Shown here piece by piece: positions 1 to 64,000 of a stretch of DNA of 64,000 bases. The position numbers and the translations under genes were made by a program. The notes beneath the pieces are model-generated. The model did no database searches and was not told the DNA's origin. It worked only from the letters and a program-made list of their open reading frames with translations. The stretch comes from Litorivivens lipolytica (GTDB lineage Bacteria > Pseudomonadota > Gammaproteobacteria > Pseudomonadales > Spongiibacteraceae): NCBI RefSeq assembly GCF_014191715.1, contig NZ_JACHWY010000003.1, positions 620,001-684,000 on the forward strand, in the 5' to 3' direction. Each line of letters opens with the position of its first letter. Positions within the stretch are counted from its first letter, which is position 1.

Positions 1-324
1 CGCTCGCCGCATCTGGTGATTGATGAAATGTTGCGTGTAGGTCGCGAGTGCATCGTGACCTTCCCGAACTTTGGTTACTGGCGTGGCCGTCTGTATCTGG
101 GTTATCGCGGGCGTATGCCGGTCTCCAAGTTTTTGCCTCACAACTGGTACGACACGCCGAATATTCACTTCTGTACCGTGCGCGATTTTGAGCAGCTCTG
201 TCAGGAAAAAGGCATTCGCATTCTGCACCGCACGGTCGTGAATGCGGCCGACTGCGAGAGTCTGATCGCGTCAAAACTGCCTAACCTGTTCGGGGTCACG
301 GCGGTCTACCACATCAGCAAATAA
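1..324 (+). CDS. metW: MetW methionine/homoserine acyltransfer-associated protein, 3' part
   Basis: This is the C-terminal 107 codons of a MetW-type protein; the 5' end and the usual metX partner lie outside the window. MetW is a SAM-methyltransferase-fold protein that works with the MetX homoserine acyltransferase in methionine synthesis. The reading frame is open from base 1. The segment carries the family's late sequence, including VGRECIVTFPNFGYWRGRLY and the PNIHFCTVRDFEQLC stretch. The TAA stop is followed closely by the DUF4426 gene and rdgB, a gene order common in Pseudomonas- and Alteromonas-like gammaproteobacteria. The assignment is secure from sequence and context. Confidence 0.93.
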   Translation, partial: RSPHLVIDEMLRVGRECIVTFPNFGYWRGRLYLGYRGRMPVSKFLPHNWYDTPNIHFCTVRDFEQLCQEKGIRILHRTVVNAADCESLIASKLPNLFGVTAVYHISK

Positions 325-338
325 TGCCGGGAGAAATT

Positions 339-773
339 ATGAGAGTCGCTTTGTCGATCCTGCTGTCGCTGTGCCTTCTGGGTACCGCACAGGCGGAACA
401 AAAACAGCGTTTCGGTAACTACGATGTGCACTACAGCATCGTCAACACCACCTTTCTCAAGCCCGACGTTGCCAAAGCCTATGGCATTACCCGTGGCGAT
501 GATCGTTTTATCCTGAATATCAGTGTGCGTGAACTGCAGGCTGACGGCAGCGATGTGGCGCGCAAATCAGAAGTGTCAGGTACGGTGTTTAATCTGATTC
601 ACCGCAAGTCGCTCGATTTCCAAGAGATCGACGAGCGCGATGCTATTTACTACATCGCCCAGTTTACGGCGGATAATAAAGAGATGCTGGATTTTACCCT
701 GTCGATCAAGCCGGACAGCAGCGCGCGCAGCTACAAACTGCAGTTCAACAAAAAACTGTACACGGGGAAATAA
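339..773 (+). CDS. DUF4426 periplasmic protein
   Basis: This 144-residue protein belongs to the DUF4426 family, whose function is unknown and which typically sits between metW and rdgB. I chose ATG 339 rather than the in-frame ATG at 324 because GGGAGA lies at a normal distance before it and the resulting N-terminus is a clean signal peptide ([19 protein letters not shown], cleavage after A19). The mature part is a beta-rich domain of about 125 residues, predicted periplasmic. Its stop overlaps the rdgB start by one base (TAATG), so the two are probably translationally coupled. There is no catalytic motif I can name. Confidence 0.85.
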
Positions 774-1375
774 TGTCTCGCGTTGTTCTCGCCAGCGGTA
801 ACCGCGGCAAGTTAAAAGAAATGCAGCAGGTCCTGGCCGATACCGGCTTTGAGCTGCTGTTGCAGACTGATTTTAATATCGACGACGCCGACGAGACTGG
901 CCTCAGCTTTGTCGAAAACGCCCTGATCAAAGCGCGCCACGCCAGTCGCGAAACCGGCTTGCCGGCGTTGGCGGATGATTCAGGTTTGTGTGTGGACGCG
1001 CTCGGTGGTCAGCCTGGTATTTACTCCGCCCGCTACAGTGGCGAAGGCGCCAACGATGAAAAAAATAACGCCAAGTTGCTCGACGCATTAGCCGGTAAAA
1101 CCGAGCGCGGCGCGACCTTTGTGTGCGTGCTGGCCTATGTGCGCCATGCAGACGATCCGCTGCCTCTGATCTGTCAGGGATTGTGGCGCGGTGAAATTCT
1201 CGATGCACCGCGCGGTGAAAACGGCTTTGGTTACGACCCCCTGTTTTTTGTGCCGGAGCTCGACTGCTGCTCGGCGGAACTCACCCCGGAGGTGAAAAAC
1301 CGCAATAGCCATCGCGGTTTGGCCCTGCGCGAATTTCTTAGCCAATGGCGCACCGCTCCTTCCGTATCCACCTGA
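773..1375 (+). CDS. rdgB: RdgB/HAM1 XTP/dITP pyrophosphatase
   Basis: A house-cleaning nucleotide pyrophosphatase that hydrolyses XTP, dITP and ITP to monophosphates and keeps deaminated purines out of DNA and RNA. The 200 residues match the family's usual length. Visible motifs are [11 protein letters not shown] near the N-terminus (substrate loop), [11 protein letters not shown] around residues 65-75 (metal-binding acidic region), [12 protein letters not shown] and the C-terminal [11 protein letters not shown]. It starts on the last base of the DUF4426 stop codon, and its own 3' end overlaps the next gene by 31 bases. It is likely cytoplasmic and co-transcribed with metW. Confidence 0.95.
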
Positions 1376-1917
1376 GTGACGGTCGCTCCTTTCCCGGCCG
1401 CACTGACCATACCTTGTTGCGCCAATTACAGGATGCCGGCTGTCGCGTTCCGGTAGCGTGCAGCAACGGCAACTGCGGGCGCTGCTTCGCCCGCAGCGAT
1501 AGCGGCGATCAGATTCCGCTCTGTACCACTTACGCTGAAGCGGATGTCGCACTTACCCTGCCATTTGTTGCGCACTGGCGGCGCTATCGCTGTCAGCTGA
1601 TTGAAGCGCGCACCGGGGAGCTGGTGTTGCGCCTGCCAGCCGGCCGTATCACCGCAGAGGGAGATCAGTGGCTGGTATGCAGCGAAGCGGGTATTCAAAA
1701 TGCAGCCCTGATTCGGCGCGAGGGCCGTGTACTGCGACTCGCCTGTCAGGACACCACGCCACATTCGATGATCACCGTGATCAACGTGGAAAGCGCCACA
1801 AATGGACGTTACCAATTGCGTGAAGGCGCTCACACGCTATTGCGAAATCTCACCGCCAGCACCGCGCGAGAACTGCAACAATCCTTGATACACTACGAGC
1901 TCAGTATTACTCACTGA
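1345..1917 (+). CDS. Small 2Fe-2S ferredoxin-domain protein with short cluster loop
   Basis: A 190-residue protein whose first ~70 residues read as a plant-type 2Fe-2S ferredoxin domain. The cysteines are C39-X4-C44-X2-C47 in [10 protein letters not shown], then C60 in IPLC. In plant-type ferredoxins the last interval is usually in the twenties or longer; here it is only 12 residues, so the cluster loop looks shortened. Residues 75-190 have no FAD or NAD motif that I can see and are unassigned. The start overlaps the rdgB 3' end by 31 bases, which suggests coupling. The position after rdgB is usually taken by hemW in relatives, so an electron-transfer role there is possible but unproven. Confidence 0.7.
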
Positions 1918-1957
1918 CGGCCCTCGCGGCTTTTAACGGTAGCAGAGGAGGCATACC

Positions 1958-2461
1958 GTGCTGAGTGCGATCGCAAAACTACTCAAAGTACTTAATTCCG
2001 ACGACAACCCTGCGCAGGTTGCGCTGGCCATTGTGTTTGCCCTGATCATGGGGCTGACGCCGCTGGCCTCACCGCACAATTTGCTGATCTTGCTGTTGGT
2101 GCTGGTGATCCGCGTCAACCTGAGTTTTTTCATTCTCGGTTTTGTGCTGTTTTCCGGGCTGGCCTACGCACTCGATCCGCTCAGTGCCCAGCTCGGCGCA
2201 ACCGTTCTGCAGTCAGAATCCATGAACGGCGTGTGGACCGCTATGTACCAGTCGTCTTTCTGGCGTTTTATGGCCTACAACAACACGCTGGTGATGGGTA
2301 GTTTCTGTCTCAGCCTGATTCTGGCGCTGCCGATTTACTGGGCGGTGATCTGGACCATCACGCGCTACCGCGAAAAAATTCGCGCGCGTCTCGCCGAAAC
2401 GCGATTGATGTTGTTTGTAAAAAGCACGCGTTTATTTGAACTCTACAGCGCCCTCAACTAA
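1958..2461 (+). CDS. TIGR03546 family membrane protein
   Basis: A 167-residue integral membrane protein of the TIGR03546 family, function unknown. It starts at GTG 1958 behind a good AGAGGAGG site. Hydrophobic segments lie at roughly residues 20-40, 42-65 and 105-130, ending in a basic tail (TRYREKIRARLAE). The opening VLNSDDNPAQVALAIVFALIMGLTPL is characteristic of the family. In genomes that carry it, this family is usually paired with TIGR03545, as here, so the two probably form one envelope-associated unit. Confidence 0.8.
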   Translation: MLSAIAKLLKVLNSDDNPAQVALAIVFALIMGLTPLASPHNLLILLLVLVIRVNLSFFILGFVLFSGLAYALDPLSAQLGATVLQSESMNGVWTAMYQSSFWRFMAYNNTLVMGSFCLSLILALPIYWAVIWTITRYREKIRARLAETRLMLFVKSTRLFELYSALN

Positions 2462-2488
2462 CACACGCAAGGTAAACGGAGAATCACG

Positions 2489-4186
2489 ATGAAGGAATGG
2501 ATTCGCTGGTGGGGTCTGGGTGTGTTCGCGGTTGTGGCCGCCCTCTGGATACTCTGCATCGACTGGGTGATTGAAAGCAGCATTGAATTTGCCGGTACCC
2601 AGGCGGTAGGCGCGAAGGTTGAACTGGACAGCGCCGAGCTGTCACTCAGCGATGGTACGCTCACCCTGAACCGCTTGCAGGTGACCAACCCCGATAAACC
2701 CATGCAGAACCTGTTTGAAGCAGAGCGCATTCACAGCCAGGTTGACCTGCTGATGCTGCTGCGCAGGCAGTTTATTTCCGACGAAGCGACGATTGATGGA
2801 TTGAATCTTTACACCGAGCGCGACAGCAGCGGTGCCATCGACGGTCGTCTGTTCAGCTTCAGCAAAAAAGAGGGTGAAGAAGGTGCCGATCTCGATCTGA
2901 CCTCGAAACTGAATCTGCCCGATGTCGATCAAATGGTCGCCGAGGAAAAATCCCGTCTGCAGGCGGAAGTCGATGCCATGAAAGCGGAGGTGGATGACAT
3001 TCAGCGCGGCTGGGAACAGCGCATTGCCCAGCTACCGAGTCAGGAGAAGCTCGCAGAATACCGTCGTCGCTGGGAGGAACTGGAAGATCAGAATGCCCTT
3101 GTTCGCATCAAGGGTACCAAAGAATTGCGCGATGAAATCGACGACGATCTCGACGCCTTGCGCGAGCTGGACGAGCAGATCAAAACCGATCGCGAGCGCA
3201 TTGCTGCGCTGACCGAGCGCGCCAAAACCCTGCCCAAGCGCGAGGCGGATCGACTGTTGGCCAGCGTCGGTCTGGATCAGGGTTTTGAAGGCATGATCCG
3301 CCACATTGTGGGCGACGAGGCTTATCAGATGGTGCAGCAGGGCCTGTCACTCTATCAAACCGCTGCCAGTCAGCTCAGCGAGAATGACCCGCTGCAAAGC
3401 GAAGAAGAGGCCAAGCGTCAGCGTGGCACCGGCGAGTACATTCGTTTTGCTGAAGACCAGCCACTGCCGGATTTCCTGATCAAACGCGCGAGCATCAATG
3501 GCAGTGTACCGGTGGCAGGCGACACCATTCGCTTTGACGGGGTGCTGAGCGATATCAGCAACGCCCAGAAAATCTGGGGCAAACCGCTGGCCCTAAAAGC
3601 GAGTGGCGGCAGTGATAAGGGGGCGAGCCTGAACCTCAATGGTTTGTTCGACCATCGCGGTGCAGACCCTCTCGACTCGCTGGATTTTGATCTACGCAAA
3701 TTGGACCTGCAGGCGCTTCAATTGTCAGACAATTCAAAATTGCCCATCAGCCTGCAGCAGGGTGTGGCCGATATCAGCACCCGCTTTGCGCTGGGTAAAA
3801 ATGGTCTTGATGCCACCGTCGACTCTCTGGTGAAACAGGCGGAATTTCTGGTGGCGGAAACCGCCGAGTCATCATCCGCTGAACTGCTGCGCAAGGCACT
3901 GACCGCGGCCAAGCAGTTTGACCTGAAGATGGCGATTTCAGGCAACCCGGAAGATCCGAGCCTGAAACTGAAGTCGAGTCTGGATAAGTTAATTGGAGAC
4001 GTGCTCGGCGCCGAGCTGAAAGCGAAGGTAGCTGAGCACAAGGCAGAACTGCAGTCGAAGCTCAGTGAGTCCCTGTCGGGCAGTACCGCCAAGCTGGAAG
4101 GCAAGGGTGGTTTTCTCGATGACTACAAGGGTCAGCTGGAAGAGAAGCGCAATGCGCTAAAGGCTTTGTTGAAGGATCTTCGTTAA
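2489..4186 (+). CDS. TIGR03545 family envelope protein
   Basis: A 565-residue protein of the TIGR03545 family, the usual partner of the TIGR03546 gene immediately upstream. It has an N-terminal membrane anchor at about residues 8-28 followed by a beta-rich extracytoplasmic region. A strongly charged coiled-coil stretch follows at about 150-250, and a C-terminal half resembles AsmA-like repeating beta segments (my impression, not tested). A ribosome binding site (GGAG) precedes ATG 2489. Function is unknown; the pair is found only in bacteria with outer membranes, which suggests an outer-membrane maintenance or lipid-transport role. Confidence 0.8.
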   Translation: MKEWIRWWGLGVFAVVAALWILCIDWVIESSIEFAGTQAVGAKVELDSAELSLSDGTLTLNRLQVTNPDKPMQNLFEAERIHSQVDLLMLLRRQFISDEATIDGLNLYTERDSSGAIDGRLFSFSKKEGEEGADLDLTSKLNLPDVDQMVAEEKSRLQAEVDAMKAEVDDIQRGWEQRIAQLPSQEKLAEYRRRWEELEDQNALVRIKGTKELRDEIDDDLDALRELDEQIKTDRERIAALTERAKTLPKREADRLLASVGLDQGFEGMIRHIVGDEAYQMVQQGLSLYQTAASQLSENDPLQSEEEAKRQRGTGEYIRFAEDQPLPDFLIKRASINGSVPVAGDTIRFDGVLSDISNAQKIWGKPLALKASGGSDKGASLNLNGLFDHRGADPLDSLDFDLRKLDLQALQLSDNSKLPISLQQGVADISTRFALGKNGLDATVDSLVKQAEFLVAETAESSSAELLRKALTAAKQFDLKMAISGNPEDPSLKLKSSLDKLIGDVLGAELKAKVAEHKAELQSKLSESLSGSTAKLEGKGGFLDDYKGQLEEKRNALKALLKDLR

Positions 4187-4197
4187 TTCATCTACGC

Positions 4198-4394
4198 CGT
4201 TATTACGTACCCGAAGCACTTCGTGGGGCATGCTAAGCACTGCGAAGCAATCTCTTGAATCAGGCACACGCTGGTGGAGATTGCTTCGCGGTGCTCGCAA
4301 TGACGTCTTTTTCGCAATCAAAAGCAAGCTACGCCACCGTCTCGTACGGTGTTCTCCGTCATCGCGAGGAACGCAGTGACGTGGCGATCTCATA
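4198..4394. repeat. REP-like intergenic repeats (block 1)
   Basis: The space between the convergent TIGR03545 and hemY genes contains a GAGATTGCTTCGCGG...GCTCGCAATGACG unit. It also holds a longer variant with TTCGTGGGGCATGC and an inverted unit CGTCATCGCGAGGAACGCAG...GGCGATCTC. These belong to the dispersed family found throughout the window. The units are imperfect palindromes and probably fold as hairpins that could protect or end both transcripts. Confidence 0.85.
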
Positions 4395-4407
4395 ATGGCC
4401 TCTCGTA

Positions 4408-5631
4408 TTAACCCACCTTGGTCGGAAACTTCATGGGAATAGCGCGACTGCTTTTCTGCAGACCTTCCTGAAAAAACGCGCTGCTGCGTTCATGCTCACC
4501 GAGATAGGCCAGCAGGCGTCCCAGTTCCGCACAGACGTCAGGGCCGGGATCAAAGCGGTGACTGCTTTCGAGGTATTCCCGCGCCTTGCCCCACAACTCA
4601 TTGCGCAGGCTCAGGCGGCCCAGTGCCAGCAGCAGGGTGGCATCATTGGTGCGATCGGGCAGCCAGGATTCTGCGGTCAGTAATTGCTTGTCAGGCTCCG
4701 GCGCAGCAATTTGGCCGTACAGTGCGACCAGCTCCCGGCGCCAGTCTTTGCGCAGATGCTTGCGCAAGGTTTCTTCGGCCAGTCCGGTTTCATTTTGCTC
4801 AACCAGCAAGTTTACGTACTGCTCGACCACGGTGGCGTCGCTGCGCAATTCCTTCGGCAGTTTCTGCCAGCACTGACGCAACTGTTCGCCATCGGCCTTA
4901 CTGGATTCACCCAGCTTGAGCAATTGGCCGAGGGCGGCCTTGCGTTGCAGGGCGGTCAGTTCTTCCGGCTGTACCAGACGATTCTTTTTCAGATCCGGCA
5001 GCAAGGCCAGCAGGGATTCCCAATCTTCCAAACCCTCGTAGACGGACTTCAGCAGACGCAGCACCGCCGGGTGCTTGGCCACATTGCGCTGGGCGCGGGT
5101 CAGACTGGCATGGCTCTCTTCCAGTCGGCCGTTCTGCAGCAGCAGCCGGGCCTGAACCAATTCAATCGCGACCCGGGCGCCCTGGGTTTCGCGCTCGGCC
5201 TTGGCCAACAGGGCGTTGGCCTCCCGCACTTCGCCGAGGGCATTGCTGGCATAGGCGGCACCGAGGTAATTAAGCAGGGGCTCGTCGAGATCGTCGATAT
5301 GGCGGGTGAGCAGCTGGCGAGCCTTTTGGTAATTGCCTTCAACCAAGGCAATCAGACCGTCGGTGCTCTCGCGATGGCTGCGTTTTTCACGGCGTTGGGC
5401 CAGGTAGCGGCTGAAGCGGCTGGTGCTTTTCAGGCTGCCCTGACTGAGGCGCAGCAGAAAATGACCGACAGCGAGCAGCACCAGAAACAGGGCCAACGCC
5501 ACCCAGAAAGAGGTTTCGATGGCCACGCTGCCAATGGCAACCAGCATATAGCCCGGGTCGCGTTGAATCAGTACCCCGAGCGATGCCGCGCCGGCCAGCA
5601 CGCCAAGACTGATCAGGAAGTAGCGAATCAC
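4408..5631 (-). CDS. hemY: HemY, TPR-containing inner-membrane protein of the haem operon
   Basis: A 407-residue HemY (the gammaproteobacterial protein, not the Bacillus protoporphyrinogen oxidase). Two hydrophobic helices at about residues 5-25 and 40-62 form the HemY_N membrane domain. The rest is helical and TPR-like, with repeats such as LNYLGAAYASNALGEVREANALL. The protein is thought to support late haem synthesis or porphyrin handling at the inner membrane; the exact role is unsettled. GTG 5631 overlaps the hemX stop in a GTGA, so it is the last gene of hemC-hemD-hemX-hemY. A long open frame on the opposite strand is only a shadow. Confidence 0.92.
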   Translation of the reverse strand: MIRYFLISLGVLAGAASLGVLIQRDPGYMLVAIGSVAIETSFWVALALFLVLLAVGHFLLRLSQGSLKSTSRFSRYLAQRREKRSHRESTDGLIALVEGNYQKARQLLTRHIDDLDEPLLNYLGAAYASNALGEVREANALLAKAERETQGARVAIELVQARLLLQNGRLEESHASLTRAQRNVAKHPAVLRLLKSVYEGLEDWESLLALLPDLKKNRLVQPEELTALQRKAALGQLLKLGESSKADGEQLRQCWQKLPKELRSDATVVEQYVNLLVEQNETGLAEETLRKHLRKDWRRELVALYGQIAAPEPDKQLLTAESWLPDRTNDATLLLALGRLSLRNELWGKAREYLESSHRFDPGPDVCAELGRLLAYLGEHERSSAFFQEGLQKSSRAIPMKFPTKVG

Positions 5632-6863
5632 TTGGCAGCCCCCGCGTGTTGACGTTCATCCATGTACAGGGTGATGGCGTTGATACTGGATTGCAGCGGC
5701 GGCGCTTCCGGTCGCACGCGTTGTTTCGCCAGCTCGTCTAGCGCTGCCAGCAGGGCCTGTTCGGCGTCTTCATCGCGGTAATAGCGGCGCACCCAGTCGC
5801 TGCTGCGCTGAAGTGCTTTTTCGTACAGTGCCTGATTGCCGCTGACCAGTGCCCAGCGAGCCTGCTCCAGCATTAGTTCCAGATTGTGCTGGAACAGTTC
5901 GCGCTGACCGCCGGCAATAACGGCGCTCTGGTAGCGGGCATCCCGGTCGCTGACCTTGATATAGGAATCCAGTTTGTCGAGGGCGCGGCCGGAGACAAAC
6001 TTGATGTGATCCCACAGGGTTTCCCAGGCCAGCGGCGGAGGTGTTTCTTCAGCGGCCGCCACTTCCTCTATCTCAACTTTATGGTCGGCCAGTGGCTGCA
6101 GCTGCCGGGCTTGCTCGCTTACCGCTAACAGTCGGTCGTAATGATCTTCCACCGAAAACGCCGCCGCTTCACTGAGGGCAGTCAGCTCGCGGCCGAGAAT
6201 TTCGAGTACGTCCTGTACTTTCGGGTCGGCGACCATTTGCAGGTGCTTCTGGGCTTCCCGGGCCAGACTTTCGGCGCTGTTTAGATCGCCGCCAAAGCGC
6301 ACCTGCTGACGCGCGAGTCGCAATAGATAGTCGGCTTCGGCGAGCACCCAATCGTCGCGGTTAAGACGGGCCAGTTCGCTGAGGCGAGATTGCTGTTCAT
6401 CCAGTGCGGTGCGCAGACTGGTCACGCGCTGATTTTGCAGTTGGCGGGCATTTTCCGCGGACAGCTGCTGACGCTTGAGCATTTCGCGGAGTTCGCTGTC
6501 CTGCTCATTGAGTTGTTCGCGCAGTTCACTCAGTGACTGGCGCTGGGCCTTGCGCGCCTCGGACTGCCAGCTTGCGCCAGCCGCTTCGAGATCGTCGCGC
6601 CAGGGCGCGGCTTCACGCACCTCTTGAGATGCCTGTTGTTCCAGCCAGAACTGATAGCCTAGCCAGCCGGCACTGGCGCCGCTCAGCAGGAAGGCGAGCA
6701 GGGCAATGAACAGCGTGAAGCCGCCGCCGCGACGATTTTCAGGCTTGGCCTTTGGCGTCGTTTCGGGTGCGCTCTGTTTTTCGGTCAGGACAGGCGGTGC
6801 TGTCTCGGGCGCGTCATTATCAGCGCCGCTAGATGGCTGCTCGGGCTTGTCGGTGTCCGACAT
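5628..6863 (-). CDS. hemX: HemX, membrane-anchored haem operon protein
   Basis: A 411-residue HemX protein. Its N-terminus is acidic and proline-rich (about residues 1-45, cytoplasmic). A single membrane helix follows at about 48-70, then a glutamine-rich coiled coil at about 95-160 and a helical periplasmic domain. It is often mis-annotated as uroporphyrinogen-III methyltransferase, but no SAM-binding motif is visible. It lies between hemD and hemY, overlapping hemY by four bases, and probably forms an inner-membrane complex with it. Confidence 0.9.
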   Translation of the reverse strand: MSDTDKPEQPSSGADNDAPETAPPVLTEKQSAPETTPKAKPENRRGGGFTLFIALLAFLLSGASAGWLGYQFWLEQQASQEVREAAPWRDDLEAAGASWQSEARKAQRQSLSELREQLNEQDSELREMLKRQQLSAENARQLQNQRVTSLRTALDEQQSRLSELARLNRDDWVLAEADYLLRLARQQVRFGGDLNSAESLAREAQKHLQMVADPKVQDVLEILGRELTALSEAAAFSVEDHYDRLLAVSEQARQLQPLADHKVEIEEVAAAEETPPPLAWETLWDHIKFVSGRALDKLDSYIKVSDRDARYQSAVIAGGQRELFQHNLELMLEQARWALVSGNQALYEKALQRSSDWVRRYYRDEDAEQALLAALDELAKQRVRPEAPPLQSSINAITLYMDERQHAGAAK

Positions 6864-6889
6864 GCAGTCTCCCCTTATTTACAACGGGT

Positions 6890-7690
6890 TTATGATGGCG
6901 CGGGAACAGCTTCCAGTGCGGCCACGGTAGCGTCTGTTCCGGCATTGCGCGCGGGAATGGCTTTAGCATAGCCCAGTTTTGCTGCTATAGCAGCGACTCG
7001 CTCACTCGGTACTATTACCGGTTTATTGAACAGCGGGTGTTGCTCAGGAAGGAGTGTCGTCAGGTTTTCCAAACTTTCGCCGCTGTTGATGATGGTCGCA
7101 TTGATGTCAGCTTCCTGCAGTTGCTGCAAAAAATGCTTAGGCTCTACAGTTGGCGGGCTGCGCCGGTAGCACTCAATATAGTCTACTTGCGCGCCGCGTG
7201 CGGTCAGTGTGTCGGCCAGCGTTTCGCGGCCGCCTGCGCCGCGCACGATGGCAATCTTTTGGTGTTCTAGCGTCTGCAACGCCGGATGCGCCAACAGGGC
7301 TTCACTATTCATCGCACCGGCCGACAGGTCATCACCGCCTTCAACCCGCAAACCGCGTGCGTGCAGGGCGCCCGCGGTGGCGGCACCGATGGCAAAGCAG
7401 CGTTGTCGCGCCGGCCACTGGGGCCACAGGGATTCGATTAATTCGGCGCCGTGTTCTACCGCATTCACACTGATAAAAATCAGCGCGTCATAGCGATCCA
7501 GCTCCAATACGCGCTGGCGAGCCGGTTCTAGATCCGCACCGGTGAGGGCGTCGATTGTCAGAAGAGGAACGTGCAGGGTCCGGGCGCCGCGACGTTGCAG
7601 TGCGTCCAACAGGGAGTCGGCGCGGCTGGCAGGCCGAGTAACCAGAACCCGCCAGTCTTTCAAGCTGTGGTCAGCGTGACCCGGTGCCAT
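6890..7690 (-). CDS. hemD: Uroporphyrinogen-III synthase
   Basis: Closes and isomerises hydroxymethylbilane to uroporphyrinogen III. The frame is open further upstream, but homology starts at [18 protein letters not shown] therefore place the start at ATG 7690 (about 266 residues), which overlaps the hemC 3' end by 20 bases. Visible family features are the N-terminal LVTRP motif, [12 protein letters not shown] near residue 90 and [10 protein letters not shown] near the C-terminus. The fold is two Rossmann-like lobes. It is cotranscribed with hemC, hemX and hemY. Confidence 0.9.
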
Positions 7691-8606
7691 AGACCGCCGC
7701 CAGAATATCGCCGGCACCTTGATTGAGCAGGGCTTCCGCCACGGCGCGACCGAGCGCTTCGGGATCAGCCGCGCTGCCGCGGGCTTCGGCTTCGAGCACC
7801 GTGCTGCCATCGGGTGAACCGACCAGTCCGCGCAACCACAGTTGTTCGCCTTCGAGCAGGGCGTAACCGGCAATGGGTACCTGACAGCCGCCTTCGAGAC
7901 GATTATTCATGGCGCGCTCGGCACGCACCCGCAGTTCGGTGTCCTGATGGCTTAAGGGCGCCAACAGTTGTTTCAGTTCGCTGTCGTCGCTGCGCACTTC
8001 CACGCCGACCGCGCCCTGACCGACGGCGGGCAGGGATTGTTCCGGTTCCAGAAAACTGGCGATTCGTTCGTTCAACTCCAATCGCAGCAAACCGGCGGCA
8101 GCCAGAACAATGGCATCAAATTCGCCCTCGTCGAGCTTGCGCAGACGGGTTTGTACATTGCCGCGCAGGCTGCGCACGATGAGGTCCGGGCGCTGGGCGC
8201 GGATCTGGCATTCCCGGCGCAGGCTGGAGGTGCCCACCACCGCGCCCTGAGGCAGTTCGTCGACATTGGCGAAGCGGTTGCTGACAAAGGCATCGCGCGG
8301 GTCTTCGCGCTCGCAGATGACCGCCAGCTCCAATCCCTCGGGGAAATGCATGGGCACATCTTTCATCGAGTGCACGGCCATATCGGCGCGGCCGTCGAGC
8401 ATGGCCTGTTCCAGTTCTTTCACAAACAGGGCCTTGCCACCGATTTTGGAGAGGGGCGAATCCAGCAGCTGGTCGCCGCGGGTGGTCATGCCGACCAGTT
8501 CCACCTGTATACCGGCGTGGTGTTTCTCCAGCTCAGCCTTGATGAATTCGGCCTGCCAGAGGGCGAGCAGACTTTCTCGGGTGGCGATGCGAACAGTGCG
8601 GGTCAA
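7671..8606 (-). CDS. hemC: Porphobilinogen deaminase (hydroxymethylbilane synthase)
   Basis: Polymerises four porphobilinogens into hydroxymethylbilane. I place the start at TTG 8606, giving 311 residues (E. coli has 313) and the conserved opening [25 protein letters not shown] lies six bases before this TTG, and an upstream ATG would only add unconserved residues. C241 in EGGCQVPI is the expected attachment site of the dipyrromethane cofactor. Substrate-binding arginines lie in [10 protein letters not shown] and [12 protein letters not shown]. It is the first gene of the hemCDXY operon, and the position near argH is conserved in pseudomonads. Confidence 0.94.
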
Positions 8607-8723
8607 GGCGGGCCTCGTGTTGATTCGTGAGTGTGACTGCGGGGCCACTATGATACGGGTACCCTGCGCCATCGCAAGTGATTGCGGCGCCAGAATGGCT
8701 CACAAGGTCAGGATTGAGGGGAA

Positions 8724-8752
8724 TCAGGTCTGCCGCCAGCAGGCAGACCTGA
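8724..8752 (-). terminator. Hairpin after the beta-helix protein gene
   Basis: A perfect 11-bp stem (TCAGGTCTGCC / GGCAGACCTGA) with a 7-base loop lies 11 bases beyond the stop of the minus-strand gene ending at 8763. On that strand it is followed by TTCCCC, so the U-tract is weak. It probably separates that gene from hemC. Confidence 0.6.
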
Positions 8753-8762
8753 GGTAAGGCGC

Positions 8763-10433
8763 TCAGGCGTCGGGGAAGGCGGTCCAGCCATGGGTCCAAG
8801 CCTGCTTGCTGCCCGGACGCATGGCGCCGTGGTAGTTGGCGGCCTCATCCCAGAATTCGCCTTCCGGGCTGTTCAACTTGGGCTCCTGCGCGAGGCTGCG
8901 CAGCAGGGGAATGTAGTCCGGGGTATCGCGACGGGCGGCGCTGCTGGTCAGGCCGACATTGGTGCCCAAGTGCACATCCTCGAGCGAGGCGAAATAGCGG
9001 GCTTCGCTGAAGCCGCTGTCGTCGTCCTTGTCGGTGCTGCTTTCGTTGGCAAAATAGGCTTTGCCGTCGGCGCCGATATTTTCCACCAGCAGACCGGAGA
9101 AGGTCAGGGTCTGGCCGATGCCGCGCACAGTCTCCAGATCACGCAGGTCGATAAGCTCACCGGAAAAGCCCTGTATCAGCATGTTGTTGAAGTGGCCGCC
9201 GGTACCCTCGCGCAGGGTCATGGCGCGTTGGTATTTCTCGGCGTCACCGGAACTGATCAGGGTCACGTTGTGAAACACCGGCTCGGAACGCGGCGTTGCG
9301 CTGTGGTTATCGCCGTTGTTGTCGCCCTCGAAGGCGTTGTCGCCGACGCCGGGGTATTGCTGTACCACCAGAAACTGCACCCGGCCCCGCCAGCCCAAGT
9401 CCCAGTCCAGTGAATCGTCGCCGGCGCCGGTGATCAGAATGTGTTTCAGATCGACGTTGCCGCCAAAGACTTCAACCCCGTCATCCAGCGCCTGATGAAC
9501 CTGCACATGGCGCACAATGCTGTTGCTGCCGCAGCCACCCAGAGTCAGGCCGTTCAGCTCATTGTTGGCGTAGGCCTCAAAACCGGCAAATTCGATGCGG
9601 GCATATTCGAGCACGCCGCAGTTGGCGGCCGGATCATTGCCGCCGAAGGCCGCGCGCGAGTCATTGGCGGGCACGCCTTCAATGCGGGCGTCGGCCACAT
9701 TCACCGGCGCGTTGCCGAGCATCACCAGCCCGCCCCAGTCACCGGCTTTGCGCGCACCAACGGGATTGGCGCTGGTGAATACGATGGGCTCTGCCTGAGT
9801 GCCGCGGGCGTGGAGGGTGGCGTCGCGGGTTATCACGAGGGCCGAACCATTCTTGCCCAGTACCTGCGTGCCCGGGTCAATGACCAGCCGGCCGCCGGCC
9901 TCGAGGTAAACGATGTCTTCCAGAATCCATTGCTTGTCGGCGGTCCAGCGCTGCTCGCCAAACAGCGAACCACTCACCAATACCCGCGAACTGCTTAAAC
10001 CCAATGAATCCCGCAGCAGCCAGGTTGTGGCAGCGGCGATGATAAACAGCAGGGTTAAAACGCTTGGAATCAGCACTTGTCGCTGGGAGGGCTTGTCCAC
10101 GCCGACAAAGCCCTGTTGGCTCTGGTGGGGTTGATGCTGGCTGGCTTGCGCATCCGCATTCAGGCTGCGCCGCGTCGCCACCGTATTGTCGCGAGAGATC
10201 AGCACGTCGTGACGGTCGGCGCCGAGCAGTTCCTTGGCCATCTCGCGGATTTTCGGGTGGCGACTGCCGGTGGCGCGGCGGATAAATTCGAGCCGGTAAT
10301 CCGGGTCTTTCAGCAGGGTATTGAAGTGAAGCTGGCCGAGGCCCTGTTTGTCCTGTTCTTCACACAGCTGTTTCAGTTGCCAGAGCCCTTCGACTAGCTG
10401 GGCGCGGGGGGACGCAGTCTCCATGGTCGTCAT
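8763..10433 (-). CDS. Membrane-anchored right-handed beta-helix protein
   Basis: A 556-residue protein with an unusual layout. Residues 1-110 are soluble, charged and helical, with no signal peptide. A single membrane helix follows at about 118-140 ([20 protein letters not shown]). The remainder, about 150-556, reads as a parallel beta-helix with motifs such as [55 protein letters not shown] and [20 protein letters not shown]. This beta-helix type is common in secreted proteins of marine bacteria, usually behind a lipoprotein signal. Here a type II topology, with the beta-helix periplasmic, is predicted. Start ATG 10433 has AAGGA upstream. Function is unknown; it separates hemC from argH. Confidence 0.65.
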
Positions 10434-10517
10434 AATCTTATTCCTTGTTGCAGCTGGCTGCGGAGTATGGCGCTGGAGTGTGACGCTTTGATGAAGGCGG
10501 CAGAGCGTGGGGGGCTT

Positions 10518-10526
10518 TGGTATACT
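10518..10526 (+). promoter_or_regulatory. Extended -10 promoter of argH
   Basis: TGG-TATACT, an extended -10 element, lies about 60 bases before the argH start. No good -35 is present at 16-18 bases, which fits an extended -10 promoter. It gives an untranslated leader of about 55 bases. Confidence 0.55.
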
Positions 10527-10586
10527 GCGCGCCTTACATCAGCACAGGCCCGGCAGGGCTCCCACTACATCGGCGCAACTTATTTT

Positions 10587-11990
10587 ATGAATGACACGAC
10601 TTCCTCCGATATCAAGCCCTGGGGCGGACGTTTTTCCGAGCCCACCGATCAATTTGTGGAGCGCTTTACCGCGTCCGTGGGTTTTGATCAGCGCCTCTAC
10701 CACCACGACATCAACGGCTCGCTGGCCCACGCCCAGATGCTGGCCAAGGTCGGCGTGCTGACCGACGAGGAATACACCCAGATCAGTGAAGGTCTGGAAG
10801 CCATTCGCGGCGAGATCGAGCGCGGTGAATTCAACTGGTCGGTGAGTCTGGAAGACGTGCACATGAATATCGAAGCGCGCCTGACCGAGCGCATCGGTAT
10901 TACCGGCAAAAAACTGCACACCGGTCGCTCGCGCAACGATCAGGTGGCGACCGATATCCGTTTGTATTTGCGCGATGAGATCGACAGCATTGCCGCTGAA
11001 CTGACCCGTCTGCAACAGGGCCTGTGCGAACTGGCGGCGCGCGAAGCCGACACTATCATGCCTGGCTTTACCCATCTGCAAACCGCCCAGCCGGTGACCT
11101 TCGGTCATCACCTGTTAGCCTGGAATGCGATGCTGGGCCGCGACTACGAGCGGCTGATGGATTGCCGCAAGCGGGTAAACCGCTCGCCACTGGGCGCTGC
11201 GGCGCTGGCCGGTACCACCTACCCAATTGATCGCGAAATGACCGCGCAACTGTTGGGTTTCGAAGGCCCGACTGAAAACTCGCTGGATTCCGTAAGCGAT
11301 CGCGACTTCGCCATCGAATTTACCGCCGCCGCCGCGCTGATCATGACCCACCTGTCGCGCTTCAGCGAAGAGCTGGTGTTGTGGACCTCGGCCCAATTCA
11401 ACTTCATCAATCTGCCCGACCGTTTCTGCACCGGCTCCAGCATCATGCCGCAGAAGAAAAACCCGGACGTGCCGGAACTGGTGCGCGGCAAAACCGGTCG
11501 CGTAAACGGTCACCTGATCAGTTTGTTGACGCTGATGAAGTCCCAGCCGCTGGCCTACAACAAGGACAATCAGGAAGACAAAGAGCCTCTGTTCGATACC
11601 ATCGACACTCTGCGCGATTGCCTGAAATCCTACGCCGATATGGTGCCTGCCATTACGGCTAACGCCGACGTGATGCGCGAAGCCGCCATGCGCGGTTTCT
11701 CCACCGCCACTGATCTGGCGGATTATCTGGTGCGCAAGGGCGTACCTTTCCGCGATGCCCACGAAATCGTCGGCAAGTCGGTAGCCTACGGTATTGAGAG
11801 CAAAAAAGACCTGTCGGAAATGACCCTCGACGAGCTGAAACAATTCAGCGATACCATCGAGCAGGACGTGTTTGACGTACTGACGCTTGAAGGCTCGGTG
11901 AATGCCCGTGACCACGTCGGCGGCACCGCGCCTGCACAGGTGAAAGCTGCGGCGGCGCGTGGTTTAAAGGTTCTGGCAGAGCGAAACTAA
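10587..11990 (+). CDS. argH: Argininosuccinate lyase
   Basis: Last step of arginine synthesis: argininosuccinate to arginine plus fumarate. I use ATG 10587 (467 residues). The conserved opening [21 protein letters not shown] follows it directly, and the promoter at 10518-10526 makes the in-frame start at 10467 impossible for that transcript. The fumarase-superfamily signature [12 protein letters not shown] is at about residues 282-293, and [13 protein letters not shown] marks the substrate site near residue 110. It is transcribed divergently from the beta-helix gene and followed by a repeat block. Confidence 0.96.
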
Positions 11991-12041
11991 TTCTCGGTTG
12001 TGCCGTCGAAGGTTGAGTAGGTGGTACGCTGCCATCGGTCG

Positions 12042-12211
12042 GAGATTGCTTCGCGAAAAGCGCTCGCAATGACGGGTTCCTACAGCGCACCTGTCATTGC
12101 GTACCCAAAGCGCTTCGCGGGGCATGCTAAGAAGCGCAGCGACGCGGCAATCTGGTGGGGTTGGCAGTGAGCAGAAAGAGATTGCTTCGCGAAAAGCACT
12201 CGCAATGACAG
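12042..12211. repeat. REP-like intergenic repeats (block 2)
   Basis: Three units lie between argH and the RND adaptor gene: two GAGATTGCTTCGCGAAAAGC.CTCGCAATGAC copies in one orientation flank a long variant. The variant reads TCATTGCGTACCCAAAGCGC, TTCGCGGGGCATGC and GACGCGGCAATCT, in the opposite orientation. Confidence 0.87.
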
Positions 12212-12269
12212 GAGTGTCGAGGCATGACACCCCCTGCTAAACCAGAACAAACCATCTCCGGGGTAATTC

Positions 12270-13331
12270 ATGAAGTACGTATTCGGCTTGCTACTGGTCG
12301 CCGCATTGGCGGGCGGTTTGTGGTGGCAATCGCAGGAACCGTCTAAATCGCAAGGGATGTCCGCGCCGGTGGTTTCGGTCAGCGTCTACACGGTTGAGGC
12401 GCGCGAATTTTCTGATCGCGTCGAAGCCCTCGGCAGCCTGCGCGGCAACGAATCCGTCACTATTACCGCCAATGCCTCCGATACCATCGAAGCCATTCAC
12501 TTCAAAGAAGGTCAGCAAGTGGAAAAAGGCCAGTTGCTGGTCACGCTGGAGCAGGCCGAAGAACAGGCCCAGCTGGCGGCGGCTAAAGCTGATTTGGCCG
12601 AGCAGCAGCGGGAAGTGCGCCGTCTGGAAGGGCTGGTTAAAACCATGTCGGCGGCGCAGACCGAACTCGATACACGCCGCACGGCATTGCAGAAAGCCCG
12701 CTTTAAAATTGATGAGCTGGAAGCCCGTATCGCGGATCGTCGCATCACCGCGCCTTTCGCCGGTGTGCTGGGTCTCAGACTGGTCAGCCCCGGTGCATTG
12801 CTTACGCCCGGCACCGCCATTACCACTCTCGACGATGTCGACCCCATGAAACTGGAATTCAGCGTGCCGGCTGCCTTGCTCGGCACCCTGAAAACGGGGC
12901 TGGAATTGCGCGCAAAAACCGCGTCCTATGATGAGCCTTTCAGCGGCAAGGTGACGGTCATCGACAGTCGCGTCAATACCACCGACCGCTCCATCCGCGC
13001 CCGCGCCGAATTTGATAACAGCGATGGCCGGCTTAAGCCGGGCATGCTGATGACTATAGAGCTGCTGCGCAATCCGCGCACGGCACTGCTGATTCCGGAA
13101 GCGGCTATTGTCACCCGCGAAAAACAACACAGTGTGTGGGTGGTCGCCGACGACAACACTCTTCAGCGCCGCATTCTGCAGCTTGGCAGTCGCCAACCCG
13201 GCTGGGTGGAAGTGATTAGCGGCATCACCGCCGGTGAGACAATTGTGCGCGCCAACTTTCCGCGTCTGCGCGAGGGCCTGAAAGTCACCGCGCCGGAACT
13301 GGAAAAAGTCGCCGCCGGCGAGGCTAGCTGA
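12270..13331 (+). CDS. RND efflux periplasmic adaptor (membrane fusion protein)
   Basis: A 353-residue membrane fusion protein that links an inner-membrane RND pump to an outer-membrane channel. It has an N-terminal membrane anchor or signal (residues 3-20). The split biotinyl-lipoyl halves are at IEAIHFKEGQQVEKGQLLVTL (about 75-95) and RRITAPFAGVLGLRLVSPGALL (about 155-178). An alpha-hairpin with heptad-like sequence lies between them, followed by beta-barrel and membrane-proximal domains. There is no lipobox cysteine. One base separates its stop from the RND permease start, so the two are an operon. No outer-membrane channel gene is adjacent. Confidence 0.92.
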   Translation: MKYVFGLLLVAALAGGLWWQSQEPSKSQGMSAPVVSVSVYTVEAREFSDRVEALGSLRGNESVTITANASDTIEAIHFKEGQQVEKGQLLVTLEQAEEQAQLAAAKADLAEQQREVRRLEGLVKTMSAAQTELDTRRTALQKARFKIDELEARIADRRITAPFAGVLGLRLVSPGALLTPGTAITTLDDVDPMKLEFSVPAALLGTLKTGLELRAKTASYDEPFSGKVTVIDSRVNTTDRSIRARAEFDNSDGRLKPGMLMTIELLRNPRTALLIPEAAIVTREKQHSVWVVADDNTLQRRILQLGSRQPGWVEVISGITAGETIVRANFPRLREGLKVTAPELEKVAAGEAS

Positions 13332-13332
13332 G

Positions 13333-16300
13333 ATGCTGCTGTCCGATACCGCCGTTAAGCGGCCTGTGTTTGCAGTAGTTATCAGCCTCTTGCTGGTGGC
13401 TTTCGGTTTAGTTTCTTTTGAGCGTTTGGCTCTGCGCGAATACCCGGATATCGATCCGCCGGTGGTATCGATTCGCACCAACTACACCGGCGCCTCCGCA
13501 GCAGTGGTGGAATCGCGCGTTACCCAGCTGATTGAAGACAGCATCGCCGGTATCGAAGGCATTAAAACCATTTCCTCATCCAGCGCCGACGGCACCTCCG
13601 CCATCAGTATTGAATTTGATATCAATCGCGATATTGATTCCGCGGCCAACGATGTACGCGACCGGGTCTCGGGGGTGATGGGAAACCTGCCGGAAGAGGC
13701 GGACCCGCCCGAGGTGCAAAAAAGCGACGCAGACGAGCGAGTCATTATGTGGCTCAACCTTGTCTCCGAATCCATGGATACCTTGCAGCTTACCGACTAC
13801 GCCGAGCGCTATCTGGTGGATCGCTTTTCCACCATCGACGGTGTGGCACGAGTGCGGGTTAGTGGCGGGCTGGAATACGCCATGCGTATCTGGCTCGATC
13901 GCAAGGCGATGGCCGCGCGTGGCCTCACCGCGACCGATATTGAAAACGCGTTGCGCAGTGAGAATGTGGAACTGCCGGCGGGTACGGTGAAATCCCTCGA
14001 CCGCGATTTTATCGTCAAGCTGGATCGCAACTACCGCACCGAAGAAGACTTCCGCAAACTGGTAATCGGCCGAGGTGGAGACGGTTATCTGATTCGCTTG
14101 CAAGACGTTGCGCGCGTTGAGTTGGGCGCCGCTGAATGGCGAAGGATGTTCCGCGGCAACGGCGTGAATATGGTCGGCCTCGGGGTAATTAAACAGAGCA
14201 CCGCAAACACGCTGGCGGTCACCCGCGAAGCAAAAAAACTCCGCGACCGCATTAAAGCGACGCTGCCCGAAGGCATGGACATCAAGCAGAGTTTCGACAG
14301 TTCGGTGTTTGTGGAAAGCGCTATTTCTGAAGTCTACAGCACCTTGTTTATTGCCGCCGGCTTGGTGATTCTGGTGATCCTGTTATTCCTTGGGGATTGG
14401 CGGGCGATGATGGTGCCGGCGGTCACCGTACCCGTGTCACTGATCGCGACTTTCTCGGTGCTCTACGGCCTTGGCTACAGTATCAACTTGCTAACCCTGC
14501 TGGCGTTGGTACTCGCCATCGGCATGGTGGTGGATGACGGTATTGTTGTACTGGAAAATATTCACCGCCGCATGAGCGAAGGCGAAAGCCCTCTGGTGGC
14601 TGCCTATCGCGGCGCACGGCAGGTGGGTTTTGCAGTGGTGGCCACCACGCTGGTGTTGATTGCCGTGTTCGTGCCCATCACCTTTCTGCAGGATGATGTG
14701 GGCCGATTGTTCGGCGAGTTCGCGGTGGCCATGGCGGCGGCGGTGGGCTTTTCCAGTCTGGTGGCGCTGACGCTTTCGCCGGTGATTTGCGCCAAACTGC
14801 TGAAAGCCGACAACGGTCGTCACCGTATCAGTAAGGCGGGCGACCGGATTTTTAGCGCACTGCAACGGCGCTATCACAACGGCTTGAAACGCGCGCTGCA
14901 CGCGCCGCTGATTATGGGGCTGGTGTTGGTGGCGGCGTTGGCAACCTGTTATGGCCTGTTCAAGCAGATCCCGCAGGAATTTGCGCCGAAAGAAGACCGC
15001 GGTGTGTTCTTCCTGATTATCAACGGCCCGGAAGGGGCATCTTTTGATTACACCACCCAGCGCGTATTGGAGATTGAAGAAAAGCTGATGCCGCTGGTGG
15101 ATGGTGGTGATATCGAGCGCCTGCTGTTGCGTGCGCCGCGCGGTTTCGGGGGCGGTGAAGATTTCAGTGGGGCGATGGGCATTATTGTGCTGACGCCTTT
15201 CGATTCCGGGCGCCGCGATGCCTATGCGATTATGGCGGACGCCCGCGCACGGGTTTCGGACATCAGCGGGGTGATGGTCTTCCCGATCATGCCCCAGGCC
15301 CTCGGCGGTCACGCCAACAAGGCGGTGCAGTTTGTGATTGGCGGTGCGGATTACGATGAACTGGCGCGCTGGCGCGACCGAATTGTCAGTGAGGCGACTG
15401 ACAACCCGGGTTTGATTGGTATCGACAGTGACTATCGCGAAAGCAAACCCCAGTTGCGGGTTTCGATTGATCGTGAGCGTGCAGCGTCTCTCGGTGTGCA
15501 GCTAGTCGACATCAACCGCACGCTGGAAACTCTACTCGGTTCGCGCAAGGTAACCACCTTTATGCGCGACGGTGAAGAATACGATGTAATTCTGGAAGGC
15601 GAGCCAGACGGTCAGCGCTCCCCCGGCGATCTGAACAACATTTACGTCCGCTCCAGTACCACCGATCGGCTGATTCCCCTGTCGAATCTGGTGACGTTGG
15701 AAGATCGCGCCGATGCGGCAACGCTGAACCGTTATAATCGTATGCGCGCGATCACCATCGACGCAGCGGTGGGTGGCGACTACACCCTTGGCGAAGCGCT
15801 GACTTATCTGGAGCAGCTCACGCGCGAAGTTGCGCCGGAAGCGGTGATTGATTTCAAGGGTGAATCCCTGAAACTGAAAACCAGCAGTGGCGATATCTAT
15901 TTTATTTTTGCGCTGGCGCTGATGGTGGTCTTTCTGGTGATGGCCGCCCAGTTCGAAAGTTTTGTGCACCCCTTTGTGATTATGCTGACGGTGCCGCTGG
16001 CGATTGCCGGTGCCCTGATCGGCCTCAGCCTGTTCGGGCAAACCATCAATATTTATTCGCAGGTGGCGCTGATTATGCTGGTGGGGCTGGCCACCAAAAA
16101 CGGCATTTTGATTGTCGAGTTTGCCAACCAGTTGCGGGATGAGGGCAAGGCCTTTGAAGACGCCTTGGTTGAAGCGTCAGGGCAGCGCTTGCGCCCGATT
16201 CTGATGACTTCGATCACCACCATTATGGGTGCGGTGCCACTGATTCTTGCCAGTGGTGCCGGCGCCGAAGCGCGCTTTGTGATCGGGATTGTGGTGGCCA

Positions 16301-16449
16301 GTGGTGTCAGCCTAGCGACGGTGCTGACCTTGTTTGTGGTGCCTCTGGCCTACTATCTGCTGGCACGCAATACTCACACGCCGCTGACGGTGACGCGGCA
16401 GTTAGACGCGGAATTGTCTGCTGCGGAGTCTTCTCAACCCAAGCCCTGA
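13333..16449 (+). CDS. RND efflux permease, HAE1 type
   Basis: A 1038-residue inner-membrane proton-driven exporter of the hydrophobe/amphiphile (HAE1) class, with 12 membrane helices and two large periplasmic loops. TM4 carries the proton-relay pair D401-D402 in GMVVDDGIVVLENIHRR. The N-terminus (SDTAVKRPVFAVVISLLLVAFG) and the duplicated half starting near residue 535 are typical. It forms an operon with the adaptor. No drug, metal or solvent specificity can be read from the sequence. Its last codons lie in a 30-bp palindrome shared with the convergent gene. Confidence 0.93.
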   Translation: MLLSDTAVKRPVFAVVISLLLVAFGLVSFERLALREYPDIDPPVVSIRTNYTGASAAVVESRVTQLIEDSIAGIEGIKTISSSSADGTSAISIEFDINRDIDSAANDVRDRVSGVMGNLPEEADPPEVQKSDADERVIMWLNLVSESMDTLQLTDYAERYLVDRFSTIDGVARVRVSGGLEYAMRIWLDRKAMAARGLTATDIENALRSENVELPAGTVKSLDRDFIVKLDRNYRTEEDFRKLVIGRGGDGYLIRLQDVARVELGAAEWRRMFRGNGVNMVGLGVIKQSTANTLAVTREAKKLRDRIKATLPEGMDIKQSFDSSVFVESAISEVYSTLFIAAGLVILVILLFLGDWRAMMVPAVTVPVSLIATFSVLYGLGYSINLLTLLALVLAIGMVVDDGIVVLENIHRRMSEGESPLVAAYRGARQVGFAVVATTLVLIAVFVPITFLQDDVGRLFGEFAVAMAAAVGFSSLVALTLSPVICAKLLKADNGRHRISKAGDRIFSALQRRYHNGLKRALHAPLIMGLVLVAALATCYGLFKQIPQEFAPKEDRGVFFLIINGPEGASFDYTTQRVLEIEEKLMPLVDGGDIERLLLRAPRGFGGGEDFSGAMGIIVLTPFDSGRRDAYAIMADARARVSDISGVMVFPIMPQALGGHANKAVQFVIGGADYDELARWRDRIVSEATDNPGLIGIDSDYRESKPQLRVSIDRERAASLGVQLVDINRTLETLLGSRKVTTFMRDGEEYDVILEGEPDGQRSPGDLNNIYVRSSTTDRLIPLSNLVTLEDRADAATLNRYNRMRAITIDAAVGGDYTLGEALTYLEQLTREVAPEAVIDFKGESLKLKTSSGDIYFIFALALMVVFLVMAAQFESFVHPFVIMLTVPLAIAGALIGLSLFGQTINIYSQVALIMLVGLATKNGILIVEFANQLRDEGKAFEDALVEASGQRLRPILMTSITTIMGAVPLILASGAGAEARFVIGIVVASGVSLATVLTLFVVPLAYYLLARNTHTPLTVTRQLDAELSAAESSQPKP

Positions 16450-16464
16450 TCAGGGCTTGGGTTG
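16435..16464. terminator. 30-bp perfect palindrome at convergent stop codons
   Basis: The arm CAACCCAAGCCCTGA is followed directly by its reverse complement. The two stop codons sit in the central TGATCA: the efflux permease ends at 16449 and the anti-sigma-like gene at 16450. The palindrome can form a strong stem on either transcript, so I call it a bidirectional terminator overlapping coding sequence. No long T-run follows it. Confidence 0.7.
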
Positions 16465-17373
16465 CAACTCGCCGCTCGCCGGATCAAAGCGGTATTTCAA
16501 ATCGTCGTCGCTGTCACCCAGTGCCTGCAGCACCGAAATCACCAGAATATCGCCTTGCCAAGCGAGGGTCGCCGTAGCTGAATTAAACGGCAGCTGGGTG
16601 CGCTGACTATTGTCGGCAAAAAGATCGTCAATGCTCTGAACATAAATGGCTTGCGCCGTTTGCAGGGCGAACCAGCGTTGCGACGAGGATATTTTTAGTT
16701 GCAGGACATTTTCATGCACATTGCCGAGCAGGTGCCGCCCCGAGGCGTCCTTCGCCTGCCACACCAGCGTTGAACGACCATCACTGCCGGCAACGCTGCA
16801 CAGACGGCCGGCTTCGTTGCTCTGTGGGTGCATGAGTGGCGCGCAGACCAGGGCCATCGCAGGCTGGCTTTTGGGCGCGGCTTTTTGAGCTTGCCTTTTC
16901 TCTTCCTGTAGCTGTCGCTCTTGCAAGAAAGTCTGTTCTTCGTCTGCTGCTGGCGCAGCGGCAAACTCTTGTGCGTAGTCGGCCGTCGCTGCCGTTTCTG
17001 CTTCCTGTAGATTCTCCAGCGAGGGTTGATGCACCTGCTGGTAAATAAACAGGGTCAGGCCGATCACAGCCATTGAGCCAAAGGCGTAGCGCCAGTCGAT
17101 CAGCCAGTTGTTGAGGCCACGCGTGAGTATCGCCAGCAGCGAGGGGTTGGCGGCGGGTTGTGCGGCCATTTCCACCATGGTCTGCCATTGCCGATAGCGA
17201 TCCGGGCGCGCTGCCAGATGGGACAGGACTTCGGTGCGGCGTTGTGCGCCTAGGCCGCCTTCCATCAGCAGGGCGAGCTCTTCGTCACTGGGAGGCGAGC
17301 CGCTCGCACTGCGCCCGTGCTGGGCGAGATGAATGCCTAAAATCGCTTCGCTGTGCCGATCGGCCTTACTCAC
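16450..17373 (-). CDS. Putative anti-sigma-like membrane protein
   Basis: A 307-residue single-pass membrane protein. The N-terminal ~90 residues (PSDEELALLMEGGLGAQRRTEVLSHLA...) resemble an anti-sigma domain. The cysteines of the zinc HC2 motif are absent: LSHLAARPDRYRQW stands where HxxxCxxC would be. A membrane helix lies at about 97-113. A glutamate- and glutamine-rich linker follows, then a beta-rich periplasmic domain ending in QPKP. Its start overlaps the upstream sigma-like gene in a GTGA/ATGA-type junction, which is the main reason for the anti-sigma call. Signal and regulon are unknown. Confidence 0.55.
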   Translation of the reverse strand: MSKADRHSEAILGIHLAQHGRSASGSPPSDEELALLMEGGLGAQRRTEVLSHLAARPDRYRQWQTMVEMAAQPAANPSLLAILTRGLNNWLIDWRYAFGSMAVIGLTLFIYQQVHQPSLENLQEAETAATADYAQEFAAAPAADEEQTFLQERQLQEEKRQAQKAAPKSQPAMALVCAPLMHPQSNEAGRLCSVAGSDGRSTLVWQAKDASGRHLLGNVHENVLQLKISSSQRWFALQTAQAIYVQSIDDLFADNSQRTQLPFNSATATLAWQGDILVISVLQALGDSDDDLKYRFDPASGELQPKP

Positions 17374-18185
17374 AAACGTTCCTCCAGAACCTGCGCCGCG
17401 CTGCGAAGGTGCAGTCCAGTACGCTCGAGCGCTTGATTGATCTTTGCCAGACTCTGTTTGATTTGACGGCCAGGCTGGTGATTTGGAACGCCGAGAGCCC
17501 GGGCAATGCTGGCGAAGTTGAGTCCGTCCTGAAAATGCATTTTCAGCATGAGCAGTGATTCGTCATCCAGGGTCAACGCTGCCCGGGCTTGCTCAATCTG
17601 GTTGAGGTCGATGTCGGCAAAGGCCTCCTGATCTTCCAGTATTGCGGCCAGCAGGGCGAGGGTATCTTCGAGGTGAGTCGCAGAAAGCGCATCCTCCAGA
17701 CTGTCGCTGGCGAAGGCTTCGCTGTCATTAAGATATTCCTCGGGCACCGGCAAATTGCTGGCGCCGCACCAGGGGAGGCGGGCTTTGATGGCGCGAATAA
17801 TGGTGGCAACGATGTCGGCATCGCGATACTCCATGCGGCTCATTACCGACTCGGCGGTGTGGCGTTCGAGGCAGATAGCCTTCCACAACCTGACCCACAA
17901 ATCGCCCTGCTGCTGAAGCCATTGGGGCGGTCGGGCGCGCCCGTAGCGTTGTCGCGAAAACTCTTCCAGCAGGCGGGCGCTCAGGCTGTACAGAAACGTC
18001 GTAGGCTGGGACTGGCCACGGAAGGTTTTGCAGCGCGCCCAGTCGTCTTCCGAGAGCTTGTTGAAAACAAAGGTGGCGGCTTCCTCGGCGGTTACCGGCT
18101 CCACAAAGCGGCGCAGGGCCTGCTGCTCGAGCTGCTGCAGCCAGTGTTTATCGAGCACGATATCGGGCCAGTGAATCCGGGTCAT
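17370..18185 (-). CDS. Divergent sigma-70-family-like protein
   Basis: A 271-residue protein read as an ECF-like sigma factor. Around residues 45-90 a region-2-like stretch (FRGQSQPTTFLYSLSARLLEEFSRQRYGRARPP) resembles the ECF pattern. Around 205-255 there is a region-4-like helix-turn-helix (LLMLKMHFQDGLNFASIARALGVPNHQPGRQIKQSLAKI). The linker between them is long and acidic, so the protein is larger than typical ECF factors. It is coupled by a 4-base overlap to the membrane protein downstream. It could be a sigma factor released by that anti-sigma, but the homology is weak and I hold this loosely. Confidence 0.5.
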   Translation of the reverse strand: MTRIHWPDIVLDKHWLQQLEQQALRRFVEPVTAEEAATFVFNKLSEDDWARCKTFRGQSQPTTFLYSLSARLLEEFSRQRYGRARPPQWLQQQGDLWVRLWKAICLERHTAESVMSRMEYRDADIVATIIRAIKARLPWCGASNLPVPEEYLNDSEAFASDSLEDALSATHLEDTLALLAAILEDQEAFADIDLNQIEQARAALTLDDESLLMLKMHFQDGLNFASIARALGVPNHQPGRQIKQSLAKINQALERTGLHLRSAAQVLEERL

Positions 18186-18218
18186 AAGGTTATTGTTCTC
18201 TCCTTAAGCCGAAGTGTA

Positions 18219-19400
18219 TCACTCCGCTTCGGCGAGTCGCGACAGCAGCTGGTTCAGTGTGCGCTGTTGTTCAGCCGTTAGTTTGCGGTCAAGGGCGCCG
18301 AGCCTGTCGGCTGAACAGGAGAGGGGGCTTGGGAGTGACACTGTATCGCCGCTGCGATCGAGCAGCTCCGGCGCAATCTGCTGCGCCAGAAACAGTAGCA
18401 GAGTTTGGGGCGAGGGTGGTGACGGAGCCATCGTGGCGTCACCATTGAACAGACGGCTGTCCGGGCCGGGTGCAAAACTCTGCAGTAGGCCTCGTTCCAG
18501 ATCCAGCGCTTCATAGAGCTGGCGGGCGAGAGCTTCCATTTCCAGCAGGCCCTTTTTACCGAGGGTGGTGCTGAGTTCGTCGCCCAGTTGCTGCACGCTG
18601 GTGACCGAATCGCGGATCAACTCCAGCCCGCGCGGGGTAAAAAAGATATGCCGCGAGCGCCGGTCGTTGCCGCTGGTGGAGCGTTCGATATAGCCGAGGC
18701 TTTCCAGCTCCCCGGCGATGCGGGAAATGGCCTGTGTGGTGACCGCATTTAATTGCGCCAGTGTCGCAATCGCGGTGCCGTTGATATCCACAGCACCAAG
18801 CACCTGTCCAAAAGAGTACTGCAGATTGTGGCCCTGGCGCGCGGTAAGGGTCATCAACCGCTCCTGCAAGGTGCGCGATAGGGGGCTGAGCCGGGCCGGC
18901 AAGGGTAGGCCGCGACCGCTGCGCAGGCCTTCGCCGGGCACATCAATGGCGTGAGCGGCGGTGCGCAGGCAGTCGTTCAGGGCTCGCACTCGCGCAGCCC
19001 CGATACGCGCTTCATAGTCGTCCTGAATCGCCTGCATTTCTTCGAAGGCGTGCTGAATCAATTCTTCGCCAGAGCTTGTTAGGGTGACCAGTCGGGCGCG
19101 TTTGTCGTCGGGGTCGGGCTGGCGCTCAATGTACCCGGCCTGCTCAATCGGTTTCAGGCTTTGCAGGCAGAGCTGTTTGCTGGCGCCCAGCGCATCGGCG
19201 AGTTCAGTCAGGCGCAGTGGGCGGGCCGCGAGCAGAGAAAGCGGTGCGGCGAAATTCATGGCGAGGCGGGGGTGGCCGCGCTCCAGCAGGCGCTCCATGG
19301 CGCGGCGCTCGGCCTGACGCGACAGAGCCGACAGGTAGCGCATGAAATTACAGCGGTAACGCTCCCAGACCGGGGCAAACTGTTCAGCAGTTAGGGGCAC
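18219..19400 (-). CDS. Double-domain MarR family regulator
   Basis: A 393-residue protein that contains two MarR-type winged helix domains in one chain. The first covers about residues 15-150, with recognition helix and wing in ADALGASKQLCLQSLKPIEQ and RQPDPDDKRARLVTLT. The second covers about 180-310, with LNAVTTQAISRIAGELESLG and RSTSGNDRRSRHIFFT. MarR proteins normally act as dimers of single-domain chains of about 150 residues, so this looks like a covalent pseudo-dimer plus a C-terminal extension of about 85 residues. It starts at GTG 19400, divergent from a P450 gene whose promoter holds a MarR-type palindrome. It probably represses both genes. Confidence 0.8.
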   Translation of the reverse strand: MPLTAEQFAPVWERYRCNFMRYLSALSRQAERRAMERLLERGHPRLAMNFAAPLSLLAARPLRLTELADALGASKQLCLQSLKPIEQAGYIERQPDPDDKRARLVTLTSSGEELIQHAFEEMQAIQDDYEARIGAARVRALNDCLRTAAHAIDVPGEGLRSGRGLPLPARLSPLSRTLQERLMTLTARQGHNLQYSFGQVLGAVDINGTAIATLAQLNAVTTQAISRIAGELESLGYIERSTSGNDRRSRHIFFTPRGLELIRDSVTSVQQLGDELSTTLGKKGLLEMEALARQLYEALDLERGLLQSFAPGPDSRLFNGDATMAPSPPSPQTLLLFLAQQIAPELLDRSGDTVSLPSPLSCSADRLGALDRKLTAEQQRTLNQLLSRLAEAE

Positions 19401-19423
19401 AGGTCAGTTCCCAGAGTGTGTCG

Positions 19424-19442
19424 AATAATTGTAACAATTATT
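19424..19442. promoter_or_regulatory. MarR-type operator overlapping the P450 -35 region
   Basis: A 19-bp palindrome, AATAATTGT-A-ACAATTATT with perfect 9-bp arms, matches the TTGnnnCAA style of MarR sites. It ends 7 bases before the P450 -10 box and covers its -35 region. It also lies 24 bases ahead of the GTG start of the divergent double-MarR gene. Confidence 0.75.
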
Positions 19443-19449
19443 TATCAAA

Positions 19450-19455
19450 TATAAT
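19450..19455 (+). promoter_or_regulatory. -10 box of the cytochrome P450 promoter
   Basis: A perfect TATAAT, with TTGTAA at 19429-19434 (15-base spacer) inside the palindrome as the likely -35. A repressor bound to the palindrome would block it. Confidence 0.6.
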
Positions 19456-19527
19456 ACATATATTTACTACTGTGGTGTCCGTGTGTAAGCTCTGGCTAAT
19501 CGATCAAGGCAAACACGAGGACAGGTC

Positions 19528-20730
19528 ATGTCGGCACCCGCAGGCGAGGTATATTTCGACCCTTACGCACATGAGGTCCACGACGACCCCTATCCCTACT
19601 ACGCAAGAATGCGCCAACACGCGCCAGTGTACTACAACGAGGAGCACGGCTATTGGCTGCTCACCAAGTGGGATGACTGTTACAAGGCCTTTCGCGATGT
19701 GGAAACCTTCAGCAGCACGGCGGGCCCCGCCCTTGAAGCCCAGCAGGACGCCAATGCCGGCTATCCGATGTTTATCAACATGGATCCGCCGGATCACACC
19801 CGCATCCGGCAGTTGATTCAGTCGCTGATGCTGCCCAAGCGGATTTATGCGCTGGAGCAGTACATTCGTGACAAGGCGGTCAGCCTGCTCACGCCGCACC
19901 TTGAAAAGGGTTACATGGATCTGACTCAGGATTTTGCGGCCCTGCTGCCGATGGATGTGATTTCCACCATGATCCATGTGCCAGAAAAGGATCAGGATAA
20001 AGTGAGAGGCTGGGCCGACGACCTGATTTACCGGGAAGACGGTCAGTTCGGTTTGGATGAGCGTAATATCAATGCCTACTTCAATCTCGGGAAATATTTC
20101 GATGAGTTGGCGACGGAATTGTCGGAGCCATTGAAAGGCGGTGATGATATTTTCAGTGCGGTGCTGGATGCCGAGCGCGAAGGCAAGCTCACCCATCAGG
20201 ATGTAATCGGGTTTGGCATTCTGCTGGCCATTGCCGGCAACGAAACCACCACCAAGCTGATCGGCAATATGTGCTACCGCCTGTGGCAGCACAAGGATCA
20301 ACGGCAGATGTTGCTCGACGATCCCTCATTGATGGGCAAGGCGGTGGAGGAGACCCTGCGCTTTGACGGCTCCACTCAGCTGATTGGTCGGCAGGTGATG
20401 AAAGACGTCGAAATTCGCGGGAAAACTCTGAAAAAAGGCGAACGCGTGGGGCTGTGTATCATCTCCGCCAGCCGCGATGAAGAAAAGTTCGAAAACGCCG
20501 ACAGCTACGACATAACCCGTGGCAGTCGCGATCATATGGCTTTTGGTAAGGGCATCCACTCCTGCATCGGCGCCAATCTGGCGCGACTGGAAATTCAGGT
20601 GTGCATGGAGGAAATCCTGCGCCTTATTCCAGACTATGAGATCGACGAATCACGGCTGGAGCGAACCCACAATCCGAACGTGCGCGGCTTTACCCATGTG
20701 CCCGTAGCGTTTACGCCAAAACGCGCCTGA
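19528..20730 (+). CDS. Cytochrome P450
   Basis: A 400-residue soluble class I bacterial P450 (monooxygenase). The haem motif FGKGIHSCIGANLARLE places the axial thiolate at C346. The oxygen-activation I-helix is LLAIAGNETTTKLIGN at about residues 230-245, and the K-helix ExxR is in VEETLRFDGS. There is no signal peptide. No ferredoxin or ferredoxin reductase gene is adjacent. ATG 19528 follows GAGG. It is divergent from the double-MarR regulator and probably inducible by its substrate; that substrate (terpenoid, steroid or xenobiotic) cannot be inferred from sequence alone. Confidence 0.94.
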   Translation: MSAPAGEVYFDPYAHEVHDDPYPYYARMRQHAPVYYNEEHGYWLLTKWDDCYKAFRDVETFSSTAGPALEAQQDANAGYPMFINMDPPDHTRIRQLIQSLMLPKRIYALEQYIRDKAVSLLTPHLEKGYMDLTQDFAALLPMDVISTMIHVPEKDQDKVRGWADDLIYREDGQFGLDERNINAYFNLGKYFDELATELSEPLKGGDDIFSAVLDAEREGKLTHQDVIGFGILLAIAGNETTTKLIGNMCYRLWQHKDQRQMLLDDPSLMGKAVEETLRFDGSTQLIGRQVMKDVEIRGKTLKKGERVGLCIISASRDEEKFENADSYDITRGSRDHMAFGKGIHSCIGANLARLEIQVCMEEILRLIPDYEIDESRLERTHNPNVRGFTHVPVAFTPKRA

Positions 20731-20864
20731 TATTGTCCGTTAGCTGTGTAATCTTCACAGCAACTTGTGTGCTTATTCCCTGTCTGGAGCAGTGAGAGCC
20801 GGTGAAATGCCGGCGACATTTCCAGCAACACCTTTCGCAAGAAAAAGTGTAAAAGGAGAGTGAC

Positions 20865-21287
20865 ATGCAAGTGAAACACGTCATGACCAGTAAACCTGAA
20901 TACCTTGATGCCAGTGCCACAATTCGCGAGGCCGCGATCCGTATGCATGAACATAATCGCGGATTCACGCCGGTGGGTGAGCGAGAAAAACTGGTCGGCG
21001 TTGTCACAGACCGCGATATTGCCCTGCGCGGCATTGCCGACGGCAAAACACCGGATGATCCGATCAGCTCGGTCATGAGTGGCAAGGTGCTCTACTGCTA
21101 TCAGAGTGATGAGATTTCCACGGTACTGCAAAACATGCAGGATCAAGGCGTGCAGCGTCTGGCAGTGCTAAACAATCCCGACAACAAGGAGTTTGTGGGC
21201 GTGGTCGCCCTCAGTGATATTGCGCGGGAATGCCATGATGCGGATCTGGCGCAGCGGATAGTTAACTGCTGTCGTCATTATCACTAA
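20865..21287 (+). CDS. CBS-domain pair protein
   Basis: A 140-residue stand-alone protein made of two CBS domains: residues 1-60 (VKHVMTSKPEYLDASATIREAAIRM) and 68-130 (ISSVMSGKVLYCYQSDEISTVLQNM). These form a Bateman module that usually binds adenine nucleotides. ATG 20865 follows a strong AAAGGAGAG site. It lies 134 bases after the P450 gene and may be transcribed separately. No catalytic domain is present, so a nucleotide- or energy-sensing role is likely, with unknown partner. Confidence 0.88.
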   Translation: MQVKHVMTSKPEYLDASATIREAAIRMHEHNRGFTPVGEREKLVGVVTDRDIALRGIADGKTPDDPISSVMSGKVLYCYQSDEISTVLQNMQDQGVQRLAVLNNPDNKEFVGVVALSDIARECHDADLAQRIVNCCRHYH

Positions 21288-21310
21288 CAGCGCGTTGTCT
21301 GTTCGCCCTC

Positions 21311-21446
21311 CGTCATTGCGTGCCCAGAGCACTTCGCGGGGCAGACGGGGGTTTTTCCTGTCATTGCGAGGAACGCAGCGACGCGGCAATCTCGTTGGAT
21401 TGGCAGTGCGCTGAATGAGATTGCTTCACTGCGTTCGCAATGACGG
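21311..21446. repeat. REP-like intergenic repeats (block 3)
   Basis: Between the convergent CBS-domain gene and ectR: a short variant with CACTTCGCGGGGCAGAC, then GTCATTGCGAGGAACGCAGC...GGCAATCTCG and an inverted GAGATTGCTTCACTGCGTTCGCAATGACGGG. The pair can fold into a long hairpin between the two transcripts. Confidence 0.87.
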
Positions 21447-21457
21447 GAAAAGTCACA

Positions 21458-21967
21458 TCACTTATCGTCATAAGGCAGCGGCGTACGCTGCTCGGTCTGG
21501 CGATCCAGAGCGCCCACATCCAGAAAGGGTGACGCATCGATATGCTGGGCGTCCATCATCTGCGCCACCCGCTGTAGCGCGCTGATGATCATGGTCTGCT
21601 CCCATTCCTGCAAATAACTGAACTGTCGAACAAAGCTCTCCTGCAGCAGCGTGGGCGCCGTCTTCAGCTTGTCGAGGCCTTCGTCAGTAATAAAGGCCAA
21701 CACCTTGCGCTTGTCCTGCTTTGAGCGCTCCCGCCCGACGTACTGCTTCTTTTCCAGTCGATCGATAATGCTGGTGACCGTTGCCTGGCTCAGGCTCACC
21801 TCATCTGCCAATGCGCCAACGGGAATGGCGCCGCGATCGCGTAAAGTCTGCATGACCATAAGTTGGGGGGCGGTGAGAGAGGCGGTCTTCACCAGGTGTT
21901 TTGACTGCAGGTCGGTGGCGCGAATAACGCGTCGCAGGGCGACCAGAACGTCCTGAATATGGTCCAT
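21458..21967 (-). CDS. ectR: EctR-like MarR regulator of ectoine genes
   Basis: A 169-residue MarR-family repressor. The winged helix covers about residues 35-105: ALADEVSLSQATVTSIIDRLEKKQY as recognition region, then the wing RERSKQDKRKVLAFIT. The sequence and its divergent position in front of ectA match EctR, described as the repressor of ectABC-ask in halotolerant methylotrophs. A dyad CCTTAG-AGTA-CTAAGG lies in the ectA promoter. The gene is therefore called ectR by motif and context. Confidence 0.85.
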   Translation of the reverse strand: MDHIQDVLVALRRVIRATDLQSKHLVKTASLTAPQLMVMQTLRDRGAIPVGALADEVSLSQATVTSIIDRLEKKQYVGRERSKQDKRKVLAFITDEGLDKLKTAPTLLQESFVRQFSYLQEWEQTMIISALQRVAQMMDAQHIDASPFLDVGALDRQTEQRTPLPYDDK

Positions 21968-22070
21968 GAATGCTTAGTGTCCGTAAGGTTGTGCGGAGTC
22001 GATTTCCGTGATCGGAGCCGCAGAAGTTTAAACGATTGTGACCCCAAGCCCCATATTTTAGGGAATATTT

Positions 22071-22086
22071 CCTTAGAGTACTAAGG
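22071..22086. promoter_or_regulatory. Candidate EctR operator
   Basis: CCTTAG-AGTA-CTAAGG is an inverted repeat with 6-bp arms between ectR and ectA. Its layout resembles the pseudo-palindrome reported for EctR in Methylomicrobium (two half-sites around a GT centre). It lies 9 bases upstream of the predicted ectA -35 box. Confidence 0.55.
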
Positions 22087-22094
22087 TTTATTCC

Positions 22095-22124
22095 TTGATA
22101 ACTTCGGGGAATATTCGTTAGAAT
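22095..22124 (+). promoter_or_regulatory. Sigma-70 promoter of the ect operon
   Basis: TTGATA at 22095-22100 and TAGAAT at 22119-22124 with an 18-base spacer. A direct repeat GGGAATATT occurs at 22061 and 22108, one copy upstream and one inside the spacer. The leader to the ectA start would be about 120 bases. Confidence 0.55.
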
Positions 22125-22251
22125 GCTTCGTACTCAATTGATTATTAAGGGAAGGGCTCGCGAAATATCTGATGTTAGACGCGTATAAACAAAGACTTAG
22201 GTGGTTTTGCCCGGTTTTTGTACGCAGTAGATATAGTGAGTCCTAAATATT

Positions 22252-22770
22252 TTGACTAGCAAACAATCTCAAGCCTCTAAAGACATTGTGCAGGAGGCGT
22301 TGAGCTTCCGAGTGCCTCAGGCGACTGACGGCGCAGCACTTCATCAGCTGGTGGCGAACTGTCCGCCGCTGGATCCGAACTCGCTCTACTGCAACCTTTT
22401 GCAGTGCTCGCACTTTGCCGACACCGCCGTGGCGGTGGAATACGAAGGCGAGCTGGTGGGTTTCATCTCCGGTTATATCCCCCCGAACAAGCCCGACACC
22501 CTGTTCGTTTGGCAGGTAGCCGTGGATTCGTCCATGCGTGGTCAGGGCTTGGGTGGCCGCATGTTGGGTGAACTGGTGGATCGCACCGGCGTTAAGTGGA
22601 TGGAAACCACGGTAACGCCCGATAACGGCGCCTCCTGGGGCATGTTCCGCAGCTTTGCCCGGAAGCGTAACGCCGAATGTGAAGATTGCGGCCCGCTGTT
22701 TGAGCGCGACGCACACTTTGGCGGCCAGCATGACAGTGAGCATCTGGCGCGGCTGGGGCCCTTTAAGTAG
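22252..22770 (+). CDS. ectA: L-2,4-diaminobutyrate acetyltransferase
   Basis: GNAT acetyltransferase that forms N-gamma-acetyl-diaminobutyrate, the second step of ectoine synthesis. It has 172 residues from TTG 22252. The start is uncertain because no clear ribosome binding site precedes it and no ATG exists in the first 60 codons. Motif A for acetyl-CoA binding is VAVDSSMRGQGLGGRMLGEL at about residues 90-109, and the ETTVTPDNGASWGMFRSFAR stretch is typical of EctA. It is the first gene of ectA-ectB-ectC-ask. Confidence 0.93.
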   Translation: MTSKQSQASKDIVQEALSFRVPQATDGAALHQLVANCPPLDPNSLYCNLLQCSHFADTAVAVEYEGELVGFISGYIPPNKPDTLFVWQVAVDSSMRGQGLGGRMLGELVDRTGVKWMETTVTPDNGASWGMFRSFARKRNAECEDCGPLFERDAHFGGQHDSEHLARLGPFK

Positions 22771-22812
22771 GCCTCTCGAAAACCGAATTTAATGAATCGT
22801 AGTAAGCATTAA

Positions 22813-24117
<1,305 letters not shown>

Positions 24118-24139
24118 GGTCAGGATTGCGATTGCGGCG

Positions 24140-24256
24140 GGAGATCGCCGCGTCGCTGCGCTCCTCGCGATGACGGGGCAGTGCAGGCTTCTCGCGATGA
24201 CGGATGTGTTTAATTAGCCCTCGTCATTGCGAGGAGCATCGCGACGAAGCAATCTC
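24140..24256. repeat. REP-like repeats inside the ect operon (block 4)
   Basis: GAGATCGCCGCGTCGCTGCG.CTCCTCGCGATGACGG and the inverted GTCATTGCGAGGAGCATCGCGACGAAGCAATCTC sit between ectB and ectC. Together they form a potential long hairpin within what should be one transcript. Confidence 0.85.
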
Positions 24257-24310
24257 AACCCGACACAGCAAAGCCAACAGAACACGGAACACCAGATTCA
24301 AGGAAACACA

Positions 24311-24712
24311 ATGATTGTAAGAACACTGCAGGACTGCATTAACAGCGATCGCCACGTGCGCTCCGACAATTGGGAAAGCACCCGCATGTTGCTCAAGAAT
24401 GACAACATGGGGTTTTCTTTCCACATCACCCGCATTTTTGCCGGTACCGAAACGCCGATCCACTACCAGAACCATCTGGAGTCGGTGTACTGCATCTCTG
24501 GCAGCGGTGAGGTGGAAACCTGCGACGACGGTAAGATTCATCGTATCGAGCCGGGCACCATCTACATTCTGGACAAGCACGACAAGCACTTGCTGCGCGC
24601 CGACGAAGGCGAAGACATTGTGTTTGCCTGCGTGTTCAACCCGGCCCTGAATGGCAAGGAAGTCCACGATGAAAACGGCGTGTATCCGCTGGAAGCGGAG
24701 ACAGTGGAGTAA
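24311..24712 (+). CDS. ectC: L-ectoine synthase
   Basis: Cupin-fold hydro-lyase that cyclises N-gamma-acetyl-diaminobutyrate to ectoine. ATG 24311 gives 133 residues, close to the family norm, and the conserved opening [20 protein letters not shown]. Upstream codons of the same frame come from the repeat block and are excluded. Metal and substrate residues expected in the cupin core lie within [21 protein letters not shown] and [11 protein letters not shown] short gap leads to ask. Confidence 0.95.
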
Positions 24713-24763
24713 GGCATCACCGAAACCATGAGTAGCCATACCCAACGCAAACAGGGGGACGTT

Positions 24764-26200
24764 ATGTCACATACCGTTGAAAAAATCGGCGGTACATCCA
24801 TGAGTCAGTACGCTGCCGTCAGAGACAATGTGATTGTCGGTCAGCGCGAGGCTGATGAATTGTATAACCGCGTGTTTGTTGTGTCGGCCTACGGCGGCAT
24901 GACCGACAAACTGCTGGAAGCCAAAAAGGGCGGCAAGCCGGGTGTCTACGCCCTATTTGCAGGTTCTGAAAATGAAGGCGAATGGCGCGAGGCGCTGGCA
25001 GAGGTTCGTGAAGCCATGCTCGCGATCAACGAGACGCTGTTTGAGAGCGGCGCGCTGCTGCAACAGGCTAACGCCTATATCGAAGAGCGCATCAGTGAAG
25101 CCGAGCGCTGCCTGAACGATCTCGACCGTCTGTGTCAGCACGGCCACTTTGAGCTGGAAGGTCAGCTCCTGACCGTGCGTGAAATGCTGGCTAGCCTCGG
25201 CGAAGCCCACAGTGCCTGGAATATGACCCATCTGCTGCAGCGCGACGGTATCGCCGCGCGTATGGTCGATTTGAGTGGTTGGCGCGCCGACAGCGCGCTG
25301 CCGCTGGACGAGCATATTCAGGAAGCGTTTAACGACGTCGACCTGAGCAAGGAACTGGCCATCGTCACCGGCTACGCGCACTGCGAGGAAGGTCTGATGG
25401 CCACCTTTGACCGGGGCTACAGTGAAATGACCTTTAGCCGCATTGCGGTAATCACCAAAGCCCGCGAGGCGGTAATCCACAAGGAATACCACCTGAGCAG
25501 CGCCGACCCGCGCGTGGTCGATGAGGAAAAAGTGGTGCCGATTGGCCGTACCAATTACGACGTGGCGGACCAGCTGGCCAACCTCGGTATGGAAGCCATT
25601 CACCCCCGTGCCGCTAAGGGCCTGCGTCAGAATGACATCCCGCTGCGGGTAAAAAACACCTTTGAGCCCGAGCACAGCGGTACGCTGATCACCCGTGACT
25701 ACGTGAGTGATTCGCCCTGCGTGGAAATTATCGCCGGCAAGCAGGTGGTGTATGCGGTTGAGCTGTTTGACCAGGAAATGGTGGGTGACGTGCACAGCTA
25801 TGATCAGGGCTTTCTGGCGCTGGTGAAAAAGCTGAAGGCCAAGATCATCACCAAGGACCTGAACGCCAACACCATCACCATGTATCTGGGCACCAACCTG
25901 AAAACCGTGAAGCGGATTATCCGTGAGCTGGAGTCCGCCTACCCGAAAGCTGAACTGACCTACCGCAAGGTGGCAATTGTCTCAGCGATTGGCAGCGACA
26001 TGCAGGTCCCGGGCATGCTGGCGAAGACCGTATCGGCACTGGCCGAGAGCAATATCAGTGTGCTGGCCATGCATCAGTCCATGCGGCAGGTAGACATGCA
26101 GTTTGTAATCAATGAAGATGATTACAACAAGGCGATTCAGAGCCTCCACCGCTGTCTGGTTGAGCCTCACAACCACGGCCTCGCGATCTGCGCGGCCTGA
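24764..26200 (+). CDS. ask: Ectoine-type aspartate kinase (Ask_Ect)
   Basis: Phosphorylates L-aspartate to feed the aspartate semialdehyde used by EctB. I choose ATG 24764 because it has AGGGGGA before it and yields the conserved HTVEKIGGTSMSQYAAV opening; an ATG at 24728 in the same frame has no such support. It has 478 residues: kinase domain about 1-320, ACT domains in the last ~140 (VAIVSAIGSDMQVPGMLAKTVSALAES). The Ask_Ect group occurs in ect operons and is thought to be less sensitive to amino-acid feedback. Confidence 0.94.
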   Translation: MSHTVEKIGGTSMSQYAAVRDNVIVGQREADELYNRVFVVSAYGGMTDKLLEAKKGGKPGVYALFAGSENEGEWREALAEVREAMLAINETLFESGALLQQANAYIEERISEAERCLNDLDRLCQHGHFELEGQLLTVREMLASLGEAHSAWNMTHLLQRDGIAARMVDLSGWRADSALPLDEHIQEAFNDVDLSKELAIVTGYAHCEEGLMATFDRGYSEMTFSRIAVITKAREAVIHKEYHLSSADPRVVDEEKVVPIGRTNYDVADQLANLGMEAIHPRAAKGLRQNDIPLRVKNTFEPEHSGTLITRDYVSDSPCVEIIAGKQVVYAVELFDQEMVGDVHSYDQGFLALVKKLKAKIITKDLNANTITMYLGTNLKTVKRIIRELESAYPKAELTYRKVAIVSAIGSDMQVPGMLAKTVSALAESNISVLAMHQSMRQVDMQFVINEDDYNKAIQSLHRCLVEPHNHGLAICAA

Positions 26201-26211
26201 TTCCGGCCTTC

Positions 26212-26232
26212 GCGGGCCTGTTCTGGGCCCGC
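26212..26232 (+). terminator. Hairpin after ask
   Basis: GCGGGCC and GGCCCGC form a 7-bp GC stem with a 7-base loop, 12 bases after the ask stop. No T-run follows, so termination may need other factors. It is the only obvious structure closing the ect operon. Confidence 0.45.
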
Positions 26233-26423
26233 ATTACGTGACACACTTCACCGGCTAGTGGTATTTACGTAGAGCAAAAGCGCCCCCTCGGTAGTAGGGT
26301 GTAGTCATGAAGTCCGGCACTGAAATACCGCCTTGCAGCGGCCGGGCAGTAGTCAGTGGCCGAGGAGGCGAGCAGGTGCAAATACCGGCAACGGAACAAG
26401 ATCAAGAGGCCAGAGCCAGCCAC

Positions 26424-26858
26424 ATGGAAACTCGAACTGTATTGATTGTCGATGATTCCAGCGGAGACCGACTGGTAATTCGCCGTGCCTTTGAGCGTAC
26501 CCGGCGCGATATAAAGCTCGTGGAACTGATCGATGGTGAAGAGCTGGTGGATTACGTGGAGCGCAAAATCCCCTTTAAGGATGTGGTGAGCTACCCCGAG
26601 CCCGACCTGATTTTGCTGGATATCAACATGCGCCGGCTGGATGGCAAGCAGGCCCTGAAACTGCTGCGTTCCAAGCCCGAATACACCGACGTGCCGGTGG
26701 TAATGTTAACCACCTCATCGCGTGAAAAAGATATCAACGAGTCCTACGAGCAGGGTTGTACCGACTACATTACCAAGCCGGAAAACTTCAAGGATTTCAT
26801 GCAGGCGATCACCAACGTCTGCGCCTATCTGGATAACCCTGCGGCAGCGGCGACCTAG
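26424..26858 (+). CDS. Rcp1-like single-domain response regulator
   Basis: A 144-residue receiver-only response regulator. Acidic residues are in LIVDDSSGDRL, the phospho-acceptor aspartate is in LILLDINMRRLDGKQAL, the switch Thr/Ser in VVMLTTSSREKDI and the lysine in DYITKPENF. The frame is open to ATG 26307, but homology begins near ATG 26424, so I use that start with moderate confidence. There is no output domain. The nearest kinase is the ethylene-receptor-like gene at 29050, on the same strand and about 2.2 kb downstream; pairing is an inference. Confidence 0.8.
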   Translation: METRTVLIVDDSSGDRLVIRRAFERTRRDIKLVELIDGEELVDYVERKIPFKDVVSYPEPDLILLDINMRRLDGKQALKLLRSKPEYTDVPVVMLTTSSREKDINESYEQGCTDYITKPENFKDFMQAITNVCAYLDNPAAAAT

Positions 26859-26869
26859 CTTAAGCGTTA

Positions 26870-27004
26870 GAGATTGCTTCGCATCGCTCGCAATGACGGG
26901 GTGTGTCGCAGAAAACCGTCATCACGAGGAGCGCTAGCGACGTGGTGATCTCGTCAAGCCCGCAGCAGACTGTATGAGATTGCTTCGCGTTGCTCGCAAT
27001 TACG
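26870..27004. repeat. REP-like intergenic repeats (block 5)
   Basis: Between the convergent response regulator and SDR genes: GAGATTGCTTCGCATCGCTCGCAATGACGGG, an inverted GTCATCACGAGGAGCGCTAGCGACG..GTGATCTCG, and a third unit GAGATTGCTTCGCGTTGCTCGCAATTACG. Confidence 0.86.
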
Positions 27005-27015
27005 ATGTGCGGGGA

Positions 27016-28047
27016 TCATCGCGGCACTTCAGCCAAAACCCCCACATGCTCATCCCGCAGTCTGCCCGTTTCATGCATCCACAGTAGTAGATCCCGAAAA
27101 GACGTTTCCGCATCCACCGTTTCCAGTTGAAACTCCCTGAGCGCTGCTGAGTCATCACTGGGTACGCTGGTTGTCAGCACACTGGCGGCCTCATAGGTGA
27201 GTGGTGACGTTTTACCTCTGAGCCCGGCGATTACCTCGCCGATACGCCCCATCCACCGCAGTAGCCAGCCCGGTATGCGTTGGGCTTTTAGCCTGCGCCC
27301 GGTCAGTTTTTCGAGCAGCTCGTGGAGCTCCTCGTGCGATACATAGTTCCCACCGAACATATAACGCCGCGGCCCATGGCCAGCTTCAAAGGTGCAGCTA
27401 AGGGCCTTTGCCAGATCGCGCACGTCGGTATAGACCAAGCCTCCTTGCGTCACGAGTACCGAACCGGACTTCAGGTAGCGGGCAATCAATTGGGGGCCGT
27501 CGCTGAACGTCGGGTCATGAGGGCCCTGTACCGCACCCGGGTACACACAGACTACTGGCGCGCCGCAGTCCTGAAACTCGCGCGCAATGGCTTCGGCGCG
27601 GGCCTTGGTGGCGGCGTAAACCGAGCTGGGTGAGCGTACGGGATCAGCGGCGGTTTGAATGGCGCCGGGCGGCGGGAACAGCGCCAGAATGCTGGACACA
27701 TGCACAATCGGGTCGAGCCCGAGTTCTGAGGCCAGGCTGAGAACCGCGCGAGTGCCATCAATGTTGGTGCGCTCCATGAGCGCCTTGTCTTCCTGGCGAT
27801 TGGAAAACAACCCGGCGGTGTGCAGCACCGCATCGCACCCCTCTAGGGCGTTGCGCAGGGCGCTGGCGTCACCCAGCTCGCCCTTGGCGATCTCGCATTG
27901 ACCAACCGCTACACCGAGTGGCGTGAGAACCCGTTCCAGCTTGGCGGCATCTCGCATAAAAGCGCGCACGGTGTGCCCATTTTGCAGCAGGGCAGAAATA
28001 CTGTGGGCGCCTACTAAGCCAGTGCCGCCAGTAACCAGAACTTTCAC
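27016..28047 (-). CDS. Extended SDR (NAD-dependent epimerase/3beta-HSD-like)
   Basis: A 343-residue extended short-chain dehydrogenase. The Rossmann glycine motif is TGGTGLVGAH at residues 6-15, the catalytic serine region is VHVSSILALF (117-126), and the catalytic pair is Y144-x3-K148 in VYAATKA. It starts at GTG 28047 behind GGAG, ten bases after the cycloisomerase-like gene, so the two share an operon. Such SDRs include sugar epimerases, HpnA-like proteins and 3beta-hydroxysteroid dehydrogenase/C4-decarboxylases. The partner gene favours a sterol or triterpenoid substrate, but the sequence alone does not decide this. Confidence 0.85.
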   Translation of the reverse strand: MKVLVTGGTGLVGAHSISALLQNGHTVRAFMRDAAKLERVLTPLGVAVGQCEIAKGELGDASALRNALEGCDAVLHTAGLFSNRQEDKALMERTNIDGTRAVLSLASELGLDPIVHVSSILALFPPPGAIQTAADPVRSPSSVYAATKARAEAIAREFQDCGAPVVCVYPGAVQGPHDPTFSDGPQLIARYLKSGSVLVTQGGLVYTDVRDLAKALSCTFEAGHGPRRYMFGGNYVSHEELHELLEKLTGRRLKAQRIPGWLLRWMGRIGEVIAGLRGKTSPLTYEAASVLTTSVPSDDSAALREFQLETVDAETSFRDLLLWMHETGRLRDEHVGVLAEVPR

Positions 28048-28057
28048 GGCATTCTCC

Positions 28058-28894
28058 TCATGCGGTTACCACCGGCCCCAAAATCAGAGCCCACAAATCC
28101 AGCAGAAGCAGGCTGATGGCACTCACTGCGCAGGCCTCTAGCACGGTGCGTGACAGGCTCCAGTCTGCGCTCTCTTCATCCAGCCGAAATACATTGGGGA
28201 AGCTGACGATAAAGTACATGGCGTAGTAGATGGAGCCCCACTTCAACATGCGCTCCAGATCCACATACCAGACGTTCGCAGCCGCATCGTCGGTGATGTA
28301 AAAGTAAGTTTCCGCCCAGGCAAAAAACAGGGCGGTGGTGGCGACAATGACCATCCACGCCAGTGTGCGCCCCGATTTTCCCCAGCCTCCGGTCATGCTG
28401 CGAATACGGCGCATCACCACCACGGCGGCGGTGTGATACACAATAAAAAAAGCAATGGAGTTCAAATACATACCCGGCGGTACTTTCTTGTGCTGGGCCA
28501 GTGCCGTGGCCTCGTCGGGGCCCACCAGTACCGAATCAAAATGCAGGCTCACATCGTTAAAACGGTAGCGCAGCCCCAGTACGTCGAAAAAATACTCGGT
28601 GTGAAAATAGGTACAGAAGAAGATAAATACCGCCATGTACACATTGAGCTTAAACCAGTAGCTCTGCTGCCACGGCACGCCGCTATTGCGGCGCAGTACC
28701 CACGGTACGATCACGCAAAAGGGGAACCACATGATCAGGTTCTGGGTGATATGCCAGAAGTTGCCGGCGTCCAGCCAGCCGGTTTGCTGCATCAGGGCGT
28801 TGTAGGCGAAAAACACCGGAATATAGGCGAGGAAAAACTTCTCCGCCCACGCCTTGTCGGGGTTGTGGGAGAACCAGTAGCCGCGCGGGGTCAT
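28058..28894 (-). CDS. Homologue of plant cycloeucalenol cycloisomerase
   Basis: A 278-residue polytopic membrane protein with about six hydrophobic segments. From memory of the Arabidopsis CPI1 protein, several blocks align closely. They are NPDKAWAEKFFLAYIP (11-26), YWFKLN followed by YFHTEYFFDVLGLRYRF (79-112), and YHTAAVVVMRRIRSMT. Near the C-terminus come YAMYFIVSFPNVFRLDEES (224-242) and LLLDLWALILGP. The plant enzyme opens the 9,19-cyclopropane ring of sterol precursors; the bacterial substrate is unknown. It is the first gene of an operon with an SDR, behind a TTGACA/TAACAT promoter that carries a TetR-type palindrome. Confidence 0.72.
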   Translation of the reverse strand: MTPRGYWFSHNPDKAWAEKFFLAYIPVFFAYNALMQQTGWLDAGNFWHITQNLIMWFPFCVIVPWVLRRNSGVPWQQSYWFKLNVYMAVFIFFCTYFHTEYFFDVLGLRYRFNDVSLHFDSVLVGPDEATALAQHKKVPPGMYLNSIAFFIVYHTAAVVVMRRIRSMTGGWGKSGRTLAWMVIVATTALFFAWAETYFYITDDAAANVWYVDLERMLKWGSIYYAMYFIVSFPNVFRLDEESADWSLSRTVLEACAVSAISLLLLDLWALILGPVVTA

Positions 28895-28908
28895 ATTATT
28901 CTTCTCTA

Positions 28909-28930
28909 AAACATTTCTTTTGAAATGTTA
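28909..28930. promoter_or_regulatory. TetR-type operator over the cycloisomerase -10 box
   Basis: AAACATT-TCTTTTGA-AATGTTA, containing perfect 8-bp arms AACATTTC/GAAATGTT. The same pattern and spacing recur at 30945-30966 in front of the TetR gene. It overlaps the -10 box (TAACAT, 28925-28930 on the minus strand), which suits repression. Confidence 0.75.
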
Positions 28931-28954
28931 TTGCTCGCGCGGTGTCGATGTCAA
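28925..28954 (-). promoter_or_regulatory. Promoter of the cycloisomerase-SDR operon
   Basis: On the minus strand a consensus TTGACA (28949-28954) is followed after 18 bases by TAACAT (28925-28930). The start codon is about 30 bases downstream. The -10 box lies within the TetR-type palindrome. Confidence 0.65.
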
Positions 28955-29049
28955 TGCGTGTGAAATTTTTCCGCACGCTCTGGCGAGCAGGGCAGGTATC
29001 TTGAACTACACTAAGACATTGAGCTAAAAACCTTTTTACCGGAGCCGCC

Positions 29050-30267
29050 ATGGGCAACTTCTTCGATAACTTCTTCGGCAACAAGATGCCGCCGCACGGC
29101 CACTGCTACCTCTGGGACGACCGGCTGGTATCCCTGCATGTGGTGACCGATGCCATCATTGTGCTGGCGTATTTCACGATTCCACTGGCCTTGGTCTACC
29201 TGGTGCGTCGGCGCGACGATCTCAGCTTTAACTACATGTTCGTGCTGTTCGCCATTTTCATTTTTGCCTGCGGTACTACCCATCTGGTGAATATCTACAA
29301 CGTCTGGTACGGCGCCTATTGGTTCAGCGGCACCATCAAGGCCATTACCGCCGCGGCCTCCATCGGTACCGCGATTCTGGTTTGGCCGCTGATTCCCAAG
29401 GCTCTGGCCATACCCAGCAACCGGGTGCTGCAGGGGTTGAATGAAAAGCTGAGCCAGGAAGCGAACCGCAATGCCCAGCAAGCCCGTGAACTGGAGCAGC
29501 TGTCCAACCGTTTGGAGCAGCAGGTGCACGAGCGCACCGCAGAGCTGGAAAACGCCAAGCGGCTGCTGGAGGTGAACAATAAGGCGCTGGAGGCGAGTAA
29601 CCGCGAACTGAATGAATACGCCAATATCACCGCCCACGACCTGCGAGAGCCGCTGAAGAAAATCCGCGCTCAGGCGCGTCTGCTGGGCAGCAAACTTGGC
29701 CCGGATCACGAAGCTGAATTGAAGCGCAGTGCGCTGGATATCGCGGAAACCAGCGAGCGGATGGGCGAACTGGTGGATTCACTGCTGTCCTATGCGCGCG
29801 TTGAGTCCGTGTCGGTGCCCGCCGAGGATGTCGACGCCGACGGCGTGCTTGAGGAAGTGGTCAGCGATCTGGGCATCCAGATGCGCCAGCGTGATATTTC
29901 CATTATCCGCAACGCCCTGCCGAAGCTGCCGGTGGAGCGTTACCACCTGCATCAGATTCTGCTGAATCTGTTGAGCAATGCCATTAAATTCAGCGCTGAA
30001 GGGCGCAATCCCGTGATAGAAGTTGGCCCCCTGCGGCCAGCGGATCGGAGCTTGTTAGGCTTTCATGTGCGCGATAATGGTGCGGGGATTCCGGAGTCCG
30101 ATCACGAGCGTATCTTCCGCTTTGCGGAAGGTGATGGCAGCGAGAGCCGAGGCATCGGGCTGGCGATCTGTAAGAAAATCGTCGAGAAATACGGCGGCAG
30201 CATCGAAGTCGATAGCCGCGAAGGCGAAGGCTCCAACTTCAAAGTCTATTTCCCAAGCCGCGCCTGA
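29050..30267 (+). CDS. Histidine kinase with ethylene-receptor-like sensor domain
   Basis: A 405-residue membrane histidine kinase. Residues 20-117 form three membrane helices that resemble the ethylene-binding domain of plant ETR1 and cyanobacterial homologues. They contain TDAIIVLAYFTIPLALVYLV with D34 (ETR1 D25) and ACGTTHLVNI with C74 and H78 (ETR1 C65 and H69, the copper ligands). A coiled coil at about 130-188 leads to the DHp helix with H196 in TAHDLREPLKKI, then the HATPase with NLLSNAIKFS, DNGAGIP and SRGIGLAICKKI. The partner is probably the Rcp1-like regulator at 26424. The ligand is not proven. Confidence 0.85.
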   Translation: MGNFFDNFFGNKMPPHGHCYLWDDRLVSLHVVTDAIIVLAYFTIPLALVYLVRRRDDLSFNYMFVLFAIFIFACGTTHLVNIYNVWYGAYWFSGTIKAITAAASIGTAILVWPLIPKALAIPSNRVLQGLNEKLSQEANRNAQQARELEQLSNRLEQQVHERTAELENAKRLLEVNNKALEASNRELNEYANITAHDLREPLKKIRAQARLLGSKLGPDHEAELKRSALDIAETSERMGELVDSLLSYARVESVSVPAEDVDADGVLEEVVSDLGIQMRQRDISIIRNALPKLPVERYHLHQILLNLLSNAIKFSAEGRNPVIEVGPLRPADRSLLGFHVRDNGAGIPESDHERIFRFAEGDGSESRGIGLAICKKIVEKYGGSIEVDSREGEGSNFKVYFPSRA

Positions 30268-30274
30268 CGCGGCT
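30256..30274. terminator. Short hairpin between convergent kinase and TetR genes
   Basis: AGCCGCG and CGCGGCT with a 5-base loop span the kinase stop codon and the end of the TetR gene. The stem is GC-rich and has no T-run, so it is a weak terminator candidate for both directions. Confidence 0.4.
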
Positions 30275-30897
30275 CAGTTCAGTAGCCGCTTGCCGCGCAG
30301 CATCAACAACATGCTGCGTTTGATGCGCTCGAGGTGGGCGGCCTCATTGGCGATTTCGCCTTCAAACACCTGCTCTATCATCAGCCCGGTCAGAAAGGTA
30401 TGGGTGTAAATCAGAGCTTCCAGTAGTGCATCGTCACTCAGTTGGCAGTCGCCGAACCAGGCCTGCATGGTGTGGGCGTGGCTACTGGACTGCTGTTTGA
30501 TTTTGGAGTCTGGAGCGGTCAGCGGATTCTTGCGGCTGGCCAGCAGGATCTCGAGAGTGGCAACGTAGAGATCGCTTTGGTAGTGCTGCCACATGCGGTC
30601 CACAAACTCGTCTACCCGCTTTTTCAGTGAGCCCTCGGTGCTGGCGTCGCTGTCCAGCATTTCGGTAAAGCGCTGGTGCGACTGATCGAGAATGGCCGCC
30701 AGAATATCTTCCTTCGAGCCAAAGTGATGCTGCACCGCGCCCCAGGTCAAACCTGAGCGGCGGGAAATCTTGCTGGAACTGGCCGCGCCAAAGCCACCCT
30801 CGTTAATCAGAGAGATCACCGCGTTCAAAATCTTTTCGCGGGCAATAAGGGTTTTCTGGGCCTGTTTACCGAGCTTGCTGGGGGCGTCCGTTGTCAT
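30274..30897 (-). CDS. TetR family regulator
   Basis: A 207-residue TetR-type regulator. The N-terminal helix-turn-helix covers about residues 15-60 (ILNAVISLINEGGFGAASSSKISRRSGLTWGAVQHHFGSKEDIL, shown here as its family landmarks); the C-terminal domain is helical and ligand-binding. I place the start at ATG 30897. Longer versions of the frame would run across the palindrome at 30945-30966, which is better explained as its own operator. The same palindrome lies at the cycloisomerase-SDR promoter, so this protein probably controls both units. Confidence 0.85.
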   Translation of the reverse strand: MTTDAPSKLGKQAQKTLIAREKILNAVISLINEGGFGAASSSKISRRSGLTWGAVQHHFGSKEDILAAILDQSHQRFTEMLDSDASTEGSLKKRVDEFVDRMWQHYQSDLYVATLEILLASRKNPLTAPDSKIKQQSSSHAHTMQAWFGDCQLSDDALLEALIYTHTFLTGLMIEQVFEGEIANEAAHLERIKRSMLLMLRGKRLLN

Positions 30898-30944
30898 CGC
30901 TGTAACCGGTTGTGGCTCACCCGACAGGGGCGAGCGCAAAAAGA

Positions 30945-30966
30945 AAACATTGTATCGAAAATGTTT
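30945..30966. promoter_or_regulatory. TetR-type operator upstream of the TetR gene
   Basis: AAACATT-GTATCGAA-AATGTTT has perfect 7-bp arms and an 8-base centre. It is the same arrangement as the site at 28909-28930, 48 bases upstream of the TetR start codon, and points to autoregulation. Confidence 0.72.
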
Positions 30967-31109
30967 GCGATCGCGCACCCCTCTGCGTGGCGGCGTTGCG
31001 ACTTAAGTCGCTTGTTTGGCAGTTGACGGCCTGAATAATATCGCGCAATTTGTGCGGCTGTTGGTGCCTGAGCCACTATTGTTTCACGTATTTGCTGTGG
31101 GGAGCTGTT

Positions 31110-31847
31110 ATGGAATGGATCGGCAGCCCGGAAGCCTGGGTGGCTCTGTCGACTTTGATCGCCCTGGAAATTGTACTGGGCATAGACAACATCATCTTCA
31201 TTTCCATTCTGGTGGCGCGCCTGCCCGTGCACCAGCGCGACAAGGCACGGCGCATCGGTATTGGCTTGGCCATGCTGTCGCGGCTGGCTCTGCTTTTTGC
31301 GTTGACCTGGGTGATGGGGCTGACGAAAGAATTGTTTACCGTGTTCGGCGAAGGCTTCTCCGGGCGCGATATGATTCTGATCGGCGGCGGCCTGTTTCTG
31401 TTGCTCAAATCTACTCACGAAATTCACAACAGCTTTGAAATCGACCATGAGGAATCCGGTGCAAATCCGGCGGCAGCAACCTTCGGCTCAGTGCTGTTCC
31501 AGATCTGCCTGCTGGATATCGTATTCTCGCTGGATTCCGTCATTACCGCAGTGGGCATGGTGGACCACATTTCCATCATGGTAATCGCAGTGGTGGTTTC
31601 CGTACTGGTGATGCTGCTGGCATCCAAATCCATCGCCGACTTTGTCGACGCTAACCCCACCATCAAAATGCTGGCGCTGGCCTTTCTTATTCTGATCGGC
31701 GTCACGCTGATTGTGGAAGGCTTTGATGTGCATGTGCCGAAGGGTTACATCTACTTCGCAATGGCCTTCTCGGTGACGGTAGAGCTGCTGAATATTCGCC
31801 TGCGAAAAAGCAAGCAGGCGATACGCTTACAGAAGAAGATTGGATGA
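31110..31847 (+). CDS. TerC family integral membrane protein
   Basis: A 245-residue TerC/YgdQ-type membrane protein with seven or so helices, implicated in metal ion (manganese) export or membrane-protein metalation in other bacteria. ATG 31110 follows GGGGAG and gives the conserved start WIGSPEAWVALSTLIALEIVLGIDNIIF, whose acidic-asparagine motif (E..LGIDN) is repeated in LLDIVFSLDSVITAVG. The stop codon (TGA 31845-31847) overlaps the first base pairs of a repeat unit, so the repeat abuts the gene directly. Confidence 0.92.
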   Translation: MEWIGSPEAWVALSTLIALEIVLGIDNIIFISILVARLPVHQRDKARRIGIGLAMLSRLALLFALTWVMGLTKELFTVFGEGFSGRDMILIGGGLFLLLKSTHEIHNSFEIDHEESGANPAAATFGSVLFQICLLDIVFSLDSVITAVGMVDHISIMVIAVVVSVLVMLLASKSIADFVDANPTIKMLALAFLILIGVTLIVEGFDVHVPKGYIYFAMAFSVTVELLNIRLRKSKQAIRLQKKIG

Positions 31848-32069
31848 GATCGCTGCGTCGCTTCGCTCCTTAGCATGCCCCGCGAAGCGCTTTGGGTACG
31901 CGATGACGGTTCCACCCTCAACACCCCCCACCGTCATTGCGAGCCACGTGAAGCAATCTCGACCAGTCCGCCGCCAGCGTGACGAGATCACCACGTCGCT
32001 GCGCTCCTCGTGATGACGGTTGCTCGGCCGCATAGCAAACGTCATTGCGAGCGCCGCGAAGCAATCTCC
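31846..32069. repeat. REP-like intergenic repeats (block 6)
   Basis: Four units between terC and the GIY-YIG gene. They are a long variant with TTAGCATGCCCCGCGAAGCG, a GTCATTGCGAGCCACGTGAAGC..AATCTCG unit, an inverted GAGATCACCACGTCGCTGCG..GTGATGACGG unit, and a final GTCATTGCGAGCGCCGCGAAGC.AATCTCC ending 60 bases before the GIY-YIG start codon. Confidence 0.87.
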
Positions 32070-32128
32070 TTCCGCACGCTCCAACAACGAACTACCCTGA
32101 AAAAACCGTACACAAGGAGGTGTACCAA

Positions 32129-32422
32129 ATGCCCAAATCGCCGTGTGTTTACATCGTTACCAATCGCCGCCAAGGCACACTTTACATTGGAGTCACTTCA
32201 TCTCTGGTGCAGCGTATATGGCAGCATAAACAGAAAGTTGTGGGTGGATTTACTGCGCGCTATAACCTGAGCAAATTAGTTTGGTTCGAAACCCATGAAT
32301 CAATGGAATCGGCCATACTTCGTGAGAAACAGCTCAAAGCAGGGTCGCGCATACGCAAGGTGAAATTGATTGAGGAAGTAAATCCTGAGTGGCGTGATTT
32401 GTACGAGAACATCGTGGGTTGA
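32129..32422 (+). CDS. Solitary GIY-YIG nuclease-domain protein
   Basis: A 97-residue single-domain protein of the GIY-YIG superfamily (UvrC-N/homing-endonuclease type). Catalytic motifs are CVYIVTN...TLYIGVTSS (the GIY...YIG equivalents, with Tyr residues near 8 and 19), R/H residues in VQRIWQHKQ, and the glutamate in AILREKQLK near residue 70. ATG 32129 follows AAGGAGG at good spacing. Repeat units flank it on both sides, the downstream one starting 5 bases after the stop codon. Proteins of this size are often found beside such repeats (my recollection), so a link to repeat mobility is possible. Confidence 0.85.
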   Translation: MPKSPCVYIVTNRRQGTLYIGVTSSLVQRIWQHKQKVVGGFTARYNLSKLVWFETHESMESAILREKQLKAGSRIRKVKLIEEVNPEWRDLYENIVG

Positions 32423-32427
32423 AGGCT

Positions 32428-32559
32428 GAGATCGCCACGTCGCTGCGCTCCTCGCGATGACGGTAATACCACCGTGTACCCACCGTCATTGCGAGCCCAG
32501 CGAAGCAATCTCGTCCAGTCCGCTGCCAACTCAATGATACCGCCACCTCGCGATGACGA
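32428..32559. repeat. REP-like intergenic repeats (block 7)
   Basis: Immediately after the GIY-YIG gene: GAGATCGCCACGTCGCTGCG.CTCCTCGCGATGACGG, an inverted GTCATTGCGAGCCCAGCGAAGC.AATCTCG and a partial CCACCTCGCGATGACG tail. The block ends just before the cyaA stop codon. Confidence 0.86.
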
Positions 32560-32572
32560 AACAAAGCAGTAG

Positions 32573-35338
32573 TCAGTCCACACCCACCAATAATGCCGAA
32601 TTGATCCCCTCCTCAATCTGCGCCTTCAGCCTCAGCTCGTTGGCCAGATGCTCGCTTATGGCCGGTGTGCCATTGAGCGGGCTGCTGTGTTCGATTCGGC
32701 TGAGGTAGCAGAAGCGCAGTGCATCATCATGCGGCAGTAGCTCGCGGATATAGCGCGCGGCGTGTTTCAGAATGTCTTCCCCGTACTGGGCGAAGTGCAG
32801 CGTTTTCTGATTAATCTGTACATCAAAGCGTTGCCCCTCGCCCTGATAACCCAGCATCTTCACGCTAATCCTCAGGCGGTCTGATTTATTCTCTGGTTTA
32901 AAGGGCTCAAGCTGCCACTTACCCCGTTGCTCACTCAGGTTGTGCCAGCGCACCGGTGCCGCGCCTAGATAATGCTGGCGGATGGGGCGCAAAAAATAGG
33001 TGAGGTGAGTGAGCATAATGTCGCGGTCATGGCAGAGCAGGGGTTGGTAGTGAATTGCGCCGTGACCGTCGAGCAGGTAAATATCGGCAGCCTCTTCCCG
33101 GCGTTGAAACACCACCTGCAATTCGCCTGCTTTCTGCAAACTAGCGACCTGGCAGAGGGCACTCAGCCGAGGGTTGCGATTACAGACTCCGATTCTGCTT
33201 GCCTTGTGGGTGCTTTTTCCCAGCAGTAGTGCCAGTTCCGTAAAACTACCCGACCGACTCAGCTGTAGTGACTCGGCCTTGCGTTGGAAGTGGTAGTAGG
33301 TGCGGCCAGACTCGTAAATATAGCGGTCGCCATCGCCGCTATCTCGCTGGAAGAACTCGAGCAAGGCGCTCAGATCGCTCACAAAGCGCTGGGTGCAGTA
33401 CTCTGCCGACGTGGAAAAGGGGCGTGCGTTCAGTTTCAGTTCTTCGGTCTGGCTGATAACGCTGTCGGCAATCTGATGCAGCGCCTCGGCAACCGCATGG
33501 TCACCGGTGTGGGCCTTGCAGAATACCTCCCCCCAACTGGTGACACTAACTACGTCGATATGGCGCACAATCGGCAGATCGAGGTGGCCCTGCTGGCTGG
33601 CATTGCCTACAAAGCAGGTGATGGATTCTACTCGCCGGGCGCGCTCAAAGCGGCGGTGTTCTTCGGCCTCGGCGGCGTAATTGTGGTCGGGTAATTGCGC
33701 CTTCAAGGTGCTGATCAGTGGCTCCAGCTTGCCGCGATGGTGTTCTGGGTGATCGGAAGCCAGATGAAAGCGGGTGTCGCTGTTAATCAAGCCATTGCAT
33801 AGACACCAGCAGATTAAGGCAGACAGACTTTCGCCCTCGCGCAGCGCTTTGGTTTGATGCCAGTGCGACAGGGAAACGCGGCCCTCAATCACGGCCCAAT
33901 TAGGTGTGTCCGGGTCGGCTTTGCCGAAATAGCAAAAGCTCAGCGTGTTTTCCGCGAGTGCCGGCTGCAGATCGCCATCGACCCGATCAATTTTATCCGG
34001 CTGCCGCTCAAAGGCGGCAAAGAGCTTGCGCCCGAGAACGCTCATTTCCCGTGAGCTGATCAACTGGTCGGCCTTATACTCAGCCGCAAAGCCCTGCAGA
34101 AAACGGTAGCTGCCGGTGAGTTCGCGCACCAGAGCTTGGTGTTCAGAGCGCACCCGGTGAATCGGCCAGGTATCGCGCAAATCGAGGTTTTGCAGTTGCT
34201 CCCGGCCCCAGCCCCACTGTTTGATCAGATGGCGCATTTCCTGCTCGCGCCAGCTCAGCTCATCGCGCTGCTGGCTGAGGCGTAATTCGGTCTTGAAATA
34301 GAGCGCACGGCGCAGCAAATCGAGCCGCTCGGGCTCATGGCGCTCGGTGAGGTAGCTTTCAAGGCGTTGATAAATCAGCAAATAGGGGTCGAGGCACTGC
34401 TGCAGGGCGCCGCTGTGAATGCCCCGCCGAATATCTTCGGAGAGTGGACGCAAGCGGTCGTGTTGGCGGGCATAGGCTTCAATCAATAAGAGCTTGATCA
34501 AGCTCTTGTGGGGCGCGCGAATGGCCTTGAACAGCTGCCAAATGCCGGCGCCCACATATTCCCCTTCGGGAATAGCGTGCACGTTGCCAAGGTCTAACAG
34601 CTGGTCTGCAAGCCGCTTTTGGCGATGCTGGAGATGGCTAACGGCCTCGCCATAATCATGGGCATCCGGATCAATCAGCCACCACAAGGGGTATTTGCCC
34701 GCTAACCGAATAGCGCTGCGGTAAAACTCATCCAGTAACAGAAAATGCTGGGTGCTGCCGCAATCCTCTCCTGTCAGGGCCTTGCGCTCACCCGCCCGAA
34801 ACTCTTCGGCGCACATCAGGAAAATATGCATTTCCAGCCCCAAGGCTGAGGCCACATAGGCGCTCAGCGCGTCGCACTTGGCGCGCAGGTCCAGCCGCTC
34901 CTTGGAGTTCAGCTCGGGCCGGTGGCAAACCCACACATCAATATCCGAACTTGGCGCATGGGCAATACTGCCCAGCGAGCCCATCAGGTAAATGGCCTCC
35001 AGGGCGGGCTGCGAGGTGGAGCCGGGCAGCCTAAAACTGGGGCTTAAATGGCGTTTAACCCGCTCCACCATCTCCTTGCCGGGCTTGAAGTGCACGATGC
35101 CGGCGGGGCAGTTCAGGCTTTGGTAGCCGGGCAGGGAGGGGTGATTGCTGTGCAACAGTAGGGGCAGAAAGTCGAGAAACAGTTGCTGGCGCGGGCCCAA
35201 CAGCGAGCGAGCACGTTCCAGCCGCTGCTGGTTGAACTGCTGCAGGCGGCGGAAAACGGCTTTGGCGTCTGCGCCAACAATTCGCCCTAATGCTGTGATA
35301 TGCAAGCCATTTCTCGATTTAGCTGAAGACAGCTTCAA
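32573..35338 (-). CDS. cyaA: Class I adenylate cyclase
   Basis: A 921-residue class I (enterobacterial-type) adenylate cyclase that makes cAMP for CRP. The catalytic nucleotidyltransferase signature GSLGSIAHAPSSDIDVW is at residues 120-136, with D132 and D134 as the metal-binding pair. The N-terminal domain up to about 540 is catalytic and the rest is the regulatory part. The start is called at TTG 35338, as no ATG is available nearby and the N-terminal residues look family-like; confidence in the exact start is modest. It is followed by repeats and divergent from a small membrane-protein gene. Confidence 0.93.
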   Translation of the reverse strand: MKLSSAKSRNGLHITALGRIVGADAKAVFRRLQQFNQQRLERARSLLGPRQQLFLDFLPLLLHSNHPSLPGYQSLNCPAGIVHFKPGKEMVERVKRHLSPSFRLPGSTSQPALEAIYLMGSLGSIAHAPSSDIDVWVCHRPELNSKERLDLRAKCDALSAYVASALGLEMHIFLMCAEEFRAGERKALTGEDCGSTQHFLLLDEFYRSAIRLAGKYPLWWLIDPDAHDYGEAVSHLQHRQKRLADQLLDLGNVHAIPEGEYVGAGIWQLFKAIRAPHKSLIKLLLIEAYARQHDRLRPLSEDIRRGIHSGALQQCLDPYLLIYQRLESYLTERHEPERLDLLRRALYFKTELRLSQQRDELSWREQEMRHLIKQWGWGREQLQNLDLRDTWPIHRVRSEHQALVRELTGSYRFLQGFAAEYKADQLISSREMSVLGRKLFAAFERQPDKIDRVDGDLQPALAENTLSFCYFGKADPDTPNWAVIEGRVSLSHWHQTKALREGESLSALICWCLCNGLINSDTRFHLASDHPEHHRGKLEPLISTLKAQLPDHNYAAEAEEHRRFERARRVESITCFVGNASQQGHLDLPIVRHIDVVSVTSWGEVFCKAHTGDHAVAEALHQIADSVISQTEELKLNARPFSTSAEYCTQRFVSDLSALLEFFQRDSGDGDRYIYESGRTYYHFQRKAESLQLSRSGSFTELALLLGKSTHKASRIGVCNRNPRLSALCQVASLQKAGELQVVFQRREEAADIYLLDGHGAIHYQPLLCHDRDIMLTHLTYFLRPIRQHYLGAAPVRWHNLSEQRGKWQLEPFKPENKSDRLRISVKMLGYQGEGQRFDVQINQKTLHFAQYGEDILKHAARYIRELLPHDDALRFCYLSRIEHSSPLNGTPAISEHLANELRLKAQIEEGINSALLVGVD

Positions 35339-35427
35339 ATCATCGCGCTATCATGGCTTCAAGTCTACCCAAGTGCCGTTGCCCACCTTAAAAAGCGCGC
35401 GGCGAATAAGAAAAGGGAGGAATGCCC

Positions 35428-35751
35428 ATGAAGCCTCGCCAAGGAATCATCCGCTGGCTCAATGCACTTTGCCTGTCCATCGCGCTGGTGATGCCGCAGC
35501 TATCACTGGCCGATGCCGTTAAAGAAGAACCTACCGCGCTGGCCATGGTTGCAGATACCGTGATCGTGCGCCCCGTGATGCTGGCGTTTACCGTAATCGG
35601 CACCGCCTTCTTCGTCGTCAGCCTGCCGTTTTCCACGCTGGGTGGCAACGTAGGGCAAGCCGCCGATACCCTGATGGTGCAGCCGGCAGCGAATACCTTT
35701 ATCCGGTGTTTGGGGTGTACGCGGGTTAAGTACAAGGATGCGGAGGACTGA
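35428..35751 (+). CDS. Small membrane or secreted protein of unknown function
   Basis: A 107-residue protein. ATG 35428 is preferred over the in-frame ATG at 35422 because GGAGG stands 7 bases before it. It has a signal-like N-terminus (residues 8-29, LNALCLSIALVMPQLSLADA) and a second hydrophobic stretch at about 44-70. The tail contains two cysteines (CLGC) and a charged end. Similar short proteins in pseudomonads are called multidrug transporters without good reason. Function is unknown. Confidence 0.6.
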   Translation: MKPRQGIIRWLNALCLSIALVMPQLSLADAVKEEPTALAMVADTVIVRPVMLAFTVIGTAFFVVSLPFSTLGGNVGQAADTLMVQPAANTFIRCLGCTRVKYKDAED

Positions 35752-35766
35752 GGGAGCTCTTCCCTC

Positions 35767-35930
35767 CGTCATTGCGCACCCAAAGCGCTGACTGTCATTG
35801 CGAGGAGCGAAGCGACGAAGCAATCTCATGCCGCCCCCGCCAAAGCCAAAAGATCGCCACGTCGCTGCGCTCCTCGCGATGACGGCCGAGCCGAAAAGTG
35901 TCGTCATTGCGAGCAACGCGAAGCAATCTC
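35767..35930. repeat. REP-like intergenic repeats (block 8)
   Basis: A truncated GTCATTGCGCACCCAAAGCGC unit, then GTCATTGCGAGGAGCGAAGC.GACGAAGCAATCTC, an inverted GATCGCCACGTCGCTGCG.CTCCTCGCGATGACGG, and GTCATTGCGAGCAACGCGAA.GCAATCTC. The opposed pair forms a long potential hairpin ahead of the polysaccharide locus. Confidence 0.87.
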
Positions 35931-36057
35931 CCGAACCCCACCCGCATCCACACCATCGCCCAAACTGTAACGTAGTGCCGCCCGCAGAAGAAATTCCGCC
36001 AAAACACTGCATTTTAGCCATAGCAACCCTATAATCGGTGGCCAGAGAATAAAGTAT

Positions 36058-37590
36058 TTGCCTCCAGTTCCAGCAATTGGGGGCGTTTTTGGGGCCTCCG
36101 TTTTGTTGCGTTACATCACACTTCAACCCTCCTGGCTAGCGGGCGTAGCTGCGTTCTTGCTAGCGGGCTCGCTGCATGCTGCTCCTTGGATCACCCCCGA
36201 CGATGCTCGGCTACGACACCATATACACGTACTGGCAGATGCCGCGCTGATTCGCGTGCCGGTAAACACATGGCCACTGATGTGGAGTGGGGTGATCTCC
36301 GAGGTCAACCGGGTAAAAAGCAAGCCACTTAGCCCATCGCAGCGTCGCTCCGTTGAATATATTCAGCAAGTCTTTGATAAAGAAAGCGTTTCTAACCTTT
36401 CGCTTGGCTACTCCTATGCTGAGCAGATGAACCCAATCCGTGGTTTTGGTGACACTCGCCGAGATGAGGTGCAGGGCTATCTCGCCGGTGAGGTAATGGG
36501 CGAGCGCTGGGCGGGCAAACTGCAGGTGAATAACATTGGCGACCCGCTGGATGGCGAGCACACCCACTACGACGGCAGTTATCTCACTGGGCTGTTGGGC
36601 AATTGGGCTTTTACCGTGGGTGCAATCGATCGCTGGTGGGGCCCTGGCTGGGAGTCCGGATTGATTCTCTCCAACAGTGCCCGCCCCGTGCCGGGTATCA
36701 GCCTCCAGCGCAACAGCTCGGAGCCCTTTGAATGGGATTGGTTGCGGTGGATCGGGCCCTGGCAGTTCACAGCCTTTGCCGGAAAGCTGGAAAGCGACCG
36801 CGTTATACCCGATGCCAAGCTACTGGGCGCGCGATTCAGCTTTCGCCCGCTGCGCTGGTTGGAACTGGGCTTGTCGCGCACGGCGCAGTGGGGCGGCGGC
36901 GACCGGCCGCAGGATTTCTCCAGTTTTAAAGATCTTTTGTTGGGTAAAGACAATCGCGGCAGCAGTGGAATCAGCGAGGAGAACGAGCCGGGTAACCAGC
37001 TGGGTGGCTTGGACTTTCGGGTATCGATTAATACGGCAATTCCGATAGGGTTCTATGGCGAGTTTATCGGTGAAGATGAGGCCGGCGGTGTGCCGTCTCG
37101 ATATATTTATACCGCCGGTATTGATACCGTTATCCCGGTAGGTGATTCTTCGCTACGTATTATCTTTGAGAGCAGCGACACGGCGGCCAATCGGATGAGC
37201 GGCACTGCCCGCTTTAATTATGCCTATGAGCACGGTATCTATAAGAGTGGCTATCGCTACCGAAACAGGCCTTTAGGGGCTGGCGTAGACAACGATTCCC
37301 GAGCCCAGCACCTTGCGCTCAACTGGCTGCTTGATTCCCGGCAAGATGTTCGAATTAGACTGTCGCAGTTCGATCTCAATACGGATCAGGCAGGCAGTCA
37401 GGTTTACACCAATGGCAATGCGGTCGCTGTTGGCGAGAGCCATGATTACGCTGCAATATTGAACTATACCTACCGTGCTCCCAGCTGGCGCGCATCATTA
37501 GGATACGAGCATTACAGCGGTGACCTAAGGCTGAGAGGTGTGGATGCGGGTGACGATGTTGTGTCCGTCTCCATGGAATACGCATGGTGA
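36058..37590 (+). CDS. Wzi-like capsule assembly outer-membrane protein
   Basis: A 510-residue outer-membrane beta-barrel protein of the capsule-assembly Wzi family, which helps anchor or assemble surface polysaccharide. Evidence is a hydrophobic signal segment (LAGVAAFLLAGSLHA), the motif PWITPDDARLRHHIHVLADA right after it, repeated amphipathic strands such as WWGPGWESGLILSNSARPVP, and an aromatic C-terminal end (SMEYAW). The start is uncertain: TTG 36058 opens the frame, and TTG 36103 is an alternative. It precedes the SLBB export gene on the same strand. Confidence 0.82.
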   Translation: MPPVPAIGGVFGASVLLRYITLQPSWLAGVAAFLLAGSLHAAPWITPDDARLRHHIHVLADAALIRVPVNTWPLMWSGVISEVNRVKSKPLSPSQRRSVEYIQQVFDKESVSNLSLGYSYAEQMNPIRGFGDTRRDEVQGYLAGEVMGERWAGKLQVNNIGDPLDGEHTHYDGSYLTGLLGNWAFTVGAIDRWWGPGWESGLILSNSARPVPGISLQRNSSEPFEWDWLRWIGPWQFTAFAGKLESDRVIPDAKLLGARFSFRPLRWLELGLSRTAQWGGGDRPQDFSSFKDLLLGKDNRGSSGISEENEPGNQLGGLDFRVSINTAIPIGFYGEFIGEDEAGGVPSRYIYTAGIDTVIPVGDSSLRIIFESSDTAANRMSGTARFNYAYEHGIYKSGYRYRNRPLGAGVDNDSRAQHLALNWLLDSRQDVRIRLSQFDLNTDQAGSQVYTNGNAVAVGESHDYAAILNYTYRAPSWRASLGYEHYSGDLRLRGVDAGDDVVSVSMEYAW

Positions 37591-37670
37591 TGATAGGCCT
37601 CAAACACTTTTTACTTAGCCGTGCGATACTCCAAGCATCGCTACACTTAAATTTCAAAAATTAAAAACCG

Positions 37671-40430
37671 ATGACCATATTCAAAATAGCTAATCGACTC
37701 ATCCCGTTTCTGCTTGCACTAAGCGTATCTGCAGGCACCTTCGCTCAAGGTATTAGCCCGGAGCAGATTGCCAGCTTCAGCTCCATGAGCGCCGCAGAAA
37801 AGCAGCGCTTGGCCAAACAGTATGGCGTGAGCCTTACTCAGGTAGGTGGCAGCGAACAGAAAACGGAAGAGCTGCCACAAACCATTCAGCGTATTGAGCA
37901 AGGTCAGCGCATAAAGTATCAGCCGGAAGATGACGCCGAAGAAGGCTTGCCGCTATTTGGCTACAACGTCTTTGCGGGGCAAACAACCTCGTTTACGCCG
38001 ATAGCCGATCTGCCAGTACCCAGTGACTATGTGGTTGGCCCGGGCGACGAAATCAGTATTCAGCTTTACGGAAAAGAGAACGAGCAGCATTTTCTCGTCG
38101 TAGGCCGCGATGGCTATATCAATATGCCAAAACTCGGCCCCATTTCAGTAGCGGGCAAGAGTTTTCAGCAGGTGCGAGAAGATCTGCGCCTGCGCATCAA
38201 AAGACAGATTATTGGTGCTGAATCCGCCATCGCAATGGGCGAGCTGCGGCTAATGCAAATTTATGTGCTGGGCGACGCCAATAAACCCGGCGCCTACAAT
38301 TTGTCTTCACTCGCAACCGTAACCCAGGCTCTGATTGCCGCTGGCGGCGTTGCTGAAACAGGCTCGCTGCGCCAGATTGAAGTGCGTCGTGGAACGGAGG
38401 TGGTTCAACGCGTTGACCTCTACGACCTGTTGCTGCGAGGTGATAAGAGCAGTGACATTCGATTGCAGTCGGGTGATGCGGTATTTATACGCCCCGCAGG
38501 GAATCGCGTAAGCGTAGAAGGCGAAGTGGTTCGTGAAGCGATTTATGAAATCAATAATGGCACAAGCTTGGGCGATATTTTGCGCATCGCTGGAGGCCTA
38601 AAATCCAGCGCACTGAAAAGTAACGTCACCATTAAGCGCGCAACTGACCAAGGCCTGAAAGTATTTAGTCGCAACGTAAGTAATCGCTCTGAGGCAGCAT
38701 TCAAGATGCTGGCCGGAGATGCCGTGTTTGTGCAGCAAAAGGCAAAATCCTACGCCAGTGCTATTACCCTGTCAGGTGCATTCACAGATGCCGGTCGGCA
38801 TGGCTTTGTTGCAGGTATGCGAGTTTCTGATCTCCTGCAAACCAATGTGCTGCGCGATGATGCAGATAAAAACCTGGCGCTTTTAGTCAGTACCGATAAA
38901 GCAGGATATACCACCGCTCGCTACCTTCCATTGCAGGTAGTGTTAGATAACCCAGCCCACAATGACAATTACCTGTTACAGGAAAACGATGAGCTGATTG
39001 TATTCCCGGGCATTGGCTTTTTACGTTGCTCCGCTGATGAAATTTACGGAAGCGAGCAACGGGAAGTAGATGCGCAGTCAATCGAAAACGTATTGCAAAA
39101 AATAAAGGCGCAACATGAAGAGTCGCTGACAATTTCGCAAGTCGCAGATGAAGGCGCAAAAGAGAATTATCTGGATGTAGCTCAAGAGCTTTTACGTCAG
39201 CAGGAATACTCTCAGCTAGAGAAAGAAAAGCTCGCGCTGAAGCGAGAGCATTGTGGGCTGCGCGCACGTTATAACCCGGGTTTGGTATTTAACCGAAGCG
39301 CAGATGAACTAGAGGAAGAAGCCTCAACTCGCCTGGAAGATCTCGAAGATGAGGCGCTCATGCTAATTAACGAAGAGCGTAAGTCATTGCTTGCTCCGCT
39401 CTTAACAAAGCTACGCCTCCAGTCCAAATACGATGAGTTCCAGCAGATTGTTGAGATCCGGGGTGAAGTTAAATACCCGGGCATCTACCCCTACAGTGAG
39501 AAGCTAGATGCCAAAACGCTGCTCGCGATCGCGGGTGGCACAATGGAGAGCACCTATCGTCAGCAAGTTGAACTGACGCGATTATCTCGAGACCAAGGTC
39601 GGTTGAGGTTGGTTCACACCAATTTAAAGCTTACGGATCAGGAGCTGATAGAGGCAAAGCTTCAGCCTCGCGATAGAGTGAGTGTTTTTCAGCACCCCGA
39701 TTGGCGAAATGATCTAACCGTTAAGATAGCTGGCGAAGTGCTTTTTCCTGGATCATATGCTGTCCAGCGTGGAGAGACGATAAAGGATGTTATAGAACGC
39801 GCAGGCGGGCTGACCGAGTACGCCTTTCCAGAAGGCGCTGTGCTTTCCAGAAAGAGCCTAAAAGAAAAAGAGGCTAAAGAGCTTCAGAGGCTTCGAGAGA
39901 GCCTAAAACAGGAAGTCGCCAGTATGGCTCTTCAAAAGAGCACACCAACATCGGGTTTAAGTGTGTCTCCGGTAGAAGCAATACGAGCTGTTGACCAATT
40001 AAGTGAAGTGGAAGCTTTAGGACGATTGGTTATTGACTTGCCATCAGCCCTTGCTTCGGAAAGTGCAAATAACGTACGCCTAGAGAACGGAGATGAGCTT
40101 TATATTCCTGTTCATAGCGATACGGTAACGATCGTGGGTGAGGTGCAGTACCCCTCCAGTCACGTATTTGAAAAAGGCCTTTCCTACAAGGATTATATTG
40201 CCAAAGCTGGCGGTATGCGCGAAAGAGCAGATAATGATCGCGTTTATGTTATTCGAGCCAATGGTGAAGTGGCCGTGCCAAAAAATAGTTGGTTTGGTGC
40301 AGAAATTCGAGAGGGAGACACAGTGGTCGTTCCGATCGATGCCCAATACACAGACAAGTTGAGTTTATTTGGATCCGTAACCCAGATACTCTATCAACTT
40401 GGTATCGCCTACGATGTTATCCGAGACTAA
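37671..40430 (+). CDS. Large SLBB-domain polysaccharide export protein
   Basis: A 919-residue periplasmic/outer-membrane polysaccharide export protein. It has a signal peptide (residues 1-25) and a Poly_export domain at about 115-205 beginning VPSDYVVGPGDEISIQLYGK. Several SLBB beta-grasp repeats follow, for example MQIYVLGDANKPGAYNLSSL, RVSVEGEVVREAIYEI, IVEIRGEVKYPGIYPYSEK, VKIAGEVLFPGSYAVQRGE and VTIVGEVQYPSSHVFEKGL. At least five are visible. It is over twice the size of E. coli Wza and has no clear N-terminal lipobox. It likely exports the polymer made by the minus-strand genes. Confidence 0.88.
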   Translation: MTIFKIANRLIPFLLALSVSAGTFAQGISPEQIASFSSMSAAEKQRLAKQYGVSLTQVGGSEQKTEELPQTIQRIEQGQRIKYQPEDDAEEGLPLFGYNVFAGQTTSFTPIADLPVPSDYVVGPGDEISIQLYGKENEQHFLVVGRDGYINMPKLGPISVAGKSFQQVREDLRLRIKRQIIGAESAIAMGELRLMQIYVLGDANKPGAYNLSSLATVTQALIAAGGVAETGSLRQIEVRRGTEVVQRVDLYDLLLRGDKSSDIRLQSGDAVFIRPAGNRVSVEGEVVREAIYEINNGTSLGDILRIAGGLKSSALKSNVTIKRATDQGLKVFSRNVSNRSEAAFKMLAGDAVFVQQKAKSYASAITLSGAFTDAGRHGFVAGMRVSDLLQTNVLRDDADKNLALLVSTDKAGYTTARYLPLQVVLDNPAHNDNYLLQENDELIVFPGIGFLRCSADEIYGSEQREVDAQSIENVLQKIKAQHEESLTISQVADEGAKENYLDVAQELLRQQEYSQLEKEKLALKREHCGLRARYNPGLVFNRSADELEEEASTRLEDLEDEALMLINEERKSLLAPLLTKLRLQSKYDEFQQIVEIRGEVKYPGIYPYSEKLDAKTLLAIAGGTMESTYRQQVELTRLSRDQGRLRLVHTNLKLTDQELIEAKLQPRDRVSVFQHPDWRNDLTVKIAGEVLFPGSYAVQRGETIKDVIERAGGLTEYAFPEGAVLSRKSLKEKEAKELQRLRESLKQEVASMALQKSTPTSGLSVSPVEAIRAVDQLSEVEALGRLVIDLPSALASESANNVRLENGDELYIPVHSDTVTIVGEVQYPSSHVFEKGLSYKDYIAKAGGMRERADNDRVYVIRANGEVAVPKNSWFGAEIREGDTVVVPIDAQYTDKLSLFGSVTQILYQLGIAYDVIRD

Positions 40431-40449
40431 GCTGAAAAACGGAATTCCT

Positions 40450-41460
40450 ATGCATGAGAATTCGCCGCAAGACGCCGAGCTGCGCCCCAGTCAGCGTGGG
40501 TATACGCCCGGAGCCCACCCTGCGCCCTTTTACGGTGACGATGAAATTGACCTAACTGAATTGGCGAAAACCCTGTGGGAGAGCAGGTGGCTGATTGCTG
40601 CTATCACTGGGGCGTTTGCTGTTGTCGCACTTGTGGTCGCGTTAATGTTGCCCAATTACTACACCTCAAAAGCTGTGCTGGCTCCAGCCGACGCCGCTGG
40701 AGGGAGTGATTTAGCGAAGTTGGCGGGTCAATTCGGTGGATTAGCGAGCTTGGCTGGCATTAACTTGGGGGAGGGGGGGGCGGACAAAACCACGCTGGCT
40801 TTGGAAGTGCTTAAATCCCGTGCTTTTATCACGGGATTTATTCGCAGGCATGAGCTTGAAGTTCCGTTATTGGCTGCCAAGGGTTGGAATGCCGAACTCA
40901 GAGAATGGGTTATTGATCAAGAAATTTACAACTCCAGCACAAGGCAATGGGTGAGAAACGTACGCCCGCCGAAACAGCCTTCGCCGAGTGATTGGGAGTT
41001 GTACGAAGTCTTTATGGAAGAAGTGATGAATGTGACCAAAGACGCTTCCACGGGTATTGTGACTGTCAGCGTTGAGCTAATGTCGCCACAGGACGCTAAA
41101 TTATGGGCCACTTGGTTGGTGGAAGACCTCAACAACCATATGAGAAGAAATGATATCAACGATGCGCAAAAGAGTATTGACTATCTAAATACTCAAATCG
41201 GAAAAACCGTCGTCGCAGAAATGCAACAAGTCTTGTACGCCTTGGTCGAGCAGCAAACGCAGACTATGATGCTTGCTCAGGTCAGAGATGAATATACGTT
41301 CAAAGTGGTAGATCCTCCCGTGATACCTGAGGAAGAAAGCCGACCCCAGAGATTACTGATATGCATTATAGCTACAATGGTAGGGGCATTTCTTGCCCTT
41401 GCAGCTGCGCTGTTGCGCAAGTCCTTTGAGGCTATGGGGAAAAGTCAAGTCGATGTCTAG
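40450..41460 (+). CDS. Wzz-type polysaccharide co-polymerase without kinase domain
   Basis: A 336-residue chain-length determinant. The Wzz domain opens with DDEIDLTELAKTLWESRWLI; the first membrane helix is at about 43-65 and the second near the C-terminus (LLICIIATMVGAFLALAAALL). I use ATG 40450 (GGAAT upstream); a start at 40399 would overlap the export gene by 32 bases. The protein ends after the second helix, so it lacks the tyrosine kinase domain of Wzc. No Wzb phosphatase gene is in the window. The next 34 bases lead into an insertion sequence. Confidence 0.88.
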   Translation: MHENSPQDAELRPSQRGYTPGAHPAPFYGDDEIDLTELAKTLWESRWLIAAITGAFAVVALVVALMLPNYYTSKAVLAPADAAGGSDLAKLAGQFGGLASLAGINLGEGGADKTTLALEVLKSRAFITGFIRRHELEVPLLAAKGWNAELREWVIDQEIYNSSTRQWVRNVRPPKQPSPSDWELYEVFMEEVMNVTKDASTGIVTVSVELMSPQDAKLWATWLVEDLNNHMRRNDINDAQKSIDYLNTQIGKTVVAEMQQVLYALVEQQTQTMMLAQVRDEYTFKVVDPPVIPEEESRPQRLLICIIATMVGAFLALAAALLRKSFEAMGKSQVDV

Positions 41461-41486
41461 TGTTCTCGGGGAAATCAATTCTACAG

Positions 41487-41493
41487 ATTTATA
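41487..41493. repeat. Left 7-bp target duplication of the outer IS
   Basis: ATTTATA directly before the element end TGTATTAG; the same 7 bases follow the other end at 43072-43078. Confidence 0.75.
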
Positions 41494-41601
41494 TGTATTA
41501 GTTCAGACCCAATCTGACACTTCACGTTGAAAAAGTGAGGGTTACCGGTTTTGATTGAAGGTGACTAGACCTGAAATCAACCGAAACCAGAGGTAACCCT
41601 C

Positions 41602-41685
41602 ATGCTCCATACTAACGACAAGATTGTTAAACACAAGGTAGGCCTGATCAATTTGGCGGACGAACTGGGCAACATATCCAAATGA
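41602..41685 (+). pseudogene. Transposase N-terminus cut by the nested IS3 insertion
   Basis: ATG 41602 begins MLHTNDKIVKHKVGLINLAD and continues for 27 codons. The TGA stop is supplied by the first bases of the IS3 element (41683). The segment resembles the start of IS481/ISNCY-type transposases. The rest of the gene is missing apart from a possible short 3' piece near 42969-43005. Confidence 0.65.
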
Positions 41686-41732
41686 CCTTTCCCCAGAGTT
41701 AGTACCACAGCTCTGATGAGATTTTCCAAAAG

Positions 41733-42551
41733 TTATGCTGCCTGGTTTGCAAATGCAACAGGTGGCAGATAGTCCAGAGAACTGTGTGCTCGAACGTGGT
41801 TGTAGTGGTGCCGCCACTGATCGATCTCGACTCTGGCTTCCTCCATTGACCGGAACCAATGACGGTTTAAACACTCGTTTCTGAACTTTCCATTCAGGCT
41901 TTCTACAAAAGCATTCTGCGTAGGTTTTCCAGGCTGTATGAATCCAAGTTTCACGCCTGATTCCTGGCTCCAGAAGAACATCGCCTTACTGGTAAATTCG
42001 GTGCCGTTGTCGCAGATAATCGTATTCGGTTTACCGCGAGCCTCGATTAACTGGCCAAGAAAGCGAGCAACTTGCCGTCCACTAATCGACACGGAAACCA
42101 GCTGCCCAACCATCTCGCGGGAATAGTCATCAACGACATTGAGCACTCGGAAGCGTCGTCCATTACTCAACTGGTCTGACACAAAGTCCATCGACCAGCG
42201 CTGATCAACACCCAGAGGCACCTCCATTGGCAGCCTTGGGCGCTGTAGCTTCTTCCGCTTCTTGGTGCGTACCTGAAGGCCTTCTTCGGTGTAAATCCGG
42301 TACGTACGCTTCCTATTAACCACCAGTCCTTCCGCCTTAAGAAGGCCATGCAACAACAGATAGCCATAAGCAGACTGCTCAACAGCTAATTCCTTTAGCC
42401 TGGCTCTCAGAGCCCCGTCGTTGCTTGGTCTGGCCTGATAGCGATACGCCGTTCGGCTGATGCCCGCTAACCGACAGGCGGCTCGTTCACTGATGCGATG
42501 TTCTACGATCATGTGCTTGGCTGCCTGCTTGCGACCAGCGGGCTTCACCAC
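41733..42551 (-). CDS. IS3-family transposase OrfB (catalytic, DDE)
   Basis: A 272-residue integrase-core transposase. Landmarks are the HTH-like start ISERAACRLAGISRTAYRYQ, then WSMDFVSDQLSNGRRFRVLNVVDDYS with the first Asp region, IICDNGTEFTSKA with the second Asp, and NAFVESLNGKFRNECLN with the catalytic Glu. No good independent start is visible; it is expected as an OrfAB fusion made by -1 frameshifting at 42551-42557. It ends 50 bases inside the left inverted repeat. Confidence 0.92.
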   Translation of the reverse strand: MVKPAGRKQAAKHMIVEHRISERAACRLAGISRTAYRYQARPSNDGALRARLKELAVEQSAYGYLLLHGLLKAEGLVVNRKRTYRIYTEEGLQVRTKKRKKLQRPRLPMEVPLGVDQRWSMDFVSDQLSNGRRFRVLNVVDDYSREMVGQLVSVSISGRQVARFLGQLIEARGKPNTIICDNGTEFTSKAMFFWSQESGVKLGFIQPGKPTQNAFVESLNGKFRNECLNRHWFRSMEEARVEIDQWRHHYNHVRAHSSLDYLPPVAFANQAA

Positions 42552-42808
42552 TTTTTTGACAGCACATCCTTCATTGCTTCAACTTCAAGGAGCTTATCCG
42601 CCAATAGCTTCTTGAGTTTGCTGTTCTCGCTTTCCAGTTCACGTAATCGCTTGGCTTCGTTGACTTCCATGCCGGCGAACTTGCTGCGCCAGTAATAGAA
42701 AGTGCCGTTTGAAATACCCAGGTTACGACAGATGTCTTCAACCTTGGCTCCGGCCTCATGCTCTTTGATGGCCTTGATGATTTGCTCGTCGCTGTATCGC
42801 TTCTTCAT
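42545..42808 (-). CDS. IS3-family transposase OrfA
   Basis: An 87-residue DNA-binding OrfA. The helix-turn-helix is in DEQIIKAIKEHEAGAKVEDICRNLGIS...YYWRSKF, followed by a leucine-zipper-like coil (RLRELESENSKLKKLLADK). It ends at TGA 42545 just after the slippery heptamer AAAAAAG. Paired with OrfB. Confidence 0.92.
   Translation of the reverse strand: MKKRYSDEQIIKAIKEHEAGAKVEDICRNLGISNGTFYYWRSKFAGMEVNEAKRLRELESENSKLKKLLADKLLEVEAMKDVLSKKW
42551..42557 (-). promoter_or_regulatory. Programmed -1 frameshift heptamer (A6G)
   Basis: On the minus strand AAAAAAG precedes the OrfA codons TGG TGA. Slipping one base back reads AAA AAA GTG GTG AAG and enters the OrfB frame. This is the standard IS3-family signal for OrfAB synthesis. 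Confidence 0.8.
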
Positions 42809-42944
42809 TCTGAGATCTCCATCCCGTTAGGTTAACTGGAAATCTCATCGTGGTCATGGTTCTAAAATTGGGGGAAAGGTCAAAAGGTCAAAAGCAGCGT
42901 AAAAGTTTCTACGAATAACTGCCGTTTAAATTGGGGGGATTACA

Positions 42945-42968
42945 GTTCTAAAATTGGAGGAAAGGTCA
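42945..42968. repeat. Second copy of an IS3-type end
   Basis: GTTCTAAAATTGGAGGAAAG followed by GTCA nearly repeats the right end of the neighbouring IS3 element (GTTCTAAAATTGGGGGAAAG then GTCA, ending at 42882). It has no element attached. It is probably a trace of an earlier, mostly deleted copy. Confidence 0.7.
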
Positions 42969-43071
42969 CGATGGCAAAAGAATCTGGAAGGAAAAGTTCG
43001 TAAATTGAACCTGACCTGACAGGCACCTTCCGAAAAACCAGTAGCTGTCAGATCAAGTCTGAATTACTACA

Positions 43072-43078
43072 ATTTATA
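43072..43078. repeat. Right 7-bp target duplication of the outer IS
   Basis: ATTTATA, matching 41487-41493, directly after the element's right end. Confidence 0.75.
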
Positions 43079-43101
43079 GTTCACTTCTTCAATCAGATAA
43101 G

Positions 43102-43866
43102 TCACGCTTTCGTTCCAAGATAAAATATGGTATCCGAAAACCTTGAATTAAATTTACTTAGTGCTCGTGTATATGATTTTGCGTACGAATTTTTATAGAT
43201 GAATTTAGCGCTCTGAAAGCCCGCGTTAGCGAGTAGATAGTCAAGCTCTTTAGCCGTGTATTCCTTATAATGTCTAGCATAAAAAGGCAGATCAAAAAAA
43301 CCTTGTCCGCTTTCGTTCTCATTCCGGTTCACATTCGGCCAGCCTATTCCTTTTCCAAATACAGCTCTAATCCTGTTTTTCAATTTTGCAGCGTTAGGCG
43401 TAGACAGTATCACTCTGCCTCCAGGTTTTAAAATCCTATGTATTTCTCTGAGAACCTGTGGGACATTTACCATATGTTCAACTACTTCGAAAAATGTAAC
43501 AACGTCGTATGAATCATCATTAAATGGTAAAGATTCATTGTCGATATCACAGTTGAAGGCTTTTATGGACAATTCTTTAAATCTGGAATCGATTAACGCG
43601 TTCTGCCAAAGACCTGCTACATGGACGTACTCAGAAAAGTCTCTTCGTATCATGTTTGTAATGTGTCCTGGTTCACCCCCGATATCAAGAACACAATCAC
43701 CCTTGTTAATTACGTCTGACAATAAGTTATAAGTATGTAGATATCTTTTTGCGTGTATCGAAAAATAATGATCCTCGTCTTTAATATATTTGCCTTCATA
43801 TTTTATTGGGTAATATGGCAATTCTGCTGTGATCTCGCTTATATATATTCTTTTGACGCTATTCAC
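43102..43866 (-). CDS. SAM-dependent methyltransferase of the polysaccharide locus
   Basis: A 254-residue class I methyltransferase. Motif I is VLDIGGEPGHITNMI (about residues 62-76), the acidic motif II is FNCDIDNESLPFNDDSYDVVTFFEVVEHM (about 105-133), and RILKPGGRVILSTPNAAK is motif III. GTG 43866 overlaps the flippase stop (GTGA). It probably methylates a sugar or lipid-linked intermediate of the surface glycan. As the last gene of the minus-strand operon it lies next to the insertion sequences. Its base composition is AT-rich like its neighbours. Confidence 0.85.
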   Translation of the reverse strand: MNSVKRIYISEITAELPYYPIKYEGKYIKDEDHYFSIHAKRYLHTYNLLSDVINKGDCVLDIGGEPGHITNMIRRDFSEYVHVAGLWQNALIDSRFKELSIKAFNCDIDNESLPFNDDSYDVVTFFEVVEHMVNVPQVLREIHRILKPGGRVILSTPNAAKLKNRIRAVFGKGIGWPNVNRNENESGQGFFDLPFYARHYKEYTAKELDYLLANAGFQSAKFIYKNSYAKSYTRALSKFNSRFSDTIFYLGTKA

Positions 43867-45113
43867 GCTCTCACCTTTTTCAAGTCGATAAGGGTTAATC
43901 CTTTCAATACAAGGTAGCTGGTTATTGCGCCAATAAGAATAAGCGCAGAAGCTCCTTCATACCCAAAATCCATAAACACACTAAAGCCTGCAGAGTAAAC
44001 AACAATCATTGCAGATAAACTTGAATAAAAAATCAATATCGTTTTCATGTAGACCTTATGATAGTTCGCGAAGCCCTGATACTTTGACATTACAACAAAA
44101 TATAAATAAACAAATACGACGGAACTTAAGCTTATCTCAAAATCACTGCCATATAGTAGGCTGATGAAATTTTCTGAAAATAACACCAGCGGAAATAATG
44201 CTACCATCATGGTCATCGCCATTTTGTTTCCTATGCTATTGGCTATGGAGCATCCTTCATGCCGGCTAATCTTGACGAATAACCCTGCTGACTTTTTTAA
44301 GTAATATATATTTAATGCCTGCAATATAACTTGGGAAAGGCCCAAATAGCTCAATAGAGCCATTAAGTAGCCAGCATCTTTTGGTGATACGACCTCAGAC
44401 AAAATAACAGGCAGAAACTGAGCAGATAAATAAGCGAAAATCGCGACTATAATCATCCACCCGTTTGCGGAAAACATCATTCGAAGCGAGTGTATTTGAT
44501 AACTCCAGTCCCATATGACTTCAAATTTTTGGTTATTAATTAGAAAATAAGAAAGTGTCGTAAGTCCATACGCAGCCACCAGTAAATAAATCGCATAATA
44601 GTAATTTGTGACTCCTGTCAGAGAAACGCATAACACTAATCCAAACAAAGAGATAAAATTAATGCTGATCTGCTTTCCAATGTCGCCGGAAATAACGCAA
44701 ACTCTTCTATTAAATTCATTAAAAAAACGAAAGATGAGAAGAAAAATAAATAATATTGAAAATAGATACCCACTATCAATAGAGACATAACATGCAGTAA
44801 ACAAGCACAACGGTAAAAAAAAGAGCAATCCCGGCACCAGCGTTCTAGCTATGATATTTTTTTTAACTGCGGCTTTAACTGTATAAAACTGGAGGATAAA
44901 CGACGTCTCAAGCGCTACAAAAAGCATCATTATTAGATATAGCGTAGAAAATCGACCAAACTCCTCTGCGCCAAGATTTCTTGCCACCATAAACAAAAAA
45001 ACAAAATTACTAAGTGAATAAGATGCTTGCTCGTACAAATACAAAAGCTTCGTATCAAGTAGCAGCCGCCTGCCTTTAAACAGTCTTATAGCTTCTGTAT
45101 ATATCGAGATCAT
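43863..45113 (-). CDS. wzx: Wzx-like oligosaccharide flippase
   Basis: A 416-residue polytopic membrane protein, about 12 helices, of the polysaccharide flippase (MATE/MOP) superfamily. It would move lipid-linked repeat units across the inner membrane. The N-terminal region YEQASYSLSNFVFLFMVARNLGAEEFGRFSTLYLIMML is typical of Wzx-like proteins. ATG 45113. A GTGA overlap joins it to the methyltransferase. Low GC content and lack of strong similarity are usual for this class, so the symbol is by role. Confidence 0.78.
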   Translation of the reverse strand: MISIYTEAIRLFKGRRLLLDTKLLYLYEQASYSLSNFVFLFMVARNLGAEEFGRFSTLYLIMMLFVALETSFILQFYTVKAAVKKNIIARTLVPGLLFFLPLCLFTACYVSIDSGYLFSILFIFLLIFRFFNEFNRRVCVISGDIGKQISINFISLFGLVLCVSLTGVTNYYYAIYLLVAAYGLTTLSYFLINNQKFEVIWDWSYQIHSLRMMFSANGWMIIVAIFAYLSAQFLPVILSEVVSPKDAGYLMALLSYLGLSQVILQALNIYYLKKSAGLFVKISRHEGCSIANSIGNKMAMTMMVALFPLVLFSENFISLLYGSDFEISLSSVVFVYLYFVVMSKYQGFANYHKVYMKTILIFYSSLSAMIVVYSAGFSVFMDFGYEGASALILIGAITSYLVLKGLTLIDLKKVRA

Positions 45114-45172
45114 GTGCTTGTAATTACCGCATTTTCAACCAGAAGTTATTCGTATAAGCTTTTACGATGCCT

Positions 45173-45313
45173 TTAAAAACTGCCTCGGGGCATTCTGCGG
45201 TGGTTTGTCAGGCTGGAAAACTCGAGTGCTTGGCAGAGTATGATCAGTCTACTATTTGCCTTTATCGTAACGAATTTTTCTACGTATAACCGCTTAAGTT
45301 GTTCGGGGGCCAT
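45173..45313 (-). other. Possible small or remnant coding segment in a 270-bp gap
   Basis: In the gap between the flippase and the upstream glycosyltransferase, the minus strand has an open frame of 46 codons from ATG 45313. It reads MAPEQLKRLYVEKFVTIKAN and on. The same frame extends upstream without stops to within two codons of the glycosyltransferase stop. It reads like protein but matches nothing I know. It could be a remnant of a deleted gene. Confidence 0.25.
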
Positions 45314-45385
45314 TTTTAAAATACTGTGGCACGGATAGAGGCTTGCAATAGGTCTCAGTACCGCGACTAACGCGTAAAACTATGA

Positions 45386-46489
45386 CTAATTGTCAGGATA
45401 AATTTCTGCCAACAGATTTTCGTAATCTTCAAGAATAGCACCCCATTTAAAATTATGCTGAAAGTTTGAGCTAGTATTGCGCTTTAGCGACAGATAAAGT
45501 TCGTCATCTTCAAATATTTGAGTGAATGCTTTGGAAAACGCAGCCGCATCTGATGCGTAGATCGCACCATCTTTCGCTACCCAGCGATTAAAAGGGTTAT
45601 CGTGAGCTATTATTGCGTTTCCCGCTCCAAGTGCCTCAACTAGCGAGGGGTTTGTGCCGCCAACTTGATGGCCATGGACATAAACACGCGCATGAAATCG
45701 TAGTGCACTAACAATTTCGGTATCATAGATGGCGCCAAGAAAAATAACCTCATTGGATGCAGCCTTCATTACCTTATTCTGATAGGGGTTGGAGCGGTCG
45801 TAGTTGCCGAGAATAACCAGTTTTCTCCCGCGACGACTGGTCGAGAACCCTTGTACGATATCCAGAATGGAATTTTCAGGTTCCGCGCGTGCGACGACAA
45901 TCGCATACTCCTCAGGAGATAACGAATAGTTAGTTAGTGCTTCATCGCTAGCAGTAGAGACCTGAGCGCCGCCGTACGGAATCATAGTAATTTTTTTCCG
46001 GCTGACGCGGGTCGCAAGGTGATCCTCGATTTTTGGGTGGTCGGCTATTAACTGGTTGCCAAGCCAGCAGCCAAATCGCTCATTCATCCAAAACCATACT
46101 TTGGCTGCAGCGCCCCATTTTTGTCTTTTCCACTCTATGCCATCCATGTTTATAACGTTGGTCTTACGGAAAAGTCTGTGCAGTACATTAAATAGTGCTG
46201 TGTTGTAGCCTAGCGTTAGATAAACGCCGCGATGTCGTAGTGAATGAATGGTAGAGCGAAGATCAAAAACAATAGTAGAAAAGGCCCTATTACCTTTAAC
46301 CGGAATATGAATACGGCGAGCTCTCTGCCATTCGCTTTCATAGATTGGTCCGGCACCTTCTTCTTGGCAATAAACTATGACTTCCCAGTTTCGTTCAATT
46401 AGATACTTGCAAAGATGTTCTGCGAAGGTTTCAAAGCCGCCGTGTTGGGCGGGTAGACCTCTAATGCCAAGAATGATTAATTCTTTCAC
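45386..46489 (-). CDS. DUF1972-type glycosyltransferase
   Basis: A 367-residue GT-B glycosyltransferase with the DUF1972 N-terminal domain seen in rhamnosyltransferases: IILGIRGLPAQHGGFETFAEHL at residues 5-26 and the acceptor-side region NVINMDGIEWKRQKWG near 115. The C-terminal lobe carries the donor motif HGHQVGGTNPSLVEALGAGNAIIAHD (about 272-297). GTG 46489 overlaps the upstream glycosyltransferase by four bases. It likely adds a deoxysugar to the repeat unit; the exact sugar cannot be read. Confidence 0.86.
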   Translation of the reverse strand: MKELIILGIRGLPAQHGGFETFAEHLCKYLIERNWEVIVYCQEEGAGPIYESEWQRARRIHIPVKGNRAFSTIVFDLRSTIHSLRHRGVYLTLGYNTALFNVLHRLFRKTNVINMDGIEWKRQKWGAAAKVWFWMNERFGCWLGNQLIADHPKIEDHLATRVSRKKITMIPYGGAQVSTASDEALTNYSLSPEEYAIVVARAEPENSILDIVQGFSTSRRGRKLVILGNYDRSNPYQNKVMKAASNEVIFLGAIYDTEIVSALRFHARVYVHGHQVGGTNPSLVEALGAGNAIIAHDNPFNRWVAKDGAIYASDAAAFSKAFTQIFEDDELYLSLKRNTSSNFQHNFKWGAILEDYENLLAEIYPDN

Positions 46490-47643
46490 GTCATCTCCTG
46501 ATAAACTTTTCGAGTTTTTTCTCCGATAACGTTCCAGTCAAAATTCTCTGCCACAAAGCTCTTGGCGTTTGCGGAAATATATTTCAGTGCGTTTGGATCG
46601 GAAAGTGATCTAACTATGGTTTCCGCAAGGGAGTCAGGGCTTTCTGACTTAAAGGTAAATCCATTTTGACCGTCAGTAATAATCTCTGCCATGGGCGCAA
46701 GATCAGAGGCAATGGGGGGGGCTCCATATGACATCGACATTAGTAGAACCCCGCTTTGATAGATCTTGCGGTATGGCAATACAACAACATCAGCTGCTGA
46801 GTAATAAGTATGAGCTTCAGCATCCGGTACATAGTTGATGTTTAGGTAAACATTTCCAATGATGCCGTAATCTCGAATCAGATTTTCGTACTTAGAAAAA
46901 TCATCTTTCCAGACTTTTCCGGCAATAACCAATTTTGCGTTTGGAATGATGTTGATAACGTCCTTGAATGCTTTTATCAATATGTCTAAACCTTTCACAG
47001 CTTTTATTTGCCCAAAAAATAAAATGACCGGTTGGTTTGGTTCTAATCCAAGCTTGACTTTGGCGTCGGTTTTACACAGAGATATGGCGGAGCCTAAGTA
47101 GTTGCCGTGCTGTACTACGTGAATGTCAGGTATGGCTATTCTTAATTTCGAAGCAAAGCGTAATAATTCATCGTGCATGAATTTATTATGAACAATAATT
47201 TTGGATATTTTTTTTAAGCAAAATGCTGAATACGCAGGCCTTCCTTTATAGGAGAAACTCTCTATATCATGAAGAGTTATGCATATTTTATGGCGCAACA
47301 GTTTGGCTAGGGAAACCATTAGCGCTTCCATAAGCCCAATGCCAAAAAAATGATAATGTACGGCAAAGACTTTCTGTTTTCTCGCTTGGTATAGCGACGC
47401 CAGTAGGCCGGAAATAAACCGATAAATTCGTAGAGCCTTTGGTGAGGACCCGTAGATATTCTTAAAATTTTTATATACAAGTATATTTCGTTCGCTAAGT
47501 TCCGAGGTGGCATCACAAGTAAACCAGCTCACGGAAACGCCAGCGTTTTCAAGGCCCTTTGAAAGTGACCAGTCGTAGTAGTTCATGCCGCCGTGCCCGC
47601 CAACGGGCTCAATTAAAGCTATTCGCACTGGGAGTGAATCCAA
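46486..47643 (-). CDS. Glycosyltransferase family 4 protein
   Basis: A 385-residue GT4 enzyme (GT-B fold). The N-terminal RIALIEPVGGHGGMNYYDWSLS binds the acceptor. The C-terminal lobe has VILFFGQIKAVKGLDILIKAFK (about 215-236) and the E-x7-E-type donor region near SGVLLMSMSYGAPPIASDLAPMAEII. The called start TTG 47643 may be replaced by GTG 47628, which begins MRIALIEP directly. The gene overlaps the sulfotransferase 3' end by up to 25 bases. It is part of the minus-strand repeat-unit synthesis operon. Confidence 0.86.
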   Translation of the reverse strand: MDSLPVRIALIEPVGGHGGMNYYDWSLSKGLENAGVSVSWFTCDATSELSERNILVYKNFKNIYGSSPKALRIYRFISGLLASLYQARKQKVFAVHYHFFGIGLMEALMVSLAKLLRHKICITLHDIESFSYKGRPAYSAFCLKKISKIIVHNKFMHDELLRFASKLRIAIPDIHVVQHGNYLGSAISLCKTDAKVKLGLEPNQPVILFFGQIKAVKGLDILIKAFKDVINIIPNAKLVIAGKVWKDDFSKYENLIRDYGIIGNVYLNINYVPDAEAHTYYSAADVVVLPYRKIYQSGVLLMSMSYGAPPIASDLAPMAEIITDGQNGFTFKSESPDSLAETIVRSLSDPNALKYISANAKSFVAENFDWNVIGEKTRKVYQEMT

Positions 47644-48494
47644 GTCAGAGGGTGCTTATCCGAAAGAAGTAGGGAAAGCTTTTCTAAGTCTTTTTGATAG
47701 TAGTTCTCGACCCTGGCTCGGAAATCATTTGACAGGGAAGGCTTATCTTGCGAGGAGAACAATGATTTCTTCAAGAAGCTTTGAGTCTTGGCAGGAAGAA
47801 GTCGAGCAGCATTTCTTGCGGACTGAGATTCATACAATTTGGCTATCAGTGAATTTTTGGGTGATTTATATTGGTTATGCACTTTTCCTGAGTATAAATT
47901 TTCATTTGAGGCTACCTCAAGAAATTCACATATTAACTCCAATGTATTTTTGTGGTCATTTCTTAACTGATGATCCCATATCACCATTACTTGATTTGCG
48001 CTGAAGGTGTCGATGTAGCGCTTGATCTGTTCATAATATCTGCCCAAAAGAAAGTACTGCTGGTAGTGTTTTGTAAAGATGTCTGGTTTTGTGAATACTT
48101 CCTCTATCGTGGCAGAGATATGCCCAATGCGTTTATCCATAAGGTAGTGAGAAAAAGCGCGGTCAACCGGGTTTCGCAAACTTATTATAATTTTTGCGTT
48201 CGGGTTGTGTGCATAAATGCGTTGCGCTACGCCTTCATAATATAAATAAGATACGCTGCCTTCACCAAGCACAGAATTACATGTGGCATGAGAGAAAGCC
48301 TGTTGGTATTGTTCGGCAGTGACTATCGATGGCTTCTCATAATAGAGGTTTTGAGCGACTATATACTGATAGCTAAAGTAGTTAGTCTCTTTTGGGCGAC
48401 TCATGCATATTTGGGGGTGTGAGTCCAAATATTTTGCTAATGATGTAGTCCCGCATTTCGGTGCGCCGACTATGAAAAAGTCACATTTTCTCAA
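47619..48494 (-). CDS. Sulfotransferase
   Basis: A 291-residue PAPS-dependent sulfotransferase. The 5'-phosphosulfate loop is IVGAPKCGTTSLAKYLDSHP at residues 8-27 and the 3'-phosphate motif is IIISLRNPVDRAFSHYLMDK (about 103-122). It starts at TTG 48494 behind a GGGAAT. In a polysaccharide locus the likely substrate is a sugar hydroxyl, so the surface glycan may be sulfated, as in many marine bacteria. No sulfate-activation genes are nearby. Confidence 0.86.
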   Translation of the reverse strand: MRKCDFFIVGAPKCGTTSLAKYLDSHPQICMSRPKETNYFSYQYIVAQNLYYEKPSIVTAEQYQQAFSHATCNSVLGEGSVSYLYYEGVAQRIYAHNPNAKIIISLRNPVDRAFSHYLMDKRIGHISATIEEVFTKPDIFTKHYQQYFLLGRYYEQIKRYIDTFSANQVMVIWDHQLRNDHKNTLELICEFLEVASNENLYSGKVHNQYKSPKNSLIAKLYESQSARNAARLLPAKTQSFLKKSLFSSQDKPSLSNDFRARVENYYQKDLEKLSLLLSDKHPLTWIHSQCE

Positions 48495-48658
48495 TGGTAT
48501 TCCCGTCTTTCAATTGAGTTCGTAATACTCGGATCATCAAAATAATTTTCCCGTGTTCTTCAAAATTATTATTTTATAGCATTTTCGAGGGAAAACCCTT
48601 ATGCCGCTTTACTTCCTCTGGAGGCTTGTTCTTTGTGCGCACTTAATACTTCGAAGGT

Positions 48659-48826
48659 CTATTTTAAGAACTTGCCGGAGTCATATTTTGTTAAGCTGAA
48701 AAAGCCATTTAAGAAAGTTCTGGCAGCGTTGTTGTAGTTTTTCCATTTAGGGGTGCCTATATATCTTAGGTGGACTGGTTTCTTCAAATAAGTAGGGATT
48801 GGGGTGTCGACTGTATCGACTCTTTT
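48659..48826 (-). other. In-frame coding-like tail after the polymerase stop codon
   Basis: The 332-bp gap 48495-48826 has no full gene. Directly after the polymerase TGA the same minus-strand frame stays open for 55 codons, to TAG 48659. It contains a protein-like string (PVHLRYIGTPKWKNYNNAAR, then TFLNGFFSLTKYD). No ATG is available; TTG 48787 is the only plausible start. It may be the 3' remnant of a lost glycosyltransferase-type gene. The remaining 160 bases show nothing I can name. Confidence 0.3.
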
Positions 48827-50224
48827 TCAGGTGGCGTATGTTTTTTGGAGGTTGTGTTCAGAAATTAGTACGCCTGCTAGGAGCAATCCAGGGGCGGCGG
48901 CTACGGGAGATATTGCTGAGCTCGCGAAAAAAGAAGTGAATAGAATGCCGCTTAGCATAGCTAGGCATGCCATCCGCATCTTGGCTGTTTTTGTGTCGAC
49001 AGGTTCCACTTGTATAATACGTTTAATTAGCGAGCCAAAGAAAATAAAATAGGCTGATAGTCCAAAGACTCCAGTTTGGAAGGCGATTGAGCCTACTAAG
49101 CTTTCCTCAACCCTTTCGTCATTATGGCCTGAAGAGTATATTATCGCCATAGTGCCAGATGTTCCTAGACCGTGGCCAAGTGGCTTGGCAGGTATGGACT
49201 CAAGCCCTCTTGTTAATCCGGTCATGTGACGCTCAAAATTGCTAGAGTGAGACCCACTCGTACTGGCGAGAATAAACGCCATTGCTAAGAAAGAGAGGGC
49301 TATATAACCAAGAAGTTTATGTTTTAGCATAAGCCAGAAAGCTACCCCGAAGCCAGCTAAGACCATGCCTCCGCGGCCAATAGTTAGAAAGATTGCGATT
49401 GCAAGCAGAATAGATGATAGGAGGCTCCAACTTTTTCTAGGCCCGAAATATATTATGGACAAAATAAATCCAACGGACATTGCCCTGGCAGCAGCAGTAG
49501 CGTCGCCGACAGTTGAAACTAACCTTCGAGTAAACCCTTGTCCGGTGTAGGTAAACCAATGCTGCGGCAGCTCATCTCTAAGCGAAAATGCAAAATTTGC
49601 ATTTTGAAATTTAATTAGGAAGTAGTCTGTTGCTCCCCATAAACCCCATAGTGAATTCCAAAACAGCCTCTCTATAATTCCAAATATTGCTAGGCTTAAC
49701 ATGAAGCCAGTGATAACTTTTGCCGCATAATCCGAGTTGATGCTGTATGAGTAAAATGCTCTGCCTATGAGATAGAAGGCTACTAGCACAAAAATTTCTC
49801 TAAATGACGCGATTGCAGCAATGCTAACCCCAGCGCGAACAAAATAAATCAAAAACACCAAAATTAGAAATATCGCAGAATACTCAGCTGATGCAGCTTT
49901 CCAAAATCCCTTATTTAGTGACGCCGCAGTAAGCGTGGCCGCGAGGAATATATCTTCTAGTCCGCTGCTAATTATAACAAATACAAAGCTTTGCGATGCG
50001 CTTGCCAGAGGCATCGAGGCAAATGTCATCCAATAAAGGACGAAAAGTTGGACGATAAATGCTTGCCTTGCGTTTTTGTGGGCGATTGCGGTTCCAGCGA
50101 TAAACGTGCAGGCTATAAAAAAAACAACGCTGCTAATTGAGCTGTGTGCATATAAAGAATCAGTTAGTAGTACTGTCGCGGCAGCAAAAAAAAATAGAAG
50201 ATAAATTGCAATACCAGAGATCAA
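48827..50224 (-). CDS. wzy: Wzy-like polysaccharide polymerase / O-antigen ligase family
   Basis: A 465-residue polytopic protein with about 11 membrane helices and one large periplasmic loop (about residues 195-245 and 325-370). The layout is typical of Wzy polymerases and WaaL ligases. TIGRGGMVLAGFGVAFWLML near residue 285 and the loop ending GLESIPAKPLGHGLGTSG match the O-antigen ligase (Wzy_C) domain. It begins at TTG 50224. In this locus polymerase is the likelier role, since no other polymerase is present; a ligase cannot be excluded. Confidence 0.78.
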   Translation of the reverse strand: MISGIAIYLLFFFAAATVLLTDSLYAHSSISSVVFFIACTFIAGTAIAHKNARQAFIVQLFVLYWMTFASMPLASASQSFVFVIISSGLEDIFLAATLTAASLNKGFWKAASAEYSAIFLILVFLIYFVRAGVSIAAIASFREIFVLVAFYLIGRAFYSYSINSDYAAKVITGFMLSLAIFGIIERLFWNSLWGLWGATDYFLIKFQNANFAFSLRDELPQHWFTYTGQGFTRRLVSTVGDATAAARAMSVGFILSIIYFGPRKSWSLLSSILLAIAIFLTIGRGGMVLAGFGVAFWLMLKHKLLGYIALSFLAMAFILASTSGSHSSNFERHMTGLTRGLESIPAKPLGHGLGTSGTMAIIYSSGHNDERVEESLVGSIAFQTGVFGLSAYFIFFGSLIKRIIQVEPVDTKTAKMRMACLAMLSGILFTSFFASSAISPVAAAPGLLLAGVLISEHNLQKTYAT

Positions 50225-50369
50225 TGGTGCGGCCTTTGTTTGCTGTGTTTTTATATGGTTTGTTCTGAGGGTTTGAGCGCTAGCTAATTATCTTTCGCTG
50301 CTGGGTCTATAAAACATTTAGATCATGGAGGCTGATATCCCGTTATGCGTTTACTTCCATAATTTTGTT

Positions 50370-51926
50370 TTAGTATGCTCCTTTGTTATGAAATCCTTTA
50401 ACCAAGGTGAGGACTATTACTTTTAAGTCTAAGCCTAGTGACCAATTGGTAATATAATAAATGTCAAACTCAAGGCGCTTTTCCATCTTGTAAAGATTGT
50501 CGGTCTCTCCTCTCCACCCATTAATCTGAGCCCACCCTGTTATTCCGGGTTTTACTAGGTGGCGTTGCATATAGCCCGTGATTTGGTCTCTATACAGCTC
50601 ATTATGAGCAACGGCATGCGGTCTTGGACCAACAATGCTCATGGTGCCTTGCAGTACATTGATAAATTGGGGTAGTTCATCCAGCGAGGTTTTTCGCAGG
50701 AAAGCTCCAACCTTAGTAACTCTTTCGTCGTTCTTTTGGGCTTGAACCACTACATCACCATTGTCACAGCAGGTCATTGAGCGAAACTTCCACACTTCAA
50801 TCTCTTCGCCGTTAATGCCATAGCGGCGCTGTTTGAATATGACTGGGCCGGGCGAGCTGAGCTTTACTGCCGCGGCTATAAAGAGCATTGGAATAACGAT
50901 TGCTACCAAGATTGTGCTGCCAAGAATCAGGTCTTCTGCTCGCTTGATAAAAGCATCAAAAGAGTCAAAAGGTGAGTTGTACACACTCACGACAGGCAGT
51001 CCGCCAATTTCCCTGCTGCGGGCGTTAAGCATGTTAAATGTAAAAATATCCGGCACTATATGAACGCAGCAGGGAGAGTTCGTGAGTTCGTCCACTAAGG
51101 CTTTGATAGTTTCTTCTTCCTTCATGGGCAAGGCGATGTAGATGTCGTCAAAGGCGGCAGCGCGCGCTTGAGAGATCAGCTCTCTCGTGGAGCCCAGCAC
51201 TTTTAAAGCCTTTGCTTCCTCGCTGTCGTCTTTGAATTGAAGAGGATGGGTTCCTGTGTCTACGCGGTCGTCATAAAATCCTTCAATATTGAGCCCCATC
51301 CATGGGCTGTTAAGTACACTTCGAGCAAGGCTTACGCCAGGCTCTTTGGCGCCTACAATGGCAATAGTGCGAGTGTTGATGCCGATGAGGCGGAATTGCC
51401 GTAATAAAATGCGCGCAGATACACGATAAAAGCTTATGGCAGTAGGAACAGCGATGGCCCAAGAGACCACCACAATGTTGTCGTAGTGATCGCCAGCGCT
51501 GAAGAGAAAGGCGGTAGTCAAGAGTGTGCCGAGTACGACAATCCATGCCGTAAAAACGGTTTTGGCTTCAGTGAACAGCGACTGCCCGCGCCATGAGTGA
51601 TATAGCCCGTACTTGTTGGCGACGATATGCAGCAGTACGGAGCTGGCAAAGGCTGCAATTTGATATGGAACAGTCCAGTCGATAGGAGAAACGTAGATAA
51701 GGGTGGCGAGCAGGCCCCAAACCAGTGATACATCAGCCAGCTGGTGTGCGGCAACTAACATGGAGTGGTGTTGGCGAATAAAACCTGTCGCGGTTTGTTC
51801 CCCCGAAATTAGAAGTGAGTGTTGCGAGTTCAAATTTATTACCCCAACGGCTGCGGCCGTGTGCTGCGTCACATTATCTTTGGTTGTCCGAGAGTGACTT
51901 GCTAGCTTAATACCTGCGAGAGTCAA
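50370..51926 (-). CDS. Undecaprenyl-phosphate glucose/galactose phosphotransferase (WbaP/WcaJ type)
   Basis: Initiating enzyme of the pathway: transfers a sugar-1-phosphate to undecaprenyl phosphate. Four or five N-terminal helices (about residues 65-170) precede a CoA-binding-like region (TIAIVGAKEPGVSLARSVL). The C-terminal catalytic domain begins near 310, with VIFKQRRYGINGEEIEVWKF, KTSLDELPQFINVLQGTMSI, VGPRPHAVAHNE and KPGITGWAQINGWRGET. The start is uncertain: TTG 51926 gives 518 residues, and GTG 51872 or ATG 51761 would give lengths closer to the family norm. First gene of the minus-strand operon. Confidence 0.92.
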   Translation of the reverse strand: MTLAGIKLASHSRTTKDNVTQHTAAAVGVINLNSQHSLLISGEQTATGFIRQHHSMLVAAHQLADVSLVWGLLATLIYVSPIDWTVPYQIAAFASSVLLHIVANKYGLYHSWRGQSLFTEAKTVFTAWIVVLGTLLTTAFLFSAGDHYDNIVVVSWAIAVPTAISFYRVSARILLRQFRLIGINTRTIAIVGAKEPGVSLARSVLNSPWMGLNIEGFYDDRVDTGTHPLQFKDDSEEAKALKVLGSTRELISQARAAAFDDIYIALPMKEEETIKALVDELTNSPCCVHIVPDIFTFNMLNARSREIGGLPVVSVYNSPFDSFDAFIKRAEDLILGSTILVAIVIPMLFIAAAVKLSSPGPVIFKQRRYGINGEEIEVWKFRSMTCCDNGDVVVQAQKNDERVTKVGAFLRKTSLDELPQFINVLQGTMSIVGPRPHAVAHNELYRDQITGYMQRHLVKPGITGWAQINGWRGETDNLYKMEKRLEFDIYYITNWSLGLDLKVIVLTLVKGFHNKGAY

Positions 51927-52173
51927 TAGTTAAATTTTGGTTTTGAGCGTTCGGCAAGACCATTGATTCTGAGCCAAAATTGCTCAAAAACCAAGCTGTC
52001 GGCCCTGAAAATAGTCGGAATTTCCCCCATTTGGTCTAATTTGGTGCGGTGCTAGCGCTCTTGGAGTGCCTAACCGAGTTGTATTAGCTACTCCTGCAGG
52101 TATTGGGCCAAGTTTGGGTGGCCTGTGCAGGTGGGGAGCATGGGGGTGGAATGTTACGGGGGTGTGATGGGGG
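51927..52173. other. Gene-free stretch upstream of the polysaccharide operon
   Basis: About 250 bases with no convincing gene. It should hold the promoter of the minus-strand polysaccharide operon. I looked for a JUMPstart/ops element (GGCGGTAG-like) and did not find one. No clear -35/-10 pair stands out. Confidence 0.4.
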
Positions 52174-52267
52174 GAGATTGCTTCGTTGCTGCGCGCCTCG
52201 CAATGACGGGGTGCGGTGGGCGCAATGACGGGGAGTGGAGATTGCTTCACTGCGTTCGCAATGACGG
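52174..52267. repeat. REP-like intergenic repeats (block 9)
   Basis: GAGATTGCTTCGTTGCTGCG.CGCCTCGCAATGACGGG, a short CGCAATGACGGGGAG remnant and GAGATTGCTTCACTGCGTTC.GCAATGACGG, all in one orientation, just upstream of the toxin-antitoxin promoter. Confidence 0.85.
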
Positions 52268-52275
52268 AAAGCTTA

Positions 52276-52323
52276 TGTTTCTCATTATTGATTAAGCGGA
52301 ATTTAAGTCTATAATGAGAAACA
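52276..52323. promoter_or_regulatory. Promoter and paired operator of the HTH/AbiEii module
   Basis: Two perfect 13-bp inverted arms, TGTTTCTCATTAT (52276-52288) and ATAATGAGAAACA (52311-52323), enclose a sigma-70 promoter. That promoter is TTGATT (52288-52293), a 16-base spacer, and TATAAT (52310-52315). Both boxes are partly covered by an arm, so binding would shut the promoter. Autoregulation by the HTH protein is the obvious reading. Confidence 0.82.
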
Positions 52324-52337
52324 AATATGGAGGTTGT

Positions 52338-52805
52338 ATGCCCGCAAAGGCTCCGCCTATTAATGACAGGTCCGCTGTTGTCGCTCGGTCGATAGGTCAG
52401 GCTGTGCGTGAGCGGCGGCTTTTGCACGGCGTTAAGGTTACAACGCTTGCTGAGGCGGCGGGAGTTTCTCGGGTGACGGTCTTTCGAGTTGAGAAAGGGG
52501 AGCCTTCAGTTACTCTGGGGGCCTACCTTGCGGTCTGTGACGCGCTGGATCTGGTGTTGAGCGCGGGTGAGCGTGAATCTCAGGCGGAGCCTGTTTTGCC
52601 GCTCACTATTCTGGTGAGTAACTATCCGCAGCTGCAGAAGCTGGCTTGGCAGATTCAGCCTACGGAGCAGCTGAGCCCTGCTGAGGTGTTTTCTATTTAT
52701 GAGCGCAATTGGCGGCATGTGGATGCTGAGTCGATTATTCCGGAGGAGCAGGCTCTCATAGATGCCCTGCAGGCCGTATTTGGTGATTTCAATGTTTCGG
52801 CGTGA
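52338..52805 (+). CDS. XRE-type HTH protein, predicted antitoxin
   Basis: A 155-residue protein with an XRE helix-turn-helix at about residues 20-75: IGQAVRERRLLHGVKVTTLAEAAGVSRVTVFRVEKGEP, written here as family landmarks. ATG 52338 follows GGAGG; an earlier in-frame ATG lies inside the operator arm and is discarded. The C-terminal half (about 80-155) is helical and unassigned. The 3' end overlaps the toxin start by 14 bases, the usual coupling of antitoxin and toxin. Upstream palindromes fit autorepression. Confidence 0.8.
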   Translation: MPAKAPPINDRSAVVARSIGQAVRERRLLHGVKVTTLAEAAGVSRVTVFRVEKGEPSVTLGAYLAVCDALDLVLSAGERESQAEPVLPLTILVSNYPQLQKLAWQIQPTEQLSPAEVFSIYERNWRHVDAESIIPEEQALIDALQAVFGDFNVSA

Positions 52806-53493
52806 GCACCATCAGAGAATCGCCCAGATTTTGCTCTCGCTGGACGGTGATGTGCTGCGCGAGATGCAATGTTTCTTTGGTGGCGGAACCGCCATCGTTT
52901 TAATGCGCGATGAGTTTCGTGAGTCTGTTGATATTGATTTTCTGGTGTCGGATGCACGGTGCTATGGGGAGTTGCGCAGTAGCCTCAGGAGTGCAGGTTC
53001 TCTGGCGCCGATTACTCGAGAGGGTGTGCAGCCAATAGCGTTGGAGCGTGATCTGCGCGCGGATCAGTACGGGGTGCGCTGCCGTGTATTAGCTGGCGAG
53101 GTTGCCATAAAGCTGGAGTTGGTCCGCGAGGCGAGAATAGATTTTGATCCTGCGGATGCTGGTATTTGTGGTGTGCCAGTTCTGTCGGGGAGTGATTTGG
53201 CTGCGAGTAAGCTGCTTGCGAACTCTGATCGCTGGGCGGATGACGGTGTGTTAAGCCGAGATATTATTGATCTTGCCATGTTGAACGCTTCTCGACATGA
53301 ATTGGCGAGGGCTTATACGAAGGCGAGCGCGGCTTATGGGCAATCCATCGAGAAGGATCTGAATAAGGCGATCGACAAAATGGTTGATCGCTCCGGGTGG
53401 CTGGACAGGTGTATGAATGCTTTGTCGGTGAGTGCGCCTAAAGCCTTGGTGCTTGAGCGGATTAAGGCATTGCGGCGGGTGGTGCGTGGCTAG
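52792..53493 (+). CDS. AbiEii/AbiGii-type nucleotidyltransferase, predicted toxin
   Basis: A 233-residue nucleotidyltransferase of the AbiEii/AbiGii toxin family. The catalytic motif is FFGGGTAIVLMRDEFRESVDIDF (G30-G32, then D47 and D49). The conserved lysine region is VAIKLELVREARIDF (about 103-117), and SDLAASKLLANSDRWADDG is a further family block. ATG 52792 lies within the antitoxin gene. AbiE systems act as type IV toxin-antitoxin and phage abortive-infection modules, with a winged-helix antitoxin; here the partner is XRE-type, so the pairing is a variant. Confidence 0.82.
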   Translation: MFRREHHQRIAQILLSLDGDVLREMQCFFGGGTAIVLMRDEFRESVDIDFLVSDARCYGELRSSLRSAGSLAPITREGVQPIALERDLRADQYGVRCRVLAGEVAIKLELVREARIDFDPADAGICGVPVLSGSDLAASKLLANSDRWADDGVLSRDIIDLAMLNASRHELARAYTKASAAYGQSIEKDLNKAIDKMVDRSGWLDRCMNALSVSAPKALVLERIKALRRVVRG

Positions 53494-53514
53494 GGAGTTG
53501 GGAGTGTGGGCAGG

Positions 53515-53544
53515 GAGATTGCTTCGCTGTGCTCGCAATGACGG
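53515..53544. repeat. REP-like repeat (block 10)
   Basis: A single GAGATTGCTTCGCTGTGCTC.GCAATGACGG unit between the toxin gene and ftsY. With block 9 it brackets the toxin-antitoxin pair. Confidence 0.82.
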
Positions 53545-53613
53545 GGTGGGGTGGGCGCATGACGGGGTGGATGATGGCTTGAGGGTATTGCATAGGTTGT
53601 CACCGCCAGCAAG

Positions 53614-53622
53614 TGATAGAAT
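53614..53622 (+). promoter_or_regulatory. Extended -10 promoter of ftsY
   Basis: TGA-TAGAAT, an extended -10 element, about 33 bases before the proposed TTG start of ftsY. TTGTCA at 53597 is too close (14 bases) to act as a normal -35. Confidence 0.45.
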
Positions 53623-53654
53623 GCCCGCTTTTCAACCGGCAGGATCTTAGCCCC

Positions 53655-54731
53655 TTGAGCGATTCCGAACAGAAACCCTCCTTCTTTTCCCGTTTAAAAG
53701 ACGGCCTTACCGGCGCCGGCGAAGATCTGGCGGCGGCTGAGGGCTTTATTGAAGACGCCGAGCTGGCGCCGTGGCAGCATGTTGAGCTCACTGAAGAGCA
53801 GAAAATGCGTCTGTTTGAGCGGCTTACTCGGGGCTTGCAGCAAACGGGCAGCAATATTGGTCAGGGCCTGGGTAATCTGATTCTGGGTCAGAAGACCATT
53901 GATGATGATCTGCTTGAAGAGATTGAAACCCAGCTGTTGATGGCGGATATCGGCATTGAGGCCACCCAGACCATTATCGACAACATCACCGATGCGGTTA
54001 AGCGCAACCAGTTGGCGGATTCCGAGGCCCTGTATCAGGCCTTGCAGGCGGAGCTGACCAACCTGCTGGCACCCTCACAGAATGAGCTGGTGATCGCCGA
54101 AGAGCATAAGCCTTATGTGATTCTGATGGTGGGTGTGAATGGTGTGGGTAAAACCACCACCATCGGCAAGCTGGCCAAGCAGCTGCAGGTGCTGGGCAAA
54201 TCCGTGATGCTGGCGGCGGGGGATACCTTCCGGGCGGCGGCGGTGGAGCAGCTGCAGGTGTGGGGCGAGCGTAACAATGTGCCTGTGGTGGCCCAGCATA
54301 CCGGGGCGGATTCGGCTTCGGTGATTTATGACGCCCTGCAGGCCGCCAAGAGCCGTGAGGTGGATGTGTTGATTGCCGATACCGCCGGGCGCCTGCACAA
54401 CAAAGACAACCTGATGGAAGAGCTCAAAAAGGTTGTTCGGGTAATGAAGAAAATTGACGAGTCCGCGCCCCATGAGGTGATGCTGGTGCTGGATGCGGGC
54501 ACAGGGCAGAACGCCCTGGCCCAGGCCAAGCATTTTCAGGAAGCGGTGGGTGTGAGTGGTATTGCGCTCACCAAGCTCGACGGTACAGCCAAGGGTGGCA
54601 TTATCTTTGCCATTAGCCAGCAGTTGGGTATTCCCATTCGCTTTATCGGGATTGGTGAGGGGATTGGTGATCTGCGCCCCTTCCGGGCCGATGAATTTGT
54701 GGAAGCGTTGTTTGCTCGGAGGTCGGAGTAG
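53655..54731 (+). CDS. ftsY: Signal recognition particle receptor FtsY
   Basis: SRP receptor GTPase that docks ribosome-nascent chain complexes at the inner membrane. I choose TTG 53655 (358 residues; AGGA nine bases upstream) because the promoter lies over the earlier in-frame start at 53613. The acidic A region is short (about residues 1-60), the N domain follows, and the G domain has GVNGVGKTTTIGKLA, DTAGRLHNKDNLM and ALTKLDGTAKGG. The cluster ftsY-ftsE-ftsX-rpoH is conserved in gammaproteobacteria, although here repeats separate ftsY from ftsE. Confidence 0.94.
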   Translation: MSDSEQKPSFFSRLKDGLTGAGEDLAAAEGFIEDAELAPWQHVELTEEQKMRLFERLTRGLQQTGSNIGQGLGNLILGQKTIDDDLLEEIETQLLMADIGIEATQTIIDNITDAVKRNQLADSEALYQALQAELTNLLAPSQNELVIAEEHKPYVILMVGVNGVGKTTTIGKLAKQLQVLGKSVMLAAGDTFRAAAVEQLQVWGERNNVPVVAQHTGADSASVIYDALQAAKSREVDVLIADTAGRLHNKDNLMEELKKVVRVMKKIDESAPHEVMLVLDAGTGQNALAQAKHFQEAVGVSGIALTKLDGTAKGGIIFAISQQLGIPIRFIGIGEGIGDLRPFRADEFVEALFARRSE

Positions 54732-54738
54732 GCAGGGG

Positions 54739-54979
54739 GAGATTGCTTCGCTTTGCTCGCAATGACGGGCGGTGGGGATGGAATGACGGGAGTGTCGTCA
54801 TCGCGAGTCGCGCAGCGACGTGGCGATCTCTTTGAGTTGGCAGGGGGCTTAACGAGATTGCTTCGCGTTGCTCGCAATGACGGAAGAGTGTCGTCATCGC
54901 GAGGAGCATAGCGACGTGGCGATCTCTTTGAGTTGGCAGCGGGCTTAACGAGATGGCTTCGTGTTGCTCGCAATGACGG
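54739..54979. repeat. REP-like intergenic repeats (block 11)
   Basis: Five units in alternating orientation between ftsY and ftsE. Two neighbouring pairs are nearly identical over about 100 bases (TCATCGCGAG...GTGGCGATCTCTTTGAGTTGGC...TTAACGAGAT.GCTTCG), indicating local duplication of a two-unit cassette. Confidence 0.87.
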
Positions 54980-55046
54980 TGCCACGCGCTGCGTTCGCGA
55001 TGATGGTGCTATACAATGCCCCCAACGATAATTACTGTGCTGTTCC

Positions 55047-55718
55047 ATGATCCAGTTCGACGATGTCAGCAAGCGCTACCCCGGCGGCCATTCGGCGCTG
55101 AATCACCTGAGTTTTCAGGTGGATCACAACGAAATGGTGTTTCTCACCGGCCACAGCGGCGCGGGTAAGAGCACCCTACTCAAGCTTATTATGATGATGG
55201 AGCGGCCTACCTCCGGGCAGGTGTTTGTGGATGGCAAAAACCTAAATCGCCTGTCGTCGCGCAAGATCCCTCAGCACCGCCGAGAAGTCGGGGTGGTGTT
55301 TCAAAATCACCAGCTACTATTTGATCGCACTGTCTTCGATAACGTGGCTCTGCCGCTGATTATCGCCGGTTTTCAGCCGCGCGATGTGGGGCGGCGGGTG
55401 CGGGCGGCGCTGGATAAGGTGGGCCTGCTGGATAAAGAAAAGAAGAGCCCGGTGACGCTCTCCGGTGGTGAGCAGCAGCGGGTGGGTATTGCCCGGGCGG
55501 TGGTTAATAAGCCCAAGCTCCTGCTGGCCGATGAGCCCACCGGTAACCTTGATCCGCAACTTTCTGCGGAGATTATGCATCTGTTCGAACAGTTCAATCA
55601 GGTGGGCGTAACGGTATTGATAGCGACCCACGATCTATCATTGATTGCGCGCATGCCTTACCGGGTGATGTCGCTGCAGGAAGGTCAGATTTTGCATGGC
55701 GGGGTGTCTACCTTATGA
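55047..55718 (+). CDS. ftsE: Cell division ATP-binding protein FtsE
   Basis: ABC ATPase of the FtsEX complex, which regulates septal peptidoglycan hydrolysis. It has 223 residues, the usual length. Walker A is [13 protein letters not shown] (about 34-46), the signature is [16 protein letters not shown] (about 136-151), and Walker B is [15 protein letters not shown] (about 156-170). It overlaps ftsX by four bases. Confidence 0.96.
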
Positions 55719-56731
55719 GTGCCAACGCCGCCCGTCGACCGGTTAAATCCAAGCCTTCTGAACCCAAAACCCCCGGCACGGGTGCCAGCGTTAAACCTAT
55801 TGGCCTGCGCGAGAAATGGCAGGGTTATTGGGCCAATCAGCGGCTAGTGGCAGGGCAGACCCTGCGCCGGTTGGTAAAAGAGCCGGCATCCTCTGCCATG
55901 ACGGTGCTGGTGATCGGCATTGCGCTGGCGCTTCCTGTGGTGATGCTGGTGGCGCTGGCCAATATTGAACAACTGGGCCGGGGTTGGGATGGCACTGCGA
56001 AAATTTCTCTTTTTCTGGATCAAAAGCTGAGTGATGCCGATGCCCAGCGCTTTGCCAATAGCCTGAAAAGTCAGGCGGGTGTCGAGGCGGTGGAGTATCG
56101 CTCGTCCCGCGAAGCCTTGGACGAGTTTCGGGTTATGTCTGGCTATGGGGATGTGCTCAATTCCCTGAGTCGCAATCCGCTGCCGGCGGTGGTGCTGGTC
56201 ACCCCAAAAGCGAGTGAGCAGATGGCGGAAACCAGTCGGCAACTGCTGGAGTTATTGGTCGCCAAACCTGAAGTGGCACAGGCCAAGCTGGATCTGGAAT
56301 GGGTGCAGCGCCTGCACGCCATGATGGAGATTGGGAAGCGCATCACGCTGGCCTTGGCTTTTCTCTTGATGCTCGGCGTGCTGCTGGTGATTGGGAATAC
56401 CATCAAACTGGCTATCGAAGCCCGTCGCGATGAGATTGTGGTAGTCAAGCTAGTGGGCGGAACCAATGCCTTTGTGCGGCGCCCCTTTCTCTATACCGGT
56501 TTCTGGTACGGCCTTGGCGGCGGCCTTACCGCCTGGGTGATTCTGCAGGCCAGCCTGCTGATTTTGGCTGGGCCGGTTTCCACGCTGGCCGGGCTCTATG
56601 AAAGTGAGTACTCGCTCATTGGGTTGGGCTTTGGCAATACGGTGATGCTCTGGATCACCAGTGGTTTATTGGGCTGGATGGGCGCCTTTCTGGTGGTGGG
56701 GCGGCATTTAAGCGGGATTGAGCCGCGCTAA
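55715..56731 (+). CDS. ftsX: Cell division protein FtsX
   Basis: Inner-membrane partner of FtsE. It has 338 residues with a basic, proline-rich cytoplasmic N-terminus (about 1-60), four membrane helices (about 65-87, 210-230, 255-280 and 305-325) and a periplasmic loop between the first two. LGVLLVIGNTIKLAIEARRDEIVVVKLVGG is the FtsX-family block. ATG 55715 overlaps the ftsE stop in ATGA. Confidence 0.95.
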   Translation: MSANAARRPVKSKPSEPKTPGTGASVKPIGLREKWQGYWANQRLVAGQTLRRLVKEPASSAMTVLVIGIALALPVVMLVALANIEQLGRGWDGTAKISLFLDQKLSDADAQRFANSLKSQAGVEAVEYRSSREALDEFRVMSGYGDVLNSLSRNPLPAVVLVTPKASEQMAETSRQLLELLVAKPEVAQAKLDLEWVQRLHAMMEIGKRITLALAFLLMLGVLLVIGNTIKLAIEARRDEIVVVKLVGGTNAFVRRPFLYTGFWYGLGGGLTAWVILQASLLILAGPVSTLAGLYESEYSLIGLGFGNTVMLWITSGLLGWMGAFLVVGRHLSGIEPR

Positions 56732-56787
56732 GTGGCGCTAGCTAACTGAAAGTTAAGGATAATTTCGGTTTATCCACAGCTCGCATT

Positions 56788-56817
56788 TTGAACTTTTCTA
56801 GCTATTGGCACTCTAAC
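56788..56817 (+). promoter_or_regulatory. Candidate sigma-70 promoter of rpoH
   Basis: TTGAAC at 56788-56793 and TCTAAC at 56812-56817 with an 18-base spacer. The -10 lies inside the CIRCE-type inverted repeat, so HrcA binding would block it. Confidence 0.4.
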
Positions 56818-56831
56818 TCCGCGAGTGCTAA
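56805..56831. promoter_or_regulatory. CIRCE-type element (HrcA operator) upstream of rpoH
   Basis: TTGGCACTC-N9-GAGTGCTAA. The CIRCE consensus is TTAGCACTC-N9-GAGTGCTAA, so only one of 18 arm bases differs and the 9-base spacing is exact. It ends 50 bases before the rpoH start codon. Confidence 0.85.
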
Positions 56832-56881
56832 ACTTCAGGGCCGTTTCGGGCTTTAACCGCTTTTTTGGAGGACCTGCGCAC

Positions 56882-57733
56882 ATGGCAACCCAACTGCAGC
56901 CAATTCACCAATTGGTGCCGGGTAGCGATCTTTCTGCGTATATTCAGTCGGTTGGCAGTATCCCGGTGCTGAGCGCCGAGCGCGAGCGCGCGCTGGCGGA
57001 AGACCTGTTTTACAACCAAAATCTTGAAGCCGCTCGCGAGCTGGTTATGTCGCACCTGCGTTTTGTGGTGCACATCGCCCGCAGCTACAGCGGTTATGGC
57101 CTGCCCCAGGCTGACCTGATTCAGGAAGGCAATGTGGGCCTGATGAAGGCCGTTAAGCGTTTCGACCCCTCTAAAGGCGTTCGTCTGGTGTCCTTTGCGG
57201 TGCACTGGATCAAAGCCGAAATTCACGAATTTATTCTGCGCAATTGGCGCATTGTCAAAGTCGCCACCACCAAAGCTCAACGTAAGCTGTTCTTCAATCT
57301 GCGCGGTGCCAAGAAAAAGCTGGCCTGGCTGAACAATGATGAAGCCACCGCCGTTGCCAAAGATCTTGGCGTCGAAGTGAAAGACGTGCGCCAGATGGAA
57401 AGCCGTTTGGCCGCAGTGGATGTGGGCTTTGACGTGGATGTGGATGACGACTCCCCCTCGCCCGCGCCGGTGCAGTACCTGGAAGACCACAGCGCCAACC
57501 CGGCCCAGTTGCTGGAATCTGCCGACTGGGAAAGCGATACCCACGAAAGACTGGCTGTGGCCATGGGTGAGCTGGATGAGCGCAGTCGCGATATTCTGCA
57601 GGCCCGCTGGTTAAATGAAGATTCCAAGGAAACCCTGCATGAACTGGCCGCGCGTTATGGTGTTTCGGCAGAGCGGATTCGTCAGCTTGAGCAAAATGCG
57701 ATGAAGAAGCTTAAGGCCTCGATGCTGGCTTGA
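56882..57733 (+). CDS. rpoH: Heat-shock sigma factor RpoH (sigma-32)
   Basis: Sigma factor for heat-shock promoters, 283 residues from ATG 56882 (GGAGG upstream; a GTG at 56825 lies in the CIRCE element and is rejected). Region 2 has [37 protein letters not shown]. The RpoH box is QRKLFFNLR, which is diagnostic. Region 4 ends [24 protein letters not shown]. It follows ftsX by 150 bases with its own promoter region. Confidence 0.96.
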
Positions 57734-57746
57734 GTGTTGCACTCTT

Positions 57747-57981
57747 GTCATTGCGAGGACTGTTCGTCATTGCGAACGTAGTGAAGCAATCTCCCGATAG
57801 TGGTACGCTGCATCACGAGGTTGCCGCGTCGCGTTGCTCCTCGCAATGACAGAGCTCCGCGAAGCGCTTTGGGTGCGCAATGACGCTTCCCGTCCCTTGT
57901 CATTGCGAGGTACGAAGCAATCTCCTTAGCATGGCACCTTGCATTACGAGATTGCCGCGTCGCTTTGCTCCTCGCAATGAC
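57747..57981. repeat. REP-like intergenic repeats (block 12)
   Basis: Several complete and partial units, including the long variant with GAGCTCCGCGAAGCGCTTTG, fill the 280 bases between convergent rpoH and rph. A trailing AATGACGG remnant lies near 57998. No gene is present here. Confidence 0.87.
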
Positions 57982-58013
57982 AAGTGGGGGGGCAACACAA
58001 TGACGGAGAGGTT

Positions 58014-58739
58014 TTAAACCTCCACCGTCAACGCCTTACTCTGCTCCTCAAACAATTCCCCAATCCCTTTTTCCGCCAGATCCAGCATGGCATTTAGCTC
58101 GGTTCGCGCAAACGGCGCCGCTTCAGCGGTGCCCTGAACCTCAATAAAGCCGCCGTTCGAACCCATCACCACATTCATGTCGGTTTCGGCTTTGGAGTCT
58201 TCCGGGTAATCCAGATCCAGCACCGGGGTGCCTTCAAACACGCCCACACTGATCGCGGCGATTTGCTGAACGATGGGGTTTTCTTTAATGGTGCCGGCTT
58301 TGAGCATGCTGGCGATCGCGTCGGCCAATGCGATATAGGCGCCGGTGATCGATGCGGTGCGAGTGCCACCATCGGCCTGAATGACATCGCAGTCTATTTG
58401 AATGGTGTTCTCGCCGAGTTTGTTCATATCCACGGCGGCGCGCAGGGAGCGGCCAATCAGGCGTTGAATTTCCTGAGTTCGGCCGCTCTGTTTGCCGCGA
58501 GCGGCTTCGCGGCTCATGCGTGAGCCAGTAGAGCGGGGCAGCATGCCGTATTCGGCGGTGACCCAGCCCTGACCCTTTCCGCGCAAAAAGGGCGGTACGG
58601 AATTGTCTACGCTGGCGGTGCAGATCACTTTGGTGTTGCCCATTTCTATCAGCACCGAGCCTTCGGCGTGGCAGGTAAATCGGCGGGTGATAATAACTTC
58701 ACGCAATTGATCGGGTTGGCGGCCGCTCGGTCGAGACAT
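58014..58739 (-). CDS. rph: Ribonuclease PH
   Basis: Phosphate-dependent 3'-5' exoribonuclease that trims tRNA 3' ends. It has 241 residues, near the family's usual 238. Landmarks are [34 protein letters not shown] at the start, [21 protein letters not shown] (about 75-95) and [25 protein letters not shown] (about 118-142). It starts at ATG 58739, divergent from yicC, an arrangement conserved in gammaproteobacteria. Confidence 0.96.
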
Positions 58740-58778
58740 GAATTGCTCCTGGCAGTTGATTCACAATTGAGGCCGGGG

Positions 58779-58787
58779 AGTATACCA
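58779..58787 (-). promoter_or_regulatory. Extended -10 promoter of rph
   Basis: On the minus strand TGG-TATACT (58779-58787), about 40 bases upstream of the rph start codon; no consensus -35. The same TGGTATACT string forms the argH promoter. Confidence 0.5.
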
Positions 58788-58831
58788 GCTCGGCTTCGGC
58801 ATTTTTGCCGGCCGTGATGGTAATCCCCCAC

Positions 58832-58859
58832 TTTCCACCGAGAAAGGACGGGTTACAAT
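58832..58859 (+). promoter_or_regulatory. Sigma-70 promoter of yicC
   Basis: TTTCCA (58832-58837), a 16-base spacer and TACAAT (58854-58859), about 33 bases before the yicC start codon. Confidence 0.45.
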
Positions 58860-58891
58860 GTTGGCCCATTGACCACAGCCGGAGACATCTC

Positions 58892-59761
58892 TTGCCTGTT
58901 CGCAGCATGACCGCCTTCGCCCATCAGCGCGCTGAAATGCCCTGGGGCACCGCCTCTTGGGAAATCCGTTCGGTAAACCAGCGCTACCTCGATCTCACCT
59001 TTAAATTGCCGGAATTGTGGCGCCATTTGGAGCCGGCGCTTCGCGACAGCCTGCGCAATGCGCTCTCGCGCGGCAAGGTGGAAGTGACTCTGCGGCTGCA
59101 GATGCAGACTCAAGCGAATGAAAGCCTGAAGGTGAATCAGGCATTGGCAGAACAGGTGATTGCCGCAGCCGCAGCCATTCAGGCGAAGATGCCCTCGAGT
59201 GCCCCTATCGATCCGCTGCGGGTGCTGCAGTGGCCCGGTGTGGTGGGTGAATCCCAGCCCGATGCCGACGAGGTACAACAAGCGCTGCAGCAACTGTTCG
59301 GCAAGGCGCTTAAAGAACTGCAGGCGGGTCGCGAACGCGAGGGCGCCGAGCTGAAAGTCATGATTGAGCAGCGCCTGGCCCAGATCAGCGAAATCACTGC
59401 TACTTTGAGAGGCGAAATGCCGCAACTGGTGCAGGCCCAGCGCGACAAGCTGACCCAGCGTCTTGAAAGTCTTAATGTTCAGCTCAATGAGGAACGCCTG
59501 GAAGCTGAAGTCGCGCTGCTCGCGCAGAAAATCGATGTGGCCGAAGAGCTGGATCGCCTCGATACCCACGTGCAAGAGGTCCAGCGCATTCTGAGCAAGG
59601 GTGGCGCTTGCGGCCGCAAGCTCGATTTTCTGATGCAGGAGCTGAATCGCGAGGCCAATACCCTCTCCTCAAAAGCGGTGGTGGCCGATAGCACCCAGGC
59701 AGCGGTGGAGTTGAAAGTGCTGATCGAGCAGATGCGCGAGCAGATCCAGAATATTGAATGA
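58892..59761 (+). CDS. yicC: YicC family endoribonuclease-like protein
   Basis: A 289-residue YicC protein, recently linked to RNA decay in E. coli. The start TTG 58892 (MPVRSMTAFAHQRAEM) is chosen because GGAGA lies before it and the length matches E. coli (287). The frame upstream is not conserved. Family blocks are WEIRSVNQRYLDLTFKLPEL, RGKVEVTLRLQ and the C-terminal GGACGRKLDFLMQELNREANTLSSKA. Often followed by gmk; here two hip-like genes intervene. Confidence 0.93.
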   Translation: MPVRSMTAFAHQRAEMPWGTASWEIRSVNQRYLDLTFKLPELWRHLEPALRDSLRNALSRGKVEVTLRLQMQTQANESLKVNQALAEQVIAAAAAIQAKMPSSAPIDPLRVLQWPGVVGESQPDADEVQQALQQLFGKALKELQAGREREGAELKVMIEQRLAQISEITATLRGEMPQLVQAQRDKLTQRLESLNVQLNEERLEAEVALLAQKIDVAEELDRLDTHVQEVQRILSKGGACGRKLDFLMQELNREANTLSSKAVVADSTQAAVELKVLIEQMREQIQNIE

Positions 59762-59795
59762 TATTTTGCTCAGATTGTCGTATTTTCTTTATTTT

Positions 59796-59854
59796 TGAGC
59801 AAAAATACGCTCATAAAGCTTTCTGTCTCTTGTTTTTGAGCGAAATACCGCTCA
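59796..59854. promoter_or_regulatory. Two 18-bp palindromic operators upstream of the hipA-like gene
   Basis: TGAGC-AAAAATAC-GCTCA (59796-59813) and TGAGCG-AAATAC-CGCTCA (59837-59854) share TTTTTGAGC before them and start 41 bases apart, close to four helical turns. A GCTCA half-site at 59767 may be a third. The second site ends 12 bases before the start codon. Confidence 0.75.
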
Positions 59855-59866
59855 CTCTTGGTTTCT

Positions 59867-61198
59867 ATGAGACCACTAACCCTTCAGATCTTCGTCGATG
59901 GCCAGTGGCAGGATGCTGCCACCTTTTCCATTCTTGAGCCCTCGCAGGGTTTGCAGGGGCTGTCGCGCTTGGGCTACGACCTTGATTACGCTCTGAGTTG
60001 GCTGGATAGCTGGGACGAGCATGCCTGTAGCCTCAACCTTCCGGTGCAACTCATGGTTGAGCACGAAGCGGCAGCGGGCTTTCGATTTCTTGATGACATT
60101 GTGCCGATGGGGGCTGCTCGGCGATTTTGGTTGTCGCATCTCGGGCTTGAAGGTGCCGGACGCGCCGAGCAGGAATTGCTGCTCTTGGAAAAAGGAACCA
60201 TTGCGCCCGTTGGCAACCTGCGTATTAAAGAGTCTGTCCCTGAACCGGTGCCAAGCTCAACCTTGGCGACGCTTCGATTCACGGTTGAAGATGTGGTTGA
60301 GCGCAACACGGATTTTCTCGAGTACGCCCAGCAGATGGGCGCCATCAGCGGCGGGGCAACCGGCGCGGGTGGTGAGGCGCCCAAACTCTTGCTGCGATGC
60401 TCCTCTGAGGGGGAGATCTGGATTGATACCTTCCAGGATCAACACCACCTCCCTGATACCTTTTATCTGGTGAAGTTTCCGCGGGGCCGCCGCAGCGCGG
60501 ATGACTGCGATATTCTCCGAGCCGAGTTTCATTTTTACGCCGAGCTGGAAGCGCTCGGAGTCAATACGATTGATACGGCAGGCATGCGCTTGGAAGAAGG
60601 CGAGCGCTACCCATCGCTTTGGTTACCACGCTTCGACGTGCAATGGTGCGGTGATCACTGGCGGCGTTTCGGTCTGGAGTCTGTTTATTCGGTTCTTGAA
60701 AAACCGGCAAGTAGTAGCCTCAATCATTTTTACGCGCTCGAGCACCTCTGCGAGCGGCTTGCGGCACTGGATGAATCGTTTGATCAGCAGGCTTTTGTTT
60801 GTGAGTGGGTACGGCGTGATCTTTTGAATATCGTGTTCGGTAATTCCGACAACCATGGTCGCAATACGGCTTTCCTGAAATCCGCGCAAGGTATTCGCTT
60901 GGCGCCAATCTACGATTTTGCGCCAATGAAGGCCGATCCGGACGGTGTGATTCGAAGCACGCGCTGGGGAGCTCCCTACGAAGAAGGCGGCGAATTTCGC
61001 TGGGATTTGATTGCCCAACAGTTGGACGCATTATGCCCCGCAGATAAGCTCATGAATGAACTGCGCGACATGGCCAAGAAACTGCGCGGCTTGAAGGGGC
61101 GGCTTCAAGAGCGGGGCGTACCGGAGCGGATTCTGGAATTCCCGTCGATTGGCTTTGGCTATCTAGAGCAGAAACTGCAGCGTTGGGAGTTGCTATAA
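59867..61198 (+). CDS. HipA-like Ser/Thr kinase-fold toxin candidate
   Basis: A 443-residue HipA-family protein. HipA toxins phosphorylate proteins such as GltX and cause growth arrest. Visible are an N-terminal subdomain 1 (about 1-120), YLVKFPRGRRSADDCDILRAEFHFYAELEALGVNT with the ATP-binding region, and the catalytic/metal block VFGNSDNHGRNTAFLKSAQGIRLAPIYDFAPM (about 318-349). Start ATG 59867 has no clear ribosome binding site. The gene order (hipA-like first, HTH second) is the reverse of hipBA. It interrupts the yicC-gmk neighbourhood, suggesting acquisition. Confidence 0.82.
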   Translation: MRPLTLQIFVDGQWQDAATFSILEPSQGLQGLSRLGYDLDYALSWLDSWDEHACSLNLPVQLMVEHEAAAGFRFLDDIVPMGAARRFWLSHLGLEGAGRAEQELLLLEKGTIAPVGNLRIKESVPEPVPSSTLATLRFTVEDVVERNTDFLEYAQQMGAISGGATGAGGEAPKLLLRCSSEGEIWIDTFQDQHHLPDTFYLVKFPRGRRSADDCDILRAEFHFYAELEALGVNTIDTAGMRLEEGERYPSLWLPRFDVQWCGDHWRRFGLESVYSVLEKPASSSLNHFYALEHLCERLAALDESFDQQAFVCEWVRRDLLNIVFGNSDNHGRNTAFLKSAQGIRLAPIYDFAPMKADPDGVIRSTRWGAPYEEGGEFRWDLIAQQLDALCPADKLMNELRDMAKKLRGLKGRLQERGVPERILEFPSIGFGYLEQKLQRWELL

Positions 61199-61199
61199 A

Positions 61200-61598
61200 T
61201 TGGGCGTTGATTTGAAACTGAGCGCACAGGAGCGACAGTCGCTCCTGCTTACACTGTATCGCGAGCATCTTGTAGGCGAGCGCACGCAGGGGGAACTGCT
61301 GCGCACCCTGCGCAAGCAGGTTCTGGGCTTTAATCAGACGGAGTATGCAGAGCTGGTTGGCGTCAGTCGCCGAACCTTGTCTGACATAGAGCGTGATTCG
61401 GGTAGCCCGACGCAAGCGGTACTGACGCGAGTATTCAAACCTTTCAGTTTGAAGCCGGGGCTAGTGCTTGCCCATCCCCAGCTAGTCAGTGCCTTTCTGA
61501 GTGAATCCTCAGCGCAGGCATCGGACAATGAGGCTCGACAAACCGTCGCTACTTTCACCGAAGATAGCGGCAAACCACTATCAAAAGTACGTCGCTGA
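61200..61598 (+). CDS. HTH partner (HipB-like) of the hipA-like gene
   Basis: A 132-residue protein with an XRE-type helix-turn-helix at about residues 30-75 (TLRKQVLGFNQTEYAELVGVSRRTLSDIERDSGSP). It follows the hipA-like stop by one base. The start TTG 61200 has GGGAG ten bases upstream. Longer than E. coli HipB (88 residues), with a flexible C-terminal tail. It is the likely binder of the two palindromes at 59796-59854 and the likely antitoxin. Confidence 0.75.
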   Translation: MGVDLKLSAQERQSLLLTLYREHLVGERTQGELLRTLRKQVLGFNQTEYAELVGVSRRTLSDIERDSGSPTQAVLTRVFKPFSLKPGLVLAHPQLVSAFLSESSAQASDNEARQTVATFTEDSGKPLSKVRR

Positions 61599-61634
61599 AA
61601 CTGCTATCATTATCTGCTCAATCGGAATTCATAA

Positions 61635-62273
<639 letters not shown>

Positions 62274-62389
62274 TACACTCGCCCGCCCGCTGACACTTGC
62301 GCTCGGCGGGGGTCTTGGCTTTTACTAGAGTCTGGTAGAAGTGCAGGGCGCAACGCACTCTCAGAAAACCGTTTTTCAGGAATTTACGC

Positions 62390-62653
62390 ATGGCCCGTAT
62401 TACTGTTGAAGATTGCCTCGAGCACGTTGATAACCGCTTTGAACTGGTGATGATTGCCAGCAAGCGCGCCCGCGCAATCGCCACCGGCGGCAAAGACCCG
62501 CTGGTAAGTGAAGACGGCGACAAGCCCACCGTATTGGCGCTGCGTGAACTGGCCGAGCAGAAGATCACTAAAGAAGAGGTGATGGCGGCCGAGATCGAGC
62601 GTGAAGAGCCGGAGCTGGATCTCAGCGAAATGGACAGCCATCCTATCGGCTGA
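62390..62653 (+). CDS. rpoZ: RNA polymerase omega subunit
   Basis: An 87-residue omega subunit. The conserved N-terminus is [33 protein letters not shown], and [15 protein letters not shown] is the second helical block. The tail is acidic. It helps assemble RNA polymerase and forms part of a ppGpp-binding site. It lies between gmk and spoT; the 116-base gap before it may contain a promoter. Confidence 0.96.
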
Positions 62654-62673
62654 GTGGATTGTTGAGGGGAGGA

Positions 62674-64000
62674 ATGCTTCAGTACTCTATATTCCATGCC
62701 CAAAACGGTCAGCCACCGGAACGATCCATTGGCGCGCTAGCCACTATTCTTGCGGATTACCTGTCGCCTGAGCAGGTGAACCTTGTTCAGCGCGCCTACT
62801 ATTACGCCGAACAGGCCCACGAAGGGCAGCGCCGCCGCAGCGGCGAGCCCTACGTTACCCACCCCCTTGCTGTAGCCACCATTCTTGCCGAAATGCATAT
62901 GGACCATCAGAGCCTGATGGCAGCCATGCTGCATGACGTGATTGAAGACACCGCGATCTCCAAGAAAACCCTCGGTAACCAGTTTGGCTCCACCGTGGCC
63001 GAATTGGTTGACGGCGTTTCCAAGCTGACCCGGATTGAGTTTCAGTCGCGGGCCGAGCAGCAGGCCGAGAACTTCCAGAAAATGGCGCTGGCCATGGCCA
63101 AGGATATCCGCGTGATCCTGGTCAAGCTGGCGGACCGCCTGCACAACATGCGTACCTTGGGTGTGCTGCAGCCGGAGAAACGCCGCCGCATCGCCCGCGA
63201 GACACTGGAAATCTACGCCCCCATCGCCCAGCGGCTGGGTATGCACAATATTCGCCTGGAATTTGAAGATCTCGGTTTCACCGCCATGCACCCGATGCGC
63301 GCTGAGCGGATCAAACGCGCGGTAAAACAGGTGCGGGGGGATCGCCGGGAGATCGTTGAGAATATTCGCGAAAGCATCGAAAACTATCTCGCCGAAGAGG
63401 GCATCAGCGCCCGTGTGATGGGGCGCGAGAAGCACCTCTACAGCATCTATCAGAAGATGCGCAGCAAGAAAAAATCCTTCAACGAGATCATGGATCTCTA
63501 CGCCTTCCGCATCGTGGTGGACTCGGTGGACAACTGCTACCGGGTGCTCGGCTGCGTGCACAGCCTGTTCAAACCGGTGCCGGGGCAGTTCAAGGATTAC
63601 ATCGCCATTCCCAAGGCCAATGGTTATCAGTCCTTGCATACCGGCCTGTTCGGTCTGAACGGTGTACCCATCGAGGTACAGATTCGCACCGAAGAAATGG
63701 AAGAGATGGCCAACAACGGCATTGCCGCCCACTGGCTGTATAAAACCGACAGCGAGACTACGTCGGGCAGCAGTCACGCTCGAGCCCGGCAGTGGGTACA
63801 GGGCCTGTTGGAAATGCAGCAGCGCGCGGGGAACTCGCTGGAGTTTATCGAGAACGTCAAAATCGATCTCTTTCCCGACGAGATCTACGTGTTTACCCCC
63901 AAGGGTGAGATTCTGGAATTGCCCGCCGGCGCCACGGCGGTGGATTTCGCCTATTCGGTGCATTCGGACGTAGGCAACAGCTGTGTGGCCTGCCGTATTA
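62674..64000 (+). CDS. spoT: Bifunctional (p)ppGpp synthetase/hydrolase SpoT, 5' part
   Basis: The first 442 codons of SpoT/Rel; the gene runs off the window. The HD hydrolase domain has HEGQRRRSGEPYVTHPLAVA and the catalytic MLHDVIEDT (about residues 85-95). ADRLHNMRTLGVL follows. The synthetase domain has VMGREKHLYSIYQKM and YAFRIVVDSVDNCYRVLG, then IPKANGYQSLHTGLFG. The TGS domain begins DLFPDEIYVFTPKG just before the edge. ATG 62674 has GGGGAGG very close upstream (one to two bases), tighter than usual, but no better in-frame start is seen. Both activities look intact. Confidence 0.95.
   Translation, partial: MLQYSIFHAQNGQPPERSIGALATILADYLSPEQVNLVQRAYYYAEQAHEGQRRRSGEPYVTHPLAVATILAEMHMDHQSLMAAMLHDVIEDTAISKKTLGNQFGSTVAELVDGVSKLTRIEFQSRAEQQAENFQKMALAMAKDIRVILVKLADRLHNMRTLGVLQPEKRRRIARETLEIYAPIAQRLGMHNIRLEFEDLGFTAMHPMRAERIKRAVKQVRGDRREIVENIRESIENYLAEEGISARVMGREKHLYSIYQKMRSKKKSFNEIMDLYAFRIVVDSVDNCYRVLGCVHSLFKPVPGQFKDYIAIPKANGYQSLHTGLFGLNGVPIEVQIRTEEMEEMANNGIAAHWLYKTDSETTSGSSHARARQWVQGLLEMQQRAGNSLEFIENVKIDLFPDEIYVFTPKGEILELPAGATAVDFAYSVHSDVGNSCVACRI

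Follow-up and report, generated by a model that had tools for sequence, protein, structure and literature searches.

The locus considered here, at positions 28058 to 30966 of a 64,000-nucleotide stretch of Litorivivens lipolytica DNA (the window), raises the question why a marine bacterium with no apparent capacity for sterol synthesis carries a homologue of the cycloeucalenol cycloisomerase of plants (CPI1; the bacterial protein is called CPI below), an enzyme whose reaction is called plant-specific in PMC12667688. An operator preceding the gene recurs beside genes predicted to take up and degrade sterols, and on this account CPI probably helps the bacterium to feed on algal or plant sterols. 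It seems quite likely that CPI and the adjoining short-chain dehydrogenase (SDR) gene form one branch of a TetR-controlled regulon, scattered over the genome, for the use of eukaryote-derived sterols. Bacterial sterol catabolism as known centres on 4-desmethyl sterols, e.g. cholesterol, and the cyclopropane ring and extra methyls of cycloartenol-type sterols should block the cholesterol-type route. The analysis names candidate enzymes and a regulon for passing this block.

The CPI gene and its neighbours

The features of the locus are as follows.

27016..28047, minus strand: extended SDR (3beta-HSD / SdmB / HpnA-like), 10 bp downstream of CPI
28058..28894, minus strand: CPI, 278 residues, helical and hydrophobic, homologue of plant CPI1
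28910..28929, no strand: operator AACATTTCTTTTGAAATGTT, in the divergent spacer between CPI and kinase, 16 bp upstream of the CPI start
29050..30267, plus strand: ethylene-receptor-like sensor histidine kinase (PF25487 ETR1_N, HisKA, HATPase_c), a neighbour outside the core module
30274..30978, minus strand: open reading frame of a TetR-family regulator (PF00440), likelier start ATG 30897
30946..30965, no strand: operator AACATTGTATCGAAAATGTT, preceding the preferred tetR start codon (30897)

The ATG at 30897 is preferred as the tetR start because the operator falls within the longer reading frame. The four genes named in a first-pass annotation (CPI-like, SDR, kinase and tetR) are all present, the SDR lying beyond the interval it gave, and its view that the SDR is co-operonic with CPI agrees with the shared strand and the 10-bp gap. 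Its interpretation holds for the CPI1 homology, the SDR operon and the TetR operator, while the kinase is not supported as a member of the module beyond close kin.

CPI aligns over its full length with an unverified reference copy of the Arabidopsis CPI1 sequence at 30% identity (pairwise E 5e-34). Among 62 aligned rows 34 residues are invariant, and 27 of these are identical in this plant sequence, compared to at most seven in shuffles; the seven which are changed or missing include E100 (H in plant), D120 and G125 (gap). Searches of Pfam, NCBIfam and PDB sequences gave no significant match, and the identity of CPI is therefore based on the direct alignment with plant CPI1; the protein was placed in no unrelated membrane family, an outcome that the first-pass annotation had named as refuting its reading, and its description of the enzyme as CPI1-like is borne out by this alignment and the shared invariants. 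The AlphaFold model (pLDDT 89.8) is helical nearly throughout, and Kyte-Doolittle averages over 19-residue windows reach at least 1.6 in three separate regions (49-67, 142-161 and 247-278) and at least 1.2 in five, which predicts a polytopic membrane protein. A fold search of the PDB found nothing similar to CPI (best Foldseek E 1.1, best Z 3.8), and so gave no clue to its function. Relatives are absent from the plasmid and viral collections searched. By homology CPI is a member of the cyclopropyl-sterol isomerase family, and its activity and substrate would follow from this kinship.

We know of no earlier bacterial cyclopropyl-sterol isomerase, and bacterial entries are likely among the CPI families of InterPro or PANTHER. 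Among the papers listed in literature searches for bacterial CPI, and for the degradation of sterols in connection with CYP51 or cycloartenol, none deals with a bacterial CPI in its title or abstract. Nor is one described in the available parts of PMC13277303, PMC10202945, PMC5790920, PMC4919349, PMC8172173, PMC10070321, PMC10714780 and PMC12667688; in PMC10714780 the CPI term stands among the enzymes that are predicted to occur in gut fungi.

The SDR matches PF01370 and PF01073 (3Beta_HSD; 65.1 bits, over the cut-off), and scores 161.3 bits against NCBIfam HpnA (cut-off 367.65) and 113.1 bits against SdmB (cut-off 600), in both cases below the cut-off. It is a candidate 3beta-hydroxysteroid dehydrogenase or C-4 decarboxylase. 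The regulator matches PF00440 at 38.6 bits, scores 27.3 bits against the NCBIfam KstR equivalog, below its cut-off of 280, and is proposed as the repressor of a sterol regulon.

Operator sites and predicted sterol genes in the genome

The operator, which a generic repeat finder did not report, is a 20-bp palindrome, AACATT-N8-AATGTT, with two 6-bp half-sites separated by an 8-bp spacer, and it precedes both CPI and tetR. The first-pass annotation had proposed a 22-bp operator common to the TetR gene and the CPI operon; the sharing stands, while 20 bp fits better. In the whole genome, which is 99.99% complete, there are five exact and four one-mismatch sites, versus two for a reversed-pattern control at up to one mismatch. 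At up to two mismatches the signal is lost in noise (68 sites versus 51), and therefore no regulon member was taken from that search. The five exact sites belong to the CPI operon, to tetR and to three predicted sterol loci, and to none elsewhere. The three loci are:

TonB receptor and LLM-CYP51 operon
3-ketosteroid Delta4-dehydrogenase-like flavoprotein with two TonB receptors
CYP125-like P450

Three of the four one-mismatch sites are likewise at sterol-type loci: the CYP51 locus has two of them, and the third precedes an LLM oxidoreductase gene by 42 bp. The site C1:1573537, one of the nine at up to one mismatch, is flanked, as read by eye, by a short-chain dehydrogenase gene and a permease-like gene; having no evident sterol link, it was taken as chance.

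The closest PDB relatives of the operator-flanked genes are CYP51 (E 2e-123), CYP125 for the second P450 (E 4e-100) and, for the flavoprotein, the 3-ketosteroid-Delta4-5alpha-dehydrogenase 4AT0 (E 2e-99); TonB receptors occur at two of the three operator loci other than CPI and tetR. The sequence of the P450 at the CYP51 locus identifies it as CYP51, with GHHTSS and FGGGRRKC, the I-helix and heme motifs, both present. It lies about 241 kb from CPI and is connected to it by the operator only. The genome further contains nine matches to KshA-type Rieske proteins (PF19298, KshA_C; best 247 bits, weakest 24.8, cut-off 23.3). As judged by sequence family, these KshA-type proteins, together with the CYP125-like P450 and the Delta4-5alpha-dehydrogenase-like flavoprotein at exact operator sites, are the predicted counterparts of the 3-ketosteroid 9alpha-hydroxylase, side-chain P450 and 3-ketosteroid dehydrogenase of sterol catabolism of the 9,10-seco type. 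A distant homologue (24% identity) of the 8,14-sterol reductase 8,14-Bsr is found at C2:480398, on a different contig from CYP51, with five of six checked residues kept and Y78 replaced by F.

CPI loci in relatives

The comparison comprised 79 fetched loci of CPI-bearing relatives, 30 in a window-like group and 49 in other CPI groups. At 44 of the 79 a CYP51 gene is no more than 3 kb away from CPI. A cultured relative, Parahaliea mediterranea, is among those with a CPI homologue. Outside the window-like group CYP51 (40/49 loci) and the NTF2-like 8,14-Bsr (30/49) are the commonest CPI neighbours tested, and at locus L053 the CYP51 is ferredoxin-fused. Within the window-like group CYP51 occurs at five of the 30 loci, any tested partner at 20 and 8,14-Bsr at none. 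The 8,14-Bsr residues Y37, Y43, Y78, Y80, D133 and D136 were checked by their published positions in an alignment of the relatives' own sequences; all six are present with the same numbering in L055, and each is conserved in 27 to 31 of the 32 rows, the reference and its second copy being counted among them.

In 28 of the 79 relatives an SDR gene shares the strand of CPI and is at most 1.5 kb away, and TetR homologues are near CPI at seven loci (at least 40% identity) or ten (at least 29%). The association with SDR and TetR genes, the lack of which in a neighbourhood survey would by the first-pass annotation have refuted its reading, thus recurs but is far from universal. At the Solimonas and Nevskia loci examined no SDR or CYP51 match stands beside CPI. 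One small open reading frame preceding CPI at these loci is of the carboxymuconolactone decarboxylase family.

Eight relatives together hold ten exact operator sites, and 14 at up to one mismatch, versus at most zero and one, respectively, for 59 permuted half-sites. Three of the 14 lie across the start called for an LLM gene, and two stand ahead of a flavoprotein gene whose product has only 23-24% identity to the Delta4-dehydrogenase-like protein. There is no site in the 49 loci of the other CPI groups, and at three of these a TetR gene was seen whose product is at least 29% identical. One contig stretch of Haliea (L073) brings together CPI, OYE-like, Delta4-dehydrogenase-like (65%), SDR, TetR, TonB-receptor-like, LLM, CYP51 and PQQ-dehydrogenase genes.

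Among same-order genomes a CYP51-like P450 is found in 25 of 29 with CPI (two of the 29 CPI matches, in G045 and G142, being short or marginal) versus 15 of 264 without (Fisher P 7e-22, kinship ignored). The four CPI genomes without a CYP51 match are all under 90% complete, and one has a P450 fragment belonging to the CYP51-like cluster at a contig edge. Of the 15 CYP51-like matches in genomes without CPI, four are 30-34% identical and may not be CYP51. KshA_C is found in 24 of 25 CPI genomes tested, a hand-picked set (G000 and 24 of the 79); one of 14 control genomes gave a match, and none exceeded the cut-off.

Alternative readings, a proposed route and known systems

The first-pass annotation had left the substrate open among sterols, hopanoids and other lipids, and suggested a search for cyclase genes. 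The triterpene cyclase family PF13243 has no match in any of the 29 CPI genomes of the order, that of the window included, and a hopanoid substrate is disfavoured since the window's genome has no squalene or oxidosqualene cyclase match. The genome-wide operator sites and the CYP51 neighbourhoods favour a eukaryotic sterol, one of the several readings offered there. A PF13243 cyclase does exceed the cut-off in nine of 49 CPI genomes outside the order, among them some Myxococcota and Nevskia, where CPI may consequently be biosynthetic, but de novo sterol or hopanoid synthesis in this organism is extremely improbable: besides the missing cyclase, matches to the squalene-epoxidase family PF08491 are weak and arise in E. 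coli as well, as UbiH-type enzymes presumably would cause, and they are uninformative since ordinary genomes give them too. It is also quite improbable that the bacterium modifies imported sterols and retains them for its membranes or for signalling, with no catabolism. CPI, CYP51 and the 8,14-reductase are biosynthetic-type steps, and sterol producers and degraders are both discussed by Lee et al. 2026 (PMC13277303); the same operators, however, flank the CYP125-like and 3-ketosteroid dehydrogenase-like genes, and the genome has its nine KshA_C matches.

CPI might instead be a sterol-nucleus double-bond isomerase in the same catabolic regulon, acting on lanosterol-type or demethylated sterols with no cyclopropane. 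Cyclopropane opening is tied to CPI solely by sequence homology, seven of the 34 bacterial invariants differ or are missing in the plant protein, and the regulon and CYP51 neighbourhood fit either substrate. This is nevertheless rather unlikely, given the 27 invariants held in common with plant CPI1 and the presence of CPI in only 25 of the 40 genomes with a CYP51-like match, which would fit a step that is optional and serves a single class of substrates. Finally, the kinase, described earlier as ETR1-like, does match PF25487 (124.9 bits, cut-off 27), which identifies an ETR1 N-terminal domain, and carries CGTTH, fitting C-x3-H, the copper-ligand motif. An operator sits within the CPI/kinase spacer and the arrangement is kept in both close Spongiibacteraceae relatives, but these are the only two of the 79 with a close homologue beside CPI (the kinases near CPI in L111 and L114 are only 27% identical). 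On these counts the kinase was ruled out as a core part, and it is unlikely that it works within the module by sensing an algal or plant signal together with sterols.

In the preferred reading of CPI, as part of a sterol-feeding regulon, TonB receptors would import cyclopropyl, 14-methyl sterols of algae or plants. CPI would then, by analogy to plant CPI1, protonate and open the 9beta,19-cyclopropane of cycloartenol- or cycloeucalenol-type sterols to give a Delta8 sterol, after which CYP51 would remove the 14alpha-methyl, in the order presumed from plants. The plant enzyme favours 4-monomethyl substrates (PMC12667688). An 8,14-sterol reductase may follow in many relatives; the window's genome has only the distant homologue. 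The SDR may oxidise the 3beta-hydroxyl, possibly with C-4 decarboxylation, and the CYP125-like P450, the Delta4(5alpha)-dehydrogenase-like flavoprotein, KshA-type Rieske oxygenases and acyl-CoA enzymes would degrade side chain and rings. In the presence of a sterol, or of an intermediate formed from one, TetR would leave its operators. CPI would in this way extend the diet to cyclopropyl sterols; Spongiibacteraceae and Halieaceae isolates are reported to grow on cholesterol (PMC5790920). On balance we lean to the more general view that in marine bacteria without sterol synthesis CPI opening, C-14 demethylation by CYP51 and C-4 removal make up a catabolic front end, with a dedicated TetR regulon, for algal and plant cyclopropyl sterols. 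If true, this would be the first known bacterial cyclopropyl-sterol isomerase and would probably explain why CYP51 persists in bacteria that make no sterols, and it would bear on the bacterial alteration of the sterols of algae and plants, from which sterane biomarkers in part derive. It also raises the question whether plant CPI1 and the bacterial proteins share an ancient origin or result from gene exchange. The present tree, in which a single unverified plant sequence sits on a branch of 2.5 changes per column, does not decide this.

The KstR regulon of actinobacteria likewise has a TetR-family repressor, a palindromic operator and dispersed genes for sterol uptake and degradation, but the present regulator is far under the KstR cut-off and its operator is unlike the KstR motif. 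The SDR belongs to the broad family of SdmB of the SdmAB / ERG26-type C-4 demethylation (113 bits), although it scores far under the SdmB cut-off and the CPI operon has no SdmA-like partner. The bacterial CYP51 / 8,14-Bsr sterol system is approached by the CPI loci outside the window-like group, where both its genes recur, whereas the window's genome has only the distant 8,14-Bsr homologue on another contig than CYP51; the terms cycloisomerase and cyclopropyl are absent from the main text of PMC13277303. Compared to plant and algal CPI1, the bacterial protein is 30% identical to the plant one and has an additional loop of about 18 residues, its host shows no sterol cyclase, and its gene lies within a predicted catabolic regulon. 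Full-length homology, size and most family-invariant residues are nevertheless common to both, and while plant CPI1 acts just before CYP51 (PMC12667688), the bacterial gene adjoins CYP51 or shares an operator with it.

Module genes and the identity of CPI

Gene calls on the 64-kb window, which lies on contig C3 of a 3.49 Mb genome, bore out the four gene positions proposed in the first-pass annotation:

27016-28047, minus strand: SDR of the 3beta-HSD type, 10 bp from CPI and in a common operon with it
28058-28894, minus strand: CPI, homologue of plant CPI1
29050-30267, plus strand: ethylene-receptor-like kinase, divergent from CPI
30274-30978, minus strand: tetR, adjoining the kinase (likelier ATG at 30897)
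Beyond tetR: TerC-family gene (Pfam)

CPI, a 278-residue homologue of the plant cyclopropyl-sterol (cycloeucalenol) isomerase, has no significant match in Pfam, NCBIfam or the PDB sequences, and aligns over its full length with a provisional sequence of Arabidopsis CPI1, the single plant reference used, at 30% identity. The 62-row CPI alignment (the window protein and 61 of the 79 loci fetched) holds 34 invariant positions, at 27 of which the provisional plant sequence is identical, against a maximum of seven in 2000 shuffles of the plant row. Since a chance match to the bacterial invariants is hardly expected, this agreement also supports the plant reference sequence itself. The other seven invariants are not found in this CPI1 sequence, and the bacterial and plant proteins differ at E100 and in one loop. 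CPI has three to five hydrophobic stretches by hydropathy, and its structure model is nearly all helix and of high confidence (pLDDT 89.8); a fold search of this model against solved structures gave no resembling fold. The nearest named relatives by CPI protein, among the matches listed, are Spongiibacteraceae (92% and 85% identity).

The kinase combines an ETR1-type sensor domain with kinase domains (Pfam) and carries the C-x3-H motif of the ethylene receptor. As a close homologue stands beside CPI in just two relatives among the 79 loci listed, both Spongiibacteraceae, the kinase is placed outside the core module, and a link to CPI is conceivable. A response-regulator receiver protein with no other Pfam domain, encoded near the kinase (26307-26858, plus strand), is its possible partner. 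The window also holds an ectoine-type cluster at 22252-26200 (GNAT acetyltransferase, class-III aminotransferase, ectoine synthase and an amino-acid kinase with ACT domains) and, at 31842-32496, imperfect repeats flanking a GIY-YIG-domain ORF (32045-32422).

The operator and its dispersed sites

The operator, a 20-bp palindrome (AACATT-N8-AATGTT) and the proposed target of the window's TetR, lies 16 bp upstream of the CPI start, with a second copy upstream of tetR. The whole genome contains five exact and four one-mismatch sites, compared to two for a reversed-pattern control. The further sites, with C1 and C3 standing for contigs, are:

C3:404653, exact, closely accompanied by two one-mismatch sites: separates a TonB receptor gene from LLM-CYP51-LLM-PQQ-dehydrogenase genes
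C1:1329835, exact: precedes a flavoprotein whose top PDB match is 3-ketosteroid-Delta4-5alpha-dehydrogenase, with two TonB receptors downstream
C1:1331306, exact: between a P450 nearest CYP125 and zinc-dehydrogenase/quinone-oxidoreductase, LLM and molybdopterin-oxidoreductase genes
One-mismatch site: 42 bp upstream of an F420-type LLM oxidoreductase
Fourth one-mismatch site: sterol link not evident

A molybdopterin oxidoreductase (L069:13286-15577) is the second gene past one of the five exact sites. A further P450 in the window (19528-20730, plus strand), with CYP125MRCA proteins as top PDB matches, has no operator nearby in the whole-genome list of sites with at most one mismatch.

Eight relatives encoding a homologue of the window TetR hold ten exact operators and 14 with at most one mismatch, while the 59 other half-site permutations gave at most zero and one, respectively. 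Of these 14, 13 are found at starts of probed genes (CPI 2, tetR 2, CYP51 1, LLM 5, PQQ-dehydrogenase 1, flavoprotein 2), and one has no probed gene next to it. Three of the five LLM sites overlap the called LLM start, and the flavoprotein at the two sites has no more than 23-24% identity to the Delta4-dehydrogenase-like flavoprotein. The 19 loci that group with the window's CPI and have no window-type TetR in the fetched stretch hold five exact operators (none in permutations) and eight with at most one mismatch (at most two in permutations); the 49 loci of other CPI groups hold none. A Haliea stretch (L073) unites in one place much of the regulon dispersed in the window's genome.

Neighbourhoods and co-occurrence of CPI

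The genome scan returned at least 79 CPI loci, those listed spanning Gammaproteobacteria (Spongiibacteraceae, Halieaceae, Nevskiaceae including Solimonas, and others), Alphaproteobacteria (Zavarzinia), Myxococcota and one Chloroflexi record. Of the 79 listed, 44 have CYP51 no more than 3 kb from CPI, 28 a same-strand SDR no more than 1.5 kb away, 30 a gene resembling bacterial 8,14-sterol reductase (8,14-Bsr) beside CPI, ten a window-type TetR and 17 C-4-processing-type genes (sterol-desaturase-like, GMC, ALDH, 3beta-HSD). At least one tested partner occurs in 62; the other 17 have none, 11 of them with at most 16 kb searchable. The 30 listed loci of the window-like group score lower than overall (CYP51 in five, SDR in 13, any partner in 20), and none has 8,14-Bsr. 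Of 293 genomes from the order, 29 have a CPI match and 40 a CYP51-like P450 (E at most 1e-60); 25 of the 29 CPI genomes have both (Fisher P 7e-22, uncorrected for kinship), and the four without a CYP51 match are all less than 90% complete. The 15 of 40 genomes with a CYP51-like match that lack CPI fit a facultative module serving a single class of substrate, and also permit another isomerase role.

8,14-Bsr occurs in gamma- and alphaproteobacteria, often adjoining CYP51, according to a paper whose main text contains neither "cycloisomerase" nor "cyclopropyl" (PMC13277303). A SnoaL/NTF2-like neighbour of CPI of about 200 aa carries all six residues named there for the reductase, with identical numbering, and in such neighbours at other loci each is kept in 27-31 of 32 rows. 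In the window's genome the one homologue found is distant (24% identity) and lies on a separate contig.

At nine loci (L129, L132, L143, L144, L147, L150, L151, L152 and L155) sets of sterol-desaturase-like, GMC oxidoreductase and aldehyde dehydrogenase genes, in most with a 3beta-HSD, adjoin CPI and CYP51; they may provide another way to oxidise the C-4 methyl and decarboxylate. A small ORF directly abuts CPI in Solimonas and in Nevskia (L083:7576-7956 and L089:7633-8001), the Solimonas one belonging to the carboxymuconolactone decarboxylase family. Contig L103, which bears the title Klebsiella pneumoniae (MAG), holds a sterol cluster with a CPI that falls among those of Halieaceae; its record has probably been mislabelled or is a mixture.

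Breakdown or synthesis of sterols

CPI may have a role in synthesis in genomes bearing a squalene/oxidosqualene cyclase (PF13243), which exceeds the cut-off in nine of the 49 other CPI genomes, Myxococcota and Nevskia included. No PF13243 match was found in the window's genome or in the 28 other CPI genomes of the same order, and the sole match among the 41 genomes searched is in one without CPI. The Rieske-oxygenase family KshA_C has nine matches in the window's genome, one adjoining the CYP51 locus, and at least one in 24 of 25 CPI genomes of a hand-chosen sample; none of 14 control genomes exceeds the cut-off, and one matches below it. Spongiibacteraceae and Halieaceae isolates have been reported to grow on cholesterol (PMC5790920). 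The absence of the cyclase from the order's CPI genomes, the KshA_C matches and the cholesterol growth of kin together make breakdown of imported sterols the better reading.

The simplest account from the sequence is that CPI would convert algal or plant cyclopropyl sterols, presumably imported and perhaps also inducing, into Delta8 sterols, making them accessible to CYP51 and the downstream catabolic enzymes. This is consistent with the 3beta-HSD-type SDR in the operon, with the lack of a sterol cyclase in the order's CPI genomes, with a common operator for CPI and CYP51 in one genome and their adjacency in others, and with the order of steps described for plants, where CPI acts after the loss of one C-4 methyl and before CYP51 (PMC12667688).
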